Assembly (NCBI GenBank): GCA_015066665.1
Contig: SVNX01000007.1
Coordinates: 1 to 64,000 of the forward strand
Length of the DNA stretch: 64,000 nt
Origin: Ruminococcus sp.
GTDB taxonomy: Bacteria; Bacillota; Clostridia; Oscillospirales; Ruminococcaceae
Direction of reading: 5' to 3'
Position numbers and translations under genes: made by a program. Below the pieces are notes generated by a model. The model searched no databases and was not told the DNA's origin. It saw nothing but the letters and a program-made list of their open reading frames with translations. The number at the start of each line of letters is the position of its first letter. Position 1 is the stretch's first letter. Positions 1 to 64,000 of the stretch are shown here, one piece after another.

Positions 1-75
1 CAGGCACAGGCAAGAGCCAGCGACGCAATCGCTTCCGTCCTTGACTTTTCCTCGAAAGGAAAACAGGGTGCGTAA
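1..75 (+). CDS. C-terminal end of an unidentified host protein (partial)
   Basis: An open frame enters from the left edge and stops at TAA 73-75, giving 24 residues ending KGKQGA. It lies outside the prophage and converges on the leftward terminator at 149-180, which is where a host gene would end. Too little is present to name a family, and the frame could be chance. Confidence 0.3.
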   Translation, partial: QAQARASDAIASVLDFSSKGKQGA

Positions 76-148
76 GTTACGCCAAAGGACAGGAATGCGG
101 AATAAAGGACAGATAAAGGACAAAACCAAATTTCAGACAAAAAGAAAA

Positions 149-180
149 CTCTCAAACGGCTATTTTAAGCCATTTGAGAG
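149..180 (-). terminator. Rho-independent terminator of the tRNA-Met/tRNA-Glu operon, displaced by the prophage
   Basis: A 12-bp stem (149-160 pairs with 169-180, one G-T pair) has an 8-nt loop. On the minus strand it is followed by a T-rich run (complement of the A-rich 139-148). It lies just beyond attL, where transcription of a leftward tRNA-Glu gene would arrive in an uninfected chromosome. I infer it is the original terminator of the tRNA operon now at 36965-37117. Confidence 0.7.
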
Positions 181-189
181 CAACTGTTG

Positions 190-198
190 TGGTGACCC
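190..198. repeat. attL core, 9-bp repeat
   Basis: TGGTGACCC, identical to 36965-36973. The next bases (ATCCGCC...) differ from the tRNA sequence and are taken as phage. The recombinase frame continues through this copy to a stop at 278-280 (see findings). Confidence 0.7.
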
Positions 199-303
199 AT
201 CCGCCACGAAATACGAAATTTTCATTTCCCCCTTTATCTTTGCTGTTGTTATGGCACGGGCGGGGAAGAGACATATATAAATGTATTTGCATGAAAAAAT
301 CCG

Positions 304-334
304 ACCGCCCTCCGAGCAGAAAACGGAGGGCGGT
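304..334 (-). terminator. Terminator at the end of the late operon
   Basis: Perfect 11-bp GC-rich stem (304-314 with 324-334), 9-nt loop. On the minus strand it is followed by TCGG and six T (complement of 295-300), so it should stop leftward late transcription before the attachment site. Confidence 0.7.
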
Positions 335-500
335 TCAAGATAGTAGAGCTTAAATAATAGTATCCGGATGTCCGGACCCAAGGATAAGTATACCACAAAC
401 GTCATCCACTGTCAAGAAAAAAGTTCGAAAAATCAGGGGGAATTTCATTTTCAATGTCGAATAATGTCGGATTTTGTCGAATATCCAGAAATAGGAAAAT

Positions 501-531
501 CGGCAGAGAACAAATCTCTGCCGGTTTTTTT
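501..531. terminator. Bidirectional terminator downstream of the endolysin
   Basis: 9-bp stem (501-509 with 515-523) followed on the plus strand by G and seven T. On the minus strand a shorter ATTTT follows. An adjacent 10-bp inverted repeat at 532-541/554-563 may add to it. Confidence 0.65.
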
Positions 532-569
532 ATCTCGTGAATATCCTGATGTTTTCACGAGATTATTGC

Positions 570-1397
570 TTATACTCTCAGAGTCCACCCAGCTTCGATA
601 TAATCCGCTGTGATTGATGGATACTGTTTTCTGTTTTTGGTCACGATCTCTTCAACCGTGACACCGTACTTTGATGCGATTTTCGTCAGTGTGTCACCGC
701 TGCTGACATGATGGAGCGGTCTGCAGATCTGATTCACTCGCTGCTGCACCGCTGCATAATCATATCCGGCAGCGGTCAGGCGATCTTTGCGTTCTTTGCC
801 GTTGCCCCAGGCGCCCGCCAGAACTTCCTCAGCAAGTGTTTCGACTGACTTGCCCGCTGTGCTTTCGGTGGAGGCAGGCTTGTCCTGCTGTGATTCTGCA
901 GCGAATTCTTTGTAAAACCTCTCTGCATACTCCGCACGTTTCGTCCTTGCATCTTCGCTGGTATCCGCCGGACGTTCAAAGTCGAGCATCACTGCATCCG
1001 ATGCCGTGCGGACATCGTCCGTCGTCCGGAGCACCTCCAGCACCTTCGGGTAGCTTGTCATCAGCTCACTGCCGAGAAATCGGAGCTGCATATCCGGATC
1101 ACCGATGGAAGTACCACAGTTCTGTGCATAGGTCAGCAGCGCTGCCTTGCGGGTATGATGTGTCCACTGTGCCAGACCATAGCCGGCACAGTCCTTTGCA
1201 AAGTCGGTATATTCACCGCTGTCCACTGCTTCCGTGTATGTGGAATCCGTATATCCCAGCGGCTTCTCATAGCTGTTCTGCAGGTTCTTCGGCTTCAGCC
1301 CTGACTCTGCATAGAGATTGCCCATCATACCGGCGGCCCCTGCGGCGGTCATGCCGAGTGATGTGAGGTAGGCCCAGATTTTCTTTTTAGTTGTCAT
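570..1397 (-). CDS. Phage endolysin: tail-lysozyme-type domain, Cpl-7 (CW_7) repeat and LysM
   Basis: 275 residues if started at the ATG at 1397, 8 nt after AAGGAG. Residues about 5-167 match the phage tail lysozyme type muramidase fold, with a likely catalytic Glu at 31 (LYAESGL). Residues about 185-224 (LAGAWGNGKERKDRL, then AAGYDY) are a CW_7 cell-wall-binding repeat as in Cpl-7 lysins. Residues about 229-275 (HHVSSGDTLTKIASKYGVT) are a LysM peptidoglycan-binding domain. There is no signal peptide, so release should depend on the holin at 2435. It is the last gene of the late operon. Domain calls are firm; the exact bond cut is inferred. Confidence 0.88.
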   Translation of the reverse strand: MTTKKKIWAYLTSLGMTAAGAAGMMGNLYAESGLKPKNLQNSYEKPLGYTDSTYTEAVDSGEYTDFAKDCAGYGLAQWTHHTRKAALLTYAQNCGTSIGDPDMQLRFLGSELMTSYPKVLEVLRTTDDVRTASDAVMLDFERPADTSEDARTKRAEYAERFYKEFAAESQQDKPASTESTAGKSVETLAEEVLAGAWGNGKERKDRLTAAGYDYAAVQQRVNQICRPLHHVSSGDTLTKIASKYGVTVEEIVTKNRKQYPSITADYIEAGWTLRV

Positions 1398-1412
1398 GAC
1401 GCTCACTCCTTA

Positions 1413-2435
1413 TCAAATCTTACTTTCATCAAGTGCACCTGTTGTGGTTCCGTCTACTGTGTAGTCTTCGAGAGCACGGATTTGAGAACTAATTGATTTC
1501 CATATAGTTGCGGCTTTATATGTTGCAACCAAAGCAGCAGGGACATAAACATACCCTTCACCATCTTTTATTTTTGTATAGCTTAATGTTGTGGTTGAAC
1601 CGCCTGAACAAAGGGAGTCTGTTCTAATTATAAGGGTTTCAAGGCTCTTGCAGCCGTAGAATGCATATGCTCCAATACTTTTTGCAGCGTGTAGGTCTGC
1701 TGTTTTTATATTTTCACAATATGAAAATGCATAGGTTCCAAGCGTATTTGCTGCTGGCAATCTGACTGAAGTAATCCCTGTGCACCCATCAAAAGCATAT
1801 GTTTCAACGCTGGTTGCAGACGGTAAATTTACAGAGGTAAGCCCTGTACACCCTTTGAATGCATATGATCCAATGCTTATAGCAGAGGGCAGATTGATAG
1901 TGTTGACTGCTGTACAGCCATAGAATGCCTCTCTTCCAACGTTCTGCATCGATGGCAAATTAACATTAGATAGAGACGTGCACCCTTTAAAAGCATCTGT
2001 TTCAACGCTGGTTGCAGACGGTAAATTTACAGAGGTAAGCCCTGTACAGTCATAGAATGCATATGATCCAATGCTTGTAGCAGAGGGCACGTCAACAGTA
2101 TTCACTGCTGAATTTTTATAGAAAGCATATTCCCCCACGCTTTTTGCATTGCTGTTTACTTCTGTGATACTCCTCTCAATCATGGCGTCAAGTTGTCCAC
2201 TATCATCACCCCCTTCCGCTGCTTTAGTAAAATTTGGCACTTTGACCCACGCCCCGGCATTCGTCAGCAGGTACTTCTGACCGCCGTTCTCGCTGATGAG
2301 CAGCTCACTGCCCGCCGCCCACGCTGGGTCGGGCGTGGGCATGTCCGATGTGGTATCGGCATAAACCGTCACAAAATGCTTCGCACTGCCGCCGAGCTGA
2401 TGCGATTCACCGGTATACTTCACACTGTAAGCCAT
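1413..2435 (-). CDS. BspA-like leucine-rich-repeat phage protein, probable tail-associated or surface-binding protein
   Basis: 340 residues; starts by TAATG overlap with the holin stop. Residues 1-75 are a short domain of the sort seen at the N-terminus of phage appendage proteins. Residues about 98-272 are LRR_5/BspA-type repeats of about 22-23 residues with the pattern SIGSYAFxxCTGLTSVxLP. The C-terminus is a compact cap ending ALDESKI. Two stretches of the gene are identical over 50 bp (1801-1850 and 1999-2048). The gene is visibly lower in GC than its neighbours. LRR_5 proteins bind surfaces or matrix in other bacteria; a receptor-binding or adhesion role here is inference. It sits between holin and endolysin, away from the baseplate genes. 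Confidence 0.75.
   Translation of the reverse strand: MAYSVKYTGESHQLGGSAKHFVTVYADTTSDMPTPDPAWAAGSELLISENGGQKYLLTNAGAWVKVPNFTKAAEGGDDSGQLDAMIERSITEVNSNAKSVGEYAFYKNSAVNTVDVPSATSIGSYAFYDCTGLTSVNLPSATSVETDAFKGCTSLSNVNLPSMQNVGREAFYGCTAVNTINLPSAISIGSYAFKGCTGLTSVNLPSATSVETYAFDGCTGITSVRLPAANTLGTYAFSYCENIKTADLHAAKSIGAYAFYGCKSLETLIIRTDSLCSGGSTTTLSYTKIKDGEGYVYVPAALVATYKAATIWKSISSQIRALEDYTVDGTTTGALDESKI
1801..2048. repeat. 50-bp perfect direct repeat inside the LRR gene
   Basis: Positions 1801-1850 and 1999-2048 are identical, 198 bp (66 codons, about three LRR units) apart. Recombination between them would remove or add three repeats in frame. Confidence 0.85.
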
Positions 2436-2821
2436 TACTTTTCCTCCTTGTTTTCATCGTGTACATTTTTCAGACGGCGGATCAGTCCGGCCGCCCAGAG
2501 TGCTTCGGGATTCACGGCTGCATAGTTTTCCAGAATCGACACCAGCTCCATCAGCACGATGTACGCAAACACCGCAAATGCCGTCACCACGCCTGCAATT
2601 TCCGCAAGCTCCGCCGCCTGATAATACTGCCCCAGCGCATGGATGCCGATATCCAGTCCGCAGGCCGTCAGCATGACAATCAGCTCGCCGAGCTTGTTCA
2701 TGCCGCCCTGCCGCATCTTCTGGCTGTTGACGGTGTTGGTGCAATAGGCCTTGATATAGCCCGTTGCAAAGTCAGCAATCGCAAGGCCGATCACAATCAG
2801 AATCATAATCATGTACTGCAT
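2435..2821 (-). CDS. Phage holin (toxin-secretion/phage-lysis holin family)
   Basis: 128 residues from ATG 2821, preceded by AGGAGA. It has an N-terminal hydrophobic segment (about residues 2-22), a second around 40-60 and a third around 75-100, then a charged tail rich in K and E. It resembles the phi29/Bacillus-type holin_4 family. It should form membrane lesions that let the endolysin reach the wall. The holin, LRR protein, endolysin order is compact. Confidence 0.8.
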   Translation of the reverse strand: MQYMIMILIVIGLAIADFATGYIKAYCTNTVNSQKMRQGGMNKLGELIVMLTACGLDIGIHALGQYYQAAELAEIAGVVTAFAVFAYIVLMELVSILENYAAVNPEALWAAGLIRRLKNVHDENKEEK

Positions 2822-2835
2822 TTTTAGGTCTCCTT

Positions 2836-3534
2836 TCACGCATCCAGAATCACAAAGCCACGGGTGCACAGGTACCGCTTGCCGTCCATCTCGGTCTCAA
2901 ACGGTGCGGACACCTCGGAAAACTGCCGCTGCAAAGGCTGCCAGACGTTCTGCAGGCTGCCGGTCTGCGTGTAGATGGGGCACAGTGCTGTACGGCCGGT
3001 GACGCTGTCGGCGTTGTTAAAATAGACGTTATACGGCGCAGGGGTCTCGTCCTCGCTGGAGATAGCCCACAGGCCGTAGTTGGACTCGGAGTAACTCATG
3101 CCCTGCGAACCGTTATGCCGCTGTGAACTCTTGCCCGTGGTATACAGTGCCAGTGCTGTGGCACCGCCCGTATCCTTGCAGATCACCACGCCGTTATTTG
3201 TCTGGCTGTTTGGCACGAGCAACAGGGCGTTGCTGCACACATAGACGCTGCCGGTGTAGCCGGCGGAGCCATAGCCTGCATAGAGCTGGGTGGTGCTGGC
3301 GTCGGGGTGGGTGATGGTAAAGCCGTAGTTTGTCGCTGTACCCGTACCAAGGATATCCGCCCAGATGCGAAGGAACTCGGTACCGCCCACCTTGCAGCTG
3401 ATGCTCTGGTTGGTGTCGCCCTCCACAAGCTCCACGCTGTCAAAGTAAGCGGGCACGGCATGTTCCTGCAGGATGTCGAGCAGGGGCGTCATGTCCTGGG
3501 CGGTGGTCTGTGCCGTCAGTTTCGTGATTGCCAT
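2836..3534 (-). CDS. Phage structural protein of unknown function (baseplate or fibre region)
   Basis: 232 residues with ATG at 3534 overlapping the upstream stop (TAATG). Rich in Gly, Thr, Ser and aromatic residues, as in beta-rich appendage proteins; no catalytic motif or membrane segment seen. Its position between the Tal/BppU-like genes and the holin argues for a baseplate, tail-tip or fibre component. I do not recognise the family. Confidence 0.6.
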   Translation of the reverse strand: MAITKLTAQTTAQDMTPLLDILQEHAVPAYFDSVELVEGDTNQSISCKVGGTEFLRIWADILGTGTATNYGFTITHPDASTTQLYAGYGSAGYTGSVYVCSNALLLVPNSQTNNGVVICKDTGGATALALYTTGKSSQRHNGSQGMSYSESNYGLWAISSEDETPAPYNVYFNNADSVTGRTALCPIYTQTGSLQNVWQPLQRQFSEVSAPFETEMDGKRYLCTRGFVILDA

Positions 3535-3719
3535 TAGGTTGCCTCCTCTGTTCTTGTCATGATACCGCTGAGAGCATCGGGGATGGGTGCAATCCGACTC
3601 GCTGCCGATGCAGCGGCGGGGTGGGGGAGGGTGGTGCCCTGAGGAGCGCCGCTCCCGCCGTTTCCTTTGTTCAGATCAAACCGCATTTTCTTCGGGATAT
3701 CAAATCGGATTGTTGTCAT
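3534..3719 (-). CDS. Small phage protein, unknown
   Basis: 61 residues; ATG overlaps the upstream stop (ATGA) and AGGAGG lies 5 nt before it. A basic N-terminal third (IPKKMRFDLNKG) is followed by a Gly/Pro/Ala-rich stretch. It is translationally coupled on both sides, so probably expressed with the baseplate genes. No function proposed. Confidence 0.6.
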   Translation of the reverse strand: MTTIRFDIPKKMRFDLNKGNGGSGAPQGTTLPHPAAASAASRIAPIPDALSGIMTRTEEAT

Positions 3720-4084
3720 GAATTACCTCCTGTGGAAATGGGCAGCACATTCAGCAGCCCCGCTATTTTTTTATAAGAACGGGAACCGCAGCGCAGCTCA
3801 AAGTGATAGGCATACAGGCCGCTGAGCGCTGCTGTGTCCGTGCTTTCGAGTGTAACGGCAAATGTACCGGCCGAAGGATCCGCAGTGCATTCTTTCACAA
3901 GAACCACAGCATCATCCTTGTATCGGCAGAGAAGAAGCTGCATGGTGCAGCCTGCAATGTCGGCGGGGCTGCTCTCTCCGGTTGCTTCGTCCGTTGTGGT
4001 GACTTCCACCACCCACTCATCGAGTGTATCACCGGCGATGCATTCCTGCTCCTTCATTGTTGCAAAATATCGTTCTGGTTTCAT
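3716..4084 (-). CDS. Baseplate-type phage protein, BppU N-terminal-like
   Basis: 122 residues from ATG 4084 (GGGAGGAA upstream); an upstream in-frame ATG at 4114 lacks a good site. The pattern of an Ig-like beta domain (DEWVVEVTT, then TMQLLLCRYKD, then GLYAYHFELRCGS) resembles the N-terminal domain of siphoviral upper baseplate proteins. It would bind the baseplate core formed by Dit and Tal. Family assignment is by pattern only. Confidence 0.5.
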   Translation of the reverse strand: MKPERYFATMKEQECIAGDTLDEWVVEVTTTDEATGESSPADIAGCTMQLLLCRYKDDAVVLVKECTADPSAGTFAVTLESTDTAALSGLYAYHFELRCGSRSYKKIAGLLNVLPISTGGNS

Positions 4085-4098
4085 CTTTATTCCTCCCA

Positions 4099-6015
4099 TC
4101 AGAGTCCGGTGCACATGATGCCGTTCCGGAAGTATACCGGCGAAGCCTGCACGGTGGATTTCTGGAGATTGCCTTCTTCATCGATCCACACATCCGTGAC
4201 CACCTCCCCCGAACCGCCAAGCGCATACATTGTGCCGGTGGCGCCGGTCGCACCGTTGATGGCGAACATCTTACAATCGAGATAGACGGCATCCGCATCC
4301 ACAAGCAGCCCGTGATAGGTGATGTCGTGGTCGAGATCACGGATGGTACCGGTTGCATTGATGGTGGTGTAGGTGTCATTCCCGTTGCCGCCGAGCAGGC
4401 TTCCGCTGTCGAGCTGCATCCAGTAACCGGCATCATTGCGGGTGATGACGGTGCCGAAGATGTTGGCGCCGTTCTTGTCAAGCTGGCAGATGACGTTTCC
4501 GGCATCGTCCTTGACCTGAATCACGCCGTCCTTGCCGTCACTGCCACCAATGACCAGCGTACCGCCACGGATGCGGTCGGCATACATGGAGCCTGCTGCA
4601 ATGAAGTCCGCTACGATCTCACCGTTCATCGTCATGGCAAGCCCATAGGTGCCGTTGTAGGCTTCGCCCGGTACATCACTGTGGCTGTAGCCGAGACCAT
4701 TTGCGTTGAATCTCCATACGCTGGTGGCGGTTTTGGTATCCGCCGTATCCATGATGAGGATCTCATCCGGGCGGATAACCACATAGCCCGTGGTTGCTGC
4801 TGTGATCAGGCCGGAAGCAATCGCCTTTGCAGCGGATACCGTGTCCGACTTGATTTTCGGGATCTCATACTCAATCAGACGGTTCTGACGGCTTGTCATG
4901 TCCGTGAGCTTTTCCGTCCTATCGCCGATGACAACGGATGGCGTATAGGGCTTGAAAATATCAACTGTCCTTCTGAGCAGCCTAAGCTGCGCATCGAGCT
5001 TCATGAATCTGTTCCGGAATCGGTAAGTATTGCCGGCACGGATGCTGCCGACGCTGCTGTCAAGCGTGGAAAGATCAAGGACGGTGGCTTCATAGTATTT
5101 CCGGATGCGGTTATTCTCTGCAAGGTAGGCTCTGCCCCGTTCATATAGATTTTCCGGTACCGTGATATCATCAAATTCCACTGTGCCGACAATATAACCG
5201 TATTCTGCAATGGCTGCCTCGTCGTCAATGTAGACTTTTCCATAGGACTTGCCATCTACCTTGGCTCCGGCAATGGTCAGGCGTTCTGCGGTCTCTTCGT
5301 TCACCTGTGCGCCCAGCGGAATGAGCCGTGTGATGACGGAGAGCGAGTCCGTTCCGGCTGTCATGGTTTTCATGTTCTGTGCCAGTTCAATGGTTGTCGG
5401 TGAGGGTGTGCTGTCAGTGACGGCATCCAGATAATCGAGGTACAAGATCCCATCTTTTCTTCGGACACGCAGCTCACCGCCAAGCCTGTTCACCAGATTT
5501 TCCCTGATTTCTTCCAGTGTGTTCCGATAGGCCGTGGTCTTGGAATTCGTGTTGCCGGAAAGATTGCATACGCCAAGTCTGATCTGCTTGTGCTCCGGCA
5601 TCTGCGCATTGTGCTGTTCCAGCAGTGACTGCAGAAACTGAGCCGGTTCCATGTCCTCATACGTCCGGTACATCTGTACACTGTCGCAGAGATAGCCGAG
5701 GAAGCCCTCACAGACGACCTTGCGCAGCAGCTTGCCGGATGCAGTCATGCGTTCCTCCGTGTTCAGAATTACGCCCTCGAATTCCATTTCCATGGTCTTG
5801 ATATTCATAACGGAAACAAGTGTTCTCCGGTCGAGCAGGCAATCATAATAGCAATGATTCACAGGAGTGACCGTGAAGGAGAAAGAGGGGATCTGTCCGA
5901 CCTCCTCCACGATTGTACCGGATGCAAGCCGCTGGGTGCTGTGCGGTTTCACCGTGTGCAGGAGTCTCTGCACATAGCCATCTTTTTCTGGCAAATCAAT
6001 TGTGACCTGGTACAT
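4099..6015 (-). CDS. Tail-associated protein (Tal-like, prophage endopeptidase tail family)
   Basis: 638 residues; start overlaps the Dit stop (TGATG). Residues 1-380 follow the phage tail-hub/Tal pattern seen directly after Dit in many siphoviruses (FSFTVTPVN, then EFEGVILNTEERM, then ERGRAYLAEN). The C-terminal part (about 420-638) is beta-rich with Asp/Gly motifs such as VIGGSDGKDGVIQVKDDAG and likely projects from the tip. It should form the trimeric hub below Dit. No clear peptidase active site was identified, so enzymatic activity is uncertain. Confidence 0.78.
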   Translation of the reverse strand: MYQVTIDLPEKDGYVQRLLHTVKPHSTQRLASGTIVEEVGQIPSFSFTVTPVNHCYYDCLLDRRTLVSVMNIKTMEMEFEGVILNTEERMTASGKLLRKVVCEGFLGYLCDSVQMYRTYEDMEPAQFLQSLLEQHNAQMPEHKQIRLGVCNLSGNTNSKTTAYRNTLEEIRENLVNRLGGELRVRRKDGILYLDYLDAVTDSTPSPTTIELAQNMKTMTAGTDSLSVITRLIPLGAQVNEETAERLTIAGAKVDGKSYGKVYIDDEAAIAEYGYIVGTVEFDDITVPENLYERGRAYLAENNRIRKYYEATVLDLSTLDSSVGSIRAGNTYRFRNRFMKLDAQLRLLRRTVDIFKPYTPSVVIGDRTEKLTDMTSRQNRLIEYEIPKIKSDTVSAAKAIASGLITAATTGYVVIRPDEILIMDTADTKTATSVWRFNANGLGYSHSDVPGEAYNGTYGLAMTMNGEIVADFIAAGSMYADRIRGGTLVIGGSDGKDGVIQVKDDAGNVICQLDKNGANIFGTVITRNDAGYWMQLDSGSLLGGNGNDTYTTINATGTIRDLDHDITYHGLLVDADAVYLDCKMFAINGATGATGTMYALGGSGEVVTDVWIDEEGNLQKSTVQASPVYFRNGIMCTGL

Positions 6016-6725
6016 CAGTAAATCCCCTCCTCAAGTGCAAGATATCGGTTCAGGAAAGCCGCCCAGTTCGCGGGCGAATCAGAAAACTGCCCTGCGCCGC
6101 AGGCGGATGCATATTCCAGAACCAGTGCCGCATCGGAAGCGGTGACTGTACCGTCCATATCGGCATCGGCAAGGATCAGCTGTTCATCCGTCAGCCCTGT
6201 GTCCGTTCCCGCACCGATGGCCGCTGATGCCTTCAGAATCAGCGTTGCATCATTTGCATCCACGACTCCGTCCCCGTTCACATCGGGATAATGGCAGGTA
6301 TCCGGCGTGTAGGCAAATGCCTTATCCGGCAGCATGGCCGGATTTGCCCGGAATGTGACTGTGATCGTGTAGACTCCATGGTTTTCGTGATGGATGATTT
6401 CCGGTGCACGGACTTCAAAATGATAGTCCGGATAATACGGATCGTGCAGATCCATGTACCCGCTCCATTTCAGCCAGTGCCTGATGCGGATAAGCTGATC
6501 CTGCGCCTTGCGCCTGTTCGTACAGAGACACTCAAAGGTATAGGAGAGCGTCCGCTCACCGTAGCTTGAAGTGCCAAGGATCTCATCAAAGTCATATGTG
6601 ATATTGCTGTAGGGCACCCGCTCGGTATGGTCATCCTTGGGCGGGGATCCGATGTCACGGCTGAGCATCCGAAGCCGGTGCTGGTAGTACGAATGCTGTC
6701 CGTTCACGCTGATGCCGGCAATCAT
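6015..6725 (-). CDS. Distal tail protein (Dit, siphovirus tail component) carrying a C-terminal dockerin
   Basis: 236 residues; start overlaps the tape-measure stop (ATGA). Residues 1-135 are the Dit N-terminal beta domain (YSNITYDFDEILG, TLSYTFECLC, VYTITVTFRANP). Residues about 143-210 are a type I-like dockerin: loop 1 D148-x-N150-x-D152-G-x-x-D156-x-x-D159 and loop 2 D187-x-D189-x-D191-G-x-x-T195-x-x-D198, each followed by a helix, separated by a short linker. In two-domain Dit proteins this position is normally a galectin-like domain; here the dockerin takes its place. Dit forms the ring joining tail tube and tip, so several dockerins would be displayed around the tail end. Cohesin binding is inferred. 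Confidence 0.85.
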   Translation of the reverse strand: MIAGISVNGQHSYYQHRLRMLSRDIGSPPKDDHTERVPYSNITYDFDEILGTSSYGERTLSYTFECLCTNRRKAQDQLIRIRHWLKWSGYMDLHDPYYPDYHFEVRAPEIIHHENHGVYTITVTFRANPAMLPDKAFAYTPDTCHYPDVNGDGVVDANDATLILKASAAIGAGTDTGLTDEQLILADADMDGTVTASDAALVLEYASACGAGQFSDSPANWAAFLNRYLALEEGIY

Positions 6726-9700
6726 ACACTCACTCCTCTCGTTTTCAATTCAATCTTTTCTCCCTGCTTTTCGTCGATGCGTTCCGCTGCACCCTCCGCA
6801 ATGGCTTCACCGTCCATCTCGAATGTCGCATACAGATTGATGACGGGACGTTCCTGCTCCGGCTGAGATGCACTCTGGTGCACCGTGCTGTAGCTATAGT
6901 TATTGACAATGGATGAGGTCGGGCTGGGTTCTATGGGATAGCTGTCCACGCTCTGCCCATGGAGAGCCTGCAGCGCCCCCGCATCCACCTGCTGCTGCAG
7001 AGGGGCAAACGCCTTGACGGCATCCTTGCCGACCTGCGGAATCTCCTCTGCAAATCCCACGCCGATACCCTGGGCGAGATATTTTCCGACATGGTCACGC
7101 ATGACGGTGGAGGGAGAATGAATGCCGAATGCTGCTGTAAAGCCATCAAGAATGCCGCTTGCAAAGCCGGAGATTTTCTCCTTCAGCCAGCTGCCCATAC
7201 CGGTGATGCCGTTCCATAGTCCCTCCACAAGGTCTGTGCCGATGGAGGTGAGGTTTTCAGGCAGATCGTTGACAGCGTCCATGATGTCCTGTGCCATGTC
7301 GGAAGCGGCAGTTCTGCCCTGTTCCACAAGATCGGTGCCCCAGCTAATGACATTGTCCAGTGCATTCGTGAGCTGTTCCTGCAATTTACCGGGCAGTTCG
7401 TCAAAGAACAGCATGGTTTCTGCAAGGAATGCTCCGGCCGCTTCTCCGGCCTTTGCCGGCAGATCCACAGCCCACTGTGCCGCCGTGCCAAGCGCTGTGC
7501 CAATGGCAAGTCCCAGCTCTTCCGGCAGCCGGTCGAAGAATTCCATGAAGCCTTCAAGCGCATCGGCGGCGCCCTGTACCATCTTATCCTTGGTCTCGGT
7601 CAGCCAGTCACCGACAATCTGCACAATGTCATCTGCAAGCCCTGCAAGATACTCTCCGCAGGGGAACCACAGTGCTTCCAGAACCGAAAGCAGAGCAGGG
7701 AGCAGTGTGGGGATGGCCTCGACAAGCTGCATGAACAGAGCATGGCTTGCTTCCTTCATTTCCGGCATGGCCTGCATCAGGGCTCCGATGATGCCAACAA
7801 TCATGATGGGGATCTGCGGGATGATGGCGTTGGTCAGCTCAGGAAGAGCCTCTGCAATGACCAGAATCAGATCCACTGCTGCATCGAACAGCTGACTGTC
7901 GAAGGAGGCAAGCGCATCCACCAATCCCAGAATCAGCTCGGGAACGGCTGTGGTGAGCGTTTGTGCAAGCTGCGGGAATGCTGTTTTCAGCGCCTCGGTC
8001 AGAAGGGACATGGCCCCTGTGAGTGCCGCTGCGAGCTGCGGCAGCATCTGCAGGACTGTGTCAATCAGAAGCGGGAGCTTGCCGGCCAGTGCCGTGATCA
8101 CGGAAGGCAGTGCATCCACCACCCCCATGAGCAGCTGTCCGGCTGCTTCCAGCAGCTTCGGCGCATTTTCCACAATAAAGTCCGCAAGTGTGCCGACAAG
8201 TGCAACGGCAATATCCAGCAGCATGGGGATGTTGGCGGCAATACCGTCCACAAGGGAGAGGATGATGTCAAGGCCCGTATCCAGCAGAACAGGGATATTC
8301 TCTGTGAGTACTGCTGCAAGCTGTGAGATCACATCGCCTGCCGCTGTCAGCAGCAAGGGAAGATTGGCTGCGAGCGAATCGGCCAGAGAAGTCAGGATGT
8401 CCAGCGCAAGTGTCAGAAGATGCGGGAGATGTGCCGTGATACCGTTCACCAGTGTGTCAATCAGATCTCCGCCCGTCTGAACCAGCACAGGAAGCTGCTG
8501 CAGAACTGCATCTGCCACCGTTCCGATGAGAGAAATTCCAGCCTGTGCAAGTGCGGGCAGATTTGCCCCGATGCCGGTTACGATGTCTGAAACGGCCGTT
8601 CCGGCTGCACTGATCAGATCGGGGGCGGCCGATTCCAGACCCTCTGCAAGGGTCAGGATGATATCCACACCCGCATCCAAAAGGTCGGGGATAATGTCGA
8701 GTGCGCATGCCGCAAGCTGGTCAAGGATTGCCACAGCCGTATCGGCAACACTCGATGCATTGCCCGTAATGCCGTCCACCAGTGCCCTGAGCAGGGAAAC
8801 GCCGGCATCCGTCAGCGTGGGGAGCGCATCCGTGATCAGATCCAGAGCAAGCCCGATGATCTCCGGTGCGCTTTCCGTAATGACGGAGGACATCGACTGC
8901 AGAATGGTCTCTGCAGCGGGGATGATATTGCCTGCTGCCGTCAGGACACTGTCCGTCAGCTCAGTGGCAAGGGCACTGAGATCTGCATCGGGATTGCCAA
9001 GCCCTGCAAGGAAATTATCCCATGCAGCCCCTGCCATAGCGATGCTGCCGGAAATAGTGCTGGAGGCTTCTTTTGCGGTGGTGCCGGTGATGCCCATCTC
9101 CGTCTGGATGACGTGGATGGCGTCCACGATGTCCGCATAAGAGGAAAGGTCATATTCAATGCCGGAGATTGCCTGGGCATCCTCCAGAAGCCGCACCATT
9201 TCCTCTTTGGTACCGCCGTAGCCGAGCTTTAGGTTGTCAAGCATACCGAAATTGCCTCTGGACAGGCTCTGGTATGTGTTCACAATGGACTGTAGATCGC
9301 TGCCCATTTTGTTGGCATTGTCGGACATATCCGAGAGTGCCATATTGGCCTTTTCAGCGGCCGCCGCCGTATCACCGCCGACCGAATTGATCAGGGCAGC
9401 GGAGAAGCTGGTGACGTTTTCCATGTAGGCGTTCGCCGACATGCCCGCCGTCTTGTAGGCGTTTTCTGCATAGCCCTGTACAATGGAGGACGCTTCCTTG
9501 AAGAGCGTTTCCACACCGCCGATCAGCTGTTCATAATCGGCATAGGCGTCGAGTGCCTGTTTGCCGATCGCCGCAATGCCGGCACTGGCTGCAGCGGCAC
9601 CGGCAGTCACAGCGGATGCAACCGCTGACATGCCTGCCTTTGCAAGACTGCCCAGATTGCCAAGGCCGATCTGGAAGCCGGTTTTGTCAATTGCTGTATC

Positions 9701-9727
9701 AAATTTCAATGTGCCGTCAAAGCCCAT
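6722..9727 (-). CDS. Tail tape measure protein
   Basis: 1001 residues from ATG 9727, which is 6 nt after GAGGTG; in-frame ATG 9733 and GTG 9736 sit too close to that site. Residues 1-250 hold the tape-measure N-terminal domain (QALDAYADYEQLIGGVETLF). Residues about 260-800 are long helical repeats of about 35 residues rich in Ala, Leu, Asp (for example LLDTGLDIILSLVDGIAANI), hydrophobic enough to suggest membrane insertion during DNA entry. The C-terminus (AFGIHSPSTVMRDHVGKYLAQGIGVGF is interrupted here as GIHSPSTVMRDHVGKYLAQG) is conserved in phage tape measures. It sets tail length. Confidence 0.92.
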   Translation of the reverse strand: MGFDGTLKFDTAIDKTGFQIGLGNLGSLAKAGMSAVASAVTAGAAAASAGIAAIGKQALDAYADYEQLIGGVETLFKEASSIVQGYAENAYKTAGMSANAYMENVTSFSAALINSVGGDTAAAAEKANMALSDMSDNANKMGSDLQSIVNTYQSLSRGNFGMLDNLKLGYGGTKEEMVRLLEDAQAISGIEYDLSSYADIVDAIHVIQTEMGITGTTAKEASSTISGSIAMAGAAWDNFLAGLGNPDADLSALATELTDSVLTAAGNIIPAAETILQSMSSVITESAPEIIGLALDLITDALPTLTDAGVSLLRALVDGITGNASSVADTAVAILDQLAACALDIIPDLLDAGVDIILTLAEGLESAAPDLISAAGTAVSDIVTGIGANLPALAQAGISLIGTVADAVLQQLPVLVQTGGDLIDTLVNGITAHLPHLLTLALDILTSLADSLAANLPLLLTAAGDVISQLAAVLTENIPVLLDTGLDIILSLVDGIAANIPMLLDIAVALVGTLADFIVENAPKLLEAAGQLLMGVVDALPSVITALAGKLPLLIDTVLQMLPQLAAALTGAMSLLTEALKTAFPQLAQTLTTAVPELILGLVDALASFDSQLFDAAVDLILVIAEALPELTNAIIPQIPIMIVGIIGALMQAMPEMKEASHALFMQLVEAIPTLLPALLSVLEALWFPCGEYLAGLADDIVQIVGDWLTETKDKMVQGAADALEGFMEFFDRLPEELGLAIGTALGTAAQWAVDLPAKAGEAAGAFLAETMLFFDELPGKLQEQLTNALDNVISWGTDLVEQGRTAASDMAQDIMDAVNDLPENLTSIGTDLVEGLWNGITGMGSWLKEKISGFASGILDGFTAAFGIHSPSTVMRDHVGKYLAQGIGVGFAEEIPQVGKDAVKAFAPLQQQVDAGALQALHGQSVDSYPIEPSPTSSIVNNYSYSTVHQSASQPEQERPVINLYATFEMDGEAIAEGAAERIDEKQGEKIELKTRGVSV

Positions 9728-9774
9728 ATTCATCACCTCAGTCAGACAGGTTGTGAATGCGGCTCATAGGCTCA

Positions 9775-9945
9775 TCAGTGCATTACTTTTCCGTGTTCAA
9801 TCTTTACTTCAAATTCGAGCTTGCAGCCCCGTGTGCATTTAATATACACACCGGCGCAGCAGGCTGTGTTGTCATACAGAATGGTTTTTGCTCCGCAGCG
9901 TGGGCAGAGCAGCCATTTTCGTTCCAGAGAAGGTTTCCTTATCAC
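9775..9945 (-). CDS. Small Cys-rich zinc-ribbon phage protein (Com/Cys-rich-KTR-like)
   Basis: 56 residues, GTG start at 9945 overlapping the stop of the gene before it; GGGAGG lies upstream. It contains KWLLCPRCGAKT near residues 11-21, a CC pair, then CTRGC, followed by a charged tail. Com-like and Cys-rich-KTR mobile-element proteins have the same size and start. Zinc binding is likely; a role in nucleic-acid binding or translation control is only suggested by the family. Confidence 0.6.
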   Translation of the reverse strand: MIRKPSLERKWLLCPRCGAKTILYDNTACCAGVYIKCTRGCKLEFEVKIEHGKVMH

Positions 9946-10538
9946 ATCATCCCTCCCAGCATTTCGCCGATCATTTCGTCATCGTACTCAAACGGCAGTG
10001 CAATTCTCTGCTGGATCCGACGGATGCGTTCCCGTTCTTTGTTGTCCTTGATATCGGACAGATTGACAGAACGATAGGCAATTCTCTTCTGGCACTGGCT
10101 TTCATCCGGCAGTGCTGCAAATAAAGCTTTGAATGCCCACCAGTGCAAATATCCGGTCTCAAGCAGATCTATACCATAGTACCGTCTGAAATCTCCCAGA
10201 AGGAATCTTGCATCCACACTCCATGAGAATACGGGAGCCGATGGAAGCGGTTGCTGCTTTTCTCCATCGACTTCGTTTTTCTCATCCTCATGCAGTGGAT
10301 CCGGCTCCAGTGCGTCCGCTCTGTAAAACGCATACAAAGCGTTCACGATCTCTTCCGTAATGCATTCCGGTTCGTCCAGCCATTCACGCATCAGACACAG
10401 TTTTTCTGTGTCGGAAAGTTCCGGATCCGCGATCATATCCGCAAATCGGATCCATTCCCTGAAATCGGTCAGCACCGGAATCAGCCGCCCACCCGCCTGG
10501 ATACAGTCGGGGAGCGGCTCATACAGCAGATTCATCAT
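9942..10538 (-). CDS. Bacteriophage Gp15 family protein (tail assembly chaperone position)
   Basis: 198 residues; ATG overlaps the stop of the upstream gene. The protein has the Gp15 family pattern: MNLLYEPLPDCIQAGGRLIPV at the N-terminus (given here in part), then FSWSVDARFLLGDFRRYYG, and GYLHWWAFKALFAALP. Together with the preceding gene it occupies the place of the two-part tail chaperone between the tail tube and the tape measure. In other phages the longer chaperone is a frameshift product; here the two are coupled, separate genes. Confidence 0.78.
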   Translation of the reverse strand: MMNLLYEPLPDCIQAGGRLIPVLTDFREWIRFADMIADPELSDTEKLCLMREWLDEPECITEEIVNALYAFYRADALEPDPLHEDEKNEVDGEKQQPLPSAPVFSWSVDARFLLGDFRRYYGIDLLETGYLHWWAFKALFAALPDESQCQKRIAYRSVNLSDIKDNKERERIRRIQQRIALPFEYDDEMIGEMLGGMM

Positions 10539-10930
10539 AACTTGCCGATCTTTTTGAGTGTGGCACGCTTCTGTGCTCTGTTCGGACGGTATTTGCCCAG
10601 GGCTTCACCGCGCCTCTTGGCACTTTCTGTAAGCTGTGTACGGACAAATTCCAGGAAACAACCATATACTTCGTCATATACAGCTGCATTCACTGGCTTT
10701 TCTGCGAAGATCTTCTCTGCTGTGCCATCACCAAAGATGTGATCATACAGATGCCGGTACATCTCACAATAGGCTCGGATCCGTGCGGATGCCTTGCCAT
10801 CCTTGGGAAGGTGCATTTCCTCCCGCTCCATCGAGGCAAAGGCATCCTCATAGCGTTCCAGCACATCCGCATCCTCCAGATCGAGTGTCAGGGATACGCC
10901 GTTAATTTCCCAATTTTTCGCTTGGCTCAT
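10535..10930 (-). CDS. Tail assembly chaperone-like protein
   Basis: 131 residues from ATG 10930, with AGGAGG 10 nt upstream; an earlier ATG at 10951 overlaps the tail-tube stop. Helical, charged, no membrane segment: ENGVSLTLDLEDADVLERYEDAF-type N-terminus (INGVSLTLDLEDADV) and a basic C-terminus (YRPNRAQKRATLKKIG). Its place directly after the major tail protein and its coupling to the Gp15 gene identify it as the short tail chaperone. Confidence 0.65.
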   Translation of the reverse strand: MSQAKNWEINGVSLTLDLEDADVLERYEDAFASMEREEMHLPKDGKASARIRAYCEMYRHLYDHIFGDGTAEKIFAEKPVNAAVYDEVYGCFLEFVRTQLTESAKRRGEALGKYRPNRAQKRATLKKIGKL

Positions 10931-10950
10931 AGGCTCAATACCTCCTTGCA

Positions 10951-11442
10951 TCAGTCAGTCGATTCCGTGAATGTCACAGTCTGCCAGTTGTCCTCGCTGG
11001 TGGCTGTGCCGTGCACCTTCTCGCCCCTGCACTTGAGTGTGCCGGAGTAGGTGTAGATGTTGATGTTGTCACCCTCCGTGTTCGGAATGACGGAATAGTC
11101 ACGCTTGATGGCCTTGCCCGTTTCCGTGTCCACCAGAATGATGGAGCGCACTGCATCCTCACCGACAAGCTCTTCATCGCTGATCTTGATGATGTCTTCC
11201 TGCATCGGATAGCCGCTGTGGCGGTCGAATGCATAGTCAATTGTGGGAGAATAGCCCATCACATCCGTCTGCTGGAACTGCTCATCCACATACTGACGGT
11301 TGTACTCGATGGGGTTCTTGCTCTGGGAGAGCTGGGTGAACTTGCGCATTCTGGTATAGGTGATCTCGGTCGTGTCTCCATTCGTCACCGGAACGCCATA
11401 GAATCCCAGCATCTTGTGTCTGGGTGTAATCTTTGCTGCCAT
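10951..11442 (-). CDS. Major tail (tube) protein
   Basis: 163 residues from ATG 11442, 8 nt after AGGAG. It begins AAKITPRHKMLGFYGVPVTN and has the beta-rich tail tube pattern: a long middle segment (EYNRQYVDEQFQQTDVMGYS) and IYTYSGTLKCRGEKVHGTAT near the end. It would polymerise around the tape measure. Position between tail-terminator and chaperone genes is as expected. Confidence 0.8.
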   Translation of the reverse strand: MAAKITPRHKMLGFYGVPVTNGDTTEITYTRMRKFTQLSQSKNPIEYNRQYVDEQFQQTDVMGYSPTIDYAFDRHSGYPMQEDIIKISDEELVGEDAVRSIILVDTETGKAIKRDYSVIPNTEGDNINIYTYSGTLKCRGEKVHGTATSEDNWQTVTFTESTD

Positions 11443-11447
11443 ATAAA

Positions 11448-11867
11448 TCACTCCTTGTCTTCGTAAATCAGCCGAAGCTGAATCTGATACCGTGCCGTGC
11501 TGCCATCACAGTCAAAGGCATAGCCTCCCGTCAGCACTTCAATGCTGACAGGGGAACGCCCATCCAGATCGGGGAGGATACCCTCTCTGTTCTGCTCCAG
11601 GACCCAGTCCTGAAAATGCTCATAGAATGCAAGATTCTCGATGCACTGATTCACATCCGCACTGTAATACTCACGGCTTGCGAATAGAAAAAGGAACTGC
11701 TTCATGCAGCCCCCGTCGGTGTATTGCTTGAAAATGGGTGAGGATGGCACAGCTTCCACTGTGTACTCCACTGCCGTACTGCCGAGATAATCCACCAGCA
11801 GCAGCCCGTCCTTCAGTGCGGGGAAAGTCATCACATATTCCCGCACGCATTCAATCAATGGTTTCAT
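11448..11867 (-). CDS. Tail terminator / Minor_capsid_3-type protein
   Basis: 139 residues; ATG overlaps the upstream stop by 4 nt. It fits the phage minor capsid 3 family of A118-like phages (ENLAFYEHFQDWVLEQNREG; SVEVLTGGYAFDCDGSTA in the form SIEVLTGGYAFDCDGSTA). Such proteins cap the tail tube and join it to the head. Fold and position agree; not tested. Confidence 0.68.
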   Translation of the reverse strand: MKPLIECVREYVMTFPALKDGLLLVDYLGSTAVEYTVEAVPSSPIFKQYTDGGCMKQFLFLFASREYYSADVNQCIENLAFYEHFQDWVLEQNREGILPDLDGRSPVSIEVLTGGYAFDCDGSTARYQIQLRLIYEDKE

Positions 11868-12220
11868 CGGAACGTGTTCAGCCCCCTCAGAATTTCGTCT
11901 TTGTGATCCGCCTTCATACGTTCGAACCAGTACTTACCGCGCAGTCCCTTGACGCCGCCGGAGGCATCCAGCCCTTCCTTGCCGTGCCCTGCATTGAGAT
12001 AATACTGCCGCTCTGCATAGGGGGCAGTGTACTTTACTTCACCGGAGCCGAGAACCGTGCCCGAGAGGCCGCTCTTTTTCATTGTGCCGGTCAGCATGGG
12101 CACATACGGATCGCAGTGCCGGAGGGCTTCGCTGTCAATGTACTTCTGTGCCTGCCGGAAGTTCTGTTCGATGTTCCGCTGAAAATTCGGGTCAAAGCTG
12201 ATGCCTGTGAATCGCAGCAT
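11864..12220 (-). CDS. Minor_capsid_2-type neck/tail completion protein
   Basis: 118 residues from ATG 12220 with AGGAGGG upstream. The segment ALRHCDPYVPMLTGTMKKSG followed by VKYTAPYAERQYYLN is diagnostic of the phage minor capsid 2 family, which resembles HK97-gp10-type tail completion proteins. It ends with KYWFERMKADHKDEILRG. It would act at the head-tail joint. Confidence 0.75.
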   Translation of the reverse strand: MLRFTGISFDPNFQRNIEQNFRQAQKYIDSEALRHCDPYVPMLTGTMKKSGLSGTVLGSGEVKYTAPYAERQYYLNAGHGKEGLDASGGVKGLRGKYWFERMKADHKDEILRGLNTFR

Positions 12221-12230
12221 GCAATCCCTC

Positions 12231-12560
12231 CTACTCTGCAGTGATTTCGATATGCTGCACCGCAAGTGAACCATACCGGAAATCCTTGACACTCATGATG
12301 GTATATGCATCCTTCGGAGGCTGTTGTGCCTCACAGATGCCCTTCACAATGCGGTCGTCCTTTTTCGGGAGATAGCCTGTAAGCGATTTCACAGGCACGG
12401 AGCAGAACACCGCACCCGCATCCGTCCTGGATGTGTTCGACTGTGCCTGTGCATCCGATTCCTCCCAGTACACCGCACCGGTGGTATGTCTGATGTAGGT
12501 CGGTGCACGGTTCTGCACCGTCTTTTCGTAGATGGTACATGCTTTCTGGTTCGTGAACAT
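12231..12560 (-). CDS. Minor_capsid_1-type head-closure protein
   Basis: 109 residues from ATG 12560 (AGGAG upstream); longer in-frame starts would overlap the upstream gene. It carries ACTIYEKTVQNRAPTYIRHT near the N-terminus and DAGAVFCSVPVKSLTGYLPK in the middle, matching the minor capsid 1 family. The position between connector and Minor_capsid_2 suggests the stopper that retains DNA. Confidence 0.68.
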   Translation of the reverse strand: MFTNQKACTIYEKTVQNRAPTYIRHTTGAVYWEESDAQAQSNTSRTDAGAVFCSVPVKSLTGYLPKKDDRIVKGICEAQQPPKDAYTIMSVKDFRYGSLAVQHIEITAE

Positions 12561-12564
12561 GCTG

Positions 12565-12972
12565 TCACACTCCTCTGTACAGAAGACCGGTGCGGGAGAG
12601 ATGCTTCCTGCAGATGTGCAGCAGAAGATCCTCCAATCCTGCAGTGTCTCCATGCAGCTGTGCGGAGATGCCCTCCGATGCACTGCGGTACGTCACACTG
12701 TATGCGCCGTTGCTCTCCGATGCCTTAGCAGGCTCTCCGGATGCATCCGCCGCTGCGGAGAGGGAAGTGATCCAGATCTGCTCCGCCATCTCACACAGGC
12801 AGCGTGCGACCTTTGTACCGTACTTTCCCGGAATGCCGTTTTCAAGCCTGCCGAATGTCACTGCATTCAGATAATCGGAAGCACTGCCAGCGGCACGCTT
12901 CCAGAATTCCTCCGGAACGATCGCACCGCCGTAGTCCTCTGTATAATAGTCGTAGTCAGGATACATCATCAT
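12565..12972 (-). CDS. Head-tail connector protein
   Basis: 135 residues; start overlaps the capsid-gene stop. Helical, with EEFWKRAAGSASDYLNAVTF (about residues 21-40) typical of adaptor proteins that bind the portal, and a C-terminal LLLHICRKHLSRTGLLYRG. It sits directly after the major capsid gene as in SPP1-like phages (gp15-type adaptor). No closer assignment possible. Confidence 0.6.
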   Translation of the reverse strand: MMMYPDYDYYTEDYGGAIVPEEFWKRAAGSASDYLNAVTFGRLENGIPGKYGTKVARCLCEMAEQIWITSLSAAADASGEPAKASESNGAYSVTYRSASEGISAQLHGDTAGLEDLLLHICRKHLSRTGLLYRGV

Positions 12973-14090
12973 TCAGATGCAGCTGCTTCCGCCGCAATAT
13001 GATTCGCACCGACTGCCGCATAACCAACGGATACGACCTTGCCGGAGCTGAGGTTGACGATCTCGATCACATCGCCTTCGGATGCTGTGATCTCCGTTGT
13101 ACCGGAGGTCAGTGTTGTACCGCCGTAGGCTGCCGTTGTCATACCGAATGCCACACGGCTTGCGGGATTCAGCTTGTAGGCATAGGTTGTGCCCGTATTG
13201 CCTGCGGAGATGGTCGCAATGGTGGTGCCGGCTGTCTCACCGGCTGCCAGACCGATTGTCAGAGAGCCGGGCGCATAGACAGAGCGGATGGCCTTGGAGC
13301 GCAGAACCTTGTGACCGTAGACATTACGTCCCTGCACAGCGCATGCGCCGATATACTTGCCGGATCCCTTCAGATCCTGTACATGCACTGCGACCTTCCA
13401 CTCCATTGCACGGGTCGCAAACTTCGGGTGACCTGCCAGCATGGCAAGATTTGCGGTGGTGTCGTTCCACTCCTTGACAAGGAAGCCGGCAATCTTGCCG
13501 ACCGCACCGGTCTGCTTGACTTCATCACCAAGCTCGGAGGCGGAGATGAATTCGGGGCACTTGAGTACCAGTGCGAACGCATCCGGCACGACCAGAAGAT
13601 AACGTTTACCGTCATCGGGGATGTTCGCCTTGCTCATTTCCTTGCGGATGTCCACGATGGTATCATAGATGTTGTCCTTTGCAAGAGCCGTCACATTCAG
13701 CGGTGTGGAGCCTGCAAGCAGGACAGTGCCACCGTCCGTATCCAGCTGACGGGAGAGGGAATAGCCGCCGCTGTCAAGTCTGTCCGCAACCAGTTCATCC
13801 GGCACGGATTCTGCATCATAGCCGTCGATCAGCTCATTGATCGCCTTGTCCTTATCGATGACAAGTGTGGTATAGGTCGTGGCACCGTGGGTCACCTCAA
13901 TGCCGTTTGCCTTGTCATAGTCGGAAACGGCAACCTCATCATCACGGACGGGAATCTTGACTGCACCTGCGGTGGGATCGCCCTCGTAGTCATTGTTGAA
14001 TACGAAACCGTCGGCCAGCACACATTCGGAACGAACCTTTTCCAGGACAAGTCTGGAATATCTCTTCTGGGATTCATGATTTGTAGGCAT
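12969..14090 (-). CDS. Major capsid protein with a C-terminal beta domain
   Basis: 373 residues. The central part (residues about 100-280) reads as an HK97-fold coat: AKDNIYDTIVDIRKEMSKAN, GKRYLLVVPDAFALVLKCPE, and KVAVHVQDLKGSGKYIGACA. Residues about 285-373 form an added, Thr/Gly/Ala-rich domain (LAAGETAGTTIATISAGNTG) followed by EGDVIEIVNLSSGKVVSVGY, likely an Ig-like surface domain. It follows the scaffold gene, as usual. Assigned by position and pattern. Confidence 0.8.
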   Translation of the reverse strand: MPTNHESQKRYSRLVLEKVRSECVLADGFVFNNDYEGDPTAGAVKIPVRDDEVAVSDYDKANGIEVTHGATTYTTLVIDKDKAINELIDGYDAESVPDELVADRLDSGGYSLSRQLDTDGGTVLLAGSTPLNVTALAKDNIYDTIVDIRKEMSKANIPDDGKRYLLVVPDAFALVLKCPEFISASELGDEVKQTGAVGKIAGFLVKEWNDTTANLAMLAGHPKFATRAMEWKVAVHVQDLKGSGKYIGACAVQGRNVYGHKVLRSKAIRSVYAPGSLTIGLAAGETAGTTIATISAGNTGTTYAYKLNPASRVAFGMTTAAYGGTTLTSGTTEITASEGDVIEIVNLSSGKVVSVGYAAVGANHIAAEAAASE

Positions 14091-14173
14091 TTACATTTTC
14101 CTCCTTTAGATCTTGTGTCAGAATACCACTCGGGTTCGGGCATCATCCAGCCTCACACCTCGGGCATCCTCCT

Positions 14174-14710
14174 TTAATTCTTGGGTACAAGATGCGGATT
14201 CCTGGAATAGAACCGCTTCTCAACACCTGTCATGGTTTCAGGTGCGCTGCCGGAAGTCGGAGCGGCAGCCTGTTCGGACTTGTCGGGCTGGAACGCATCC
14301 GCATGGGATTCACGGAACGCCTGCACCACATCATCGCCGCCAATGAGCTTGTCACCGTCGAACTTCAGCCCCTTCTCTTCGAGGAGCTTCGTGACATGCG
14401 CTTCATAGATGTCATCACGCAGATGCAGACCCTTGACGAATGCGGACAGCTTCGTGCGATGCTCGAAAGCCTTACGTTCTGCCTCTGCGGCTTCGGCTTT
14501 CTGCTTCCAGTCGTCGGCGGATTTCTTGATGCCGTCAATGTCCATGTCCTTGAAAGACTGGATGGCGGTGTTGGCTTCAGTGAGCTGTGTCTGCAGAGCA
14601 GCAGCAGCGTCCTTTTCGGTCTGGATGTCGGCATTGTAGATGGATGTGAGACGTGTCACGACTGCCTCATCCGTGATGCCCAGCTCCTTGAGCAGTTTCT
14701 TGTCGATCAT
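14174..14710 (-). CDS. Phage scaffolding protein (Phage_GP20 family)
   Basis: 178 residues from ATG 14710, preceded by AAGAAGG. Coiled-coil from about residue 30 to 85 (TEKDAAAALQTQLTEANTAI), a helical middle (DDIYEAHVTKLLEEKGLKFD), and a disordered acidic end. This is the GP20/scaffold family of clostridial and listerial siphophages. It guides capsid assembly and is then lost. Located immediately upstream of the capsid gene. Confidence 0.85.
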   Translation of the reverse strand: MIDKKLLKELGITDEAVVTRLTSIYNADIQTEKDAAAALQTQLTEANTAIQSFKDMDIDGIKKSADDWKQKAEAAEAERKAFEHRTKLSAFVKGLHLRDDIYEAHVTKLLEEKGLKFDGDKLIGGDDVVQAFRESHADAFQPDKSEQAAAPTSGSAPETMTGVEKRFYSRNPHLVPKN

Positions 14711-14742
14711 AGTAAAACCTTCTTTCTGTTTGCGTTTGGGTA

Positions 14743-14767
14743 TAAAAATAGCGCCCTTGCAGGCGCT
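14743..14767 (-). terminator. Terminator-like hairpin upstream of the scaffold gene
   Basis: On the minus strand AGCGCC (14767-14762) pairs with GGCGCT (14755-14750) and is followed by ATTTTTA and TACCC. It lies within the late operon, so it would attenuate rather than end transcription, or be overridden by late antitermination. Confidence 0.5.
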
Positions 14768-14811
14768 TTCCATGTATGAACTAAGGTATCTTCAGCCGTT
14801 TGTGCATGGTG

Positions 14812-14994
14812 TCATTCCTCCGTTTCGTTATCGATGATCCAGAGCTGCTGCATGACGAAATCCATGTCACGCTGGATCTCCAGATGCAGTTTCAGTGTAT
14901 CATTCCCAGCCGGCAGATTCATCATGTGTTCTGTCAGTTGCTTCATTCTGGTGCAGAGGTATTCACGGTAGACTTCTTTTGTGACGGTGTCCAT
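14812..14994 (-). CDS. Small phage protein, unknown
   Basis: 60 residues, acidic at the C-terminus, helical (MKQLTEHMMNLPAGNDTLKL). It sits between the Acb2-like gene and the scaffold gene in an accessory spot of the late operon. No family recognised. Confidence 0.5.
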   Translation of the reverse strand: MDTVTKEVYREYLCTRMKQLTEHMMNLPAGNDTLKLHLEIQRDMDFVMQQLWIIDNETEE

Positions 14995-14997
14995 GGG

Positions 14998-15369
14998 TTA
15001 CTCCTTTTCTGTGCCGAGCACATTACGCTCGATCCTGTCCTCCACACGACGATTCATCCACATGAGGGCTTCTTCGATGTGCGTGAGCGCACAAGCATTC
15101 TCACGGCAGGCGAACTGCCCACTCTGGAATCCACGCAATCTGTCACGGACGATCTCCAGCAGGTCTGTGTCCAGTAGGCCGTGGATGCTGTCCGGCTCTT
15201 TGCGTGCGCCGTGCTGGAACTGGATGCAGAGCAGAGGTTCTGTGTCCTCTGAGAAATTCTGTGCAGGATAGATGTCATATTCGTGGTTTGCGTTTCCAGT
15301 GCCGGTTTCATCGGCGGCAAACACACGATTCAGCTTTTCACGCTTCTGGATGGTGTTCAATTCTCTCAT
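14998..15369 (-). CDS. Acb2/Tad1-hairpin-like protein, candidate anti-CBASS/anti-Thoeris sponge
   Basis: 123 residues from ATG 15369 (AGGAAG upstream). The C-terminal part reads [20 protein letters not shown], then [20 protein letters not shown] and [13 protein letters not shown]. This FQSGxFxCRENxxALTxIEEALxWLxxR pattern is the helical hairpin that I recall from Firmicutes phage proteins grouped with Acb2/Tad1. Members with known function bind cyclic nucleotide or gcADPR-type signals and blunt CBASS and Thoeris. The N-terminus (about 1-55) is different and unassigned. Its place among short accessory genes in the head operon fits a moron. Function here is inferred. Confidence 0.5.
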
Positions 15370-15403
15370 TGTATGGTCTTCCTTTCTGATTTGGGGTATA
15401 AGA

Positions 15404-15431
15404 AAACCGCCTTGATGATTCAAAGCGGTTT
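15404..15431 (-). terminator. Hairpin at the end of the putative immunity gene
   Basis: An interrupted stem (15404-15415 with 15420-15431, one mismatch) overlaps the stop of the 80-residue gene. On the minus strand it is followed by TTTTCTTATACCCC. The same hairpin-T run-TATACCC arrangement occurs at 14743-14767. Confidence 0.5.
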
Positions 15432-15666
15432 AATGGAAATATGGGGTCAAATCGATTTCAGAGGTTACATATACAGCCCCGATATAATAGCTGTGGTGCA
15501 CCTCTACTTGCTTCCCGTCAATGGAATAGAGCTGTGTCTGAGAGCCATCCACATCTTTAAGTAATTTCCCTTTGTGAATTTCGGGGATGCGCTTCTCAAG
15601 CGCAGCACATTGCCTCTGGAAGATATTTTGATCCGGCTGGTTGCAGATTGCATATTCAAACATCAT
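15430..15666 (-). CDS. Small protein downstream of the MuF-type head protein, candidate immunity protein
   Basis: 78 residues from ATG 15666, 5 nt after GGAG, overlapping the stop region of the upstream gene. Contains YAICNQPDQNIFQRQCAALE and a C-terminal VHHSYYIGAVYVTSEIDLTP. No membrane segment. Its GC is lower than that of the flanking head genes and similar to the 3' end of the upstream gene. The pairing suggests an immunity protein for that C-terminal domain; no direct evidence. Confidence 0.5.
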   Translation of the reverse strand: MMFEYAICNQPDQNIFQRQCAALEKRIPEIHKGKLLKDVDGSQTQLYSIDGKQVEVHHSYYIGAVYVTSEIDLTPYFH

Positions 15667-15668
15667 TC

Positions 15669-17225
15669 TCACTCCAATCCTAATATTTTGTTAACGGATG
15701 CTCTGGTTTTTGTTGCTGTCTGCAGGACGTCAGCAATGGCTTCCTCACGGGACAATCCTTTGCGCTGCATCTTATCAGCGATTAGCTCCTCAAAGCTACG
15801 GTTTGGATCCGTGATGTCAAGCTGCCTGCGCTTTTCTTGATCCGCCATCAGTTCTCTTGCTTGTGTGCGGAATTGGTTGCGTAGATCGCATGCTTGTCTT
15901 GCCTGTTCTTCTATCGTTTTGGATCTGTCAATCAGATCAGGGATCATCCTGTCATGAGCAAGATACCACGCTCTTGTATCTCTGTCGGATAAAGTTCCTC
16001 TCAAGGATATTATATCATGATAATCCTTGAAAGTCAAGTTCGTTTTATTCGCATGTACCGCCTTCTGCGACACACTCCTGCCAAATCCATTGACCCACAC
16101 ACGGGACGTATCCGGCAGGAATCCTGTCTGTTTGCAGAAGTTCTTCAGTTCCTGCTCCGCCGCTTTGAGCTTCACAGATTCCCTCGTGAAATCAGCCTGT
16201 GCCGCCTGCCGCAGTGCTTCATCCGGTGCGGATTCGACCATGGCATTCGCCGCAGCGACCTGCCGCTTCTGCTTCCGGATATTCCGTTCCAATGCCCTCT
16301 GCATCTGTGTGACCTCATAGTCCGTGTATTTCTTGCCGTCAATCTCCGTGTGCGGTTCTTCCAGTTCACGCAGGCGTGCGTCCGTATAGGCTCGATGGCT
16401 GATTCCCTCAAAGAACGGGTGCCAGTCATGCCGGCAGTTCCATCCGCCGAAGCCATCGCCCCTGCCGTAGCCGATGTCATGCAAGGTGAGGTAGCCCCTG
16501 CGCCCTGACCGGCTCACGATCTTGCCCTGCCATTCCGCATGGGATGGACGTGCACCGCCGTGTGCTGTGATCTCCATCAGATCACAGCCCATGTCCTCTG
16601 CATTGATCAGAGAGAGCTGCCGCACTGTCTGTCCGACACCCGTCAGCACTGCACGCCGGACTGCCACATCAAGCCTGTCACGATGACCGGACGGATAGAG
16701 GACAAAGCTGCCCTCATCTGCTGCCGAGCGGATCGCATGGCGGATGGCGGTGTTGTAATCCATTGAACCGGTCGTCACCTGCATATAGGCAAGGTCGGAG
16801 GCCTGTATATAGGCCTGCTGTGCCGTATTTGCCGTGGTGAGTGTCAGGTTCTGCAGATTGCCTGCACATTTCACAAAGCCCGCATGCAGCGTCTGCAAGG
16901 CCGCATCGGACATCTTCACAATGCCCTCCAGACCTGCCGCTTTGTAGTAGCGGTTGTCATTCCGGATGGCCTGCACGCCTGCATCCTCAAAGAGCGCACG
17001 GACATGCGCCTGCGTGGCATCGGTGCGCTTTGCGATCTCTGCGAGCACATCCTCATAGAGCATGCCTGCCTGCTGGAGCTGCTGTGCCTGCCATCTTGCT
17101 GCATCTGTGACACGTCCGGTTTTCAGCATCCGCCTTGTGATGTCCTCGATGATGGATTCATCGAGTGCTGCATAGAGGATGGTCAGCTGATCACACAGGC
17201 GGTCATACTCGGAGGGTGTCAGCAT
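15669..17225 (-). CDS. Phage minor head protein (Phage_min_cap2/MuF-like) with a toxin-like C-terminal extension
   Basis: 518 residues from ATG 17225, 9 nt after GGAGGTG; the longer frame to 17252 lacks a site. Residues about 1-370 are the minor capsid 2 family: EITAHGGARPSHAEWQGKIV near 220-238 and GGWNCRHDWHPFFEGIS near 260-276 are its conserved motifs. These proteins are packaged with the head and may enter the cell with DNA. Residues about 396-518 are an extension (YHDIISLRGTLSDRDTRAWY; DLRNQFRTQARELMADQEKR; REEAIADVLQTATKTRASVN) that is coded by lower-GC DNA. The layout matches MuF polymorphic toxins of temperate Firmicutes phages, with the gene at 15430 as partner. Confidence 0.85.
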   Translation of the reverse strand: MLTPSEYDRLCDQLTILYAALDESIIEDITRRMLKTGRVTDAARWQAQQLQQAGMLYEDVLAEIAKRTDATQAHVRALFEDAGVQAIRNDNRYYKAAGLEGIVKMSDAALQTLHAGFVKCAGNLQNLTLTTANTAQQAYIQASDLAYMQVTTGSMDYNTAIRHAIRSAADEGSFVLYPSGHRDRLDVAVRRAVLTGVGQTVRQLSLINAEDMGCDLMEITAHGGARPSHAEWQGKIVSRSGRRGYLTLHDIGYGRGDGFGGWNCRHDWHPFFEGISHRAYTDARLRELEEPHTEIDGKKYTDYEVTQMQRALERNIRKQKRQVAAANAMVESAPDEALRQAAQADFTRESVKLKAAEQELKNFCKQTGFLPDTSRVWVNGFGRSVSQKAVHANKTNLTFKDYHDIISLRGTLSDRDTRAWYLAHDRMIPDLIDRSKTIEEQARQACDLRNQFRTQARELMADQEKRRQLDITDPNRSFEELIADKMQRKGLSREEAIADVLQTATKTRASVNKILGLE

Positions 17226-18567
17226 CTGGTGTACCACCTCCGAAAAGTGCATCGGACTTCGGCATCATTGCCTGTGCTGTTCCCGCATCGCAGGAGAAAT
17301 ACCACTTCAGCAGTTCTTCTTTGGATAGCAGTCCCGCTGTCACCATCTGCATCCGGCGTGCAAATTCCTTGTCGGTATCCTCCAGGATGCCGTCACCGAA
17401 TGTACAGGTCAGCGTGCATTCGCCGCCTCTGCGGTTCTCATAATAATCCCGCAGATACTGCATGCCGTAGACTGCGCCCTCCACTGCAGCCCGGAGATTC
17501 TCCTGAATGTCATGCACCCTGTCATAGCTCCGCTGCTTTGATGCCTTGATTTCTTCCGCCGTCTTGTCTGTGTCATTGACCTCAGACAATGTACCATATG
17601 CCAGTCCCGATGCGGATTCGATCCGGCGGAGCATCTGATTGAAGGCATTGAAACAGGACACATCACGGATCTCTGGTGAAAACGTACTGAAGATTTGGTC
17701 ATTTTTATTAGGATTGGTGTTGAATACACGATACATGCGTTCTCTGCCGTGCGGAAGCTCCGGTTTTTTTGTATCGGGATTGAACCTGAAAAAATCCTCC
17801 GAGGCGTCAATCGCACGTTCCGAGGACTCCAGCTCCCAGAGAATGCGCTCCCACTGCTGATCCGCATCACGGATGAAGGGGACAGCATCCGCAAAGACCG
17901 ATACACCGAGCGGGGAATCCGGGTCGATGCTGTTTGCATCCGGCACCTGGAATACGGAGAATAGCGGCTGCTTCACATTGTGGAAGACTTTTTTCGGAAG
18001 CATACCTGCCCATGCCGGTACTTCCTGCAGGCTGCACTCCCTGCCAAGAAATGCGGGATTGTCAGAACGGAAACAACGGTTTTCGATCATATGGGTCTGC
18101 TTTACACGGTCATAGGTGTGGATCTCCACACGAGTATAGCTCGTACTTCCGATCGTCATCGTTTCCGGACATGCTGCTGCATCGCAAGTGTCGTCCGTGA
18201 AGCTGATCGGGAGATACTGGTTCTGCGGTACAAGATCCACATGAATACCGGTTTGCGTCCAGTATGGTTTGAGCAGCAGCCCGCCCATTGCAAGTCCATG
18301 ATCCAGCTGCCGGCGCAGGAGGGGCAGGAACTTCTGAAATGCAGCATCGAGTTCCGCATCGCTGACGGAAGCATTCAGTTCCTTGAGCGTCAGCCGCTTC
18401 AGTTCCTTTGCCACAATAGAAGGCAGCTTCAGGGAACGGATCCGCTGCTTTACCCAATCTGCTTCGTCACGGTACATGGATTCCCAGAGCTCCAATGCCT
18501 CCTGCATCCTGCCGGATGACAGGCATGGGAGCTTCAGTGCGCCTGCAATCTCATTTGCATCAATCAT
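17203..18567 (-). CDS. Phage portal protein (SPP1 gp6-like)
   Basis: 454 residues from ATG 18567, after GCAGGAGGTG. Portal signatures include FADAVPFIRDADQQWERILW, ESSERAIDASEDFF, and RRIESASGLAYGTLSEVN followed by the helical wing. The dodecameric ring occupies one capsid vertex and is the entry for packaging. The gene overlaps the 3' end of terL and the 5' end of the minor head gene, as in SPP1-like phages. Confidence 0.9.
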   Translation of the reverse strand: MIDANEIAGALKLPCLSSGRMQEALELWESMYRDEADWVKQRIRSLKLPSIVAKELKRLTLKELNASVSDAELDAAFQKFLPLLRRQLDHGLAMGGLLLKPYWTQTGIHVDLVPQNQYLPISFTDDTCDAAACPETMTIGSTSYTRVEIHTYDRVKQTHMIENRCFRSDNPAFLGRECSLQEVPAWAGMLPKKVFHNVKQPLFSVFQVPDANSIDPDSPLGVSVFADAVPFIRDADQQWERILWELESSERAIDASEDFFRFNPDTKKPELPHGRERMYRVFNTNPNKNDQIFSTFSPEIRDVSCFNAFNQMLRRIESASGLAYGTLSEVNDTDKTAEEIKASKQRSYDRVHDIQENLRAAVEGAVYGMQYLRDYYENRRGGECTLTCTFGDGILEDTDKEFARRMQMVTAGLLSKEELLKWYFSCDAGTAQAMMPKSDALFGGGTPDADTLRV

Positions 18568-19811
18568 GATCTTCTCACCTCCTGCAGAACACGCCACATG
18601 GCTGTTCTGACGAAATATCTCATGTCATCCATTGCGTGGTCGTTTGATTTTATCACTTTGTCATCGCCTTCTGTGTTTTTTGTATCCCAGCGGTACAGCC
18701 CGAATTCACGGAGGATGTCCTCACAGCCCTCCGCAAAATGCAGCCTGCCGAGGCCAAGCAGTGCAGCTGTATCCCGTATGCCATCCATCACGGCATTGTC
18801 CGCTTTTGCGACACGGAATACACCGTGCCGGTAAATGCACTCAATGAAGCTTGCTGCGGACGGATCCACAATCACAGACTGGATTGGAAGATCTCCTGCA
18901 AGCTGTTCCAGAGCTGCATAGTGTTCCTCATCCGTGCGGGAGAATCCCTTCTTCCGTGCGTCGTAATAGCTTTCACGGATACGGTAGGCATGACCGTCCG
19001 CCGTTCTGACCCAAAGTCCCATGGAGGTCGGATTCATCGTGCCGTAGTCGATGCTGATGAAATAATCACCGCAGGGTGCAGCACCGCTGAACACATGCTC
19101 CATCCGCCGGAAGCCGGGATAGACCAGACCTTCTGCCACAACCCACAGACCGAGGATGTAGCGGTCATAGAAAACACCGTGGAACAGGGAAGCGGTCTTT
19201 TCGATCTTTTCCGGTGTCATGATGGGATTATCCTGCATCTCGAAGTGGATATGCAACACGTCTGTGCGTTCGCCGCTGTCCGATGGCTGTACCCACTCCT
19301 TGAAGAACCAATGCTCCGGTGAATCGGGGTTGCAGTTGAACCAGAGCCGCGCTCCCTGCACAGAGAGTGTACGGGCGATGGCCTGCTGCACGAAGCTCTC
19401 CGGCATGAGTGCGACTTCATCGAACAGGATCCCGGCAAGCGTGATGCCCTGCACCAGCTTGTAGCTGGATTCATCCTTGCCGCCGAAGACGTAGAAATGG
19501 TTTTCTTTGCCGCCGCCGGATACGGTCAGGATATACTTGCTGCCGAGATACTTCAGCTTGAAATAGTGTGTGATATCGGTCATCTGCTGAATGATCGTGA
19601 TGATATTGCGCTCTGCTGCCTGTACGGTGTTGCCGCAGATGCCGAAGTTCTCACCATTGAAGCACTGCATCGCCCAGAGGATGAAGCTGCATGACATCGC
19701 CGCAGTTTTACCCGATCGGACGGAGCCGTCACAGATCAGCGCATAGGCATCCGGCTTGTAACACCAGCGGAAAACCTGCTTCTGCTTTCGGGAGAGATTT
19801 TCAAATGTCAT
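18564..19811 (-). CDS. terL: Terminase large subunit
   Basis: 415 residues; start overlaps the terS stop (ATGA). ATPase part: Walker A GSVRSGKT at 29-36, Walker B GILFDE with D131-E132, and VALMPESFVQQAI after it. Nuclease part: SIDYGTMNPTSMGLWV and VIVDPSAASFIE supply the acidic residues of the RNase H-like fold. It pumps DNA into the prohead and cuts it. The PBSX/SPP1-type subfamily is indicated by MTFENLSRKQKQVFRW at the N-terminus. Confidence 0.93.
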   Translation of the reverse strand: MTFENLSRKQKQVFRWCYKPDAYALICDGSVRSGKTAAMSCSFILWAMQCFNGENFGICGNTVQAAERNIITIIQQMTDITHYFKLKYLGSKYILTVSGGGKENHFYVFGGKDESSYKLVQGITLAGILFDEVALMPESFVQQAIARTLSVQGARLWFNCNPDSPEHWFFKEWVQPSDSGERTDVLHIHFEMQDNPIMTPEKIEKTASLFHGVFYDRYILGLWVVAEGLVYPGFRRMEHVFSGAAPCGDYFISIDYGTMNPTSMGLWVRTADGHAYRIRESYYDARKKGFSRTDEEHYAALEQLAGDLPIQSVIVDPSAASFIECIYRHGVFRVAKADNAVMDGIRDTAALLGLGRLHFAEGCEDILREFGLYRWDTKNTEGDDKVIKSNDHAMDDMRYFVRTAMWRVLQEVRRS

Positions 19812-20230
19812 TCGCTGTCACCATCCATCAATGCCTCAAATAGTTTCGGAAGCTCTGCCTCACCGGATGCACCGCTCCGGAGCTGTTCCTTTTTGAGCCT
19901 GAGTTCCTCCTTACGGATGGCAAGCTCTGCGGCAGCATGATCCTTGCCCAGGATGCTGTAGATTGCTTTGACTGCCTGTACATCGCCAGTACAGGCTTTC
20001 TGATAGAGAGCAGTGAGCATTGCCATCTCGTTGTCAATGTCATCATAATCAACACCGAGAGCCGCAATATCATGGAAGCAGTCGTCATGGCAGGGGAGAG
20101 ACAGCAGCAGCTGAAGCTTTTGCTTTGTATTCTTTTTACGGCGGCGGGACTTCACTGATTCCTTACCGCCCTTCGACTGTTCCTCGACAGTTAACTTGTG
20201 CGCTGCGGGAATCAGATTCTTTTCATTCAA
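19808..20230 (-). CDS. terS: Terminase small subunit
   Basis: 140 residues if started at TTG 20230, 5 nt after GAGGTGG; no ATG lies in a better place. The N-terminus (NEKNLIPAAHKLTVEEQSKG, then GGKESVKSRRRKK) is the typical start of small terminases of clostridial phages, followed by helical oligomerisation segments and a C-terminal KLFEAL helix. It should recognise the packaging site, probably in the long leader just upstream. Confidence 0.75.
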   Translation of the reverse strand: MNEKNLIPAAHKLTVEEQSKGGKESVKSRRRKKNTKQKLQLLLSLPCHDDCFHDIAALGVDYDDIDNEMAMLTALYQKACTGDVQAVKAIYSILGKDHAAAELAIRKEELRLKKEQLRSGASGEAELPKLFEALMDGDSE

Positions 20231-20591
20231 TACCACCACCTCTGCATAATCTGGATAAAATGACAACACGAAAGCCCTGACCATCCGAAACGATCAGAGC
20301 CTTCGTGCATCTTGATAGGAGCCAAATCAATGGAAAGAAAAACATTGGTGCGCCTGCAGGAGTCAAACCTGCAACGGATTGTACTTCTCCGTGAGCCGTC
20401 TGGCACATACTGCCATCCGGTCTGTCCTCCGGACGGCAAGAGGAAAGGAAACGTTACTACGAACGCCGCCGGAAGCCCGAACGTGCAGGGCTGTTGTGGG
20501 TCAGCTCTGCACGGAAAAGCTGGTCTGTATGCTTCCGTTGCTTTTCTATGATATTATTATAGCACACCTATTCGGGACATGTGGGACAACT
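20231..20591. other. 360-bp leader of the late operon without a supported gene; contains a tRNA 3'-half-like element
   Basis: Runs from the putative late promoter to terS. On the minus strand 20376-20346 reads as a T arm (GCAGG-TTTGACT-CCTGC) followed by AGGCGCACCA, and is preceded by a stem ACGGA/TCCGT with a 9-nt loop. No 5' acceptor strand matching AGGCGCA was found, so it is not a complete tRNA. Packaging sites often lie here. Short frames on both strands look like chance. Confidence 0.5.
20556..20564 (-). promoter_or_regulatory. Putative late promoter, extended -10
   Basis: On the minus strand TGCTATAAT (20564-20556) is an extended -10 box with no good -35, typical of an activator-dependent promoter. 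It lies just downstream of the ArpU-like regulator and upstream of the packaging genes. Confidence 0.5.
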
Positions 20592-20987
20592 TTATTCCCG
20601 TTTCAGATGACGGTATACAATTTTCTTGACAGAATCCTCCGTATTGTTGCCGCCGATCACGTCCGCCACCTGATTCCACGTCATGAGATCACAGAAACGG
20701 CAGGTGAAGATCAGTCTGGTTCTGCTGTCCTCAATGCTGTCAATGTACTGCCGGATGCGCTTTTCTTCGAGAATGCACAGTTCCTGCCGGCGTTTGATCA
20801 TGGTTTCAAGGTCCGCAATGCTTTCCCCTGCATACGCCACCTTTGATCTACCGCTGCTTGTTTTTGGCATCCCGTCCGTGCTGACTGCTGTGCTGCATGC
20901 CTGTTCCCGGATCATCCGAATCCGTTCCTCGTCGTGTGCGATCTCCTTCTGCAGATAGTGAAGCTGCGACAACTCGGTCAGTGTCAT
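20592..20987 (-). CDS. ArpU/DUF1492-like late transcription regulator (sigma-factor-like)
   Basis: 131 residues with GGGAGGAG before ATG 20987. N-terminal coiled coil (about 1-75) and a C-terminal helix-turn-helix (RLIFTCRFCDLMTWNQVADV, then EDSVKKIVYRHLK) like region 4 of sigma factors. This family sits at the junction of early and late modules in Gram-positive phages and switches on late genes. It directly precedes the putative late promoter at 20556. Confidence 0.8.
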   Translation of the reverse strand: MTLTELSQLHYLQKEIAHDEERIRMIREQACSTAVSTDGMPKTSSGRSKVAYAGESIADLETMIKRRQELCILEEKRIRQYIDSIEDSRTRLIFTCRFCDLMTWNQVADVIGGNNTEDSVKKIVYRHLKRE

Positions 20988-21084
20988 TGGTATCTCCTCC
21001 CTTCGGCTTGAACCCCCTGCACGGCATCTCCCGGAAGCGGTCTAAGCAGCGGCGTTTGTAATACTGGCAGTCGCGGCAGGTCAT
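20848..21084 (-). CDS. Small Cys-rich phage protein overlapping the late regulator
   Basis: 78 residues from ATG 21084, which overlaps the stop of the upstream gene (ATGA). The first 35 residues (MTCRDCQYYKRRCLDRFREM, then PCRGFKPKG) hold a Cys motif common in small phage zinc proteins. The remaining half lies out of frame on top of the next gene (140-nt overlap) and is low-complexity, so the natural end may once have been earlier. Confidence 0.5.
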   Translation of the reverse strand: MTCRDCQYYKRRCLDRFREMPCRGFKPKGGDTNDTDRVVAASLSAEGDRTRRGTDSDDPGTGMQHSSQHGRDAKNKQR

Positions 21085-21446
21085 GGCGCACCGTCCATCT
21101 TTGCACCGCAATGATTGCAATGATACCATCCCACCGCATCCGGCGTTTGTGCACTTCCGTACATGCTGATAATCGATCTGCAGTTGGTACAGCGGTACGC
21201 ACTACCAATTTCTCCGACCTTTTCCCATCTTGCATGGGTTATGGGTTTAGTTTCCTCTTCACACAGCCTCATGAAATCCGGTCTTGATTTCTCTTTCAGT
21301 TCTTCCGCAATGCTCGGGAGTTCGTGGGTATACACTGCACGTCCCATAAGTGTCTTTGCATAGTCATAAAACACTTTCAGCTTATCCCCTTGCAGAAAAC
21401 ACACCCCTGTATAAGCCATTGCAATTGCCTTTTCAACATCAGTCAT
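21081..21446 (-). CDS. Small phage protein with C-terminal zinc ribbon
   Basis: 121 residues, start overlapping the upstream stop. Helical N-terminus; residues about 85-118 hold CTNCRS and CNHCGAKMDG, a two-CxxC ribbon. This arrangement is common in early genes of clostridial phages, function unknown. Confidence 0.6.
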   Translation of the reverse strand: MTDVEKAIAMAYTGVCFLQGDKLKVFYDYAKTLMGRAVYTHELPSIAEELKEKSRPDFMRLCEEETKPITHARWEKVGEIGSAYRCTNCRSIISMYGSAQTPDAVGWYHCNHCGAKMDGAP

Positions 21447-21832
21447 TTTCTTTCACCGTCCTTCCTCTCCACGGGCGGTTCGGGAAGCGGCATCCAGTGG
21501 GTGACATCGAGATAATAATCCGACAGATTCTCATCCCTAAAATTCAACCACCAGCCTTCTTCGTTGTTCCAGTATGCAACAACAATCTCAATTCTTTGGT
21601 TGTCGGTGTTCACTGTATATGCAAGCACAACCACATCCTCATCAGGGTATCTGTCCTTGCAAGGTATCCACTGAGGCGCAATTTCTGCTGTCGGAGTGTC
21701 TGCAATCAATCGCAGAAACTTCATGTGTACGACTTCGTTCACCTTCCGAGTCAATTCGCCCACTTTGAGCTGTGCTTCCATGTACGCCTCCGACTCAATC
21801 AGTACCATCTCATCCGCATCAATCAGCCGCAT
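21443..21832 (-). CDS. DUF551-containing phage protein
   Basis: 129 residues. It starts MRLIDADEM, a common phage N-terminus, and has the DUF551 core PQWIPCKDRYPDEDVVVLAY with VTHWMPLPEPPVE near the end. Members are widespread early phage genes of unknown function. Confidence 0.75.
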   Translation of the reverse strand: MRLIDADEMVLIESEAYMEAQLKVGELTRKVNEVVHMKFLRLIADTPTAEIAPQWIPCKDRYPDEDVVVLAYTVNTDNQRIEIVVAYWNNEEGWWLNFRDENLSDYYLDVTHWMPLPEPPVERKDGERK

Positions 21833-22077
21833 TTTCCATCACCCCCCACATACCCCATCAGCCCATCAATGATACCCTTGAGCCTGTCGATCCTACCCTC
21901 CAGTGCCTTGATCCGGTCGTCATACCGTGCGATCTGCATGCACTCGCTGTGGTGCCGATCCTCCAGCTCGCTGACCTGTTCGGGGGTGCAGCCTGTCGCA
22001 CGGTAGGCTTTGAGTTCTTCGTAGCATTTTACTGCTACGATTATTTCTTCGGGTGCCATTTCAACTTTTACTTTCAT
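21823..22077 (-). CDS. Small coiled-coil phage protein
   Basis: 84 residues from ATG 22077, 7 nt after AAAGGAG; ATG 22083 is too close to that site. Residues about 38-75 form a heptad-rich helix (ECMQIARYDDRIKALEGRID). Its 3' end overlaps the DUF551 gene start. Unknown function. Confidence 0.55.
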   Translation of the reverse strand: MKVKVEMAPEEIIVAVKCYEELKAYRATGCTPEQVSELEDRHHSECMQIARYDDRIKALEGRIDRLKGIIDGLMGYVGGDGKCG

Positions 22078-22090
22078 GTTCATTCTCCTT

Positions 22091-22453
22091 TCAGTAGTTA
22101 TCCGCTGTCACGATAATCGCCTTACTCCAGTAAGGTTCATATTCTGCTTTTTTCTTTTCAAGAATCTTTTCAAATTCTTCATCCGACATTTGTGCATAGC
22201 ATTTATCACTCACGCAAAGATAATCTGCCAGATCTTCTTCGAAATCGTCCTTGTCGCTGTATACTTCCTCACTCCACGGTACATCGCAATCAAGGATCTC
22301 ACCGACTGCACATCTGACAACCTCGCAGTATGTGTAACCATAGTCATCGCACACCGCTTCTCTGCCCACCATTACAACAATAGGTAATTCAGGATTTTCG
22401 GCGATTGCTTTTCTCAGTTCCGTGCTATCTTTAATAAGATTTGCCTTATTCAT
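22091..22453 (-). CDS. Acidic phage protein, unknown
   Basis: 120 residues from ATG 22453, 7 nt after AAAGGAG; strongly acidic (KDDFEEDLADYLCVSDKCYA; DEEFEKILEKKKAEYEPYW). Small acidic early proteins can be DNA mimics or host-directed inhibitors, but no specific evidence exists here. Confidence 0.55.
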   Translation of the reverse strand: MNKANLIKDSTELRKAIAENPELPIVVMVGREAVCDDYGYTYCEVVRCAVGEILDCDVPWSEEVYSDKDDFEEDLADYLCVSDKCYAQMSDEEFEKILEKKKAEYEPYWSKAIIVTADNY

Positions 22454-22455
22454 GT

Positions 22456-22857
22456 TCATTCTCCTTTCAACAGTTCGGGATTGTCGTGGATGTTGCCAAC
22501 AACGACATACCAGTGCGGCACACCGTCAAACTCTTCCTTGTATCCTGTCTCACGCAGTAGCAGTAGGAGGCACGCCTGCTCATCATCCCAGACGACTTCC
22601 TGAACCTCTTCGGAAAGCTCACCCGTTTCCGGGTTTACAAACCTCACCAGATCCCCCTCGAAAATCTTCTTCCCGTTCTTGTCGACAAGTCCGGTGTACT
22701 GGCCGAGGGTTTTAGGGTCAACAGGGATATTGTGCAATGCGACATCAGCCCGCATAATGTATGTTTCGCTATCATTGTGAATATAACCGCCATGTCGTAA
22801 ATCGCCCTGTTCCCATTTTCCGTCATAGGTTTTCCCTCTGAACAAAATCTCACGCAT
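22456..22857 (-). CDS. YopX family phage protein
   Basis: 133 residues from ATG 22857 with GGAGG upstream. It has the YopX pattern MREILFRGKTYDGKWEQGD followed by LGQYTGLVDKNGKKIFEGDL and a closing HWYVVVGNIHDNPELL. The family is common in phage and ICE early regions; role unknown. Confidence 0.85.
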   Translation of the reverse strand: MREILFRGKTYDGKWEQGDLRHGGYIHNDSETYIMRADVALHNIPVDPKTLGQYTGLVDKNGKKIFEGDLVRFVNPETGELSEEVQEVVWDDEQACLLLLLRETGYKEEFDGVPHWYVVVGNIHDNPELLKGE

Positions 22858-23077
22858 TTTTATTACCTCCATTCCTATCCATCCAAGCTTTTGCCTGCTG
22901 TCTGACCCGCTGCGGGGCATCGGGCATGTCCAGTATTGCCCCGTAAACAGCACGCCAGAATGCATGCGGTTCTTTCGGGAGCCGGATACCCCAGCTCTCC
23001 GCAAACGCTCTGATGCGCCGCTCCTCGAGGCTGTACAGGGTGTATTTCACTTCATTTGCAAGTCTTTCTGCGGTCAT
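22850..23077 (-). CDS. Small phage protein, unknown
   Basis: 75 residues from ATG 23077 with GAGGTGAGA upstream; Arg/Trp-rich and helical (YSLEERRIRAFAESWGIRLP; HAFWRAVYGAILDMPDAPQR). Overlaps the YopX gene start by 8 nt. No family recognised. Confidence 0.55.
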   Translation of the reverse strand: MTAERLANEVKYTLYSLEERRIRAFAESWGIRLPKEPHAFWRAVYGAILDMPDAPQRVRQQAKAWMDRNGGNKNA

Positions 23078-23081
23078 ATTC

Positions 23082-23393
23082 TCACCTCTTTCTGAATTCT
23101 CGGAACGATTCTTTGTTGACGCTGCACCGGTTAAAATCGATGCCATACTCCTTGGTGAGGAAATCCATCAGATCCTGACCGACAAGCTGCTTACCCATCA
23201 CGGGCGGGAGCTGCATTGTATCGAGCAGCAGCTCATAGAGTCTTGTGATGCGGATCCGGCGCCAGCCCTGCAGGTGGGCAGCATAGAGGCAGATCGCCAC
23301 TGCCTGCCGGATGAGCCCGTCTGCAACTTCGTCGTAGTAGCTGTAGAGGGCTTTTTCAATGTCAGCCTTACTGGCTTTGTAGCGGGAGGTCAT
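23082..23393 (-). CDS. Small phage protein, unknown
   Basis: 103 residues, coupled to the gene upstream (ATGA). Helical, basic at both ends; contains AVAICLYAAHLQGWRRIRIT and GQDLMDFLTKEYGIDF. No motif for a function. Confidence 0.55.
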   Translation of the reverse strand: MTSRYKASKADIEKALYSYYDEVADGLIRQAVAICLYAAHLQGWRRIRITRLYELLLDTMQLPPVMGKQLVGQDLMDFLTKEYGIDFNRCSVNKESFREFRKR

Positions 23394-23938
23394 GGTGCGT
23401 CACCCACTTCTGCAAGCCACTGCTCGATCTTTTCCTTTTTGAGGCGGTTTATGGCAAGAGCACGTTTCGCTTCTTCGATATTCTTGTCGAGCACGCTGAT
23501 GCTGTACCGCACCGCTTCCAGAACCTCCTCCGGTACAGCATGGATCTCATCGACCGTCACCGATCTGATGGGGCTGATGTTCTGTGCAGGCGGTTCTTCG
23601 GGCTGTGCTGCGGGAGCAGGGGTGATCCTGGCGACCGCCGCTGTCGAGCGGCAGAACTTCTCAGCCGTTTCTTTGATTGTGTGATCGGTCCTGTAGGCTG
23701 CAATGGCAGCGCATTCTTCAGGGGTTGTATATTTGCCGGGCATGGTCTTTTCCTCCTTGTTATGTTTTTCGGCCTGTGCGGCCTTTTTGTCAAGGCTGTA
23801 GCCTTTCTTGATTATTTCATAGCGCACATCCATGACCTCTGCATAAGGGATGCGGCGTCTGACGGAGATGCCAGCCCATGTGAGTCCGCTCATGTAGTCG
23901 TCATAGATCAGCTGTTCATAGGGGGAGAGTTTTTTCAT
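23390..23938 (-). CDS. Phage protein with two helix-turn-helix-like segments
   Basis: 182 residues; ATG overlaps the stop of the 29-residue gene. An N-terminal segment (YEQLIYDDYMSGLTWAGISV, then RRRIPYAEVMDVR) and a middle one (KYTTPEECAAIAAYRTDHTI, then KETAEKFCRSTAAVAR) look like HTH units, joined by a Lys/Glu linker; the end is a helical hairpin. DNA binding is likely but unproven. Confidence 0.5.
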   Translation of the reverse strand: MKKLSPYEQLIYDDYMSGLTWAGISVRRRIPYAEVMDVRYEIIKKGYSLDKKAAQAEKHNKEEKTMPGKYTTPEECAAIAAYRTDHTIKETAEKFCRSTAAVARITPAPAAQPEEPPAQNISPIRSVTVDEIHAVPEEVLEAVRYSISVLDKNIEEAKRALAINRLKKEKIEQWLAEVGDAP

Positions 23939-24024
23939 GGCTCACCCCTCCCCGCCATCAGGCAAGCTGTGATGATGATACCAACGGTGCCGCCGAGGAG
24001 AAAGCCGAAGATGAAGTGGATCAT
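23935..24024 (-). CDS. 29-residue single-span membrane protein (DUF3789-like)
   Basis: ATG at 24024 and TGA at 23935-23937 both overlap neighbouring genes by 4 nt or less, so translation is coupled. The sequence starts MIHFIFGFLLGGTVGIIITA and is one transmembrane helix with a short polar tail. Tiny proteins like this recur in clostridial phages. Confidence 0.6.
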   Translation of the reverse strand: MIHFIFGFLLGGTVGIIITACLMAGRGEP

Positions 24025-24434
24025 GTCTGCACCCCCTCGATCTTCTTTTTCTGCCTTTCGGCAAAGTTTTTTTCTCCGGTCACCAGCCCGATGACCTCGC
24101 AGGCAAGCACCGCAATCCGGTGCGGATGCTGCGCCTTTTCAATATCGGACAGAAGGGTGCCGGCCTTGCGGATGTTCCCTTGGTACTCCATAAATGTGTC
24201 CCGTGCACCCTCGAAGGCGAGTACAGCTTCACGATACTGTGCATACAGCTTTCTCTTACGGTTTCCGGCGGTTTCCTTGTCCAGACCCTCGAACCGGTAC
24301 GCATGATACACCTTCATCAGCTCGCTGAAGTACCGGTATGCCGCCGGCGGGAACCGGCTGTAATCGAGTGTACCCTCATACGCCTGCTTCTCCAGAGCCT
24401 TCCAGTGTGCCGGATTGTTAAAATCGTATTTCAT
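24021..24434 (-). CDS. Phage protein, unknown
   Basis: 137 residues from ATG 24434 with AAAGGAG upstream. Starts MKYDFNNPAHWKALEKQAYE; mostly helical, with a basic C-terminus. First gene after the repeat region at 24459-24580. No family recognised. Confidence 0.55.
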   Translation of the reverse strand: MKYDFNNPAHWKALEKQAYEGTLDYSRFPPAAYRYFSELMKVYHAYRFEGLDKETAGNRKRKLYAQYREAVLAFEGARDTFMEYQGNIRKAGTLLSDIEKAQHPHRIAVLACEVIGLVTGEKNFAERQKKKIEGVQT

Positions 24435-24458
24435 AGTTTCTCCTTTCCGGTGCATCGG

Positions 24459-24580
24459 ATGACGGGTATGACGGGTTTTCCATATACTCTATATTTTTTT
24501 TCATGTACCATATATAGAGTACGTAAAAATTTTTATACGATAGAATAGGAATAACCCGTCAACCCGTCATACCCGTCATT
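24459..24580. repeat. Iteron-like ACGGGT repeats flanking an AT-rich palindrome (candidate origin or control region)
   Basis: Two ATGACGGGT units run at 24459-24477, and three units in inverted orientation (AACCCGTC types) at 24553-24580. Between them is a perfect 10-bp inverted repeat (24485-24494 with 24512-24521) in very AT-rich DNA. The last unit overlaps the stop of the primase gene. Confidence 0.65.
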
Positions 24581-26900
24581 AACCAATGGATACAGAATAA
24601 TCATCCGCAGAGGTATGCAGGCGGATACCAACATAATACCATCCGTCCATTTTCTTGACCTTTTCGAATCGCTTCGCCATCTCCGCACCGAATTTCGTAT
24701 TGCTCATCTTGTATTCATTGTTCTCCTCCGCCCATCTTGCATAGACTGCATAGAGCTGAGATGCCTTGACAGAGCCGTCTCCCGTTTCGCAGTTTGCATC
24801 CATGAAGGCGGAAAGCACATCCATTTCGTGGCGGTATTCCTTGATGGCATCAAGCACCTTCTTCGGTTTGGACAGCCCCTCCCTCTGCCAGAGCAGGCAG
24901 CCGTCCACCGCCCATTTGAAAATGCCAGCGGCTTCCTTGGCAAGCTTGTATTTGAGATGCCTGTCCACCTTGCTTTCGGGAATCTGCACCTCGAAAGGGA
25001 TCAGGTGGATTCTGCGCCAGATGCCGGTATCCGTGCCGCGGATGGTCGGCTTGTGGTTCGTGGCCATCCAGAGCTTGAACTCCGGCTTGAACTCGAATTC
25101 CTCAGAGAACATCTTTCGTGCCGTTACCACATCATCGCCGGTCAGCTGCTTCAGCAAGCCCTCATCCAGACGCATCCCCTCATTCGGTTCGACCGAGGTC
25201 ACAAGTCTTGCGCCCTTCAGACGGGCGATATCGCTTGTGGGGGCACTGCCGGATTTCGGGTTGATCATGATCGTCTGCGGCTGGATGTTGGTCGCATAGT
25301 CACCCATGATGCTGCGGATGATCTCCAGAAAGGTCGATTTGCCGTTGCGACCCGCTCCGTAGAGGAAGAAAGCGCACTGCTCGGAGGTGGTGCCCGCCAG
25401 AGAATAGCCGACACACTTCTGCACATACTGGATCAGCGCCATGTCACCATCGAAGATGTCATGCAGGAACTGCAGCCACAGAGCCGGTTCGGGTGCATCC
25501 GGGTCATAGACCGCCGCTGCCTGTTTGGTGAGAAATGCGTTCCTGTCATGCGGCAAAAGCTGACCGCTGCGCAGATCGACAATGCCGTTTTTGCAGCCGA
25601 TGATGGTTTTGTTTTTATCCAGCATGGACGGCAGAATGGGAGCGTAGTGCTCCGCCTCACGGAGCATATTGGTCTTTCCGGTGAAGCTTCTGGATTTCTT
25701 CAGATGCTTGCGGAATGCCTTTTCCATATCGGGATCATCGCTGTACAGTTCCAGCTCCTGTTCCATCTCCGTGACCACAGCGTCCGCAAGCCTGCGGTGG
25801 AAGCCGAGATTGTCATAATGCCATTTGCCTTCTTTGTAGTAGAGCCACTTCTTTTCGACATAGCTGTACCGCAGATCCTCACCGAATGCATCGTGCATAC
25901 GCTGAGCATTGCCGGTATCGTCAAAGGTGTACATCTTACCGGATGTTCCGGGCTTGACGGTTTCGCTGTTTTTGCGGATACTGATCGCATAATCATCCTG
26001 CATTTTCGGCGTATAGAATTCGGTGCATTCTGCCGCTGCCTTTTTGAGTGTCAGCTTGCCGTAGGTCGAGCCGGACTGCCGTCTGTCCCATTTGTCACGC
26101 ATCAGACCGCTGCCCCTGTAGATCCTGTCCATCAGCTCGGTATCGCCGCCGCACCAGAATGCAAGCATCGAGCAGAATGCCATATCCGCTTCGGACTGGG
26201 ATGGAAAATCGGAGAAATCCCCTCCATAAAGCTTTGCGAACTTTTCACCGTTTGCCGACTGCATGGCTTTTGTGATGATGCCCTGCGGCGGCGGATCGCC
26301 GCTGATGAGATGCCTCCCAACGCCTTCGGTGAAGGTCGGCGGCGGATCAGGTGCATGGGAGCTGGTCGAACCGGAGATATATTTCCCATGCAGTCTGCGG
26401 ATCTGTTCCGTGCCGTCCGCCACATCGACGAATCGGGTGCAGCAGTTGCCGGTCATGACAAAGAATCTGCCGCTGTCGTACATTTCGACACTGCCCCTGC
26501 GCCTGCCGCCCTCCGGAAGCCGTCCTTTGCAGATGATGTGGATGCCCGTATTCGACTGGGAGAACTCCGTGTAGCTCTGCAGGGATTCCACGAAATCGCC
26601 GATGATGTTGTCATGGTTACCGGAGAAATACGCCTGCATGGCATCGGTACAGCCGTCCAGATCGACACCGAAATAGCCGCTGCCATCGAACATGAAGCCG
26701 ATGCCGGCAAAGTCCGCCGACACTCTCACAGCAGTTTCAAAGTCCGCCCATGTCTGAGGGTTGTTGGACATGGCCAGACCACCGGTTCTGGGGTTGATGG
26801 GTTTCTTGGATACACCCGAATGCGATTTCGGGTTGGGTTCTGCCCGCCAGCAGACCCAGTTGGGAAGAGCCTTCAGCTCCTCCGGAATCAGTTCATACAT
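24579..26900 (-). CDS. Phage primase-helicase, D5/P4 family
   Basis: 773 residues. The N-terminal part (about 1-170) is primase-polymerase-like with the acidic pair in FGVDLDGC (D79, D81) and a basic patch GRRRGSVEMYDSGRFFVMTG. A D5-N linker follows. The C-terminal SF3-type helicase has Walker A GAGRNGKST at 515-523 and RLKGARLVTSVEPNEGMRLD downstream, with a closing KLWMATNHKPTIRGTD. It should prime and unwind at the phage origin. The iteron-like region lies right after its stop. Confidence 0.9.
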   Translation of the reverse strand: MYELIPEELKALPNWVCWRAEPNPKSHSGVSKKPINPRTGGLAMSNNPQTWADFETAVRVSADFAGIGFMFDGSGYFGVDLDGCTDAMQAYFSGNHDNIIGDFVESLQSYTEFSQSNTGIHIICKGRLPEGGRRRGSVEMYDSGRFFVMTGNCCTRFVDVADGTEQIRRLHGKYISGSTSSHAPDPPPTFTEGVGRHLISGDPPPQGIITKAMQSANGEKFAKLYGGDFSDFPSQSEADMAFCSMLAFWCGGDTELMDRIYRGSGLMRDKWDRRQSGSTYGKLTLKKAAAECTEFYTPKMQDDYAISIRKNSETVKPGTSGKMYTFDDTGNAQRMHDAFGEDLRYSYVEKKWLYYKEGKWHYDNLGFHRRLADAVVTEMEQELELYSDDPDMEKAFRKHLKKSRSFTGKTNMLREAEHYAPILPSMLDKNKTIIGCKNGIVDLRSGQLLPHDRNAFLTKQAAAVYDPDAPEPALWLQFLHDIFDGDMALIQYVQKCVGYSLAGTTSEQCAFFLYGAGRNGKSTFLEIIRSIMGDYATNIQPQTIMINPKSGSAPTSDIARLKGARLVTSVEPNEGMRLDEGLLKQLTGDDVVTARKMFSEEFEFKPEFKLWMATNHKPTIRGTDTGIWRRIHLIPFEVQIPESKVDRHLKYKLAKEAAGIFKWAVDGCLLWQREGLSKPKKVLDAIKEYRHEMDVLSAFMDANCETGDGSVKASQLYAVYARWAEENNEYKMSNTKFGAEMAKRFEKVKKMDGWYYVGIRLHTSADDYSVSIG

Positions 26901-26987
26901 GTGTCAGTCCATCCTTTCCGCAAGGGTTCCTTGCATAAAGGGGTCTCAATCCGGCTTTTTGTTGCATGTTCTGATGCAACCCGCCGC

Positions 26988-27560
26988 TTAAAACGGCACT
27001 TCACCATCGGATAAAATCTCCTCAAAGTCTTCCAGACTGCCGCCCGCAGCGGCAGAGGCAAACTGTTCCGGTGTTCTCTGTGCAGCGGCATCGGCAGGCG
27101 CAGCCTTTTCCTTCATGACATGCCTGCACTCCGGAAACTGCGATACATTCACGCCTTTTAGCAGGTCGATCTTCTCTGAAGTCTTTCCGTTGTAGGTGTC
27201 ATGCGCCACTGTCACACGAAGCGGTCTTCCAAGCAGGTCACGGCAAAGCTCCTCGACCGTTTCATATGCCTTGCCGTTCGGGAGCCTGGCACACTTTGCA
27301 AGCTGCATGAGCTGGCGGAAATTGTAGCCCTGCACCGCTCTGTCCTGTGCATCGGGCTGATGCTTCTTCCAGATGTCGAGGAACAGATAGCGGTTCTGAT
27401 ATCCCTGCTCCACATCATTGCGGATCACCAGAGAAAATCCAAGCTTCTGCTTGCCATTCTGGTTCGCCCGTGCCTCTGCGTTCCGGATGACAACCTCATA
27501 GTCACCTGCCGGAACCAGTCCGTAATCGTCCATGTGATCGTAATTTGTTGAGAATCCCAT
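26988..27560 (-). CDS. DUF669 phage protein, probable single-strand DNA-binding-type protein
   Basis: 190 residues, AGGTAGGA before ATG 27560. The core is an OB-like beta domain (GLVPAGDYEVVIRNAEARAN; KQKLGFSLVIRNDVEQGYQN), the DUF669 family found in phage replication modules. A flexible Ala-rich stretch leads to the acidic tip EEILSDGEVPF, like the C-terminal tail of SSB proteins that recruits partners. Located between primase and VRR-NUC genes. Confidence 0.8.
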   Translation of the reverse strand: MGFSTNYDHMDDYGLVPAGDYEVVIRNAEARANQNGKQKLGFSLVIRNDVEQGYQNRYLFLDIWKKHQPDAQDRAVQGYNFRQLMQLAKCARLPNGKAYETVEELCRDLLGRPLRVTVAHDTYNGKTSEKIDLLKGVNVSQFPECRHVMKEKAAPADAAAQRTPEQFASAAAGGSLEDFEEILSDGEVPF

Positions 27561-27569
27561 GTTATATTC

Positions 27570-27884
27570 CTACCTTTCTTCGATGAGTCTTATTGCATCC
27601 TCCACACTTCTGCAGACCCCTGCAATCGCATTGGTTTTCCGCATCTGTTCCAGAAAATGCTTCTGTTCTTTTGAAACCCTACCGGATTTCGTTTTCACCT
27701 CGATATAAAATGCTTTGCCATCGGATTTGCGGTGCCCGTTCAGGTCGGCATATCCTTTGGGCACACCTGTCGTCACATAAGAGCCGGATGCAGTCCGTCC
27801 CGCACCGACATTGGTACGGTGTACCACACAGTAGGGAGACAATGCCGCACGGATCTCCCACATCAGCTTGTGTTCCTCCGTCAT
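27570..27884 (-). CDS. VRR-NUC nuclease
   Basis: 104 residues from ATG 27884, overlapping the helicase stop (ATGA). Matches the compact phage VRR-NUC domain: GVPKGYADLNGHRK, then AFYIEVKTKSGRVSKEQKHF, giving the D...ExK active site, and a closing AGVCRSVEDAIRLI. These act on Holliday junctions or flaps. Coupled to the SF2 helicase upstream. Confidence 0.87.
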   Translation of the reverse strand: MTEEHKLMWEIRAALSPYCVVHRTNVGAGRTASGSYVTTGVPKGYADLNGHRKSDGKAFYIEVKTKSGRVSKEQKHFLEQMRKTNAIAGVCRSVEDAIRLIEER

Positions 27885-29224
27885 GCAATCAGCCCCCTTG
27901 ATTTTGCCTGATACCATGCCCAGCCCTTTTTATAGCCATGACTTTCGGCATACTCCAGAAGCTCCTTGTAGCTCCTGCATTCCTCCGGCGTTTTCAGATC
28001 CAGCACGAAGCCCTCGATCTTCTGCAAGCCTGTTTCCGTCTGCACCTCGATCTCTTTGCGCTCCTTCTTCCGGATGGGAGCACCGCAGAATTCACAGCAT
28101 TCCGCCCTGAATCCATTCACAACCAGCGGGAACACCGCATAGCAGTTCTGGCAGGTGTAGAACTGTTCCTCCTCCGCATTCTGCCGGTCGCTCTTCTGCT
28201 TCTGCTTGCCCTCAAGTGTCCACTCTCTGTCATCGTCCGGCATCCCGTGTCTTGCATAGTTGCCGACATGATCGAGGATCACCGCACGCTTGCCCTCACG
28301 GTAGCGCATACATCGCATTGCCTGCTGAATGTAAAGCGTCAGGCTTTGTGTGGGGCGAAGCATAATGACACAGCCGCAGTCTGGTACATCGAAGCCCTCC
28401 GAAATCAGATCGACATTGCATAGGATGTCCAGCGCACCACGCCGGAACGCCTCCACGATCCTCGCACGCTCCTCCTTCTTCATCCGTCCGTCAATGTGTG
28501 CTGCCTCAATGCCGGCTTCGCAGAACTGCTTTGCCATCTGCTCCGAATGCCGGACGGTCGTGCAGTAGCAGACTGCCTGCATCCCTCTGCCGTACTTCCG
28601 GTAGTAGTGGATCACATCGCCGTAAACCTTGCTCTGCAGCAGACGGGATTCCGCCGACCGCACATCGAATTCACCCCGCCGGATGGAAATACCAGACATA
28701 TCGGCAACTTTTGGCGCATAGTAGTCGTAGGGCGCAAGGCAGTGATTTTCGATGAGCCATTTTGCCGATACCCCGACGATCAGCTCATCATTGACATCAA
28801 TCAGCCCCGAACCGTCCAGCCGCACCGGAGTTGCCGTTACGCCAACCCGGTATGTGTCCGGAAATGCATCGTAGATTTTCTGATAGGAGGACGCCTTGCT
28901 GTGGTGGTTTTCGTCAGTGATGATGAGTGTGGGACGGCGGAGCTTTTCCAGACGTCGGCAGGCGGTCTGAACCATCATAATGCTGCAGAACCGCATATCT
29001 ACACCCCACCATCGGAATGTCCGCTCGATCTGCTCACACAGCTCCTTGCGGTGTACAACAAAGAGAACATATTTTCTGTTTGCGGTAGTGCGTTTTGCCA
29101 TCTCTGCCACGATGACCGATTTTCCGCCGCCGCAGGGGAGCACGATGCAGGGGGCTTTCCTTCCTCTGCGCCACGCCTCACTGACCTGCTGCACCAGCTG
29201 CGTCTGATACTCCCGAAGCGGCAT
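27881..29224 (-). CDS. SF2 DEAD/DEAH-type helicase of the phage recombination module
   Basis: 447 residues. Motif I CGGGKS (31-36), motif II DENH (104-107, Asn in place of the usual Ala/Cys), motif III GVTATPVRLDG, motif VI near QQAMRCMRYREGKRA. Residues about 365-395 contain two CxxC pairs (CQNCYAVF, CEFCGAPI). The helicase, VRR-NUC pair is a conserved phage cassette. Start follows the RecA-like gene with overlap. Confidence 0.88.
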   Translation of the reverse strand: MPLREYQTQLVQQVSEAWRRGRKAPCIVLPCGGGKSVIVAEMAKRTTANRKYVLFVVHRKELCEQIERTFRWWGVDMRFCSIMMVQTACRRLEKLRRPTLIITDENHHSKASSYQKIYDAFPDTYRVGVTATPVRLDGSGLIDVNDELIVGVSAKWLIENHCLAPYDYYAPKVADMSGISIRRGEFDVRSAESRLLQSKVYGDVIHYYRKYGRGMQAVCYCTTVRHSEQMAKQFCEAGIEAAHIDGRMKKEERARIVEAFRRGALDILCNVDLISEGFDVPDCGCVIMLRPTQSLTLYIQQAMRCMRYREGKRAVILDHVGNYARHGMPDDDREWTLEGKQKQKSDRQNAEEEQFYTCQNCYAVFPLVVNGFRAECCEFCGAPIRKKERKEIEVQTETGLQKIEGFVLDLKTPEECRSYKELLEYAESHGYKKGWAWYQAKSRGLIA

Positions 29225-30089
29225 TTACCGCAGCCTCCTTTCTTCTCTTGATTTCTGCGCTCATACACTTCCAGCAGAGTTTTCTGCCGTAGTTTTTGGT
29301 GGTCCCCTCTGCAATCTGATCTGCTGTGCGCCCTTGTGCTTCTGTGATCAGGGTGCCGCAGTCAGTGCATCGGTGCGGTTCCACACCATTGTCAAGCCAG
29401 TCGCGCAGCCTTGTACCAAGCTCCGGCGAGATGACACCCTGCCACGCATCCAGGAACGTGGTATCCTTGGCGGCGCAAGCGACGTGATTTCTGGCTATGT
29501 TGAGCACGATGTCCAGCTCATACTCCATGTTCTCACGCTGGACCGGTGCAAGCCCCAGCTTGACGGGGACGGTCTTGCCACGGTCGTTCTGTTCCATTGC
29601 ATAGGCAGTTTTTGTCCGCAATGTCAGGATGATATGGCAGTCAGCGGAAAGGATGCTGTTGACAAGGTTGTTCTGCACCTTGCCGGCTTCATCCCATGCG
29701 GAAAAGCTGGTTTTCCTGCTGTCCCGTTCGATGGCGGACTTGATATCGAGCACACCGCCCTCATTGTCCCATGCGTGGCTGAAGCTGTCGACGATCACCA
29801 CGCCATCCGGACCGACAGCCTGCACTCCCTCTGCGACCATCTGCTTGTAGCGTTCGGGGGAGTAGGGCGGTGTCAGCTCCTGATAGAGAAATTCACCCGT
29901 GCCGAAATCTGTGCGGTTCGCATAGAATCTGGCACGCCCATGCTCAGTGTCGATGATGGCGATCTTATTCCAGTCACCCGTGATGCCGTAGGCAAGCAGG
30001 AGGGCAGAGAGCGTTTTCCCCGCTCCCGAAGGTCCTGCCAGACCAAGCCGCAGCTTGGATTTTCTTCTTGTTGCTTTTACAAATGCCAT
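29178..30089 (-). CDS. RecA-like phage ATPase (Sak4-type) with C-terminal zinc finger
   Basis: 303 residues from ATG 30089, 9 nt after GGAGG. Walker A GPSGAGKT at 19-26, IIDTEHGRA, and Walker B-like VVIVDSFSHAW; residues about 240-275 hold CTDCG and CWKCM. It belongs to the AAA/RecA-type ATPases of phage replication modules that promote annealing or strand exchange. Followed by the SF2 helicase with a 47-nt overlap. Confidence 0.8.
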   Translation of the reverse strand: MAFVKATRRKSKLRLGLAGPSGAGKTLSALLLAYGITGDWNKIAIIDTEHGRARFYANRTDFGTGEFLYQELTPPYSPERYKQMVAEGVQAVGPDGVVIVDSFSHAWDNEGGVLDIKSAIERDSRKTSFSAWDEAGKVQNNLVNSILSADCHIILTLRTKTAYAMEQNDRGKTVPVKLGLAPVQRENMEYELDIVLNIARNHVACAAKDTTFLDAWQGVISPELGTRLRDWLDNGVEPHRCTDCGTLITEAQGRTADQIAEGTTKNYGRKLCWKCMSAEIKRRKEAAVNAASGVSDAAGAAGQ

Positions 30090-30090
30090 C

Positions 30091-30297
30091 TTATGCATCC
30101 TCCTTTTTCAAACATTCTGCGCATAGCTCAGGGGCAGTATCGGTATATTCTTCCGGAGAAAGCTCTTCTCCGCAGCAGTCACAAATATGGATCAGAATAC
30201 TGTCCCTGCTGGTGCAGTCCCTGCAACGTCCTTTGCGTCGATGGACGCACTGCCATGGTTCCGTATACCGTTTACACATGAAATCTCTGTATTTCAC
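30091..30297 (-). CDS. Small zinc-finger phage protein
   Basis: 68 residues with GTG start at 30297 (GTGA overlap with the upstream stop; GGAGGGG before it). Several Cys pairs, including CRDC and CDCCGEELSPEEY, and AECLKKED at the end. Likely a zinc-binding accessory protein of the replication module. Confidence 0.6.
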   Translation of the reverse strand: MKYRDFMCKRYTEPWQCVHRRKGRCRDCTSRDSILIHICDCCGEELSPEEYTDTAPELCAECLKKEDA

Positions 30298-31193
30298 CGC
30301 AGCCCCTCCTCCATCCGGTGGAGCAGGGCAATTGCCCGCTTCCGGAACTCCGGTGCATTATGCTGTTGGAGATACTCGGTCAGGCGATTCATGGCATCCA
30401 CTGCATTGGAAAGGTACGCTTTAAAAACTTCTTTTTCATCCGGCACAGACTGCGGTGCAGGCGATGCCTGAACCGCCACGAGCTTCCTTTCATACTCCGC
30501 ACGCACCTGTTCCAGCTCCTTCTGATGCTGCTGGTAGTCCTGGCGGCGCAGGGCGATGTTATCCTCTTCAAGCTGGGTGTACTTCTGCCCCCATTCGAGA
30601 TCCGTCTGTTTAAGGACGCTTTTGAGTTCCTCCACCTGCTTTTCTGCTTCGGCGGATACTGCGATCTCGATGGGGCGGTTTTCGAGCGATTCGACCTGTT
30701 CTTCGAGTGATTCAACCTGCTCCGCAAGGCGGTCTGCACGGGACTTCGATGCCTCCAGCTCTTCGGCGGTCTGGGCGTTGCGGTTCTTCAGCTCCGCAAT
30801 CTGCGCTTTCAGCTCCTTGACGGAGGTCTCTTCGATGTTGACGGTCTGCTGGATTTCTTCTCGATCGGTGGGTTCGAGCATGGCGAGGAGTCCAAGTTTC
30901 TTGATTCCGATTTGTGCACCCGAGTGCACAAAATCTTCTGTCAGGTTTTCAGCAACGGAGATATAGGTATACGCCTGTCTGCGGCGGATTCCCACCTCAT
31001 TCTCCGTGTAATCCTCGAAATTCTGATACCCCAGCTCCTTGTACAGCTTGCCGTCACGCATCTCCTTCAGCCCCTTGCACACCTCGTACAGGCTCTCCTG
31101 CATGGCGTGGGCATGGGCGGCGATGTGCTTTGTCAGACGCACTGCCTTGTTGTAGTCATCCGATACGATGACGGTCGGTTTTGATTCGTTCAT
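30294..31193 (-). CDS. Coiled-coil phage protein (DUF3102-like)
   Basis: 299 residues. N-terminus (about 10-110) has a helix-turn-helix-like part: YKELGYQNFEDYTENEVGIR, then RRQAYTYISVAENL, as in DUF3102 proteins. Residues about 120-250 are a long coiled coil (ADRLAEQVESLEEQVESLEN). The end is a short helical bundle. Such proteins are found near replication genes of phages and plasmids; a DNA-organising role is only suggested. Confidence 0.65.
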   Translation of the reverse strand: MNESKPTVIVSDDYNKAVRLTKHIAAHAHAMQESLYEVCKGLKEMRDGKLYKELGYQNFEDYTENEVGIRRRQAYTYISVAENLTEDFVHSGAQIGIKKLGLLAMLEPTDREEIQQTVNIEETSVKELKAQIAELKNRNAQTAEELEASKSRADRLAEQVESLEEQVESLENRPIEIAVSAEAEKQVEELKSVLKQTDLEWGQKYTQLEEDNIALRRQDYQQHQKELEQVRAEYERKLVAVQASPAPQSVPDEKEVFKAYLSNAVDAMNRLTEYLQQHNAPEFRKRAIALLHRMEEGLR

Positions 31194-32476
31194 GCACTTT
31201 TCCTCTCTTTCTTTTCAAAATAAGGTCTGATATAATCCAGCCACTCATTGACAAAATCCTTGACCTCCTGCGGCAGTGGCTTTTTCACATCGTTTCCGTA
31301 TCCGTGTACTTGGCGGAGCTTACCATCGGCTGACAGCTCCAGCGTTGCAAGCGGCTTGTCCGGCTCACTCACATCACGGATAAACAGGATGTGTAATGCA
31401 CCCTTTGCATGCCGATCGGCATAGCCGGCGACGCAATGGCATAACGCCCTGCCCTCTGCAACGATCTCGTCCATGCTGTCCGGCTGACGGATAAGGTAGT
31501 CTCCCGACTGCCACTCTAAAAAAATCCGCTCCGATTTGCGCTTTGCAAACTCTGCAAGTGCCTTTTGGTCATGTTCATACTTGATGACAGCGGACAGTCT
31601 TGCGTGCATGGCGATAAAGTCATGCGGGAAACAGATTGCCGTATCATGCAGATCATAGTGCAGATGCTCACACTGGTCGAGATAGTCCCGATAATCGTAC
31701 CGGTTGACATCTTGCTCGTTCAGATACCGTGCGATCCTCTGCACCGGCTTGTCCGTCTGTTCTTCAAAACATTTCAGCAGATTGCTGTCCAGATCGAACA
31801 CCTTTGCCAGTGCGATCAGATCAGCAGGATGCAGCTTCGGAAATTGCTCACGCCACCGCAGATAGGCAAAGTATAAGTCTTCCTGCCCCTGCAGTGCCTT
31901 GAATTCCGTCCGGTTCAGATGGAGCATCTTCAACAGATTGTTTGACTTCCAGTCGATCGAGGCATCCAGATTCAGCGATACCCGACCGCCCCACCATCCT
32001 CTTGTGTCCTCCACCAGGCAGCAGTGATAGCCGGCTTTTATGATATACTCCAGATTCGGATGCTTGCAGTACAGACGGAAATAATTCATCAGCAGACCGC
32101 CACGGAAGCTATCCGCCTGCGAATACCGCATATCCGATCCGGCGATTGCGTCCCAGTTCAGGACGGAATAGGTGTTGTCGAAATTATAGCCATAGCTTGC
32201 CGAACAGAATACCGGCTCTCTGAAATCATTCCGGACGCTCCAGCCCTTGTAATCGTGATACCCGTATCTGCAGAAGCCGTCCTTTGCGAACACATACCGC
32301 TGACGCTCGATGATCTGACCATCATAATACCGATGATAGCACCGTGCAAACAGTTCGTTCCCGTTCGTGAGCAGTACCACATAGTTCTTCGCACCCCTGC
32401 CCTTCATCTGCTCCATAATCGAATTCGGCACGGCAGGAAAGCTGTGCAGGAGGGCTTCTTTTCGTTCCTTACGCAT
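31190..32476 (-). CDS. PcfJ-like protein
   Basis: 428 residues from ATG 32476, 5 nt after GAGGTGG. The C-terminal half carries the PcfJ core: LIRQPDSMDEIVAEGRALCH, then CVAGYADRHAKGALHILFIR, with a closing VHGYGNDVKKPL. PcfJ was named in the conjugative plasmid pCF10 and is common in phages and ICEs of Firmicutes; its activity is unclear. It is paired with the PcfK-like gene upstream. Confidence 0.82.
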   Translation of the reverse strand: MRKERKEALLHSFPAVPNSIMEQMKGRGAKNYVVLLTNGNELFARCYHRYYDGQIIERQRYVFAKDGFCRYGYHDYKGWSVRNDFREPVFCSASYGYNFDNTYSVLNWDAIAGSDMRYSQADSFRGGLLMNYFRLYCKHPNLEYIIKAGYHCCLVEDTRGWWGGRVSLNLDASIDWKSNNLLKMLHLNRTEFKALQGQEDLYFAYLRWREQFPKLHPADLIALAKVFDLDSNLLKCFEEQTDKPVQRIARYLNEQDVNRYDYRDYLDQCEHLHYDLHDTAICFPHDFIAMHARLSAVIKYEHDQKALAEFAKRKSERIFLEWQSGDYLIRQPDSMDEIVAEGRALCHCVAGYADRHAKGALHILFIRDVSEPDKPLATLELSADGKLRQVHGYGNDVKKPLPQEVKDFVNEWLDYIRPYFEKKERKSA

Positions 32477-32486
32477 AGCAGCCACC

Positions 32487-32843
32487 TCAAAAATCCAGCA
32501 GATCGTCCAGCGATACGGACAGTTCGGATTTGCGGCTCATGGTGATCTCCGGTTTCTTTTCGGCAGCATCGCCTACCAGATCTATTTCCATTCGGAAATG
32601 CACCTTTGCGCCGGAGAAGTAAAACTCCACTGCTTTCTGGTATGCCTGCAGGTCGGAGATGCTTCTGCCCACGCCCTTTGCGACATGATCCAGACACTGC
32701 TGAAACGTCTTGCCGCTCTGCTCGATTGCCTGCCGGAACTCCGGCTCCTGCTCACAGAAGTGCATGAGTGCTTTGGCGGTTTCATCGGCAATGGCTCGCT
32801 GGATTTGCCCCTTGATGGGGGATGCGTTGAAATACTCTGTCAT
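32487..32843 (-). CDS. PcfK-like protein
   Basis: 118 residues from ATG 32843, GGGAGGGA upstream. SGKTFQQCLDHVAKGVGRSI and AYQKAVEFYFSGAKVHFRME are the PcfK family signature; the C-terminus is acidic (LSVSLDDLLDF). Always found beside PcfJ, as here. Confidence 0.8.
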   Translation of the reverse strand: MTEYFNASPIKGQIQRAIADETAKALMHFCEQEPEFRQAIEQSGKTFQQCLDHVAKGVGRSISDLQAYQKAVEFYFSGAKVHFRMEIDLVGDAAEKKPEITMSRKSELSVSLDDLLDF

Positions 32844-32844
32844 A

Positions 32845-32976
32845 TCAATCCCTCCCCCAGCCGTAGATCTCCGCATAGCAGACCGGATGGTATCTGAACC
32901 CGAATCCGCAGTATGCACCGTGCCGGATGGCACGTCCGCATTTCTTGCAGGACTTGTATCTGATTTTGGTTTTCAC
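32845..32976 (-). CDS. 43-residue zinc-ribbon phage protein
   Basis: GTG start at 32976 with GGAGGG upstream; stop TGA at 32845-32847 next to the PcfK start. Sequence includes KSCKKCGRAIRHGAYCGFGF and HPVCY: four Cys in two pairs. The distal half of the early operon starts here, behind the promoter-like palindrome at 32996. Confidence 0.6.
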   Translation of the reverse strand: MKTKIRYKSCKKCGRAIRHGAYCGFGFRYHPVCYAEIYGWGRD

Positions 32977-32995
32977 TTGACTTTTCCCTCCGTTT

Positions 32996-33010
32996 CTGGT
33001 ATAATACCAG
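32996..33010 (-). promoter_or_regulatory. Palindrome overlapping an extended -10 promoter
   Basis: CTGGTAT-A-ATACCAG is a perfect 7-1-7 palindrome. On the minus strand it contains TGGTATTAT, an extended -10 box, 20-30 nt before the zinc-ribbon gene. It may be an internal promoter with an operator on top. Confidence 0.45.
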
Positions 33011-33041
33011 TGTAATAGATTTTGTTTGCCCGCTTCCGGTT

Positions 33042-33064
33042 CCCGCCGGTGCGGGTCTTTTTTT
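33042..33064 (+). terminator. Plus-strand terminator-like hairpin inside the early operon
   Basis: CCCGC-CGGT-GCGGG followed by TC and seven T on the plus strand. It faces against the early operon, so it may block antisense transcription. Confidence 0.4.
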
Positions 33065-33067
33065 GTG

Positions 33068-33346
33068 TCATATCTCCTGTCTCCCCCAAGCCCGCATCAG
33101 CTCACGTCTGAGAGCGGTCATGGTCACGAGCACCTCGGCACGGCGATCCTGCTTGAGCTGCCACTCCCGCAGCTGCATGTCCGTGACCCTGTCCGCCAGA
33201 TACAGCTCGTAGTCGATCCATGCCGCAAGTGTGATCACGCCCAGCACGCAAGCCCAGCAGAAGCTGTCGGGGCTGCTTGTCATGAGGAAATGCACGGCAG
33301 GGATGCATGCGGTGAGGGAGAGGAGGAGGGGGATTGCTTTTTTCAT
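33068..33346 (-). CDS. Small phage membrane protein
   Basis: 92 residues. Two hydrophobic segments at about 4-22 and 30-50, then a basic helical tail (RVTDMQLREWQLKQDRRAEV). Start overlaps the upstream stop. Early membrane proteins may exclude other phages, but nothing specific is seen. Confidence 0.55.
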   Translation of the reverse strand: MKKAIPLLLSLTACIPAVHFLMTSSPDSFCWACVLGVITLAAWIDYELYLADRVTDMQLREWQLKQDRRAEVLVTMTALRRELMRAWGRQEI

Positions 33347-33534
33347 GGGGTGGCCTCCTCTCTTTGTTCCTGTCTCCAGCGTTCAAAATCCGCAGCGATG
33401 ACGGGATCTGCAAAGAACTTCCTCATTGCTTTGACCATTTCTCTGGTAAGTGCACGCATCTGACTGGTCTGCGGGTCCTGCCCTGCGGCTTCGACCGTGA
33501 TGGTGCGTGGTGTCTGGTTGGTTTTTCTTGGCAT
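33343..33534 (-). CDS. Small basic early phage protein
   Basis: 63 residues from ATG 33534, 7 nt after GGAGG. Begins PRKTNQTPRTITVEAAGQDP; the C-terminal half is helical and charged. It is near the repressor end, so it is one of two small candidates for a recombination directionality factor or regulator. Confidence 0.55.
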   Translation of the reverse strand: MPRKTNQTPRTITVEAAGQDPQTSQMRALTREMVKAMRKFFADPVIAADFERWRQEQREEATP

Positions 33535-33536
33535 GT

Positions 33537-33683
33537 TCACTCCTCCTTTCCTGTTGTTACCTGCTGCATGTTGCGGAGCAGGACGAATGCCAGCTCCAGA
33601 ATTGCATTGACGATCCTCTGGTCAGCCGGTGCAAGGTCATGATAGACCTGTCTTGCAGCCTGTACAGTGTCGGGTTTTGTCAT
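33537..33683 (-). CDS. First early gene: 48-residue protein
   Basis: ATG 33683 follows AAAGGAGG. It is the first gene behind the early promoter at 33769-33797. Helical (ADQRIVNAILELAFVLLRNM), no recognised domain. As the first early product it could be an antirepressor, directionality factor or regulator. Confidence 0.55.
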   Translation of the reverse strand: MTKPDTVQAARQVYHDLAPADQRIVNAILELAFVLLRNMQQVTTGKEE

Positions 33684-33768
33684 GGTGGGTACCTCCTTTG
33701 TTTCATTTTTTCGTAGGCGGGAGACAAAACTTCTTTGGAATTGTCCGTTTTGTACTTGCCGTAATGAT

Positions 33769-33797
33769 ATTATATACCCATTTCGGACTTTTGTCAA
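33769..33797 (-). promoter_or_regulatory. Early promoter (leftward)
   Basis: On the minus strand TTGACA (33797-33792), 17-bp spacer, TATAAT (33774-33769): full consensus. It reads into the early operon. Confidence 0.85.
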
Positions 33798-33807
33798 GAA
33801 AAATAAT

Positions 33808-33844
33808 GTACAAATTGTACCTCAAACGTTTGTACAACTTGTAC
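33808..33844. promoter_or_regulatory. Twin phage operators
   Basis: GTACAAATTGTAC (33808-33820) and GTACAACTTGTAC (33832-33844) are both 6-1-6 palindromes of one consensus, centred 24 bp apart. They lie between the divergent early and repressor promoters, as expected for sites of the repressor at 33932. Confidence 0.75.
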
Positions 33845-33873
33845 ATTTCGGATTATTTTAGAATAATTGGGTA

Positions 33874-33902
33874 TTGACAGAAGTACGTTTTGGGTGTATA
33901 AT
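33874..33902 (+). promoter_or_regulatory. Repressor promoter (rightward)
   Basis: TTGACA (33874-33879), 17-bp spacer, TATAAT (33897-33902). Drives the repressor and the membrane protein downstream. Confidence 0.85.
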
Positions 33903-33931
33903 GAAATTAACAACTTATGGAGGTGAAAATC

Positions 33932-34651
33932 TTGGTAGGAAACAAATTAAAAGAATTGCGTACCGCCAGAGGATATACCATTGTCCAGTTGTGTGAGCTG
34001 CTTGACATGAATCCGAATACTTATGCCAAGTACGAACGTGATGAGAGAGACGTTAGCACTGATACTCTTGTAAAAGTTGCTGATTTCTACCGTGTCACCA
34101 CCGACTATCTTCTCGGACGAGAGCCTCAGGCGAATCCGTTTGCGTCCCTCAATCTCCAGATGGGGGAGGAGGAAGCAATGGCGAAGTACGCCCAGCTCCC
34201 TGAGGAGGTGCGCATGATTATCCTTGACGTCATGATCCAGCTGTCAGAAGCCGCAAAGTCCGGCATGGTCAGAAAGGAGCAGCCGCCCATCATTATGATC
34301 CAGAGACACCGCAGCAAGGCATCCGCCGGCGGTGGCTATGATCTCCGCAATGAGGATGAATGGGAAAATGTTCAGGTTCTTGCCGATGGAGCCGCAGAGA
34401 ATGCGGATTTTGTCGTTGAGGTGGAGGGCAACTCCATGCTGCCGGATTATCAGGACGGTGATCTGGTGCTCATTGTGCTTGATCCGGATGTGCCGGTCGG
34501 CAAGGTCGGTCTGTTCCGGCAGGGTGACAAGGGCTATATCAAGGAGAGGGGAGAAGATCGTCTGATCTCCCGCAATCCTGACTTTGAGGACATTTATGGT
34601 GAAGTGGAATGTATCGGCAGAGTGATCGGAATTGCTGAGCTGCCGGAGTAA
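33932..34651 (+). CDS. CI/LexA-like phage repressor (XRE HTH plus S24 peptidase)
   Basis: 239 residues if started at TTG 33932, 6 nt after GGAGGTG; the upstream ATG at 33917 overlaps that site. Residues 3-62 are an XRE helix-turn-helix. The S24 domain (about 130-235) has the cleavage bond Ala132-Gly133, nucleophile Ser168 (EGNSMLPDYQDGD) and Lys204 (GYIKE). It should keep the prophage silent and be self-cleaved on RecA activation. The operators lie directly upstream. Confidence 0.9.
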   Translation: MVGNKLKELRTARGYTIVQLCELLDMNPNTYAKYERDERDVSTDTLVKVADFYRVTTDYLLGREPQANPFASLNLQMGEEEAMAKYAQLPEEVRMIILDVMIQLSEAAKSGMVRKEQPPIIMIQRHRSKASAGGGYDLRNEDEWENVQVLADGAAENADFVVEVEGNSMLPDYQDGDLVLIVLDPDVPVGKVGLFRQGDKGYIKERGEDRLISRNPDFEDIYGEVECIGRVIGIAELPE

Positions 34652-34668
34652 TGGGGGAGTGTGGGAAA

Positions 34669-35388
34669 ATGAAAAACCAGACAATTTCAGTGATATTTAC
34701 CGTATTGTTAATATTGATTCAATGCGGGTTTGCAGCATTTGGGTTAATTCTTGTGCTGGGTATGATCCTGAATAATGCCATACCAAGTGCAATTATTATG
34801 CTGCTTTCGGCGTTAGTCGTCTCTCCGCTGATCAGGCTTACGCCGGTTTTGAAGAAAATTCCTATATTGCGTGCGGTCTTGCAATTTGTGATGGCGTTCG
34901 TGCTTTTTATCATCAGTTTTTTGGTAATGCCTCCGTTAGAAGATACTGATAAAGCAGATGTATCTTCCCAATCGGCCATTGTTCAGACTGAAACAGATAC
35001 AGCAGAAACAGAGTCAACTGAGGTTTCATCTGAAGATACCGCTGCAGCCAGCTCTATTTCTGTTACAGTCACTACATCCGTTTCAACAACCACTACAACT
35101 ACTACCAGTGCTACAACTACAACCACAGAAACAACTGTCACTACCACTACAACAACTACTGAGATTGTTACAACAACTGTATCGCCTGCAACTGTTATTA
35201 CAACGTACACAACCGTAAAGCCTGTGAATACTATTACATATGTATGCAATACAAGTTCCATGAAGTTCCATTATCCTTCCTGTTCTTCCGTTGATAATAT
35301 CAGTAGCCAGAATCGTTCTGATTCCACAAAAACACGAGAAGAATTGATTGCTATGGGATATGACCCGTGTGGCAGATGCCACCCATAA
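34669..35388 (+). CDS. Lysogeny-expressed membrane protein with Thr-rich linker and Cys/His tail domain
   Basis: 239 residues from ATG 34669. Three hydrophobic segments in the first 85 residues, then a Ser/Thr-rich linker of about 100 residues with long Thr runs, and a C-terminal domain with FHYPSCSSVDNISSQNR and LIAMGYDPCGRCHP, a metal-binding-like Cys/His module known at the ends of various Firmicutes exported proteins. It follows the repressor by 18 nt, so should be made in lysogens. Superinfection exclusion or surface change is a plausible, untested role. Confidence 0.7.
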   Translation: MKNQTISVIFTVLLILIQCGFAAFGLILVLGMILNNAIPSAIIMLLSALVVSPLIRLTPVLKKIPILRAVLQFVMAFVLFIISFLVMPPLEDTDKADVSSQSAIVQTETDTAETESTEVSSEDTAAASSISVTVTTSVSTTTTTTTSATTTTTETTVTTTTTTTEIVTTTVSPATVITTYTTVKPVNTITYVCNTSSMKFHYPSCSSVDNISSQNRSDSTKTREELIAMGYDPCGRCHP

Positions 35389-35435
35389 TAAAATAAAAAA
35401 ATCCGCCCAGTGCCGCGAACACCGGACGGACTATG

Positions 35436-35474
35436 TAAGGATGTTCAAAGATTACTACCTCTTGAACATCCTTA
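35436..35474 (+). terminator. Hairpin between the repressor operon and the recombinase
   Basis: Perfect 13-bp inverted repeat (35436-35448 with 35462-35474) with a 13-nt loop; weak T tract after it. Likely terminates the lysogenic operon. Confidence 0.55.
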
Positions 35475-35525
35475 TTATACCACATTGTAAAATAAAATGC
35501 AAGTGTTATATGAGGAGGAACCTAT

Positions 35526-36986
35526 ATGAATGCAGTGATTTATGCCCGCTACAGCTCTGACAAACAGACGGAGCAGTCCATCGAGGGGCAGCTCCGTGAC
35601 TGCATGGCATTTGCCGAAGCAGAGAATCTGACCGTTATTGACACCTATATCGACAGAGCCATGAGCGGCAAGACCGATCTGCGTCCGGCATTTCAGAAGA
35701 TGATCTCCGACAGTGCAAGCCGGAAGTTTGAATGCATCATCGTATGGAAGCTTGACCGCTTTGCCCGTAACCGCTACGACAGTGCTGTATACAAGGCCAA
35801 GCTCCGGAAGAACGGTGTGCGTGTCCTGTCTGCGCAGGAGCACATCACCAGCAGCCCCGAGGGCATCATCATGGAGGGCCTGCTCGAAGCAATGAACGAA
35901 TACTACAGTGCCGAGCTGTCTGTCAAGGTCAAACGTGGCATGCGGGAGAATGTGCTGAAGTCTAAGACAACCGGCGGAAACATTCCGCTCGGCTTCCGTG
36001 TCGGCGCAGACAAGCAGCTGGAGATCGATCCGGCCGGCGCACAGATCGTGCGGAAGATCTTCGACATGTACAACTCCGGGAGCACCTACACAGAGATCAT
36101 CAATACCCTGAATGCGATGGGTCTGCGGACTTCAAAGGGGAATCCCTTCAATAAGAACAGCATCGCACGGGTACTGGTGAACCGGAAATACATAGGGGAG
36201 TACACCGTGCAGGGGATTGATGCGGTGTCCGAATGCCCTGCCATCATCGAGAGGAGTGTTTTCATGAATGCACAGCGACAGCTGGAGAGTGCGTCAAAGA
36301 AGCGAAAAAAGCGTGAGAATCACATCTGTCTGCTGACTGGTAAGCTGAGGTGCGGCACCTGCGGCGGGATGATGTTCGGTACAGCAGGTACAGCAAAGTC
36401 CGGCAAGGTGTATCATTACTACAAGTGCCGAAGCGGATGTGAGAGACCGGCAGTGCAGGAGGAACTGAACGCTCTGGTGATGCAGGTGATTGCGGAGTAT
36501 CTGTCTGAGGATCAGATCCAAAGAATTGCAGAGATGGCATACAATCTTTATCAGGAAGAATCGGCAGATGATACAGATCTGACCATGCTGCGGAATCAGC
36601 TGAAGGAAGTGAACCGGAAGATCCAGAATGCAGTGAATGCGGTCATGAACGGCATGGCATCCACTGCCCTGCAGACGGCTCTGGCACAGCTGGAGGATGA
36701 GAAGTCACAGCTTGAGGTTGAGGTAGCAAAGGCAGAGATTGGCCATCCTGAGTTTAATCAGGAACATTTCCATTACTTTCTGAAGCGTTTTGCAGATGCA
36801 GAAATAGATGAAGACCTTGCAGTGCAGATGGTGGACACACTGGTGAATTGTGTTGTTCTCTATCCGGACCGCATCGCGATTCTGATTAACGTCACAAACA
36901 ACGAAAACACCCCACCTTTGGAAGTCATTACTTCAAAAGTGGAGTGTTCACGAATAGTGTTGAATGGTGACCCGTACGGGAATTGA
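35526..36986 (+). CDS. int: Large serine recombinase (phage integrase)
   Basis: 486 residues in the integrated state; GAGGAGG before ATG. The resolvase-type catalytic domain has Ser10 in YARYSSDKQ and VWKLDRFARNRYD; then the recombinase domain (GGNIPLGFRV; NKNSIARVLVNRKYIGEYTV), a zinc ribbon (CGTCGGMM, CRSGC) and a coiled coil around residues 340-400. The stop TGA 36984-36986 is inside tRNA-Glu; the last codons GGT GAC CCG TAC GGG AAT are tRNA sequence. In the excised circle the frame would instead continue through 191-280, giving 509 residues. Confidence 0.93.
   Translation: MNAVIYARYSSDKQTEQSIEGQLRDCMAFAEAENLTVIDTYIDRAMSGKTDLRPAFQKMISDSASRKFECIIVWKLDRFARNRYDSAVYKAKLRKNGVRVLSAQEHITSSPEGIIMEGLLEAMNEYYSAELSVKVKRGMRENVLKSKTTGGNIPLGFRVGADKQLEIDPAGAQIVRKIFDMYNSGSTYTEIINTLNAMGLRTSKGNPFNKNSIARVLVNRKYIGEYTVQGIDAVSECPAIIERSVFMNAQRQLESASKKRKKRENHICLLTGKLRCGTCGGMMFGTAGTAKSGKVYHYYKCRSGCERPAVQEELNALVMQVIAEYLSEDQIQRIAEMAYNLYQEESADDTDLTMLRNQLKEVNRKIQNAVNAVMNGMASTALQTALAQLEDEKSQLEVEVAKAEIGHPEFNQEHFHYFLKRFADAEIDEDLAVQMVDTLVNCVVLYPDRIAILINVTNNENTPPLEVITSKVECSRIVLNGDPYGN
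36965..36973. repeat. attR core, 9-bp repeat
   Basis: TGGTGACCC, the complement of the CCA end, discriminator and five acceptor bases of tRNA-Glu; matches 190-198. Confidence 0.7.
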
Positions 36987-37039
36987 ACCCATGATTCCGC
37001 CGTGAAAGGGCGGTGTCTTAACCTCTTGACCAACGGGCC
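36965..37039 (-). tRNA. trnE: tRNA-Glu (anticodon TTC)
   Basis: 75 nt with encoded CCA. Acceptor GGCCCGT pairs with ACGGGTC; anticodon loop CTTTCAC holds TTC; T loop TTCAATT. It is the integration target of the prophage and remains intact because the phage lies beyond its 3' end. Confidence 0.95.
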
Positions 37040-37040
37040 A

Positions 37041-37117
37041 TGGTAGCGGCAGCAGGATTCGAACCAGCGACCTTTCGGGTATGAACCGAGCGCTCTAGCC
37101 AACTGAGCTATGCCGCC
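37041..37117 (-). tRNA. trnM: tRNA-Met (anticodon CAT)
   Basis: 77 nt with CCA. Acceptor GGCGGCA with TGCCGCT; anticodon CAT in GGTTCATACCC; looks elongator-type. The T stem reads GCTGG/CCTGC, leaving a U-U mismatch at its middle pair. Confidence 0.92.
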
Positions 37118-37146
37118 ACACTTGTGCTGCGTTTCACAGCTTTCCT

Positions 37147-37175
37147 ATTATACCACGTTTTTTTCAATTTGTCAA
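37147..37175 (-). promoter_or_regulatory. Promoter of the tRNA operon
   Basis: Minus strand TTGACA (37175-37170), 17-bp spacer, TATAAT (37152-37147), about 30 nt before tRNA-Met. Confidence 0.88.
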
Positions 37176-37374
37176 GTGCTATTTTCATGTATATCCAAGA
37201 AATATCCTACGAGCTCTCTGCAAAATGACAGATTGACTAAATATCGCATCAAAACTTTGGTAATTCTGACGCCATAAATGCGTGAAGCTCGTGCGTATTA
37301 TTTGACAGAAAGGTGGTGAATTCACGAAATTTTGCGGATTCCGGCCATTTGTGCCATATGGCAGATAAAAGCAC

Positions 37375-37403
37375 TTGACATTTGCCATAAAACATTGTAT
37401 AAT
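37375..37403 (+). promoter_or_regulatory. Promoter of the cohesin-like lipoprotein
   Basis: TTGACA (37375-37380), 17-bp spacer, TATAAT (37398-37403); ATG follows 40 nt later. Confidence 0.85.
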
Positions 37404-37442
37404 AAATAATGTCTGAAATATCTATCAGAAAGGACGATTCAC

Positions 37443-38249
37443 ATGAAAAATGTTATGAAAAAGGTAATCGCCATTTGTCTGGTTGCTTCCGTAGCCGTTG
37501 CAGCATTTGGCTGCAGCAGCGGTAAAAAGGGACCGGTTGTTGAAACAATGGCGCTTGAGGATGCAAAGCAGGAGCTTGAATTCAACTATAGTGCAGGCGG
37601 AAACGTGATCGATGCGACAGAAGGTCAGCAGCAGAATGATGCAACTGAGCCGAATCAGGCAGCGACACAGCCCGCAGAGCCTGCCACTGAAATTGTTGAA
37701 GTGACAGACGAATCCGGTGAAGCTGTAACGGATGCAGCCGGTGTTGTGCAGACAGAGGTTGTGACCATTCCCGTTGCAACGGATCCTGCCACAGAGCCCG
37801 CTCCGACCCACACACCTTCCTATGATCTGTGTAAGGCAAACTGGCTCGACATGTCCAAGGCCGGTGACTATTTCTTCAACGGCGAGTTCCTGATCATCGA
37901 GTTTAAGCTCAATGACGATCTGCCGGACGGCTTCTATCCGGTCAGCGTATACGAGACTGACATTGCAAGCTGGGAGCTGGTGACACATAAGCCCACTCTG
38001 ATCGACGGCGGTATTGCAGTCGGCAGCGGTAAGGCAGAAGAGCAGGCTGCAGCCGGCGGTGACTTCACCCTGACTGTGGACAACACAACTGCAAAGGCCG
38101 GTGATACAGTCAAGGTGGCTGTGAACATTGAGAATAACCCCGGTTTCTGCGGCTTCATCATCGATGTGAAGTATGACGCAGCAGCCATGACCATCGTGGA
38201 TGCATACGGCGGTTCCGAGTTCGATGCAGCCATCAGCGTGGTTCAGTAA
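37443..38249 (+). CDS. Lipoprotein with two cohesin-like half domains in swapped order
   Basis: 268 residues. Signal peptide with lipobox VAAFG-C24. Residues about 30-125 are an acidic, Gln/Thr/Pro-rich spacer. Residues about 128-195 (DYFFNGEFLIIEFKLNDDLP, then DGFYPVSVYETDIASWEL and ending DGGIAVG) resemble the C-terminal half of a cohesin. Residues about 207-268 (FTLTVDNTTAKAGDTVKVAV, then GFCGFIIDVKYDAAAMTIVD) resemble its N-terminal half. A cohesin would bind dockerins at the cell surface; with this order it is either a permuted or a degenerate domain. Monocistronic. Confidence 0.7.
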   Translation: MKNVMKKVIAICLVASVAVAAFGCSSGKKGPVVETMALEDAKQELEFNYSAGGNVIDATEGQQQNDATEPNQAATQPAEPATEIVEVTDESGEAVTDAAGVVQTEVVTIPVATDPATEPAPTHTPSYDLCKANWLDMSKAGDYFFNGEFLIIEFKLNDDLPDGFYPVSVYETDIASWELVTHKPTLIDGGIAVGSGKAEEQAAAGGDFTLTVDNTTAKAGDTVKVAVNIENNPGFCGFIIDVKYDAAAMTIVDAYGGSEFDAAISVVQ

Positions 38250-38263
38250 ATTCCGATCCATAA

Positions 38264-38294
38264 AAATGACTCCCGATGCGGGAGTCATTTTTTT
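38264..38294. terminator. Bidirectional terminator
   Basis: 12-bp stem (38264-38275 with 38279-38290), 3-nt loop, T run on the plus strand and A run before it. Serves the lipoprotein and the convergent deacetylase. Confidence 0.88.
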
Positions 38295-39588
38295 ATGCAT
38301 TTTCAGAAAAGATCTTCTTTTTCATCAGCGCAAGGTCATAGCCGTTGAGCACGCCGTCCTTGTGCAGTTCACCGTTGTCCGGTGCCTTGAGGGTACCGGC
38401 GTGCAGGAGATATTTCTGCATCATCACAACATCGATCAGCGTGAAGCTGCCGTCGGCGTTCACATCGCCCTCAACAGGGGAGGGGCCAGCGCCGTCATTG
38501 ACGAGGATGTCGATCGAATATAGTTCCAATGTTCCGCCGTTCGGGAAGAGCTTCATGCCGTCAAGATCGGCATAATCCACGCCGTTTGCCTGCAGTCCCG
38601 CAATGATGTCGGATGCAAGATAGCACGCAGTTTCGCCGTTTGAATAGCTTGCCGGAATGGTCGCCCAGAGGCTGGCACCATTGCTCCACTGCTGCAGTGC
38701 GATCTGCGGTGCACTGGTGGCATGGTATTTGATTTCAATCGCATAGCTCTCACCGAGGGAGGCAAGCAGCTGCGTGTCGAGATTGCAGATCTCCGACCAG
38801 CCGCCCCAGCTGCTGTCGCCGGAGGCTTCACCCGTGTAGAGATTCTGGTGATGCGTGTAGCTGCCGCAAGGATATTTTGTGACCTCGCTGTAGATGAGGT
38901 CGCCCCGGGGTGTTTCGCCCTGCCGTTCGAAAAGCTCAGTGAGCGTTACGAATTCATAGCCCTGCTTGGTCAGCTCGGGCATGACGATTTTCAAGGCTTC
39001 CACTGTCTGGTCATTGCCGGCAGCATCGTGCATGAGGTAGATCATGCCGTCCTTTGCCGAGGAAAGAATGCTTTCCGCACGCTGTTCAGCAGTGACATCG
39101 GCCATAAAATCACGCACATCGTAGCCGCAGATGAAGGGCAGATCGATCACATCAAACATGGTCTGGTCGGTGGCGATGAAGGGCGGACGGAAGAATTTGG
39201 GATATTCGCCCGTAATTTCATAGACGGCCTCGTTCACGAAGTTCACTTCCTCGAGGATCTCTTCCTCGGATCTGCCGGGAAGATTTGCGTGGGTTTTGGT
39301 ATGATTGTCAATCTCGCAGCCCATGTCGTAGGCACGCTTGACGGAAACCGCACTCTCCTCATTGATGTTCGTACCGATCAGGAAGAACGAAGCTTTGGCG
39401 TCATACTCTTCAAGAATGTCGAGAATCTCGTTGGTTGTTGTGGTGTTCGGGCCGTCATCGAACGTCAGGGCGATGAGCTTTGAATCGTCCGTTGTGTCCG
39501 CTGCCCAGGTACCGAACGAGGGCTGCACGGCCATGATGCAGGCAAGAACCATGCCCGCTGCATGTCTGAACAGATGTGTCCGTTTCAT
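38293..39588 (-). CDS. Secreted polysaccharide deacetylase with C-terminal dockerin
   Basis: 431 residues. Signal peptide about 1-29. NodB domain about 36-225: TFDDGPN (42-48), HTKTH (96-100) and RPPF (134-137) are the metal and catalytic motifs of CE4 esterases. Residues about 240-365 are a beta-rich, CBM-like module. Residues about 373-428 are a dockerin: GDVNADGSFTLIDVVMMQKY is canonical, the second repeat (GELHKDGVLNGYDLALMKKK) is degenerate at its first ligands. It likely deacetylates xylan or another glycan while attached to a cohesin scaffold. Confidence 0.87.
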   Translation of the reverse strand: MKRTHLFRHAAGMVLACIMAVQPSFGTWAADTTDDSKLIALTFDDGPNTTTTNEILDILEEYDAKASFFLIGTNINEESAVSVKRAYDMGCEIDNHTKTHANLPGRSEEEILEEVNFVNEAVYEITGEYPKFFRPPFIATDQTMFDVIDLPFICGYDVRDFMADVTAEQRAESILSSAKDGMIYLMHDAAGNDQTVEALKIVMPELTKQGYEFVTLTELFERQGETPRGDLIYSEVTKYPCGSYTHHQNLYTGEASGDSSWGGWSEICNLDTQLLASLGESYAIEIKYHATSAPQIALQQWSNGASLWATIPASYSNGETACYLASDIIAGLQANGVDYADLDGMKLFPNGGTLELYSIDILVNDGAGPSPVEGDVNADGSFTLIDVVMMQKYLLHAGTLKAPDNGELHKDGVLNGYDLALMKKKIFSENA

Positions 39589-39597
39589 AACGCAGCA

Positions 39598-41520
39598 CTA
39601 TCCTTTCTTCTTTTTCTGGGAGGTATTGCGGATGGTCTTCTTTTTCTTCTGCTGGGGTCTGGCGTTGGCAGGTGCAGCATGGCTGTTTCTGGGGGCAAAG
39701 CTCTGCTTCCGGCCGGATTTTTCCGCAGGCGGAATCAGGCAGTTCGGCCCCGTACCGATGAGATCATGTCTCCCCGCCATGCGCAGTGCTTTTTCCACAA
39801 GATCACGGTTCTCACGTTTGTAGTACTGCAGCAGCACACGCTGAAGGCGTTTTTCATCCGGTGTGCGGGGGACAAAGACCGGCTGCATAGTATAGGGGTC
39901 GAGCCCCGTGTAGAACATCGCCGTCGAAATGGTGCCGGGCGTGGGGTAGAAGTCCTGCACCTGCTCGGGACGGATGTCGTGTTTTTTGAGGAAGACAGCC
40001 AGATCTACCGCATCCTGCAGCGTACAGCCGGGATGCGAGGACATCAGATAGGGGACAAGGTACTGCTCCTTGGCCATGCCCTTTGTAATCTCGTAGAACT
40101 TCTTTTCGAAGCGTTCATACACATCGATGTGGGGCTTGCCCATGCAGTCGAGCACACGGTTGCTTGCATGTTCCGGTGCCACCTTCAGTTGTCCGCTGAC
40201 ATGATGGGCGATCAGCTCCTTCATGAAGGTATCGTCCTGATCCTCCATGAGGTAGTCGTAGCGGATACCCGAGCGGATGAATACACGCTTGACACCCTTG
40301 ATGCGTCTGATTTTCCGCAGAAGACTGAGGTATTCACTGTGATCGACTTTGAGGTTTCTGCAGGGGCTTGGGGCAAGGCATTTGCGGCCTTTGCAAAGGC
40401 CGTGCTCGAGCTGCTTTTCACAGGACGGCGCACGGAAATTGGCTGTCGGGCCGCCGACATCGTGAATATAACCCTTGAATCCGGGCTTTTTCGTCAGTGC
40501 TTCCGCTTCGGCAAGGACGGACTGTTCGCTGCGCGTCTGGATGCGTCTGCCCTGATGCAGGGCAATGGAACAGAAATTGCAGAAGCCATAGCAGCCTCGG
40601 TTATGCGTGATGGAGAATTCCACCTCCTGAATCGACGGCACACCGCCCTCCTTGTCATACATGGGATGATAGGTGCGCATGTAGGGCAGCTCGTAGGCAT
40701 GGTCAAACTCTTCCTGCGTGAGACTCCGCTGCGGCGGATTCTGCACGAGCATGCGTTTGCCGTGACGCTGCACGATGGTGCGGCCATAGGTTTCATCCTG
40801 CTCGTCATACTGCTTGCGGCAGGCCTTGGCATAGGCCTTCTTGTCATCCCGCACCATTTCAAAGCTGTCGCACTGCACCGCACCCATGGGCGTATTGACA
40901 GGATCGGTCAGGTAGCAGGTGCCGCGGATGTCGTGCATGTCCGCAATCTTTTCGCCCTGCTTCAGACGATGGCAGATTTCTGTGATGGTCACTTCGCCCA
41001 TGCCGTACATGAGCAGATCGGCACCGCTGTCCACCAGTACAGAGGGGAGCACCTTGTCCGCCCAGTAGTCATAGTGGGCAAAACGGCGCAGGGAAGCCTC
41101 CAATCCGCCGATGGCAATCTCCGTCCCGGGAAACAGCCGCCGCAGACTGCGGCAATAGACCGTCACTGCACGGTCAGGCCGTCTGCCGCCCTTGCCGCCG
41201 GCACTGTAGGCATCATCGAATCGCTTCTTTCCGGCGACCGTGTAGTTTGAAACCATGCTGTCAATGTTGCCGCCCGTCACAAGAAAGCCGTATTTCGGCA
41301 TGCCAAGCCTTGTGAAATCCTGATCGGATACGGGCTGTGCAATCATGCCGACGGAAAAGCCGAGACTTTCGGCCATTCTCGAGATGATGGCAATGCCGAA
41401 GGACGGATGATCCACATAGGCATCGCCCGTCACACAGATCAGATCAAGCTGTGCAATGCCGCGTTCTTCCATGTCTTTTCGGGAAACGGGTAAAAACGGC
41501 ATGGAACCACTCCTTTCCAA
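39598..41520 (-). CDS. YgiQ family radical SAM protein
   Basis: 640 residues. It has the UPF0313/YgiQ N-terminus (ERGIAQLDLICVTGDAYVDH) and a radical SAM cluster NRGCYGFCNFC, with VKRVFIRSGIRYDYLM and SSHPGCTLQDAVDLAVFLKK later. The C-terminus is Lys/Arg-rich. Function of the family is not settled. It lies 36 bp after dapB and may share its transcript. Confidence 0.9.
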   Translation of the reverse strand: MERSGSMPFLPVSRKDMEERGIAQLDLICVTGDAYVDHPSFGIAIISRMAESLGFSVGMIAQPVSDQDFTRLGMPKYGFLVTGGNIDSMVSNYTVAGKKRFDDAYSAGGKGGRRPDRAVTVYCRSLRRLFPGTEIAIGGLEASLRRFAHYDYWADKVLPSVLVDSGADLLMYGMGEVTITEICHRLKQGEKIADMHDIRGTCYLTDPVNTPMGAVQCDSFEMVRDDKKAYAKACRKQYDEQDETYGRTIVQRHGKRMLVQNPPQRSLTQEEFDHAYELPYMRTYHPMYDKEGGVPSIQEVEFSITHNRGCYGFCNFCSIALHQGRRIQTRSEQSVLAEAEALTKKPGFKGYIHDVGGPTANFRAPSCEKQLEHGLCKGRKCLAPSPCRNLKVDHSEYLSLLRKIRRIKGVKRVFIRSGIRYDYLMEDQDDTFMKELIAHHVSGQLKVAPEHASNRVLDCMGKPHIDVYERFEKKFYEITKGMAKEQYLVPYLMSSHPGCTLQDAVDLAVFLKKHDIRPEQVQDFYPTPGTISTAMFYTGLDPYTMQPVFVPRTPDEKRLQRVLLQYYKRENRDLVEKALRMAGRHDLIGTGPNCLIPPAEKSGRKQSFAPRNSHAAPANARPQQKKKKTIRNTSQKKKKG

Positions 41521-41556
41521 AAAGCGGTGCCATCTCTATGACACCGCTTTTGTTTG

Positions 41557-42321
41557 TTATTGTAATGCAATCAGTGCACTCATATCGTAGAGACCTGCTT
41601 CCTGTCCTGCCAGGAATGCAGCCGCATTCACCGCACCCACGGCAAAAACTTCCTTGGAAGCGGCACTGTGGGAGAGTGTGATCACTTCATCGTGACCGGC
41701 GAAAATGATGTCATGCTCGCCGACGATCGTGCCGCCGCGGATGGCATGCATGCCAATCTCCTTGGCTTCACGCTTCTGACGCTTGGAATGACGGTCATAC
41801 ACATAATGATACTGCTCACCGCACTCCTCGTTGATGGCATCCGCCAGCATAATGGCTGTGCCGCTGGGAGCATCGAGCTTCTGGTTGTGATGCTTCTCAA
41901 CGATCTCAATGTCAAACTGTCCGCCCAGAATGGACACGGCCTTCTTTGCCAGCTGTGCCAGCAGATTGATGCCGAGGGACATGTTGAACGAGAAGAATAC
42001 CGGGATGGAAGCCGCTGCCTGCTTGATCTTGGCGATCTGCTCCGCACTGTAACCGGTGGTTGCAAATACGCAGGGGACACCGTTTATGAGACAGTAGTCA
42101 AGCAGATCATCGAGCAGAGCGGGATTCGAAAAATCAATGATCACATCCGGCTTTTCCGGTACATCGGCAAGCTTCTCGTAAATCGGGAAGTCACTGTACT
42201 GCTGTGTGTACAGATCCACACCGCAGTAAGCCACGCAGTCCTCACGACCGGAAATGGCCGCTGCCACTGCATGCCCCATCTTGCCGTTTGCACCGCTGAT
42301 GAGAATTTTTACCTGATCCAT
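41557..42321 (-). CDS. dapB: 4-hydroxy-tetrahydrodipicolinate reductase
   Basis: 254 residues. NAD(P)-binding SGANGKMGHAVAAAI at about 8-22; the conserved EIVEKHHNQKLDAPSGTA holds the catalytic His pair and the Lys. It catalyses the second step of the diaminopimelate branch, giving precursors for peptidoglycan and lysine. Transcribed after dapA. Confidence 0.95.
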   Translation of the reverse strand: MDQVKILISGANGKMGHAVAAAISGREDCVAYCGVDLYTQQYSDFPIYEKLADVPEKPDVIIDFSNPALLDDLLDYCLINGVPCVFATTGYSAEQIAKIKQAAASIPVFFSFNMSLGINLLAQLAKKAVSILGGQFDIEIVEKHHNQKLDAPSGTAIMLADAINEECGEQYHYVYDRHSKRQKREAKEIGMHAIRGGTIVGEHDIIFAGHDEVITLSHSAASKEVFAVGAVNAAAFLAGQEAGLYDMSALIALQ

Positions 42322-42343
42322 GGCTTTTTACCTCCCAGATCGT

Positions 42344-43234
42344 TTATGCGAGGATACCGGCACGCTGCATGGCGTCACGGAGCTTTGCAGCATTTGCTTC
42401 GCTCATGTCCACCAGAGGCATGCGCAGGCTGCCGGCAGGCATGCCCATCATGTTCATGGCAGCCTTGACGGGAATCGGGTTAACCTCAATGAACAGATCA
42501 TTGATGACCTCGAGATACTTCAGCTGCATCTCAATGGCCGGTGCGAAGTTGTTGTCCAGACAAAGCTGGCACATCTCGTGTGTCTCCTTCGGAATGATGT
42601 TGGAGAGCACGGAGATGACGCCCTTTGCGCCCAGTGCCATCATCGGTACGATGATATCGTCATTGCCGCTGTAGATGTCCATCTTGTCGCCGACAGCCGC
42701 AGCCACCTGTGCGGTGTAGCTGATGTTGCCGGAAGCTTCCTTGACAGCCACAATGTTCTTGTGTTCTGCAAGCACCTTCAGAGTATCCACAGTGAAGCCC
42801 ATGCCGGTACGGCCGGGAATGTTGTAGAGAATGATCGGGATGTTCACACTTTCCGCAATCATTGTGAAGTGCTTGATGAGACCAGCCTGTGTGGTCTTGT
42901 TGTAGTAGGGGGTCACGATCAGCAGACCATCCGCACCGAGCTTTTCAGCCTCCATGGACAGCTCGATGGCAGTCTTTGTATCGTTGCTGCCGGTTCCGGC
43001 AATCACGGGTACACGCTTTGCAGTGCGCTCCACAGCAAAACGGATGCACTCAAGGTGCTCGGCCTCGCTCATGGTAGAAGCTTCGCCGGTTGTACCGCAG
43101 ATGATGATGGCATCGGTACCGTTTTCAATCTGATAGTCAATATTGGCGCCCAGACCGTCAAAATTGATCGAACCGTCCGGATTGAAAGGCGTAATAATCG
43201 CAACGCCCGCACCAGTAAAAATAGTGTTCTTCAT
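42344..43234 (-). CDS. dapA: 4-hydroxy-tetrahydrodipicolinate synthase
   Basis: 296 residues. Class I aldolase fold with Tyr137 (IILYNIPGRTG) and Schiff-base Lys165 (AVKEASGN), and the substrate loop CGTTGEAST. Condenses pyruvate and aspartate semialdehyde, first step to diaminopimelate. Sits 224 bp after asd in the same direction. Confidence 0.96.
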   Translation of the reverse strand: MKNTIFTGAGVAIITPFNPDGSINFDGLGANIDYQIENGTDAIIICGTTGEASTMSEAEHLECIRFAVERTAKRVPVIAGTGSNDTKTAIELSMEAEKLGADGLLIVTPYYNKTTQAGLIKHFTMIAESVNIPIILYNIPGRTGMGFTVDTLKVLAEHKNIVAVKEASGNISYTAQVAAAVGDKMDIYSGNDDIIVPMMALGAKGVISVLSNIIPKETHEMCQLCLDNNFAPAIEMQLKYLEVINDLFIEVNPIPVKAAMNMMGMPAGSLRMPLVDMSEANAAKLRDAMQRAGILA

Positions 43235-43336
43235 AATCTTCCCTCCAATTGTTGTTTGGGATCGTTAAGAGATTTGACATATCAGCAGTGGTACTCTGTC
43301 CAACTCCGCCAAGAAATGTGCACTTGTATTCCTAAC

Positions 43337-43433
43337 GATTTGCCATTGTCTCCGCAGGGGACAATGGCAAATCGCCTCGGGATTCCAAAGGGATCACATC
43401 CCTTTGGCGGGGGTGTGGGGGCAGAGCCCCCAC
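43337..43433. repeat. Cluster of three palindromes between asd and dapA
   Basis: 14-bp stem (43337-43350/43360-43373), 10-bp stem (43385-43394/43398-43407) and 8-bp stem (43415-43422/43426-43433) in a row. The CCTTTGGCGGG part recurs in the cluster at 55525-55640. Confidence 0.75.
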
Positions 43434-43457
43434 TGCCTGATGTGTTAATCTGCCTAA

Positions 43458-44537
43458 TTAGTCAAAATAGCCCTTTGCAGCGAGCAGTTCTGCGAGGAGA
43501 ACGGCACCGCCTGCAGCACCTCTCAGAGTGTTGTGGGAGAGGCAGACAAACTTGTAATCATACTGGGTATCTTCACGCAGACGGCCAACGGAAACAGCCA
43601 TGCCCTTCTCGAGGTTTCTGTCGAGATTTGCCTGGGGTCTGTTGTCCTCAGTGAAGTAGTGGATGAACTGCTTGGGAGCGGACGGCAGCTCGAGTTCCTG
43701 CGGAACGCCCTTGAATTCTTCCCAGAGCTTGAGGATCTCTTCCTTAGAGGGCTTCTGCTCGAAGGATACGAATACAGCAGCTGTGTGACCATCGGAAACC
43801 GGTACACGCAGGCACTGTGTTGTGATGGAAGGAGAAGATGCCTTTACGATCTCGCCATTCTCGATGGTGCCCCAAACCTTCAGCGGCTCCTGCTCGGACT
43901 TTTCTTCCTCACCGCCGATGAAGGGAATCAGGTTGTCAACCATTTCCGGCCATGTCTCAAAGGTCTTGCCGGCACCGGAGATTGCCTGATATGTGCAGGC
44001 CAGAACATTCTTCAGACCGAACTTCTTCAGCGGATGCAGAGCGGGCACATAGCTCTGGATGGAGCAGTTGGACTTAACAGCCACAAAACCTCTCTTTGTG
44101 CCGAGACGTGCTCTCTGGGACTCGATGATCTCAATGTGCTCGGGGTTGATTTCCGGCACAACCATGGGAACGTCGGGTGTGAAGCGATGTGCGGAGTTGT
44201 TGGAAACAACGGGGCACTCAGCCTTTGCATAAGCCTCTTCCAGAGCCTTGATCTCATCCTTCTTCATGTCCACAGCACAGAACACAAAATCCACCTCAGC
44301 AGCAATGGCCTCGATGTCGGTGTTCAGATCGCGGATGATCATATTCTTCATGCTCTCGGGCATGGGGGTAGTCATTGCCCAGCGGCTGCCGACTGCCTCT
44401 TCATAAGTCTTGCCTGCGCTTCTGGGAGAAGCAGCGAGCACCTTGACATTGAACCACGGATGATTCTCGAGCAGGGTAGCAAAACGCTGACCTACCATAC
44501 CTGTTGCACCGAGGATACCTACATTGTACTGTTTCAT
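43458..44537 (-). CDS. asd: Aspartate-semialdehyde dehydrogenase
   Basis: 359 residues from ATG 44537 with GGAG 6 nt upstream; the longer frame runs into the leader. NADP motif GILGATGMVGQRF (7-19), active Cys158 in KSNCSIQ, and AISGAGKTFETWP. The sequence is of the archaeal/fungal-type family rather than the E. coli type. Under the lysine riboswitch at 44658-44817. Confidence 0.95.
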   Translation of the reverse strand: MKQYNVGILGATGMVGQRFATLLENHPWFNVKVLAASPRSAGKTYEEAVGSRWAMTTPMPESMKNMIIRDLNTDIEAIAAEVDFVFCAVDMKKDEIKALEEAYAKAECPVVSNNSAHRFTPDVPMVVPEINPEHIEIIESQRARLGTKRGFVAVKSNCSIQSYVPALHPLKKFGLKNVLACTYQAISGAGKTFETWPEMVDNLIPFIGGEEEKSEQEPLKVWGTIENGEIVKASSPSITTQCLRVPVSDGHTAAVFVSFEQKPSKEEILKLWEEFKGVPQELELPSAPKQFIHYFTEDNRPQANLDRNLEKGMAVSVGRLREDTQYDYKFVCLSHNTLRGAAGGAVLLAELLAAKGYFD

Positions 44538-44597
44538 GACAAACTCCATTCCTGAACGGCCGGATAACAACCATTCATACAAAATTTTGCAGATATT

Positions 44598-44621
44598 GAA
44601 AAAACCGGTTGCAAACCGGTT
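44598..44621 (-). terminator. Riboswitch-controlled terminator
   Basis: Minus strand AACCGGTT-TGC-AACCGGTT followed by T6 (44604-44599). It is the expression platform between the lysine aptamer and asd. Confidence 0.8.
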
Positions 44622-44657
44622 CATCATGCGCTATAATAGAATTACTGGCTTATTGCC

Positions 44658-44817
44658 GATAGCACTCCATCACGCATGATGACAGTGCAGTACCTGTTCG
44701 ATACAGCACCAGAGTCAGAGCTGCTCAGACTCTGCTCTTCGGCGGCCTTGCCTTTTGCAGATCATCACAGGAGTGAGCCTCCTCCGATCTGCGACTCATC
44801 GCAGCCGCACCTCTATC
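44658..44817 (-). promoter_or_regulatory. Lysine riboswitch (L box)
   Basis: On the minus strand the leader starts GATAGAGGTGCGGC, has AGGCCGCCGAAGAGC in the middle, GGTGCTG, and closes with GGAGTGCTATC, pairing GATAG (44817-44813) with CTATC (44662-44658). These are the conserved elements of the lysine aptamer. Lysine binding should favour the terminator at 44598-44621 and shut off asd, dapA and dapB. Confidence 0.85.
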
Positions 44818-44825
44818 CTAACTAT

Positions 44826-44854
44826 ATGATAGCATTTCTCGACGCATTTGTCAA
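44826..44854 (-). promoter_or_regulatory. Promoter of the riboswitch-asd-dap operon
   Basis: Minus strand TTGACA (44854-44849), 17-bp spacer, TATCAT (44831-44826). Its -35 box lies only 30 bp from the divergent queA start. Confidence 0.82.
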
Positions 44855-44883
44855 GAAAAATTTTTTGGAAATCAGGAGTTATT

Positions 44884-45912
44884 ATGAAAAAATCAGATTT
44901 TTACTACGATCTGCCCGAAAATCTCATCGCCCAGCACCCGGTCGAGCCGCGTAATGCCTCCCGCATGATGGCTGTTGACCGCCGCACGGGCGCTGTGGAA
45001 CATAAACATTTCTATGATCTCGAAAGCCTGCTCCGGCCGGGCGATCTCCTTGTGCTGAATGATTCCCGTGTCCTGCCCGCCCGCCTCTACGGCGAAAAGG
45101 AAGGCACCGGCAGCTTTGTGGAATTCCTGCTGCTCAGCCAGAAGGGCGATAAGATCTGGGAGATCATCTGCCGGCCCGGCAAAAAATGCAAGCCCGGTGC
45201 ACGCTTCAGCTTCGGCGGCGGACGTCTCCGTGCCGAGGTGCTTGAAGTACTCGAGGACGGCAACCGTATTGTGCAGTTCGAATGCGAGGGCAATTTCTAT
45301 ACCGCTCTTGAAGATGTCGGCCAGATGCCCCTGCCGCCCTATATCACCGCACAGCTTGAGGATAAGGAACGCTACCAGACTGTCTATTCCCGTGAGCTTG
45401 GTTCCGCCGCCGCTCCCACAGCGGGTCTGCATTTCACAAAAGAGATGCTTGCAGAGCTGGAAGCCAGAGGCGTGAAGATCGCCTATGTCACCCTCCATGT
45501 CGGCCTTGGCACCTTCCGTCCCGTCAAGGAAGAAGATGTACTGCAGCATCATATGCACAGTGAGCACTTCATGTTACCGCAGGAGACCGCCGATCTCATC
45601 AACGAGACAAAGGCAAACGGCGGCCGTGTGATCTCCGTCGGTACGACTTCCTGCCGTACACTTGAGAGTGCCGCACAGCGCTGCGAGGGCACCCTCCATG
45701 CCTGTGAAGGGGACACCGAGATCTTCATCTATCCCGGCTACACATTCCGGGTCATCGATGGCCTCATCACTAATTTCCACCTCCCCGAGAGTACACTCAT
45801 TATGCTCGTTTCTGCCTTCACGGGCTACGAAAATACCATGCAGGCGTACAAAACCGCCGTGGAAGAGCAGTACCGCTTCTTCAGCTTCGGCGATGCGATG
45901 GTGATTCTGTAA
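44884..45912 (+). CDS. queA: S-adenosylmethionine:tRNA ribosyltransferase-isomerase
   Basis: 342 residues from ATG 44884 after AGGAG. Conserved [20 protein letters not shown] at the start, [12 protein letters not shown], and [10 protein letters not shown] near residue 180. Transfers ribosyl from SAM to preQ1-modified tRNA in queuosine synthesis. Divergent from asd; no clear promoter of its own is seen in the short gap. Confidence 0.96.
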
Positions 45913-45966
45913 TGCGGAAGAGTAAGAATCGATTCCATTTCATTATGAAAAATTCACCCTGACCAC

Positions 45967-45995
45967 TTTACATCACCGCAAAAATATGCTATAAT
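45967..45995 (+). promoter_or_regulatory. Promoter of lepA
   Basis: TTTACA (45967-45972), 17-bp spacer, TATAAT (45990-45995). Confidence 0.75.
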
Positions 45996-46036
45996 AAAGA
46001 GTAAAACAAGAAACGAACCGAACGGAGGATGACATT

Positions 46037-47839
46037 TTGGATTCTGCAAAAATTCGTAATTTCTGTATCATTGCCCATATTGACCACGGCAAATCCACAC
46101 TTGCCGACCGTATTCTGGAAAAGACGGAGACCGTCTCCCAGCGTGATATGGAGCAGCAGATTCTCGATAATATGGATCTTGAGCGTGAGCGCGGCATCAC
46201 CATCAAAGCGCGTGCCGTACGCCTTAATTACCATGCACAGGACGGCGAGGACTATATCTTCAATCTGATCGATACCCCCGGCCATGTGGACTTCAACTAT
46301 GAGGTTTCCCGCTCCCTCGCAGCCTGTGAGGGTGCCATTCTCGTGGTCGATGCTTCGCAGGGCATCGAGGCGCAGACCCTTGCCAATACCTACCTTGCCA
46401 TTGAACACGATCTGGAAGTCGTGCCCGTCGTGAATAAGATCGACCTGCCCTCCGCCGACCCCGAGCGTGTCTGCGAGGAAGTCGAAAATGTCATCGGCAT
46501 TCCTGCCATGGATGCCCCCCGCATCTCTGCAAAGCTCGGCACCAATGTTGAGGAGGTGCTCGAGAGCATTGTCACCGGCATTCCTGCGCCCCAGGGTGAT
46601 CCCGATGCTCCCCTGCAGGCACTCATCTTCGACAGCTACTATGACCCCTACAAGGGCGTTATCATCTATGTCCGTGTGAAGCACGGCACAGTAAAGGTCG
46701 GCGACACCATCCATCTGATGGCCACCGGCTCTGAATTCGTCGTGACCGAAACGGGCTACATGTCCCCCTCCTCCCTCATAAACACCGGTACACTGACCGC
46801 AGGTGAAGTCGGCTACATTGCCGCCTCCATCAAGAGCATCGGTGATACACAGGTGGGCGATACTGTGACGCTTGCCGGCCGTCCCTGTGCGGAAGCACTG
46901 CCCGGCTACCGTCAGGTCAACCCCATGGTGTTCTCCGGTATCTATCCGGCGGACGGTGCCAAGTACGGCGATCTGCGTGATGCACTTGAAAAGCTCCAGC
47001 TGAACGATGCAGCACTGACCTTCGAGCCGGAAACCTCCATTGCACTCGGCTTCGGCTTCCGCTGCGGCTTCCTGGGACTTCTGCACATGGAGATCATTCA
47101 GGAGCGTCTCGAGCGTGAATACAACCTCGACCTCATTACCACCGCACCCTCCGTTATTTACAAGGTCACCTTGACCGACGGCACGGTGCAGTATATCGAC
47201 AACCCCACAAACTATCCCGACCCCTCCGTGCTTGCCAGTGCCGAGGAGCCGATGGTCAAGGCCGATATCCTTGTGCCCTCCGAGTTCGTGGGCAATATCA
47301 TGGATCTTTGTCAGGACAGACGCGGCACCTTCAAGGACATGCAGTATCTGGATGATACCCGTGTGACACTGAAGTACGAGCTGCCGCTCAATGAGATCGT
47401 CTACGATTTCTTCGATGCCCTCAAGTCGAGAACAAGGGGCTATGCGTCCTTTGACTATGAGCTGCTGGGCTATGCACCCTCGAAGCTTGTCAAGCTCGAT
47501 ATTCTGCTTAACGGCGATATTGTCGATGCCTTGTCCTTCATCGTGCATGCGGACAAGGCCTATACCCGTGCCCGCAAGATCGCAGAGAAGCTCAAGGACA
47601 ACATCCCGCGTCAGCTGTTTGAAGTGCCGATTCAGGCGGCAGTCGGCGGCAAGATCATCGCCCGTGAAACCGTCAAGGCTATGCGCAAGGACGTACTGGC
47701 CAAGTGCTACGGCGGTGACATTACCCGAAAGAAGAAGCTGCTCGAGAAGCAGAAGGAAGGCAAAAAGCGTATGCGCCAGCTCGGTACGGTAGAAGTACCG
47801 CAGGAAGCCTTCATGAGCGTTCTGAAGCTTGATGAATAA
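46037..47839 (+). CDS. lepA: Elongation factor 4 (ribosome back-translocase)
   Basis: 600 residues with TTG start after GGAGGATG. GTPase motifs [17 protein letters not shown] and NKIDLP; the C-terminal domain with [20 protein letters not shown] is diagnostic. Full family length. First gene of a cluster with a small membrane protein and hemW. Confidence 0.97.
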
Positions 47840-47852
47840 CAGGAGGATCAGT

Positions 47853-48170
47853 ATGAAGCACGCATGTCCCCATTGCGGAGAAAAGAGCTTTTCTCCCATC
47901 CAGAAGGCCCTCGCAGGATCCCTGCGTTCCACCGGCAAGCCCTGTCCTGCCTGCGGCAGAAAATGCTGCAACGGCATGGCTTCCATCTATTTTTCCACAG
48001 TCGTCAGCCTTGTGATGCTCGTGGCCTGCATTGCCATTTATCTGACCGCACAGGAGCATGTATACAGCACCATTCTCATTATTGTCATCATCCTCGTGCG
48101 TTTCATTGCGGTGTTTGTGTTTGATATGTTCGTCGGTAAGCTCACAGAGCCCATCCGCATCATGGAATGA
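47853..48170 (+). CDS. Small zinc-ribbon membrane protein
   Basis: 105 residues from ATG 47853 (AGGAGGA upstream). CPHCG (residues 5-9) and CPACGRKCC (30-38) ribbon, then two membrane segments at about 48-68 and 72-92. Between lepA and hemW, 13 bp and 1 bp from them. Unknown function. Confidence 0.75.
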   Translation: MKHACPHCGEKSFSPIQKALAGSLRSTGKPCPACGRKCCNGMASIYFSTVVSLVMLVACIAIYLTAQEHVYSTILIIVIILVRFIAVFVFDMFVGKLTEPIRIME

Positions 48171-48171
48171 T

Positions 48172-49251
48172 ATGACCGGCATCTATATCCACATCCCGTT
48201 CTGTGCCAGAAAATGCCCCTACTGCGACTTTTTCTCCGCATCCTATCGCAAGGAGACAGCGGAGCGCTATGTGGGGGCTGTCATCCGGAATCTTGCGGCG
48301 TATGCCTCGGACGAGACGGTCGATACCGTCTATTTCGGCGGGGGTACGCCGTCGCTTTTGTCCGCGGAACAGATCGGTGCCATTCTTACTGCATGCGATG
48401 AAGCTTTTCATCTGGCGAAGAACGCCGAAATCACGATGGAATGCAATCCCACCGGACGCCGCAGGGATTATCTTCGTGCGATCCGTTCGGCCGGTGTGAA
48501 TCGTCTGTCCATCGGCACGCAGAGCTTCTCCGATGCACAGCTTACAATGCTCGGGCGCACACATACCGCACAGGACGGCATCCGCACCGTAATGGATGCC
48601 TGCGATGCAGGTTTTCAGAACATTTCGTGCGACCTGATGCTTGCCTGTCCCGGCCAGACCGAAGCACTTCTTACCGAAACTGTCAGAACCCTCGGCACGC
48701 TTCCCATCACGCATGTATCCGCCTATCTTCTGCAGGTGGAGGCGGGGACGCCGCTCTCACAGGATGCCGCACTCCTCGGGCAGCTTCCCACGGAGGACGC
48801 TGCCGCCGATCTCTATCTGCATACCGTGCAGAGACTGGCGGAAGCGGGCTTTGCGCAGTATGAGGTCTCGAGCTTTGCCAAGGAAGGCTTCCGCAGCCGC
48901 CACAATCTCAAATACTGGCAGTGTGACCCTTATCTCGGCATTGGTGCCGGTGCCCATTCCTGCTACGGCGGAAAGCGTTTTCAGGTGCCGAAGGACATCG
49001 AGGCTTTCTGCATGTCGCCCGTCCAGCCCACATCCCTGATCGATGAAAATCCCTGCGGCAGGGAAGAGCGTCTGATGCTCTCGCTGCGGACAACGGATGG
49101 CGTCCCTGCGGAAGAATTGCCCCCTGCGGGTGTCAATAAAATCCCGCTTCTGGAAAAAGCGGGTTATCTGAAAAATGAGCATGGACGGGTGCATCTCACA
49201 CCATCCGGCTTTGCGGTTTCAAACGCCGTCATCGCCGCACTGCTTGATTAG
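48172..49251 (+). CDS. hemW: Radical SAM heme chaperone HemW (coproporphyrinogen oxidase-like)
   Basis: 359 residues from ATG 48172. CARKCPYC gives the cluster Cys11, Cys15, Cys18; GGGTPSLL and AEITMECNPT follow, and VNRLSIGTQSF. It lacks the extra Cys spacing of true HemN. LepA-hemW linkage is common in Firmicutes. The frame to the left of 48172 is only read-through. Confidence 0.92.
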   Translation: MTGIYIHIPFCARKCPYCDFFSASYRKETAERYVGAVIRNLAAYASDETVDTVYFGGGTPSLLSAEQIGAILTACDEAFHLAKNAEITMECNPTGRRRDYLRAIRSAGVNRLSIGTQSFSDAQLTMLGRTHTAQDGIRTVMDACDAGFQNISCDLMLACPGQTEALLTETVRTLGTLPITHVSAYLLQVEAGTPLSQDAALLGQLPTEDAAADLYLHTVQRLAEAGFAQYEVSSFAKEGFRSRHNLKYWQCDPYLGIGAGAHSCYGGKRFQVPKDIEAFCMSPVQPTSLIDENPCGREERLMLSLRTTDGVPAEELPPAGVNKIPLLEKAGYLKNEHGRVHLTPSGFAVSNAVIAALLD

Positions 49252-49269
49252 TCGCCGTATCAAAACAAA

Positions 49270-49299
49270 CGGGACATGTTCCACAAGAAACATGTCCCG
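49270..49299. terminator. Bidirectional terminator
   Basis: 11-bp stem (49270-49280 with 49289-49299) between convergent hemW and the dehydrogenase gene; T-rich on both sides. Confidence 0.8.
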
Positions 49300-49303
49300 G
49301 CAT

Positions 49304-50059
49304 TTATTTCCCTTCTTTTTTCTGCTGGAAGTGATAGGAGATCGCCGAAAGCGGCAGAGTCGGACAGAGTTTTGCACCGATCAGCCCGAGCTTTACCGTC
49401 AGCGTCGGTACGATGATGGCCTTGTTTTCGAGCGCACGGTCGATTGCATAGCGTGCCACATAACGGGCATCGGCACTGCGCAGGGCGAAGGATGCACCCG
49501 CACGCTCGTTGAAGCCCGTATCCACAGGCCCGGGGCACAGAACGCTGATCTGCACCTTCGAACCGCTCCGCCGCAGCTCCTCACGGATGGCAAGCGAGAG
49601 CCGCACCACATAATTCTTGGAGGCGTAATAGCTCGACAGCAGGGGGCCGGTCATGAAGCCCGCAACCGATGCCACATTCAGAATCCGTCCGCTGCCTCGC
49701 TTTTCAAAATCGCAGAGAAAGAGCTTGGTGAGGATGTGGAGTGCACGGATATTCACATCGATCAGATCCAGCTCCTGTTCGAGGGGTGTTTCCGTGAAGC
49801 GGCCGAACAGGCCGTATCCGGCATTGTTGATGAGAAAATCGATCCGCAGCCCCTTGCAGAAGCGGTAGAGTGCATGGGGCGCATCACGTTCGCCGAGGTC
49901 AAGCGCAATATAACGTGTGTCGTTTCCGAAGGCCTTTGCCATCTCCTTCAGCACCTGCTCATTGCGGCCGGTCAGCACCAGCTTCCATCCAAGCTTATGC
50001 AGGTAGATCGCCATTTCCTTGCCGATGCCCGAGGTGGCACCTGTGATCAGTGCACGCAT
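49304..50059 (-). CDS. Short-chain dehydrogenase/reductase
   Basis: 251 residues. TGATSGIGKE (6-15) binds the cofactor, NNAGYGLFG in the middle, Ser and YYASK (YxxxK) form the active site. C-terminal part resembles SDRs of the DltE/YqjQ group. Substrate unknown. Alone, with its own promoter. Confidence 0.88.
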   Translation of the reverse strand: MRALITGATSGIGKEMAIYLHKLGWKLVLTGRNEQVLKEMAKAFGNDTRYIALDLGERDAPHALYRFCKGLRIDFLINNAGYGLFGRFTETPLEQELDLIDVNIRALHILTKLFLCDFEKRGSGRILNVASVAGFMTGPLLSSYYASKNYVVRLSLAIREELRRSGSKVQISVLCPGPVDTGFNERAGASFALRSADARYVARYAIDRALENKAIIVPTLTVKLGLIGAKLCPTLPLSAISYHFQQKKEGK

Positions 50060-50097
50060 GATTGACTCCTTTCTGCGGAAAATTTCCGCACGATCCG

Positions 50098-50141
50098 TAT
50101 ACTATGCTTATAGTATAGCACTTTTTCACAGACTTTGGCAA
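50098..50141 (-). promoter_or_regulatory. Promoter of the dehydrogenase with palindrome over the -10
   Basis: Minus strand TTGCCA (50141-50136), 18-bp spacer, TATACT (50117-50112). TATACTAT/ATAGTATA (50098-50105, 50110-50117) is an 8-4-8 palindrome overlapping the -10, a possible operator. Confidence 0.6.
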
Positions 50142-50189
50142 GTATTTTCTGAAATTTCTGTGAAAATTCAGATTTTTTTGAAAAAACTA

Positions 50190-50218
50190 TGGACTTATTT
50201 GCGAAGATGTTGTATAAT
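50190..50218 (+). promoter_or_regulatory. Promoter of the foldase-like lipoprotein
   Basis: TGGACT (50190-50195), 17-bp spacer, TATAAT (50213-50218). Confidence 0.7.
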
Positions 50219-50282
50219 ATAAAGAGCTGTTTCGGCTGCTGCAAGGCGGCAGACCGGATAAAATATATCGGAGGTAGAACGA

Positions 50283-51656
50283 ATGTCTGTTTTTAAGAAA
50301 GCTGCTGCGTTTGTGACAGCAATCTCTATGGCCGCTGCAATGACCGCATGCAGTGATACAACCTATGGTATGGTGATCGATGATTACACGGTGCCCGCAG
50401 GCATCTATATTTACTATGCAAATTCCGCTTACAGCGAGGCTGTCAGCAAGATCGCTGCGGAAAAGCCCGATCTGGATACATCCGATGCGGAAGCGCTGAA
50501 GGAAACAGTCAAGGCCGAGACCATCGAGGGCATGGATTCCCTCACATGGATCCAGAACAAGGCTGTTGAGCTGTGCGCCAATTATGTGGCTGTTGAAAAG
50601 AAGTTCGACGAGCTGGAACTGGAGCTGGATGAGGAAACCGAGCTTAACCTTGACTATATGGTAGAGTATTACTGGGCTTCCTATCAGGCTTCCATGGAAG
50701 AGAACGGCGTGAGCGAGGATTCCTTCCGCAAGATCATGACTTCCAGCTATAAGAGCGAGATGATCTTCGAGCATTACTATGGCATCGACGGCGAGAACGG
50801 CGTGACCGAGGACGAGCTGAAGACCTACTACATCGAGAACAATATCCGTACCCAGTATGTCGCATTCAACCTTGTGGACGGCGAGGGCAATATGCTCAAG
50901 TCCGACGGCAAGGAAGAGATGATGGACATGGTGGAAGACTATCAGGAGCGTGTGGAATCCGCCTATGATGAGGGCGGCGTTGAGGCCGTTATGACCGAGA
51001 TGAACCTTGTACAGGATGAGTACAAGGCCTACTGCACTTCCATTTCTGAGGAAGCTGCCGGTGTGACCGGTGCTGCTGCCGAGACCACCACAACTGCGGA
51101 AGAAACCACCACGGAGGAAACCACCACCGAGACGACGGCTGAGACCGAGACCGGCACGGAGGAGACCACCACTGCTGCTGTGGAAACCGATGAGAACGGC
51201 AGCACTGTTTCTGAGACTGCCGCAGAGACCGAGGAGACCACCACCGCTGCTTCCGATGAGGAGGGCGATGCATCCGACGAGACCACAACGACAATCTCCT
51301 ATACCAACGAAAAGATCGTTGCTGTCATCAATGAAGAGGATTATGAAGAGGGCGATACCATTCCTTACAGCCCCTGTGAGGAGGTTTACAAGAAGCTCAT
51401 CTCCATTACCGACAAGGATTACGGCAAGCCCTATATCGTTGAGGATGACGAGGTTTATTATCTGGTTGTCCGCTATGAGATCGAGGATCGCATGACCGAA
51501 GAGGATCTCTGGAACGAAAGCCAGATCTACAATGTTGAGGTTGCCAAGTATGGTGAGGACTTCGACAAGTACCTCGAGGAATGGACAGCAGCCCTGACCA
51601 TCCAGAAGAACGAAGCCGCCATCAAGCGCTATGATCCCTTCAAGTTCACATTCTAA
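50283..51656 (+). CDS. SurA/PrsA-like lipoprotein with a Thr/Glu-rich insertion
   Basis: 457 residues. Lipobox AMTA-C23. Residues about 40-260 are helical in the manner of SurA/PrsA chaperone domains (LDYMVEYYWASYQASMEENG; GVTEDELKTYYIENNIRTQY). Residues about 263-335 are a Thr/Glu/Ala-rich insertion. The remainder (EKIVAVINEEDYEEGDTIPY, then TDKDYGKPYIVEDDEVYYLV) looks like the second part of the fold. A canonical parvulin active site is not visible. Likely a surface-exposed folding helper. Confidence 0.7.
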   Translation: MSVFKKAAAFVTAISMAAAMTACSDTTYGMVIDDYTVPAGIYIYYANSAYSEAVSKIAAEKPDLDTSDAEALKETVKAETIEGMDSLTWIQNKAVELCANYVAVEKKFDELELELDEETELNLDYMVEYYWASYQASMEENGVSEDSFRKIMTSSYKSEMIFEHYYGIDGENGVTEDELKTYYIENNIRTQYVAFNLVDGEGNMLKSDGKEEMMDMVEDYQERVESAYDEGGVEAVMTEMNLVQDEYKAYCTSISEEAAGVTGAAAETTTTAEETTTEETTTETTAETETGTEETTTAAVETDENGSTVSETAAETEETTTAASDEEGDASDETTTTISYTNEKIVAVINEEDYEEGDTIPYSPCEEVYKKLISITDKDYGKPYIVEDDEVYYLVVRYEIEDRMTEEDLWNESQIYNVEVAKYGEDFDKYLEEWTAALTIQKNEAAIKRYDPFKFTF

Positions 51657-51668
51657 ATCTGAATCCCA

Positions 51669-51697
51669 CCCCGGAACCGCCTGGTTCCGGGGTTTTT
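51669..51697 (+). terminator. Terminator
   Basis: CCCCGGAACC-GCCT-GGTTCCGGGG followed by TTTTTG. Confidence 0.9.
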
Positions 51698-51726
51698 GTT
51701 TTTTTCTGAATTTTTTAAAAAAACAC

Positions 51727-51755
51727 TTGACAACTGTGTGTATCTGTGCTATACT
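51727..51755 (+). promoter_or_regulatory. Promoter of the GntR-ABC operon
   Basis: TTGACA (51727-51732), 17-bp spacer, TATACT (51750-51755). Confidence 0.85.
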
Positions 51756-51779
51756 GTGTATAACGTATATACACAGTAT
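51751..51779. promoter_or_regulatory. Operator for the GntR regulator
   Basis: ATACTGTGTATA (51751-51762) and TATACACAGTAT (51768-51779) form a 12-bp inverted repeat with 5-bp spacer, covering the -10 and start region. YtrA-type regulators commonly bind such sites and repress themselves. Confidence 0.75.
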
Positions 51780-51794
51780 AAACAGAGGTGCACT

Positions 51795-52166
51795 ATGGAT
51801 ATTATCTTAAGCAATTCATCGGATGAGCCGATCTATGCGCAGATTGCGACACAGATCAAGGCGCTCATCATGAATGGTACGCTGCAGTCAGGGGACGCCC
51901 TGCCTTCCATGCGTACACTCGCAACACAGCTGCGCATCAGCATCATCACCACAAAGCGAGCTTACGAAGAGCTTGAACGGGATGGATTCATAGAAACCGT
52001 TCCGGGCAAGGGCTGCTTTGTCAAAACACAGAACACCGATTTTCTGCGTGAGGAACATATGCGGCAGATCGAAGCTCTGCTGGAAAAGGTCTGCGAACAG
52101 GCAAGGGTCTGCGATCTTTCGCTCACGGATCTCAAGGAAATGCTCGACTTAATGTACGGAGGATAA
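51795..52166 (+). CDS. YtrA-subfamily GntR transcriptional regulator
   Basis: 123 residues from ATG 51795 (AGAGGTG). N-terminal winged helix (EPIYAQIATQIKALIMNGTL; ISIITTKRAYEELERDGFIE; PGKGCFVK) with a short helical tail, typical of YtrA. Co-transcribed with an ABC exporter, which such regulators control in response to cell-wall antibiotics. Confidence 0.9.
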   Translation: MDIILSNSSDEPIYAQIATQIKALIMNGTLQSGDALPSMRTLATQLRISIITTKRAYEELERDGFIETVPGKGCFVKTQNTDFLREEHMRQIEALLEKVCEQARVCDLSLTDLKEMLDLMYGG

Positions 52167-52170
52167 GAAT

Positions 52171-53049
52171 ATGGGAAATTATGAGAACGCAATTGAAATT
52201 AAGGGACTGACAAAGAAATACGATGGCTTTACACTGGATAACATCAGCTTTACTGTACCGAAGGGGAGAATTATGGGATTTATCGGTCAGAACGGTGCCG
52301 GTAAGACAACGACTATCCGTGCACTGCTGGGCATTATCAAGTATGATTCCGGTAAGATCAATATGCTGGGGCTTGACAACCAGGAGCATGAATACGAGAT
52401 CAAGGAACAGATTGCCGCCGTCTTTGATGAAATGCCCTTTCAGGAAATGTTCACGGCAAAACAGCTGAGCATCATGATGGGCGGCATCTACAGGGACTGG
52501 GACAAGGTGACATTTGAAAAGTATCTTGACCGTTTCCAGCTTCCCATGCGGAAGAAATGCGGCAAGTTCTCGAAGGGTATGAAGATGAAGCTGCAGATCG
52601 CGACAGCACTTTCCCACAATGCAAAGCTCCTGATCATGGACGAAGCCACCACCGGACTTGATCCTGTTGTACGAAACGAGATTCTGGACATTTTCCGTGA
52701 GTACTTGCAGGACGAGGAACGCAGCATCCTGATGTCGTCCCATATCACATCGGATCTGGAAAAGATCGCTGACAGCGTGACCTTTATCGACAAGGGCAAG
52801 CTCCTGCTCTCCGGCTACAAGGACGATGTACTGGATACCCATGCCATGATCCGTTGCTCGAAATCCGATTATACGGCGATTGACAGGGCGGATTTCATCA
52901 GCGCAAGACTGACGGATTTCGGGGCTGAGGTGATGGTTGCTGACAGAGAAGCTGCCAAAATGAAATACAGCGGCGCACTGATCGAAAAGACCACGCTTGA
53001 AGAAATCATGCTGTTCTACGTCAACGCTGCCAAGAAGGAGTGGAACTGA
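52171..53049 (+). CDS. ABC transporter ATP-binding protein
   Basis: 292 residues. Walker A GQNGAGKTT (39-47), signature FSKGMKMKLQIA, Walker B LLIMDEATTGLDP, and H-loop SSHITSD. Belongs to the ytr/bcr-type exporters. 4 bp after the regulator; the permeases follow. Confidence 0.93.
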   Translation: MGNYENAIEIKGLTKKYDGFTLDNISFTVPKGRIMGFIGQNGAGKTTTIRALLGIIKYDSGKINMLGLDNQEHEYEIKEQIAAVFDEMPFQEMFTAKQLSIMMGGIYRDWDKVTFEKYLDRFQLPMRKKCGKFSKGMKMKLQIATALSHNAKLLIMDEATTGLDPVVRNEILDIFREYLQDEERSILMSSHITSDLEKIADSVTFIDKGKLLLSGYKDDVLDTHAMIRCSKSDYTAIDRADFISARLTDFGAEVMVADREAAKMKYSGALIEKTTLEEIMLFYVNAAKKEWN

Positions 53050-53819
53050 TGGAAAAGAGAAAATCCGCCCCCATCTGGGGACTGTTCTATCGGGAAATCT
53101 ATCCGATGCTCAAAGAGTTGACGATTACCTATCTCATTGGCATCGGACTTGCCGTTGTGTTTTACCTGATCAAACTCAGCATGGAGATCGGCAATCTGGC
53201 GGATATGTCCGGTGAGAAACTGGAAATGCTGAAAATGATGCTCCCCGGCTATGCCACCTATTTCCCCGGCGTAATGTTCATGGCAGTGAGTCTTGGCTCG
53301 ATTTCTTCATTTCAGTTTGAAATGCAGCCGAAATTCCGCTGCTTTACGGCATCCATTCCGGTGAGTGAATGGAAATTTGTCGGCGTGAAATTCCTCACAT
53401 CCGCCTCCATTCTGGTTGTCGGCATTCTGGCAGCCATCCTCAATGCCGCTATCATGTGCAGTGTGTTTGATACCGCATTTGACCAAACCATCATCGCAAA
53501 TCTCATGCTCTGTGCGGTTGGCTTGTCAATCGTCTGTGCAGGTCTCTACCTCTTCAACTATCTGTTCCGCAATCCTATGGTGGCAATCATCACAGCTCTG
53601 GTGATCCTATATGCTGCTGTGATCATCTGGATGGTTCCGCATTTCGATCTGATCGAACAGCTTTCCACTGAAAATGAAATGAATGCCATGTCCATGATTT
53701 TTGATAAGATCACGGGCTTCTCGGCCGCATTCCTGCCATTCTCCGTACCCTGCATCATCGGGGTGCTGGGGCTTGGCTGGGTACTTTGTTCACTGCTTGC
53801 AAAAAGGAGGGAAAAATAA
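53049..53819 (+). CDS. ABC-2 type permease subunit
   Basis: 256 residues; ATG overlaps the ATPase stop. Six hydrophobic segments. Pairs with the next gene as the two membrane halves. Substrate unknown. Confidence 0.82.
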   Translation: MEKRKSAPIWGLFYREIYPMLKELTITYLIGIGLAVVFYLIKLSMEIGNLADMSGEKLEMLKMMLPGYATYFPGVMFMAVSLGSISSFQFEMQPKFRCFTASIPVSEWKFVGVKFLTSASILVVGILAAILNAAIMCSVFDTAFDQTIIANLMLCAVGLSIVCAGLYLFNYLFRNPMVAIITALVILYAAVIIWMVPHFDLIEQLSTENEMNAMSMIFDKITGFSAAFLPFSVPCIIGVLGLGWVLCSLLAKRREK

Positions 53820-54571
53820 TGTACGGCTTTTTATATCGCTATTTCCGGGTCATGCGGCAGATGCTCATTATTTTCGGTTTTGTCGTCCTGTTTACAGTGT
53901 TCATGCCGATTTTCCAGGCATTGGTCTGGGAGGCGGAGGAACTGAACAATGTGATGGAACATGATATGTCCTGTATGCTTACTTATTGCGTACTCATGAT
54001 GCTCTCCTATTTTATGAATGACGAGCTTCACAAGGCGGATGAAAAGCGGCTGCCGGTCTATTTTGCCGTTGCCTCGCCCGCAGGTGTGAAGGGCTATGTC
54101 AAATCCAAATACATACGCACGCTGCTTCTGCCGTTCATCGCCATGAATGTCTGCCTGATGACCGATCTCACTGCCGCTGCCATTCTGGATCTCCGTCAGG
54201 ATGTGAATCAAGCGACGACCTTCATGGGTATCTATACCGGACTGTTTATGATGTTCATTCTTCTGAGTGCCATTGAACTGCCGTTCATGATCCGCTTCGG
54301 CGTGAAAAAAGGTGCAAATGTGAAGGCTGTGATTTTCCTCAGCATTCTGGCAGCAGCAGGCATCTATTTCCTGTTCGGTGATATTTCCATGTTCGGCACG
54401 ATGGAGGATTTCATCCAGTTCCTTCTCGATGTCATGAGCGGCAAGCGGGGCGGTACAACAATGCTTGCGATCTCCGCACTCATGCCGATTGTGACGCTTG
54501 CACTGTACTATCTTTCCTATCTGCTTTCCTGCAAACTCTATCTGAAAGGAGTGGAACAGCTTGAACAATAA
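53819..54571 (+). CDS. ABC transporter permease subunit
   Basis: 250 residues; ATG overlaps the previous stop (TAATG), after AAAGGAGGG. Six hydrophobic segments. Second membrane subunit of the exporter. Confidence 0.8.
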   Translation: MYGFLYRYFRVMRQMLIIFGFVVLFTVFMPIFQALVWEAEELNNVMEHDMSCMLTYCVLMMLSYFMNDELHKADEKRLPVYFAVASPAGVKGYVKSKYIRTLLLPFIAMNVCLMTDLTAAAILDLRQDVNQATTFMGIYTGLFMMFILLSAIELPFMIRFGVKKGANVKAVIFLSILAAAGIYFLFGDISMFGTMEDFIQFLLDVMSGKRGGTTMLAISALMPIVTLALYYLSYLLSCKLYLKGVEQLEQ

Positions 54572-55463
54572 GAAACTGACGGTCATCCGTCTTGTGATCT
54601 TCTACACATTGGCGATTCTGCCGCTGATCATCCTCACGCCCATTTTCTCGAATCTTCTCGGTGAGCCGATGTTTTCGGGCGAAGCGGCGGCAGCACAGCT
54701 TACCCAGACATGGGGCATCATCGGTATGTGCTGTCCTGCCCTTGCCAATGTCCTGACAAGAGTCATCACCCGTGAGGGGCTGAAGGATTCCTACCTGAAG
54801 CTTGACATGAAGAATGGCAAATGGAAATACTATCTGCTGGCATTCGGCATTCCGCTGTTCTACATGATCATCACGGTATTTCTGGTGCTGCTGGTATACT
54901 GCCGTGATGCGGAGAGCTGGTTTGCGACGGATCAGATTCCCACTCGCTTCTGGACATATTTCTCACAGATCGGCACAACACTCCTCCTGTTTCTACCGTT
55001 CTTCGGTGAGGAATTCGGCTGGAGAGCCTACATGACTCCCAAACTGGAACAAATCCTGCCCATGCCGGCGGCTCTGGTTGTGGGCGGTATTCTCTGGGGT
55101 GTCTGGCATGCACCGCTGACCGTGCAGGGACATAATTTCGGGCTGGATTATCCGGGCTTCCCGTTTCTGGGAATCTTTATGATGTGCGTAATGTGTACGG
55201 CGATGGGAGCGATCCTTACACTGCTGACGAAGCGTACACAGTCCGTCATTCCGGCTGCCATCATGCACGGCATCAACAACAACATGAGCTTCGGTGTGTT
55301 TCTTTCGATGTTCGGTGCGGAAGCACTTTCCGAGCATCTTGAAACGCTGAATTCACCGGCAACGATGGCGATCATGATCATTCCGGAAGCGATCATCGGT
55401 GCAGTCTGCTTTGTGATTCTGTGCAGGGATGCAAAGAAAGAGAAAGCGGCCGGCGCTGCATAA
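54561..55463 (+). CDS. CPBP family intramembrane metalloprotease
   Basis: 300 residues with TTG start, overlapping the permease. Eight or so membrane segments. Motifs EEFGWRAYM (EExxxR), ILWGVWHAPLT (FxxxH-like) and IMHGINNNMSF (HxxxN) are the CPBP/Abi active-site set. In bacteriocin and peptide-export operons these give self-immunity or process peptides. Confidence 0.9.
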   Translation: MNNKKLTVIRLVIFYTLAILPLIILTPIFSNLLGEPMFSGEAAAAQLTQTWGIIGMCCPALANVLTRVITREGLKDSYLKLDMKNGKWKYYLLAFGIPLFYMIITVFLVLLVYCRDAESWFATDQIPTRFWTYFSQIGTTLLLFLPFFGEEFGWRAYMTPKLEQILPMPAALVVGGILWGVWHAPLTVQGHNFGLDYPGFPFLGIFMMCVMCTAMGAILTLLTKRTQSVIPAAIMHGINNNMSFGVFLSMFGAEALSEHLETLNSPATMAIMIIPEAIIGAVCFVILCRDAKKEKAAGAA

Positions 55464-55472
55464 CAAAATGAA

Positions 55473-55496
55473 AAGCACGCCCAAAAGGGCGTGCTT
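55473..55496 (+). terminator. Terminator-like hairpin, first copy
   Basis: AAGCACGCCC-AAAA-GGGCGTGCTT with weak T tract, after the CPBP gene. A near copy lies at 55646-55672. Confidence 0.65.
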
Positions 55497-55524
55497 CAGT
55501 CTGTCAAAAAAACTCATTAGGTTT

Positions 55525-55640
55525 AAAGGACGGAGTCCTTTGGCGGGTAGAGGGTACGCAGTACCCTCCAAATATAGCCCCTCCCCCTATGGGGGAGGGG
55601 AGGGGGTGGGGGCAGGTTTTTGAAAAGCCCCCTTTTCAAC
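55525..55640. repeat. Palindrome cluster (interspersed repeat family)
   Basis: AAAGGAC-GGA-GTCCTTT (55525-55541), GAGGGTAC-GCA-GTACCCTC (55550-55568), CCCCTCCCCC-TAT-GGGGGAGGGG (55578-55600), then TTGAAAAG/CTTTTCAA. It shares CCTTTGGCGGG with the cluster at 43337-43433. Confidence 0.7.
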
Positions 55641-55645
55641 AAGCT

Positions 55646-55677
55646 GAAGCACGCCCCAAAAGGGCGTGCTTCTTTTT
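55646..55677. terminator. Terminator-like hairpin, second copy
   Basis: GAAGCACGCCC (55646-55656) pairs with GGGCGTGCTTC (55662-55672), followed by TTTTTC on the plus strand. Serves rightward transcription; also lies just past the end of the leftward spore protein gene. Confidence 0.65.
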
Positions 55678-55689
55678 CAATAGGGGAGG

Positions 55690-55869
55690 TTACTGCATCT
55701 TATAAGCGTCGATCATCTTCTTGACCATCTGGCCGCCGATGCTGCCGGCCTGACGAGAGGTCAGATCGCCGTTGTAACCCTGCTTCAGAGTCACGCCCAC
55801 TTCATTTGCGGACTCCATCTTGAAACGCTCCATTGCTTCCTTGCCCTTCTGCGTAAATTCACCCTTCAT
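55690..55869 (-). CDS. Alpha/beta-type small acid-soluble spore protein
   Basis: 59 residues from ATG 55869 (AAAGGAG upstream). FKMESANEVGV contains the GPR protease cleavage region, and NGDLTSRQAGSIGGQMVKKM is the conserved DNA-binding part. SASPs coat spore DNA and are a marker of endospore formation. Forespore promoter not resolved. Confidence 0.9.
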   Translation of the reverse strand: MKGEFTQKGKEAMERFKMESANEVGVTLKQGYNGDLTSRQAGSIGGQMVKKMIDAYKMQ

Positions 55870-56027
55870 AACAATTCTCCTTTATGATTCAGTTTGTTCG
55901 ATTCGTTTTCAGTGCGGTTTCTGCCGCAACAGTAGTATGCGCACACGCACGGAAAATACAATAGGGAATGATGTCCTGTGTTTCTTCCAGTCTGCACCCG
56001 ATTGTACAAAAAATAGCAGATTGCCAC

Positions 56028-56056
56028 TTGACATTTTGTGCATTTTTGAGTATAAT
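56028..56056 (+). promoter_or_regulatory. Promoter of the sortase gene
   Basis: TTGACA (56028-56033), 17-bp spacer, TATAAT (56051-56056). Confidence 0.85.
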
Positions 56057-56087
56057 AGGAATGTATCCTTTTTGAAAGGTGATGACC

Positions 56088-56951
56088 ATGAAAGAGAAGA
56101 AACCAAAAAAATCACATAAATTATCGCTTGCAGTCAGAAAACGGATTGCCATTGCCTCTGCATCGTGTTCGATGATCCTTGCAGGCATTGCCTGTGCCGC
56201 CTGTCTGATCGTCCTCAATCAGCCCACATTCCGCACTGCGGAGAATATCATCAGTGCCGAGGCGATGGACATTGTCTCCCCTCTTGAGATGGAGGAGGAG
56301 ACGGCGCCACCTACGGAGCCGCCCACGGAACCGCCGACCGAGCCGATTACATATGAAATGAAAATCGACATGGAAAAGGTACGTTCCCACCACGAGACCA
56401 ACCCCGATGTTGTCGGCTGGATCTATATTCAGGACACAGCGATCAATTATCCCATCGTGCAGGGCGATGATAATTACTTCTATCTTGATAAGAACTGGCT
56501 CGGACAGCCCAGCTTTGCCGGCAGTATTTTTGCCGACTGGCAGTGCAGTCTGGATCTGAGCGACAATGCGCTTGTCTATGGCCATAACATGGGCAACGGT
56601 ACCATGCTCCACGGCATCAAGTACTACAAGGATCAGGAGTGGGGTGAAGCGCATCGCTTCATCGAAATCGCCACGCTCAACAACCGCTACCTCTATGAGG
56701 TCATGTCCGAAAATGTGATCTATGGCGAGTGGGGCTCCGAGTTCCCTTATTGGACTTACATTGACCTCACAGAAAAGCAGTTCGAATCGTTTGTGAAGAA
56801 CATCAAGCGTACCTCCGAAGTCTGGTATGCCGATGACAACCGCCTCCCCAAGGACGGCAGGGATCATATCATCACGCTGCAGACCTGCAATTCCGGTGCC
56901 CATGACGGCATGCGCTGCGTTGTATTTGCAAGACGTGTCGGGGTGCGATAA
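56088..56951 (+). CDS. Class B sortase
   Basis: 287 residues from ATG 56088 (AAGGTG 6 nt upstream). N-terminal membrane anchor about 19-43; Glu/Pro/Thr spacer around 66-87; catalytic domain with His166 (YGHNM), Cys267 (TLQTC) and Arg276 (GMRC). It links sorted proteins, possibly scaffoldins, to the cell wall. Substrates are not in the window. Confidence 0.92.
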   Translation: MKEKKPKKSHKLSLAVRKRIAIASASCSMILAGIACAACLIVLNQPTFRTAENIISAEAMDIVSPLEMEEETAPPTEPPTEPPTEPITYEMKIDMEKVRSHHETNPDVVGWIYIQDTAINYPIVQGDDNYFYLDKNWLGQPSFAGSIFADWQCSLDLSDNALVYGHNMGNGTMLHGIKYYKDQEWGEAHRFIEIATLNNRYLYEVMSENVIYGEWGSEFPYWTYIDLTEKQFESFVKNIKRTSEVWYADDNRLPKDGRDHIITLQTCNSGAHDGMRCVVFARRVGVR

Positions 56952-56952
56952 T

Positions 56953-58146
56953 ATGCGCCCCGATTATAATGTCACTGTCCGTGCGTGCTTTGCCGGATAT
57001 ATCGTGCAGGCGGTGGTGAACAATTTCGTTCCGCTTCTCTTTCTGATTTTTCAGTCGCAGCTTGGGCTGGATCTCGGGCAGATCACCTCACTCATCACCA
57101 TCAACTTCACAACCCAGCTGCTTGTCGATTTGCTTGCTGCACGCTGCATCGATAAGATCGGCTATCGTGCCGGCATTGTCGTAGCACATGTGTTTGCGGC
57201 AGCCGGCTTTGTGATGCTTGCGGTACTGCCGTTCGTGATGCCCGCCTACATCGGCATCCTGCTTTCCGTCATCTGCTATGCCATCGGCGGGGGATTGCTC
57301 GAGGTGCTCGTCAGCCCCATTGTGGAAGCCTGTCCGACGGCACACAAAGAAAAAACGATGAGCCTGCTCCATTCCTTTTACTGCTGGGGACAGGTCGGCG
57401 TGGTGCTTATCTCCACGCTCTTTCTTATGTGCTGTGCCCAGTGGCGTATCCTTGCCCTCATCTGGGCATTGCTTCCGGCGGTCAATGCCGTCGTGTTCCT
57501 GCGTGTCCCGATTGCACCGCTTGTGGAGGAGGGCAGTTCCATGACGATCCGTCAGCTCTTCCGGAAGCCAGTGTTCTGGCTGCTGATGTTCCTGATGTTC
57601 TGCGCCGGTGCGTGTGAGCTGGCGGTCAGCCAGTGGGCATCCGCTTTTGCAGAGCAGGGTCTTAACGTGAGCAAGACCATCGGCGACCTTGCAGGGCCGA
57701 TGTTCTTTGCGGTGCTGATGGGTCTGGCACGACTCCTCTACGGCAAGTGGGGGGACAGGGTCGACCTCAGGAAATTCATCGCTGCAAGCGGCATCCTCTG
57801 TGCCGGTGCCTATCTTCTGACGGCACTGAGTCCATGGCCGGTGCTGAGTCTCCTCGGCTGCGGCATCTGCGGCTTTTCGGTCGGTATTTTCTGGCCCGGT
57901 ACATTCAGTATGGCCGCCTCCGCCCTGAAAAAAGGCGGCACGGCGATGTTTGCGTTTCTGGCGCTTGCCGGCGATCTTGGCTGTGCGGGCGGGCCGACTT
58001 TTGTCGGCATCATCACCGATCTCTGCGGTGAACGAATGCACTGCGGCATTCTTGCAGGTGTTCTGTTCCCGCTGCTGCTCCTTGGCGGCATGGCATTGTA
58101 CAGGCATATGCATCAAAAAGGCATGGAAGGGGAGGCGATCACATGA
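56953..58146 (+). CDS. MFS transporter
   Basis: 398 residues from ATG 56953, just after the sortase stop. About 12 membrane segments, with DLLAARCIDKIGYRAGIVVA as the loop 2-3 motif and GKWGDRVDLRKF in the second half. Resembles the sugar/FucP-like group; substrate unknown. Confidence 0.85.
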   Translation: MRPDYNVTVRACFAGYIVQAVVNNFVPLLFLIFQSQLGLDLGQITSLITINFTTQLLVDLLAARCIDKIGYRAGIVVAHVFAAAGFVMLAVLPFVMPAYIGILLSVICYAIGGGLLEVLVSPIVEACPTAHKEKTMSLLHSFYCWGQVGVVLISTLFLMCCAQWRILALIWALLPAVNAVVFLRVPIAPLVEEGSSMTIRQLFRKPVFWLLMFLMFCAGACELAVSQWASAFAEQGLNVSKTIGDLAGPMFFAVLMGLARLLYGKWGDRVDLRKFIAASGILCAGAYLLTALSPWPVLSLLGCGICGFSVGIFWPGTFSMAASALKKGGTAMFAFLALAGDLGCAGGPTFVGIITDLCGERMHCGILAGVLFPLLLLGGMALYRHMHQKGMEGEAIT

Positions 58147-58736
58147 GAAAAATCATTCCCCTGACGGCATTGCTTGTGCTTGCATTGTTCACAGAATGCG
58201 AGGAGAAGACGCTTTCCCCCGATCCCATCCCCGAAACGACCGCTTCCACTGCGGCTGCCTCCACGACACCTTCCGTCACCACAATCGCTCCCACTGCGAC
58301 AACAGCAGAGAATGCCGCATACGCCGACCGCATCGCATCCGTGCTTGCACAGATTTACCCCGGCGACGAGGAGGACGAGGCACTGCTTGATATGATGATG
58401 ACGAAGGCAAGCCATTTGTCGCTGCCGCCTGCGGATCCGATCACAACGGATAAGGCAGCAACCGAACGTGCGAAAGAAGTCCTGACGGCCGCCGGTCTGA
58501 CTGACTGGATCGAGAGTGCGGAGTCGGAGTATGTTGAGCTTAATGGTGAACGTGTTCGCTACACACGAAGCAATCCGCCCTACACTGTGCAGTATTATGC
58601 TGCCGAAGAGATCTGGTATGTCCAGCCCAATGCACCGTGCGGCATCACGGAAGACGGCCGCAATGTCGCTGCCCCCTCCATGCCGCCCTATGTTCTCCTG
58701 AATCAGAAAAACGGCGATGTACTGGCAATATTCTGA
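58143..58736 (+). CDS. Exported protein, unknown
   Basis: 197 residues; ATGA overlap with the MFS gene. N-terminal hydrophobic segment ends LFTEC, an odd lipobox with Glu before Cys19. Then a Thr/Ala/Ser-rich linker and a C-terminal globular part. No family recognised. Confidence 0.6.
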   Translation: MRKIIPLTALLVLALFTECEEKTLSPDPIPETTASTAAASTTPSVTTIAPTATTAENAAYADRIASVLAQIYPGDEEDEALLDMMMTKASHLSLPPADPITTDKAATERAKEVLTAAGLTDWIESAESEYVELNGERVRYTRSNPPYTVQYYAAEEIWYVQPNAPCGITEDGRNVAAPSMPPYVLLNQKNGDVLAIF

Positions 58737-58745
58737 TTATACCAA

Positions 58746-58776
58746 AATCCCGATGTCACTGCATCGGGATTTTTTA
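58746..58776 (+). terminator. Terminator
   Basis: AATCCCGATG/CATCGGGATT with a 6-nt loop, then T run. Confidence 0.85.
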
Positions 58777-58796
58777 AAAATATTCCGGAAACCCTA

Positions 58797-58853
58797 TTGA
58801 CAAATCGATCCTGATGTGATATAATACACTTGAACGATAACTCAAATGTTCAA
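58797..58853 (+). promoter_or_regulatory. Promoter and possible metal-sensor operator of the P1B ATPase
   Basis: TTGACA (58797-58802), 17-bp spacer, TATAAT (58820-58825). TTGAAC (58830-58835) and GTTCAA (58848-58853) form an inverted repeat over the start region, similar to ArsR/SmtB-type operators. No such regulator is encoded nearby. Confidence 0.7.
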
Positions 58854-58874
58854 ATAAATCTCAGGAGTGATTCG

Positions 58875-61004
58875 ATGAGACACGTTTACTATATCGAGAA
58901 TCTCGACTGCCCGAACTGTGCAGCGAAGATCGAGCAGAAAATTGCAAAGCTTCACGGCGTGACCGAAGTAAGTTTATCTTACACCGCCATGCAGCTGCAT
59001 CTGACGGCGGAGACAGCTGAGGGCCTGCTTGAACGGATTCAGGCCGCAGCGGACAGCGTTGAAGACGGTGTCATTTTCCACATCGAAAAGCCCGCATCCG
59101 CCAAGCCAAGCCATACGCACAGCCATGTGGAGCATGCACATGGTCATCACCACGAGGAGAAGGCGAGCCGCCGTGATCTCCTCATTCTTGCCGTGGGTGC
59201 GGTGCTGTTTGCTGCCGGACTTTGCTTGCATTTTGCAGCAGCGGGTGCATTTGCATCCAAGGCATTGCTGCTGTCTGCATATCTCGTCATGGGCGGCAGC
59301 GTGCTGTGGGCATCGCTCAAAAGCATCCTGAAGGGGCAGATTTTCGATGAAAATTTTCTCATGTCCGTGGCAACCATCGGTGCTCTCTGCATTGGCTGCT
59401 GGGAAGAGGCAGCGGGTGTCATGCTGTTCTTCCGGATCGGCGAATTGTTCGAGCACATCGCCGTGGAACGCAGCCGCCGATCTGTGATGGAAGCAATTGA
59501 CCTACGTCCGGAAACAGCACAGCGAATCATCGATGGCGGTACGGAGACGATTCCTGCGGAGGAAGTGCAGATCGGCGATCTGCTTCTCGTGCGTGCCGGC
59601 GACCGGATTCCGGTAGACGGTATTGTGGAATTGGGCGAGAGTGCCCTCGATACAGCAGCCATGACCGGTGAATCCGTTCCAGTCGATGTGAAGGCAGGGG
59701 ACAAGGTCATGTCCGGCTGCATTAACCTGTCCGGCGTCCTTGAGATTAGGGCTGCTGCCGCACTCGGCGATTCAATGGTGACACGCATCCTCGAAAGTGT
59801 CGAGCATGCCGCCGCCGGCAAGCCGAAGATCGACCGCTTTATCACCCGCTTTGCAAGGGTCTACACGCCCATCGTTGTGGGCATTGCCGTACTCACCGCT
59901 ATCGTGCCTTCCCTCATTACAGGGGAATGGGAGCACTGGATTTACACTGCACTCAATTTTCTCATGATTAGCTGTCCGTGTGCGCTGGTTCTGAGTGTGC
60001 CGCTTGCATTTTTCTCGGGCATCGGCGTGGGTTCACGCAGGGGCATCCTTTTCAAGGATGGCATTGCACTTGAAGTCCTCGCCAAAATCCGTGCGGTCGT
60101 GATGGATAAGACCGGCACTCTGACAAACGGCCGCTTCTCCGTGACGGAAGTGACAGCCATCGGCTGCGACCTCGAAGTACTTCTTGCAGATTGTGCCGCC
60201 TGCGAAGCGGTTTCTGCGCATCCCATCGCCATTGGCATTCTGGAATATGCAGGCAGCATGGGAATTGAGGCTTCTCCTGCAGAGGATGTGCAGGAAATTG
60301 CCGGAAAGGGCATTCTCGGTATAAGAAATGGCCGCCGGATTGCCTGCGGCAACCGCAAATTGATGGAAGATCTCGGCATTTCTGTGGAGGAGAGCGACAG
60401 CACGATCGTCCACATCGCCGCTGACGGTGTATATATGGGCTGCATTTCGCTTGCTGACAGCCCGAAGCCCCATGCCGCTGAAACGGTGGCTGCGATGAAT
60501 CGCAGAGGACTGCACACTGTGATGCTCACCGGTGACAACGCAGTGAATGCAGAGATGGTTTCCAAGTCCCTTGGCATTGCGGAAGTCCATGCAGGACTTC
60601 TTCCGACGGAAAAGCCCGAATGGATGCAGAAAGTCCGTGCAGAAAAGGGCAGTGTTCTCTTTGTCGGAGACGGCATCAACGATGCCCCCGTTCTGTCCGG
60701 TGCCGATGTCGGTGCGGCCATGGGCAGCGGTGCGGATGCCGCAATGGAGGCTGCGGATATTGTCTATCTCCATGCCGACCCAGCATCGATTCTGCATTCG
60801 ATCGACATTGCCGGACGTGTCAGCATGGCAGCCAGAATCTGCATCGGCTTTGCGCTGGGCATCAAGATTCTGATCATGCTGCTCGGCTTTATGGGCATTG
60901 CCAACATGTGGCTGTCCATCTTTGCAGACACGGGTGTGACAATGCTGTGCGTACTGTTTGTGATAGTGTATGTTCATCTGTCCGACAGAAAGCGGACGAA
61001 CTAA
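58875..61004 (+). CDS. Cd/Zn/Pb-type P1B ATPase
   Basis: 709 residues from ATG 58875 (AGGAGTG). HMA domain with CPNC (12-15), His-rich stretch around residues 77-95 (SHTHSHVEHAHGHHHEE), CPC at 367-369 in the ion path, DKTGT with D411 phosphorylated, and MLTGDN, GDGINDAP motifs. Exports divalent metals (ZntA/CadA type). Coupled to the ICMT-like gene. Confidence 0.93.
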   Translation: MRHVYYIENLDCPNCAAKIEQKIAKLHGVTEVSLSYTAMQLHLTAETAEGLLERIQAAADSVEDGVIFHIEKPASAKPSHTHSHVEHAHGHHHEEKASRRDLLILAVGAVLFAAGLCLHFAAAGAFASKALLLSAYLVMGGSVLWASLKSILKGQIFDENFLMSVATIGALCIGCWEEAAGVMLFFRIGELFEHIAVERSRRSVMEAIDLRPETAQRIIDGGTETIPAEEVQIGDLLLVRAGDRIPVDGIVELGESALDTAAMTGESVPVDVKAGDKVMSGCINLSGVLEIRAAAALGDSMVTRILESVEHAAAGKPKIDRFITRFARVYTPIVVGIAVLTAIVPSLITGEWEHWIYTALNFLMISCPCALVLSVPLAFFSGIGVGSRRGILFKDGIALEVLAKIRAVVMDKTGTLTNGRFSVTEVTAIGCDLEVLLADCAACEAVSAHPIAIGILEYAGSMGIEASPAEDVQEIAGKGILGIRNGRRIACGNRKLMEDLGISVEESDSTIVHIAADGVYMGCISLADSPKPHAAETVAAMNRRGLHTVMLTGDNAVNAEMVSKSLGIAEVHAGLLPTEKPEWMQKVRAEKGSVLFVGDGINDAPVLSGADVGAAMGSGADAAMEAADIVYLHADPASILHSIDIAGRVSMAARICIGFALGIKILIMLLGFMGIANMWLSIFADTGVTMLCVLFVIVYVHLSDRKRTN

Positions 61005-61016
61005 GGAGGGTTTTGT

Positions 61017-61496
61017 ATGAAAAAGAAAGATCATCTGCCAAGATACGGCGTCGGGCCGCTCTATGTGATCGGCATCGTGATTCTGACGGTGCTGGGATTG
61101 ACATTGGCAAAGCGTCCCATTCTTGCGTCGGGCCGTGTGGCGTTTCTTGATCCCTTGTGGCTGGTACTGGGACTTTTGTGCATTGGTTTTGGCATCTTTG
61201 TGTGGTGTGCGGCATTTTTCTGGAATCGGATCGGCGACAATATCCGGAGCAATCAGCTTGTGACAACGGGCATCTATGCACATGTCCGCAACCCGATTTA
61301 TTCCGGCATTGCCATCACCCTGACGGGTGTGCTCCTGCTTTCGGGCAATCTCTGGATGCTTCTGCTGCCGCCCGTATTCTGGGTGAGCCTGACGATTCTA
61401 ATGATCCACACCGAAGAAAAGTGGCTGAAGAACCTGTACGGTGTCGAATATGAAGACTACTGCAAGAAAGTAAACCGCTGCATTCCGTGGTTCTGA
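61017..61496 (+). CDS. ICMT/PEMT-like membrane methyltransferase
   Basis: 159 residues after GGAGGG. Four hydrophobic segments and the SAM-binding motif HVRNPIYSGI, with EEKWLKNLYGVEYEDYCKKV at the end. Isoprenylcysteine-carboxyl methyltransferase family; bacterial substrate unknown. 12 bp after the P1B ATPase. Confidence 0.88.
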   Translation: MKKKDHLPRYGVGPLYVIGIVILTVLGLTLAKRPILASGRVAFLDPLWLVLGLLCIGFGIFVWCAAFFWNRIGDNIRSNQLVTTGIYAHVRNPIYSGIAITLTGVLLLSGNLWMLLLPPVFWVSLTILMIHTEEKWLKNLYGVEYEDYCKKVNRCIPWF

Positions 61497-61498
61497 TC

Positions 61499-61537
61499 AA
61501 AAAAACCGCCCTGCTGATGCAGGGCGGTTGAGTTTTT
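61499..61537. terminator. Bidirectional terminator
   Basis: ACCGCCCTGC-TGAT-GCAGGGCGGT (61505-61528) with T runs on both strands; between convergent genes. Confidence 0.88.
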
Positions 61538-61541
61538 TATC

Positions 61542-62819
61542 TTACTTCTTTTCCGGCAGATACTTGTCCATGATATCGCAGAAATCAAAGGTGGCAAAGT
61601 AGTCCGCGGGAGTCTCTGCACGACGGATCATCTTCACTGTACCGTCCTCACAGTACAGCAGCTCAGCAGAGCGGAGCTTGCCATTGTAGTTGTAGCCCAT
61701 GGCAAAACCGTGTGCACCGGTATCGTGAATGGCAAGCAGATCGCCGATCTCAACAGGGGGCAGCATACGGTCAATGGCAAACTTGTCATTGTTCTCGCAC
61801 AGACCGCCGGTCACATCGCACTTGTAGGTGCATTCAGCATCTTCCTTGCCGAGCACAGTGATGTGGTGGTAGGAGCCGTACATGGCCGGACGCATGAGAT
61901 TGGCAGCGCAGGCATCCACGCCGACATATTCCTTGTAGATGTGCTTCTTGTGCAGTACTCTTGTGATGACATGGCCATAGGGCGCCATCATGAAGCGGCC
62001 CATCTCTGTGAAGATGGCCACATCACCCATGCCGGCCGGCACGAGGATTTCCTCGTACACCTTGCGAACGCCCTCACCGATGGCAAGGATGTCGTTGGGT
62101 GTCTGGTCGGGATGGTAGGCAACACCCACACCGCCGGACAGATTGATGAACTTGATGTCCGCACCGGTCTCCTCATGCAGCTCTACAGCCAGCTGGAACA
62201 GCTGCTTTGCGAGGGTCGGATAGTAATCATTTGTCACGGTGTTGGAAGCAAGGAAGGAGTGAATGCCGAAGTGCTTTGCGCCCTTTTCCTTCAGTGCACG
62301 GAAGCCCTCGAACATCTGCTCACGGGTGAAGCCGTACTTGGCATCCTCGGGGCTGTCCATGATATGTGTGGAGATCTTGAACTTACCGCCGGCATTGAAG
62401 CGGCAGCAGATATTCTCCGGAATATCGGTCAGCTTTTCCAGATAGTCAATGTGGGTGATGTCATCGAGATTGATATAGGCACCCAGCTTGTAAGCGAGTT
62501 CGTAATCCTGCGCCGGTGTCACGTTCGAAGAGAACATGATATCCGTGCCGGAAAATCCGCAGGCATCGCTCATCTGCAGCTCAGTCAGAGAGGAGCAGTC
62601 CACGCCGCAGCCTTCCTCCTGCAGAATCTTGAGCAGGAACGGATTGGGAGTGGCCTTCACAGCGAAGTATTCCTTGAAGCCCTTATTCCAGGAGAAAGCC
62701 TTCTGCACGAGACGTGCATTCTCACGGATGCCTTTTTCATCGTAGATATGGAACGGGGTGGGGTAAACCTTAGCGATGGCCTCAGCCTGTTCCTTTGTCA
62801 GAAACGGTACTTTTTTCAT
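61542..62819 (-). CDS. lysA: Diaminopimelate decarboxylase
   Basis: 425 residues. PLP Lys55 in YFAVKATPN, NLSGGVGVAYHPDQ, and GYNYNGKLRSAELLY near the C-terminus. Last step of lysine synthesis. Own promoter; not near the riboswitch operon but in the same pathway. Confidence 0.93.
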   Translation of the reverse strand: MKKVPFLTKEQAEAIAKVYPTPFHIYDEKGIRENARLVQKAFSWNKGFKEYFAVKATPNPFLLKILQEEGCGVDCSSLTELQMSDACGFSGTDIMFSSNVTPAQDYELAYKLGAYINLDDITHIDYLEKLTDIPENICCRFNAGGKFKISTHIMDSPEDAKYGFTREQMFEGFRALKEKGAKHFGIHSFLASNTVTNDYYPTLAKQLFQLAVELHEETGADIKFINLSGGVGVAYHPDQTPNDILAIGEGVRKVYEEILVPAGMGDVAIFTEMGRFMMAPYGHVITRVLHKKHIYKEYVGVDACAANLMRPAMYGSYHHITVLGKEDAECTYKCDVTGGLCENNDKFAIDRMLPPVEIGDLLAIHDTGAHGFAMGYNYNGKLRSAELLYCEDGTVKMIRRAETPADYFATFDFCDIMDKYLPEKK

Positions 62820-62854
62820 AATTTGACTCCTTTTGAAAGAGATTCTGTAGTTTT

Positions 62855-62883
62855 ATTGTATCATGTTTTTCCGGAATCGTCAA
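62855..62883 (-). promoter_or_regulatory. Promoter of lysA
   Basis: Minus strand TTGACG (62883-62878), 17-bp spacer, TACAAT (62860-62855). Confidence 0.78.
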
Positions 62884-62948
62884 TCACGATGCGCAAAATC
62901 GTGAAATCTGCCAAAAACGGCACCGATTCAACATAATTTCTTCAAAAA

Positions 62949-64000
62949 TCAGCCGAAGATCCGGTCAAGATCGGCAAGATCTGCCGCCTGCTCGGGCATG
63001 AATTCAGCCGATGTCGTATAAGCGAGAATGCCCCTTGCAAACTGTGCAGCCTCGGTTCTGTCCGCAATCTCCGAAAGTCGGGAGGTGCACACCAGCAGTG
63101 AACCCTTGCCGGCCATGCACTCGAAGAGAATGCCGAGTCTGTGATTGCGTTCGAAGTTGTCGATCATCTGCACGATCGGCCGGATGACAGTACCATCAAG
63201 CACCGCACAATCCGCATGGCTGACAATGTCATACCACTGCGGCGTGCTCCATGCCTTTGCATTGAAGCCGCAGAGAGCAGGATGATCCGCATCGATACAG
63301 AGACCCATTGTGCCCACCGGAACGGGTCTTCCCATGCTCTCGGAGATGCTCCGGAACATCGGATAGCACCAGAAATCCGTGCAGTAGAAGCCCTCGATCT
63401 TTTCCTTCACTTCAAGCGACAGATACAGCACCCTGCCGCCCTCTGCGAGAGCCAGCTTTGCTTCTGCCCAGTCGGAGGTGACACACAGACCGTTCGAAGC
63501 AAGGGCAGGGAAGGGCTGCTGCGGGAAGACTTCAAGCTCGTATTCATTGCGGATTTCGCCAAGCGTGAGCGTGAGCGTAATGCGTTTTGCCGATGCAAAA
63601 TCCGGAACGGGGAACGAAATGCTTCCGAGACGGAACAGCCCCTGTCCGTCAATTCTGGCAGGAACGGGAATTTCTGCAAGCACTGCATCTTCCGAAGAGA
63701 AGCGGCAGAGCACATTGCCCTCCAGAGTCTCATGACCATAATAACGCAGGGAGATGTCCGCTGTGAATGTGCTGCCTGCCTCAAGCACATAGGACGGGAA
63801 CTGTGCGAGCAGCACCCGATCCGAGCAGAAGCTACGCCACATTTCCGGGGAAATGAGTCCCTTGCTGTCCATGAATGCATCCAGAATGCCGACCAGAGCC
63901 GTGCCCTGTCCGGAGAAATCCTGGATATCCAGAATCTGGAACCCTGCCACATACTCCGAACGCATGGCAGCCTCCAGTTCTTCCTTGTAGCACTGCACCG
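62949..64000 (-). CDS. Glycoside hydrolase family 2-type protein, C-terminal part
   Basis: At least 349 residues; the 5' end is outside the window. SEYVAGFQILDIQDFSGQGT and ALVGILDAFMDSKGLISPEM are the GH2 C-terminal catalytic-barrel motifs, followed by beta-sandwich domains. Probable beta-galactosidase or related glycan hydrolase; substrate not predictable from this part. Confidence 0.8.
   Translation of the reverse strand, partial: VQCYKEELEAAMRSEYVAGFQILDIQDFSGQGTALVGILDAFMDSKGLISPEMWRSFCSDRVLLAQFPSYVLEAGSTFTADISLRYYGHETLEGNVLCRFSSEDAVLAEIPVPARIDGQGLFRLGSISFPVPDFASAKRITLTLTLGEIRNEYELEVFPQQPFPALASNGLCVTSDWAEAKLALAEGGRVLYLSLEVKEKIEGFYCTDFWCYPMFRSISESMGRPVPVGTMGLCIDADHPALCGFNAKAWSTPQWYDIVSHADCAVLDGTVIRPIVQMIDNFERNHRLGILFECMAGKGSLLVCTSRLSEIADRTEAAQFARGILAYTTSAEFMPEQAADLADLDRIFG

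Follow-up and report, generated by a model that had tools for sequence, protein, structure and literature searches.

A dockerin resembling the surface-anchoring class of the host on the distal tail protein of a Ruminococcus prophage, and its predicted role in adsorption

Domains added to the distal tail protein (Dit) are known to aid adsorption in lactococcal phages (PMC10688798, accessible part). The closest structural parallel is the evolved Dit (evoDit) of lactococcal and other LAB siphophages, in which the binding domain is carbohydrate-binding and is inserted in a classical Dit, and in which, according to the accessible part of the same paper, it aids adsorption. The second system of reference is the cellulosome of R. 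flavefaciens. There, ScaE is anchored by sortase and is the binding partner of the X-module dockerins of ScaB and CttA, so that the cellulosome and CttA are held on the cell, and in strain FD-1 ScaH also binds the wall-anchored ScaE (PMC5301203, accessible part). Group 4 of these dockerins carries a Gly-Arg dyad, the double mutation of which impaired ScaE binding, and some group-4-like LRR dockerins of FD-1 bound no cohesin in the panel of that study (PMC5301203, accessible part). On the phage side, gene 40 of vibriophage VvAW1 was reported to be similar to a dockerin type I protein; in the accessible part of the report, it comes up in connection with a possible attP site rather than as a tail component, and the host is a Vibrio (PMC3558961). 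A literature search over open papers without their supplements found no dockerin described as a phage adhesion module, VvAW1 gene 40 being the nearest case, and no described phage adsorbing via a dockerin, in agreement with the preliminary description of the locus presented here. The word "phage" is absent from the accessible text of PMC5301203, PMC2930009, and PMC2721979 and occurs once in that of PMC4081043, among the references.

The window, a stretch of 64,000 nucleotides from a Ruminococcus sp. genome, carries the gene dit (6015..6725, minus strand, as are all parts of it given below), whose product of 236 aa is a distal tail protein with a C-terminal dockerin. The Dit core spans aa 1-137 (6315..6725), as judged by alignment and by the match to PHROG 33 "distal tail protein Dit" over aa 4-128 (E 9.5e-10). 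It is followed by the dockerin at aa 147-203 (6117..6287), matched by PF00404 Dockerin_1 with an E of 1.1e-9 and 38.7 bits at a curated Pfam cut-off of 22.9. The dockerin features two calcium loops, read from the sequence as D148-D159 (6249..6284) and D187-D198 (6132..6167). The C-terminal tail, aa 211-236 (6018..6095), is kept along with the module in alignments, and a similar tail is found after the dockerin in LRR-dockerin proteins of the host. The preliminary description had announced a dockerin on a phage Dit at aa 143-210 (6096..6299): residues and nucleotides correspond exactly, both loops lie where it placed them and form a two-loop type I dockerin, and the Pfam search that it proposed gave a strong match, while the PHROG 33 match and the position between the tape measure and Tal genes confirm the Dit. 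It had further seen the dockerin in place of the usual galectin-like domain, and this part falls. The closest dockerin-free Dit, one 148-aa protein found on contigs L087 and L088, has neither domain and stops at the dockerin start, and in contig L170 the dockerin lies inside the galectin-like domain. Judged by these Dits, the window dockerin is therefore an addition to a short Dit, and no galectin domain was replaced in its lineage.

Around dit, the gene order is that of a siphophage-type prophage. Directly upstream lies the gene of a tape measure protein of 1004 aa (6722..9736, minus strand; PHROG tail length tape measure families) and directly downstream that of a Tal-type tail protein of 638 aa (4099..6015, minus strand; PF06605 Prophage_tail, E 1.7e-22; phrog_3558). 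Also on the minus strand are a small protein possibly of the BppU N-domain kind (3716..4114; PF10651 at E 0.021, under the cut-off), a holin (2435..2869; PF05105, E 1.2e-14), a lysozyme with CW_7 and LysM (570..1406; PF18013, PF08230, and PF01476), and, between holin and lysozyme, a BspA-type LRR protein (1413..2435; PF13306, E 6.6e-44). Portal, terminase, and head genes were assigned by PHROG on the tape-measure side of dit. One prophage end carries a probable serine recombinase/integrase, named by reading alone (35526..36986, plus strand), with two tRNA genes beside it (36965..37117); no direct repeat of at least 11 bases links 36851-37200 with the first 3000 bases. A second, different prophage of the same genome (L122:7721-16564, on contig C6) also has a Dit-dockerin between tape-measure-like and Tal-like genes. 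By eye, an LRR-like gene stands at the matching place of this second prophage as well (L122:14596-15822).

Scans of IMG/VR yielded 47 distinct contigs with loci carrying the module; the set is partly redundant, with four contigs holding the window Dit and five the Dit of the second prophage. The module sits on a Dit in 40 of the 47, at the C terminus in 39 and inside the C-terminal galectin-like part in L170. All 40 were identified as Dits from their gene order and alignment, L142 and L150 lacking any PHROG match. It is also found on a phrog_1084 protein in three contigs (L154, L158, and L159), on a phrog_13879-type protein in L153, and on a phrog_1220-type protein in L165. The viral contigs L168 (179,787 bases) and L169 (24,575 bases) share an identical 148-aa protein (5812-6255 in both) with one clear dockerin loop that scores 19.4 bits, under the Pfam cut-off. 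In genomes, seven loci were found: the window, the second prophage, a prophage of the R. flavefaciens isolate FD-1, Ruminococcus UBA4321, and the genomes G020, G261, and G296. Twenty-three Dits were aligned; clustering at 60% identity splits them into 15 groups. Immediately upstream of Dit, 21 of the rows show the end of an ORF (complete ones measure 732-1736 aa), and the remaining two are close to a contig end. Every row also has an ORF start immediately downstream of Dit, with three of these ORFs truncated where the contig stops. All 23 have D, G, and D at positions 1, 6, and 12 of both loops, and D, N, or S at position 5; at position 3, loop 1 has N or D in 20 rows, E in two, and G in one. 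INPHARED yielded no dockerin-bearing relative: 23 of its records match the window Dit, in each case through the core alone and never over 80% of the query, L170 has one partial core match, and a search with the FD-1 module at E 0.01 came back empty.

The dockerin is not a fixed part of these tails. Modules that are 68-78% identical occur on cores that are only 26-28% identical (L044/L046 versus L051/L139), and the phages of L154 and L165 carry the dockerin on another gene and have an ordinary Dit with PHROG 33 over its whole length. By sequence comparison, the module is exchanged between unlike Dit cores as an optional, mobile add-on. Searches for relatives of L170 and L165 that predate the insertion returned only their own contigs. 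In the four closest pairs, the dN/dS of the dockerin part is 0.07 (L044-L046), 0.08 (L051-L139), 0.13 (L081-L138), and 0.11 (L148-L156), which indicates purifying selection on the dockerin there; in the other listed pairs it is 0.17-0.54, with synonymous differences near saturation. Since the Dockerin_1 match is kept in all 23 aligned relatives and dN/dS is this low in the four closest pairs, the dockerin on Dit is, as far as sequences can tell, real and more than a chance similarity.

The host genome, 2.03 Mb at 77% completeness, includes the window as part of contig C34 (80,436 bases). The cohesins that the preliminary description had supposed in the host are present, with 8 cohesin matches (PF00963) next to 89 dockerin matches. 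A sca-type cluster on contig C32 includes ScaC-, ScaA-, and ScaB-like genes, as identified by reading. The C terminus of the ScaB-like protein consists of a CttA_N X-module (PF18244) and a dockerin with the repeats DANDAAVILVCAAAWGAG and DANDAANILVYAARAGAG. Beyond the ScaB end, FD-1, G020, and G261 have a CttA-like and then a ScaE-like gene, and the ScaE-like product has a sorting-type C terminus.

Dockerin classes were defined by motif rules written for the present analysis. Within the host of the window, they were applied to 86 of the 89 matches, with two short partial ones and one below the cut-off left out, and assigned 28 to class I, 33 to class II, and 22 to class III (including the two phage copies), with 3 others. 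Carriers of class III are LRR proteins, proteins of other kinds, and an X-module protein on contig C9. The X-module dockerin of the host ScaB scores 59.7 bits with class III versus 6.5 with class I and 4.5 with class II, and the window dockerin 77.8 bits with class III versus 20.1 and 15.9. The 55 distinct dockerins of FD-1 were divided into 26 group-4-like and 21 "other," with 8 single-signature ones in neither set. When 32 phage dockerins were scored (L105 was dropped because of a displaced stretch), 19 were best with class III of the window host and 13 with the FD-1 group-4-like set, and none with class I, class II, or FD-1 "other"; most of these loci had been found via similarity to the window module, so that other classes could have been missed. 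The five dockerins found by the Dit core alone (two in the genome of the window, G000, and one each in G020, G261, and G296) are free of this bias and are also of the surface type. The FD-1 Dit module has 38 matches in the whole FD-1 genome, itself included; among the loci listed, 29 of 29 FD-1 host matches bear the group-4-like signature versus 8 in the best 30 by Pfam score. Against solved structures, the module profile matches the ScaH dockerin, solved as entry 8ajy, best (6.4e-13), followed by a two-dockerin "serine protease" (1e-11). It also matches the Group I enzyme dockerin of 5m2o (9.1e-7) above the X-module dockerin of CttA (3e-5), and hence the structure list by itself is no proof of class. 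Overall, the phage dockerins resemble by sequence the surface-anchoring class of their hosts, namely X-module dockerins and FD-1 group 4, and not the enzyme type.

With R. flavefaciens group 4 and the X-module dockerins of ScaB, CttA, and ScaH, the window dockerin shares the symmetric two-loop surface type. It differs in its carrier, a predicted virion protein instead of secreted bacterial proteins, and in the Gly-Arg dyad of R. flavefaciens group 4, which is absent from the window copy and from the X-module dockerins of its own host. Loop positions 10-11 are A-N and A-S in the window and N-R and G-R in the FD-1 Dit. In terms of sequence, the window copy is thus outside the Gly-Arg group 4 and like the anchoring dockerins of its own host, whereas that of FD-1 is nearly inside. 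Two "UNK-Doc" group 4a proteins, ZP_06142651 and ZP_06143695, bind ScaE according to Table 1 of PMC5301203 (accessible part), and the FD-1 Dit was considered as a candidate for either. It is probably neither: its place was estimated near ZP_06142740, with approximately 25-32 ORFs in between and on the assumption that the contigs run opposite to their accession numbers, which proves nothing. The estimate is anchored on ScaH, the first ORF of FD-1 contig C60; a 1310-aa ORF with an internal dockerin (C47:67483-71415) fits ZP_06142769 by eye. On this uncertain placing, the FD-1 Dit probably lies outside the 53 dockerins assayed in PMC5301203, going by the accessible part of that paper.

The likeness extends to the individual host. 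Recognition segments of 18 residues were compared for the five pairs with X-module dockerins on the host side (G000 twice, FD-1, G020, and G261), the register being set manually at the position-12 D of the loop; a faulty automatic register, which gave one own-host match in five, was discarded. FD-1 CttA, of which the first loop was covered only in part, and G296, in which no X-module dockerin was found, were left out, and the first segment of the FD-1 Dit was compared over 14 residues only. In all five pairs, the X-module dockerins of the own host are the best match, with scores against the best other host of 102 versus 66 and 105 versus 70 (G000), 86 versus 67 (FD-1), 96 versus 71 (G020), and 101 versus 79 (G261). 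This result is equalled by 2 of 120 label permutations, the smallest share possible with this set. With class profiles, five of six phages score best with their own host and the G296 copy does not, the sets of G020, G261, and G296 being biased as matches to a G020 query. At the level of sequence, the recognition segments are host-specific in the same way as the X-module dockerins of each host.

The family was sampled with 396 genomes; a Dit of the window core type occurs in 8 of them and a cohesin match in 139. The dockerin is found on this Dit in four (G000, G020, G261, and G296), a small sample in which two share a genus, and each of these has 8-11 cohesins among the matches listed, a range in which at least 8 are reached by 25 of the 396 genomes (counted by eye). 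G017 and G072, with 3 and 2 cohesin matches, have Dits without a dockerin; G271 has no cohesin match and no dockerin on its Dit, and G040 has no cohesin match and a broken Dit frame. With FD-1 ScaE as a query, no clear ScaE-like receptor is found in the 77% complete genome of the window host, which gave one weak match over 49 residues (E 2.9e-4); of six other genomes of the genus, two gave weak matches and four none. The Pfam cohesin model misses even ScaE of FD-1. A candidate for the surface cohesin of the window host, named from its sequence, is encoded beside the prophage by a lipoprotein-like gene (37443..38249, plus strand; PF00963 positions 2-59, E 5.6e-9). Its cohesin is apparently circularly permuted, a stretch like the C-terminal half preceding the N-terminal half, and the lipoprotein has matches in all eight genomes of the genus searched, its own included. 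Adjoining it is a host gene with a deacetylase-like N-terminal part (by eye) and an enzyme-type dockerin (38293..39588, minus strand).

Taken together, these likenesses make it probable that the phage mimics the cellulosome-anchoring dockerin of its host and would bind a surface cohesin with it during adsorption. The Dit C terminus would carry a copy of the dockerin that anchors host proteins to the cell surface. Dit of other phages forms hexamers, and a ring of about six copies would accordingly be expected to expose calcium-loaded dockerins at the tail tip. These would bind the cohesin of a surface-attached protein, which in FD-1-like hosts may be ScaE, perhaps ScaG or ScaH, and in the window host an equivalent. 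The N-R and G-R residues of the FD-1 Dit likewise speak for a surface cohesin as the socket of the phage. Because the ring would combine many dockerins with the anchoring specificity of the host itself, the grip on surface cohesins should be tight and many-fold. First attachment would thus make use of the socket by which the cellulosome and CttA are normally kept on the cell, with receptor binding and DNA injection to follow. The preliminary description had also considered that the dockerins carry host proteins. This is unlikely, since the partners of dockerins are cohesins and the enzymes of the cellulosome have dockerins of their own.

Cohesins are also found in scaffoldins, and some surface-type dockerins sit on LRR and other secreted proteins; the tail could hence bind cohesins of shed or fibre-bound cellulosomes and gather virions on plant fibre instead of the host cell. 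This is unlikely, as the class resembled is the cell-anchoring one and not the enzyme classes that bind the cohesins of ScaA, ScaB, and ScaC in FD-1. The dockerin may, alternatively, have lost cohesin binding and turned into a structural calcium-binding module of the tail tip that stabilizes Dit or contacts Tal, for which its fixed position beside Tal in close Dits and the single weak match of the ScaE search in the window host can be cited. Such a role is rather unlikely given that the Dit of L087/L088 manages without the module, that in the phages of L154 and L165 a different protein bears it and the Dit is an ordinary one, and that the recognition segments track the X-module dockerins of the host.

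Predicted cohesin binding alone would equally suit an action after lysis or in competition, with progeny tied to debris or surface cohesins blocked against other phages. The place of the dockerin on a virion baseplate protein points to adsorption, and no separate soluble form was seen, which renders this very improbable. The similarity of the module, tail included, to LRR-dockerins of the host could finally reflect an assembly artefact or the chance, functionless fusion of an LRR-dockerin end to dit. This hardly deserves credence: the module recurs unchanged in four IMG/VR contigs, occurs in the isolate FD-1, is spread over many lineages, and is under purifying selection, and the idea is already contradicted by this conservation. 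Mimicry of the anchoring dockerin for adsorption, which remains the preferred reading, can be tested with known reagents, since FD-1 is cultured, has measured cohesin specificities, and carries such a prophage.

An accessory adhesion domain on Dit is a known kind of feature, and it is the binding principle of the dockerin that is new to Dit. The window Dit and evoDit, as described in the accessible part of PMC10688798, are alike in having an added binding domain. They differ in that the domain of evoDit is carbohydrate-binding and inserted, whereas that of the window is a dockerin for a protein socket and is appended at the C terminus, so that the window Dit is not an evolved Dit in the strict sense of a carbohydrate-binding domain inserted in a classical Dit. 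In L170, the dockerin is inserted in a classical Dit, as in evoDit. If the proposed role is true, the cell anchor of the cellulosome is a phage receptor. Phages that infect key fibre degraders of the rumen would then have a named receptor, and the strain-to-strain drift of cohesin-dockerin specificity would have a testable cause. More tentatively, and with doubt prevailing, phages of cellulosome-bearing gut bacteria might in general adsorb via a cell-surface cohesin by mimicking the anchoring dockerin; predation might then be one force diverging cohesin-dockerin specificities between strains, and the module might move between phages and tail proteins as a host-range cassette. As a separate observation on the host genome, a long ORF of contig C36 (24500-31000, minus strand) opens, by eye, with a protein-kinase-like part and has a cohesin match close to its end.
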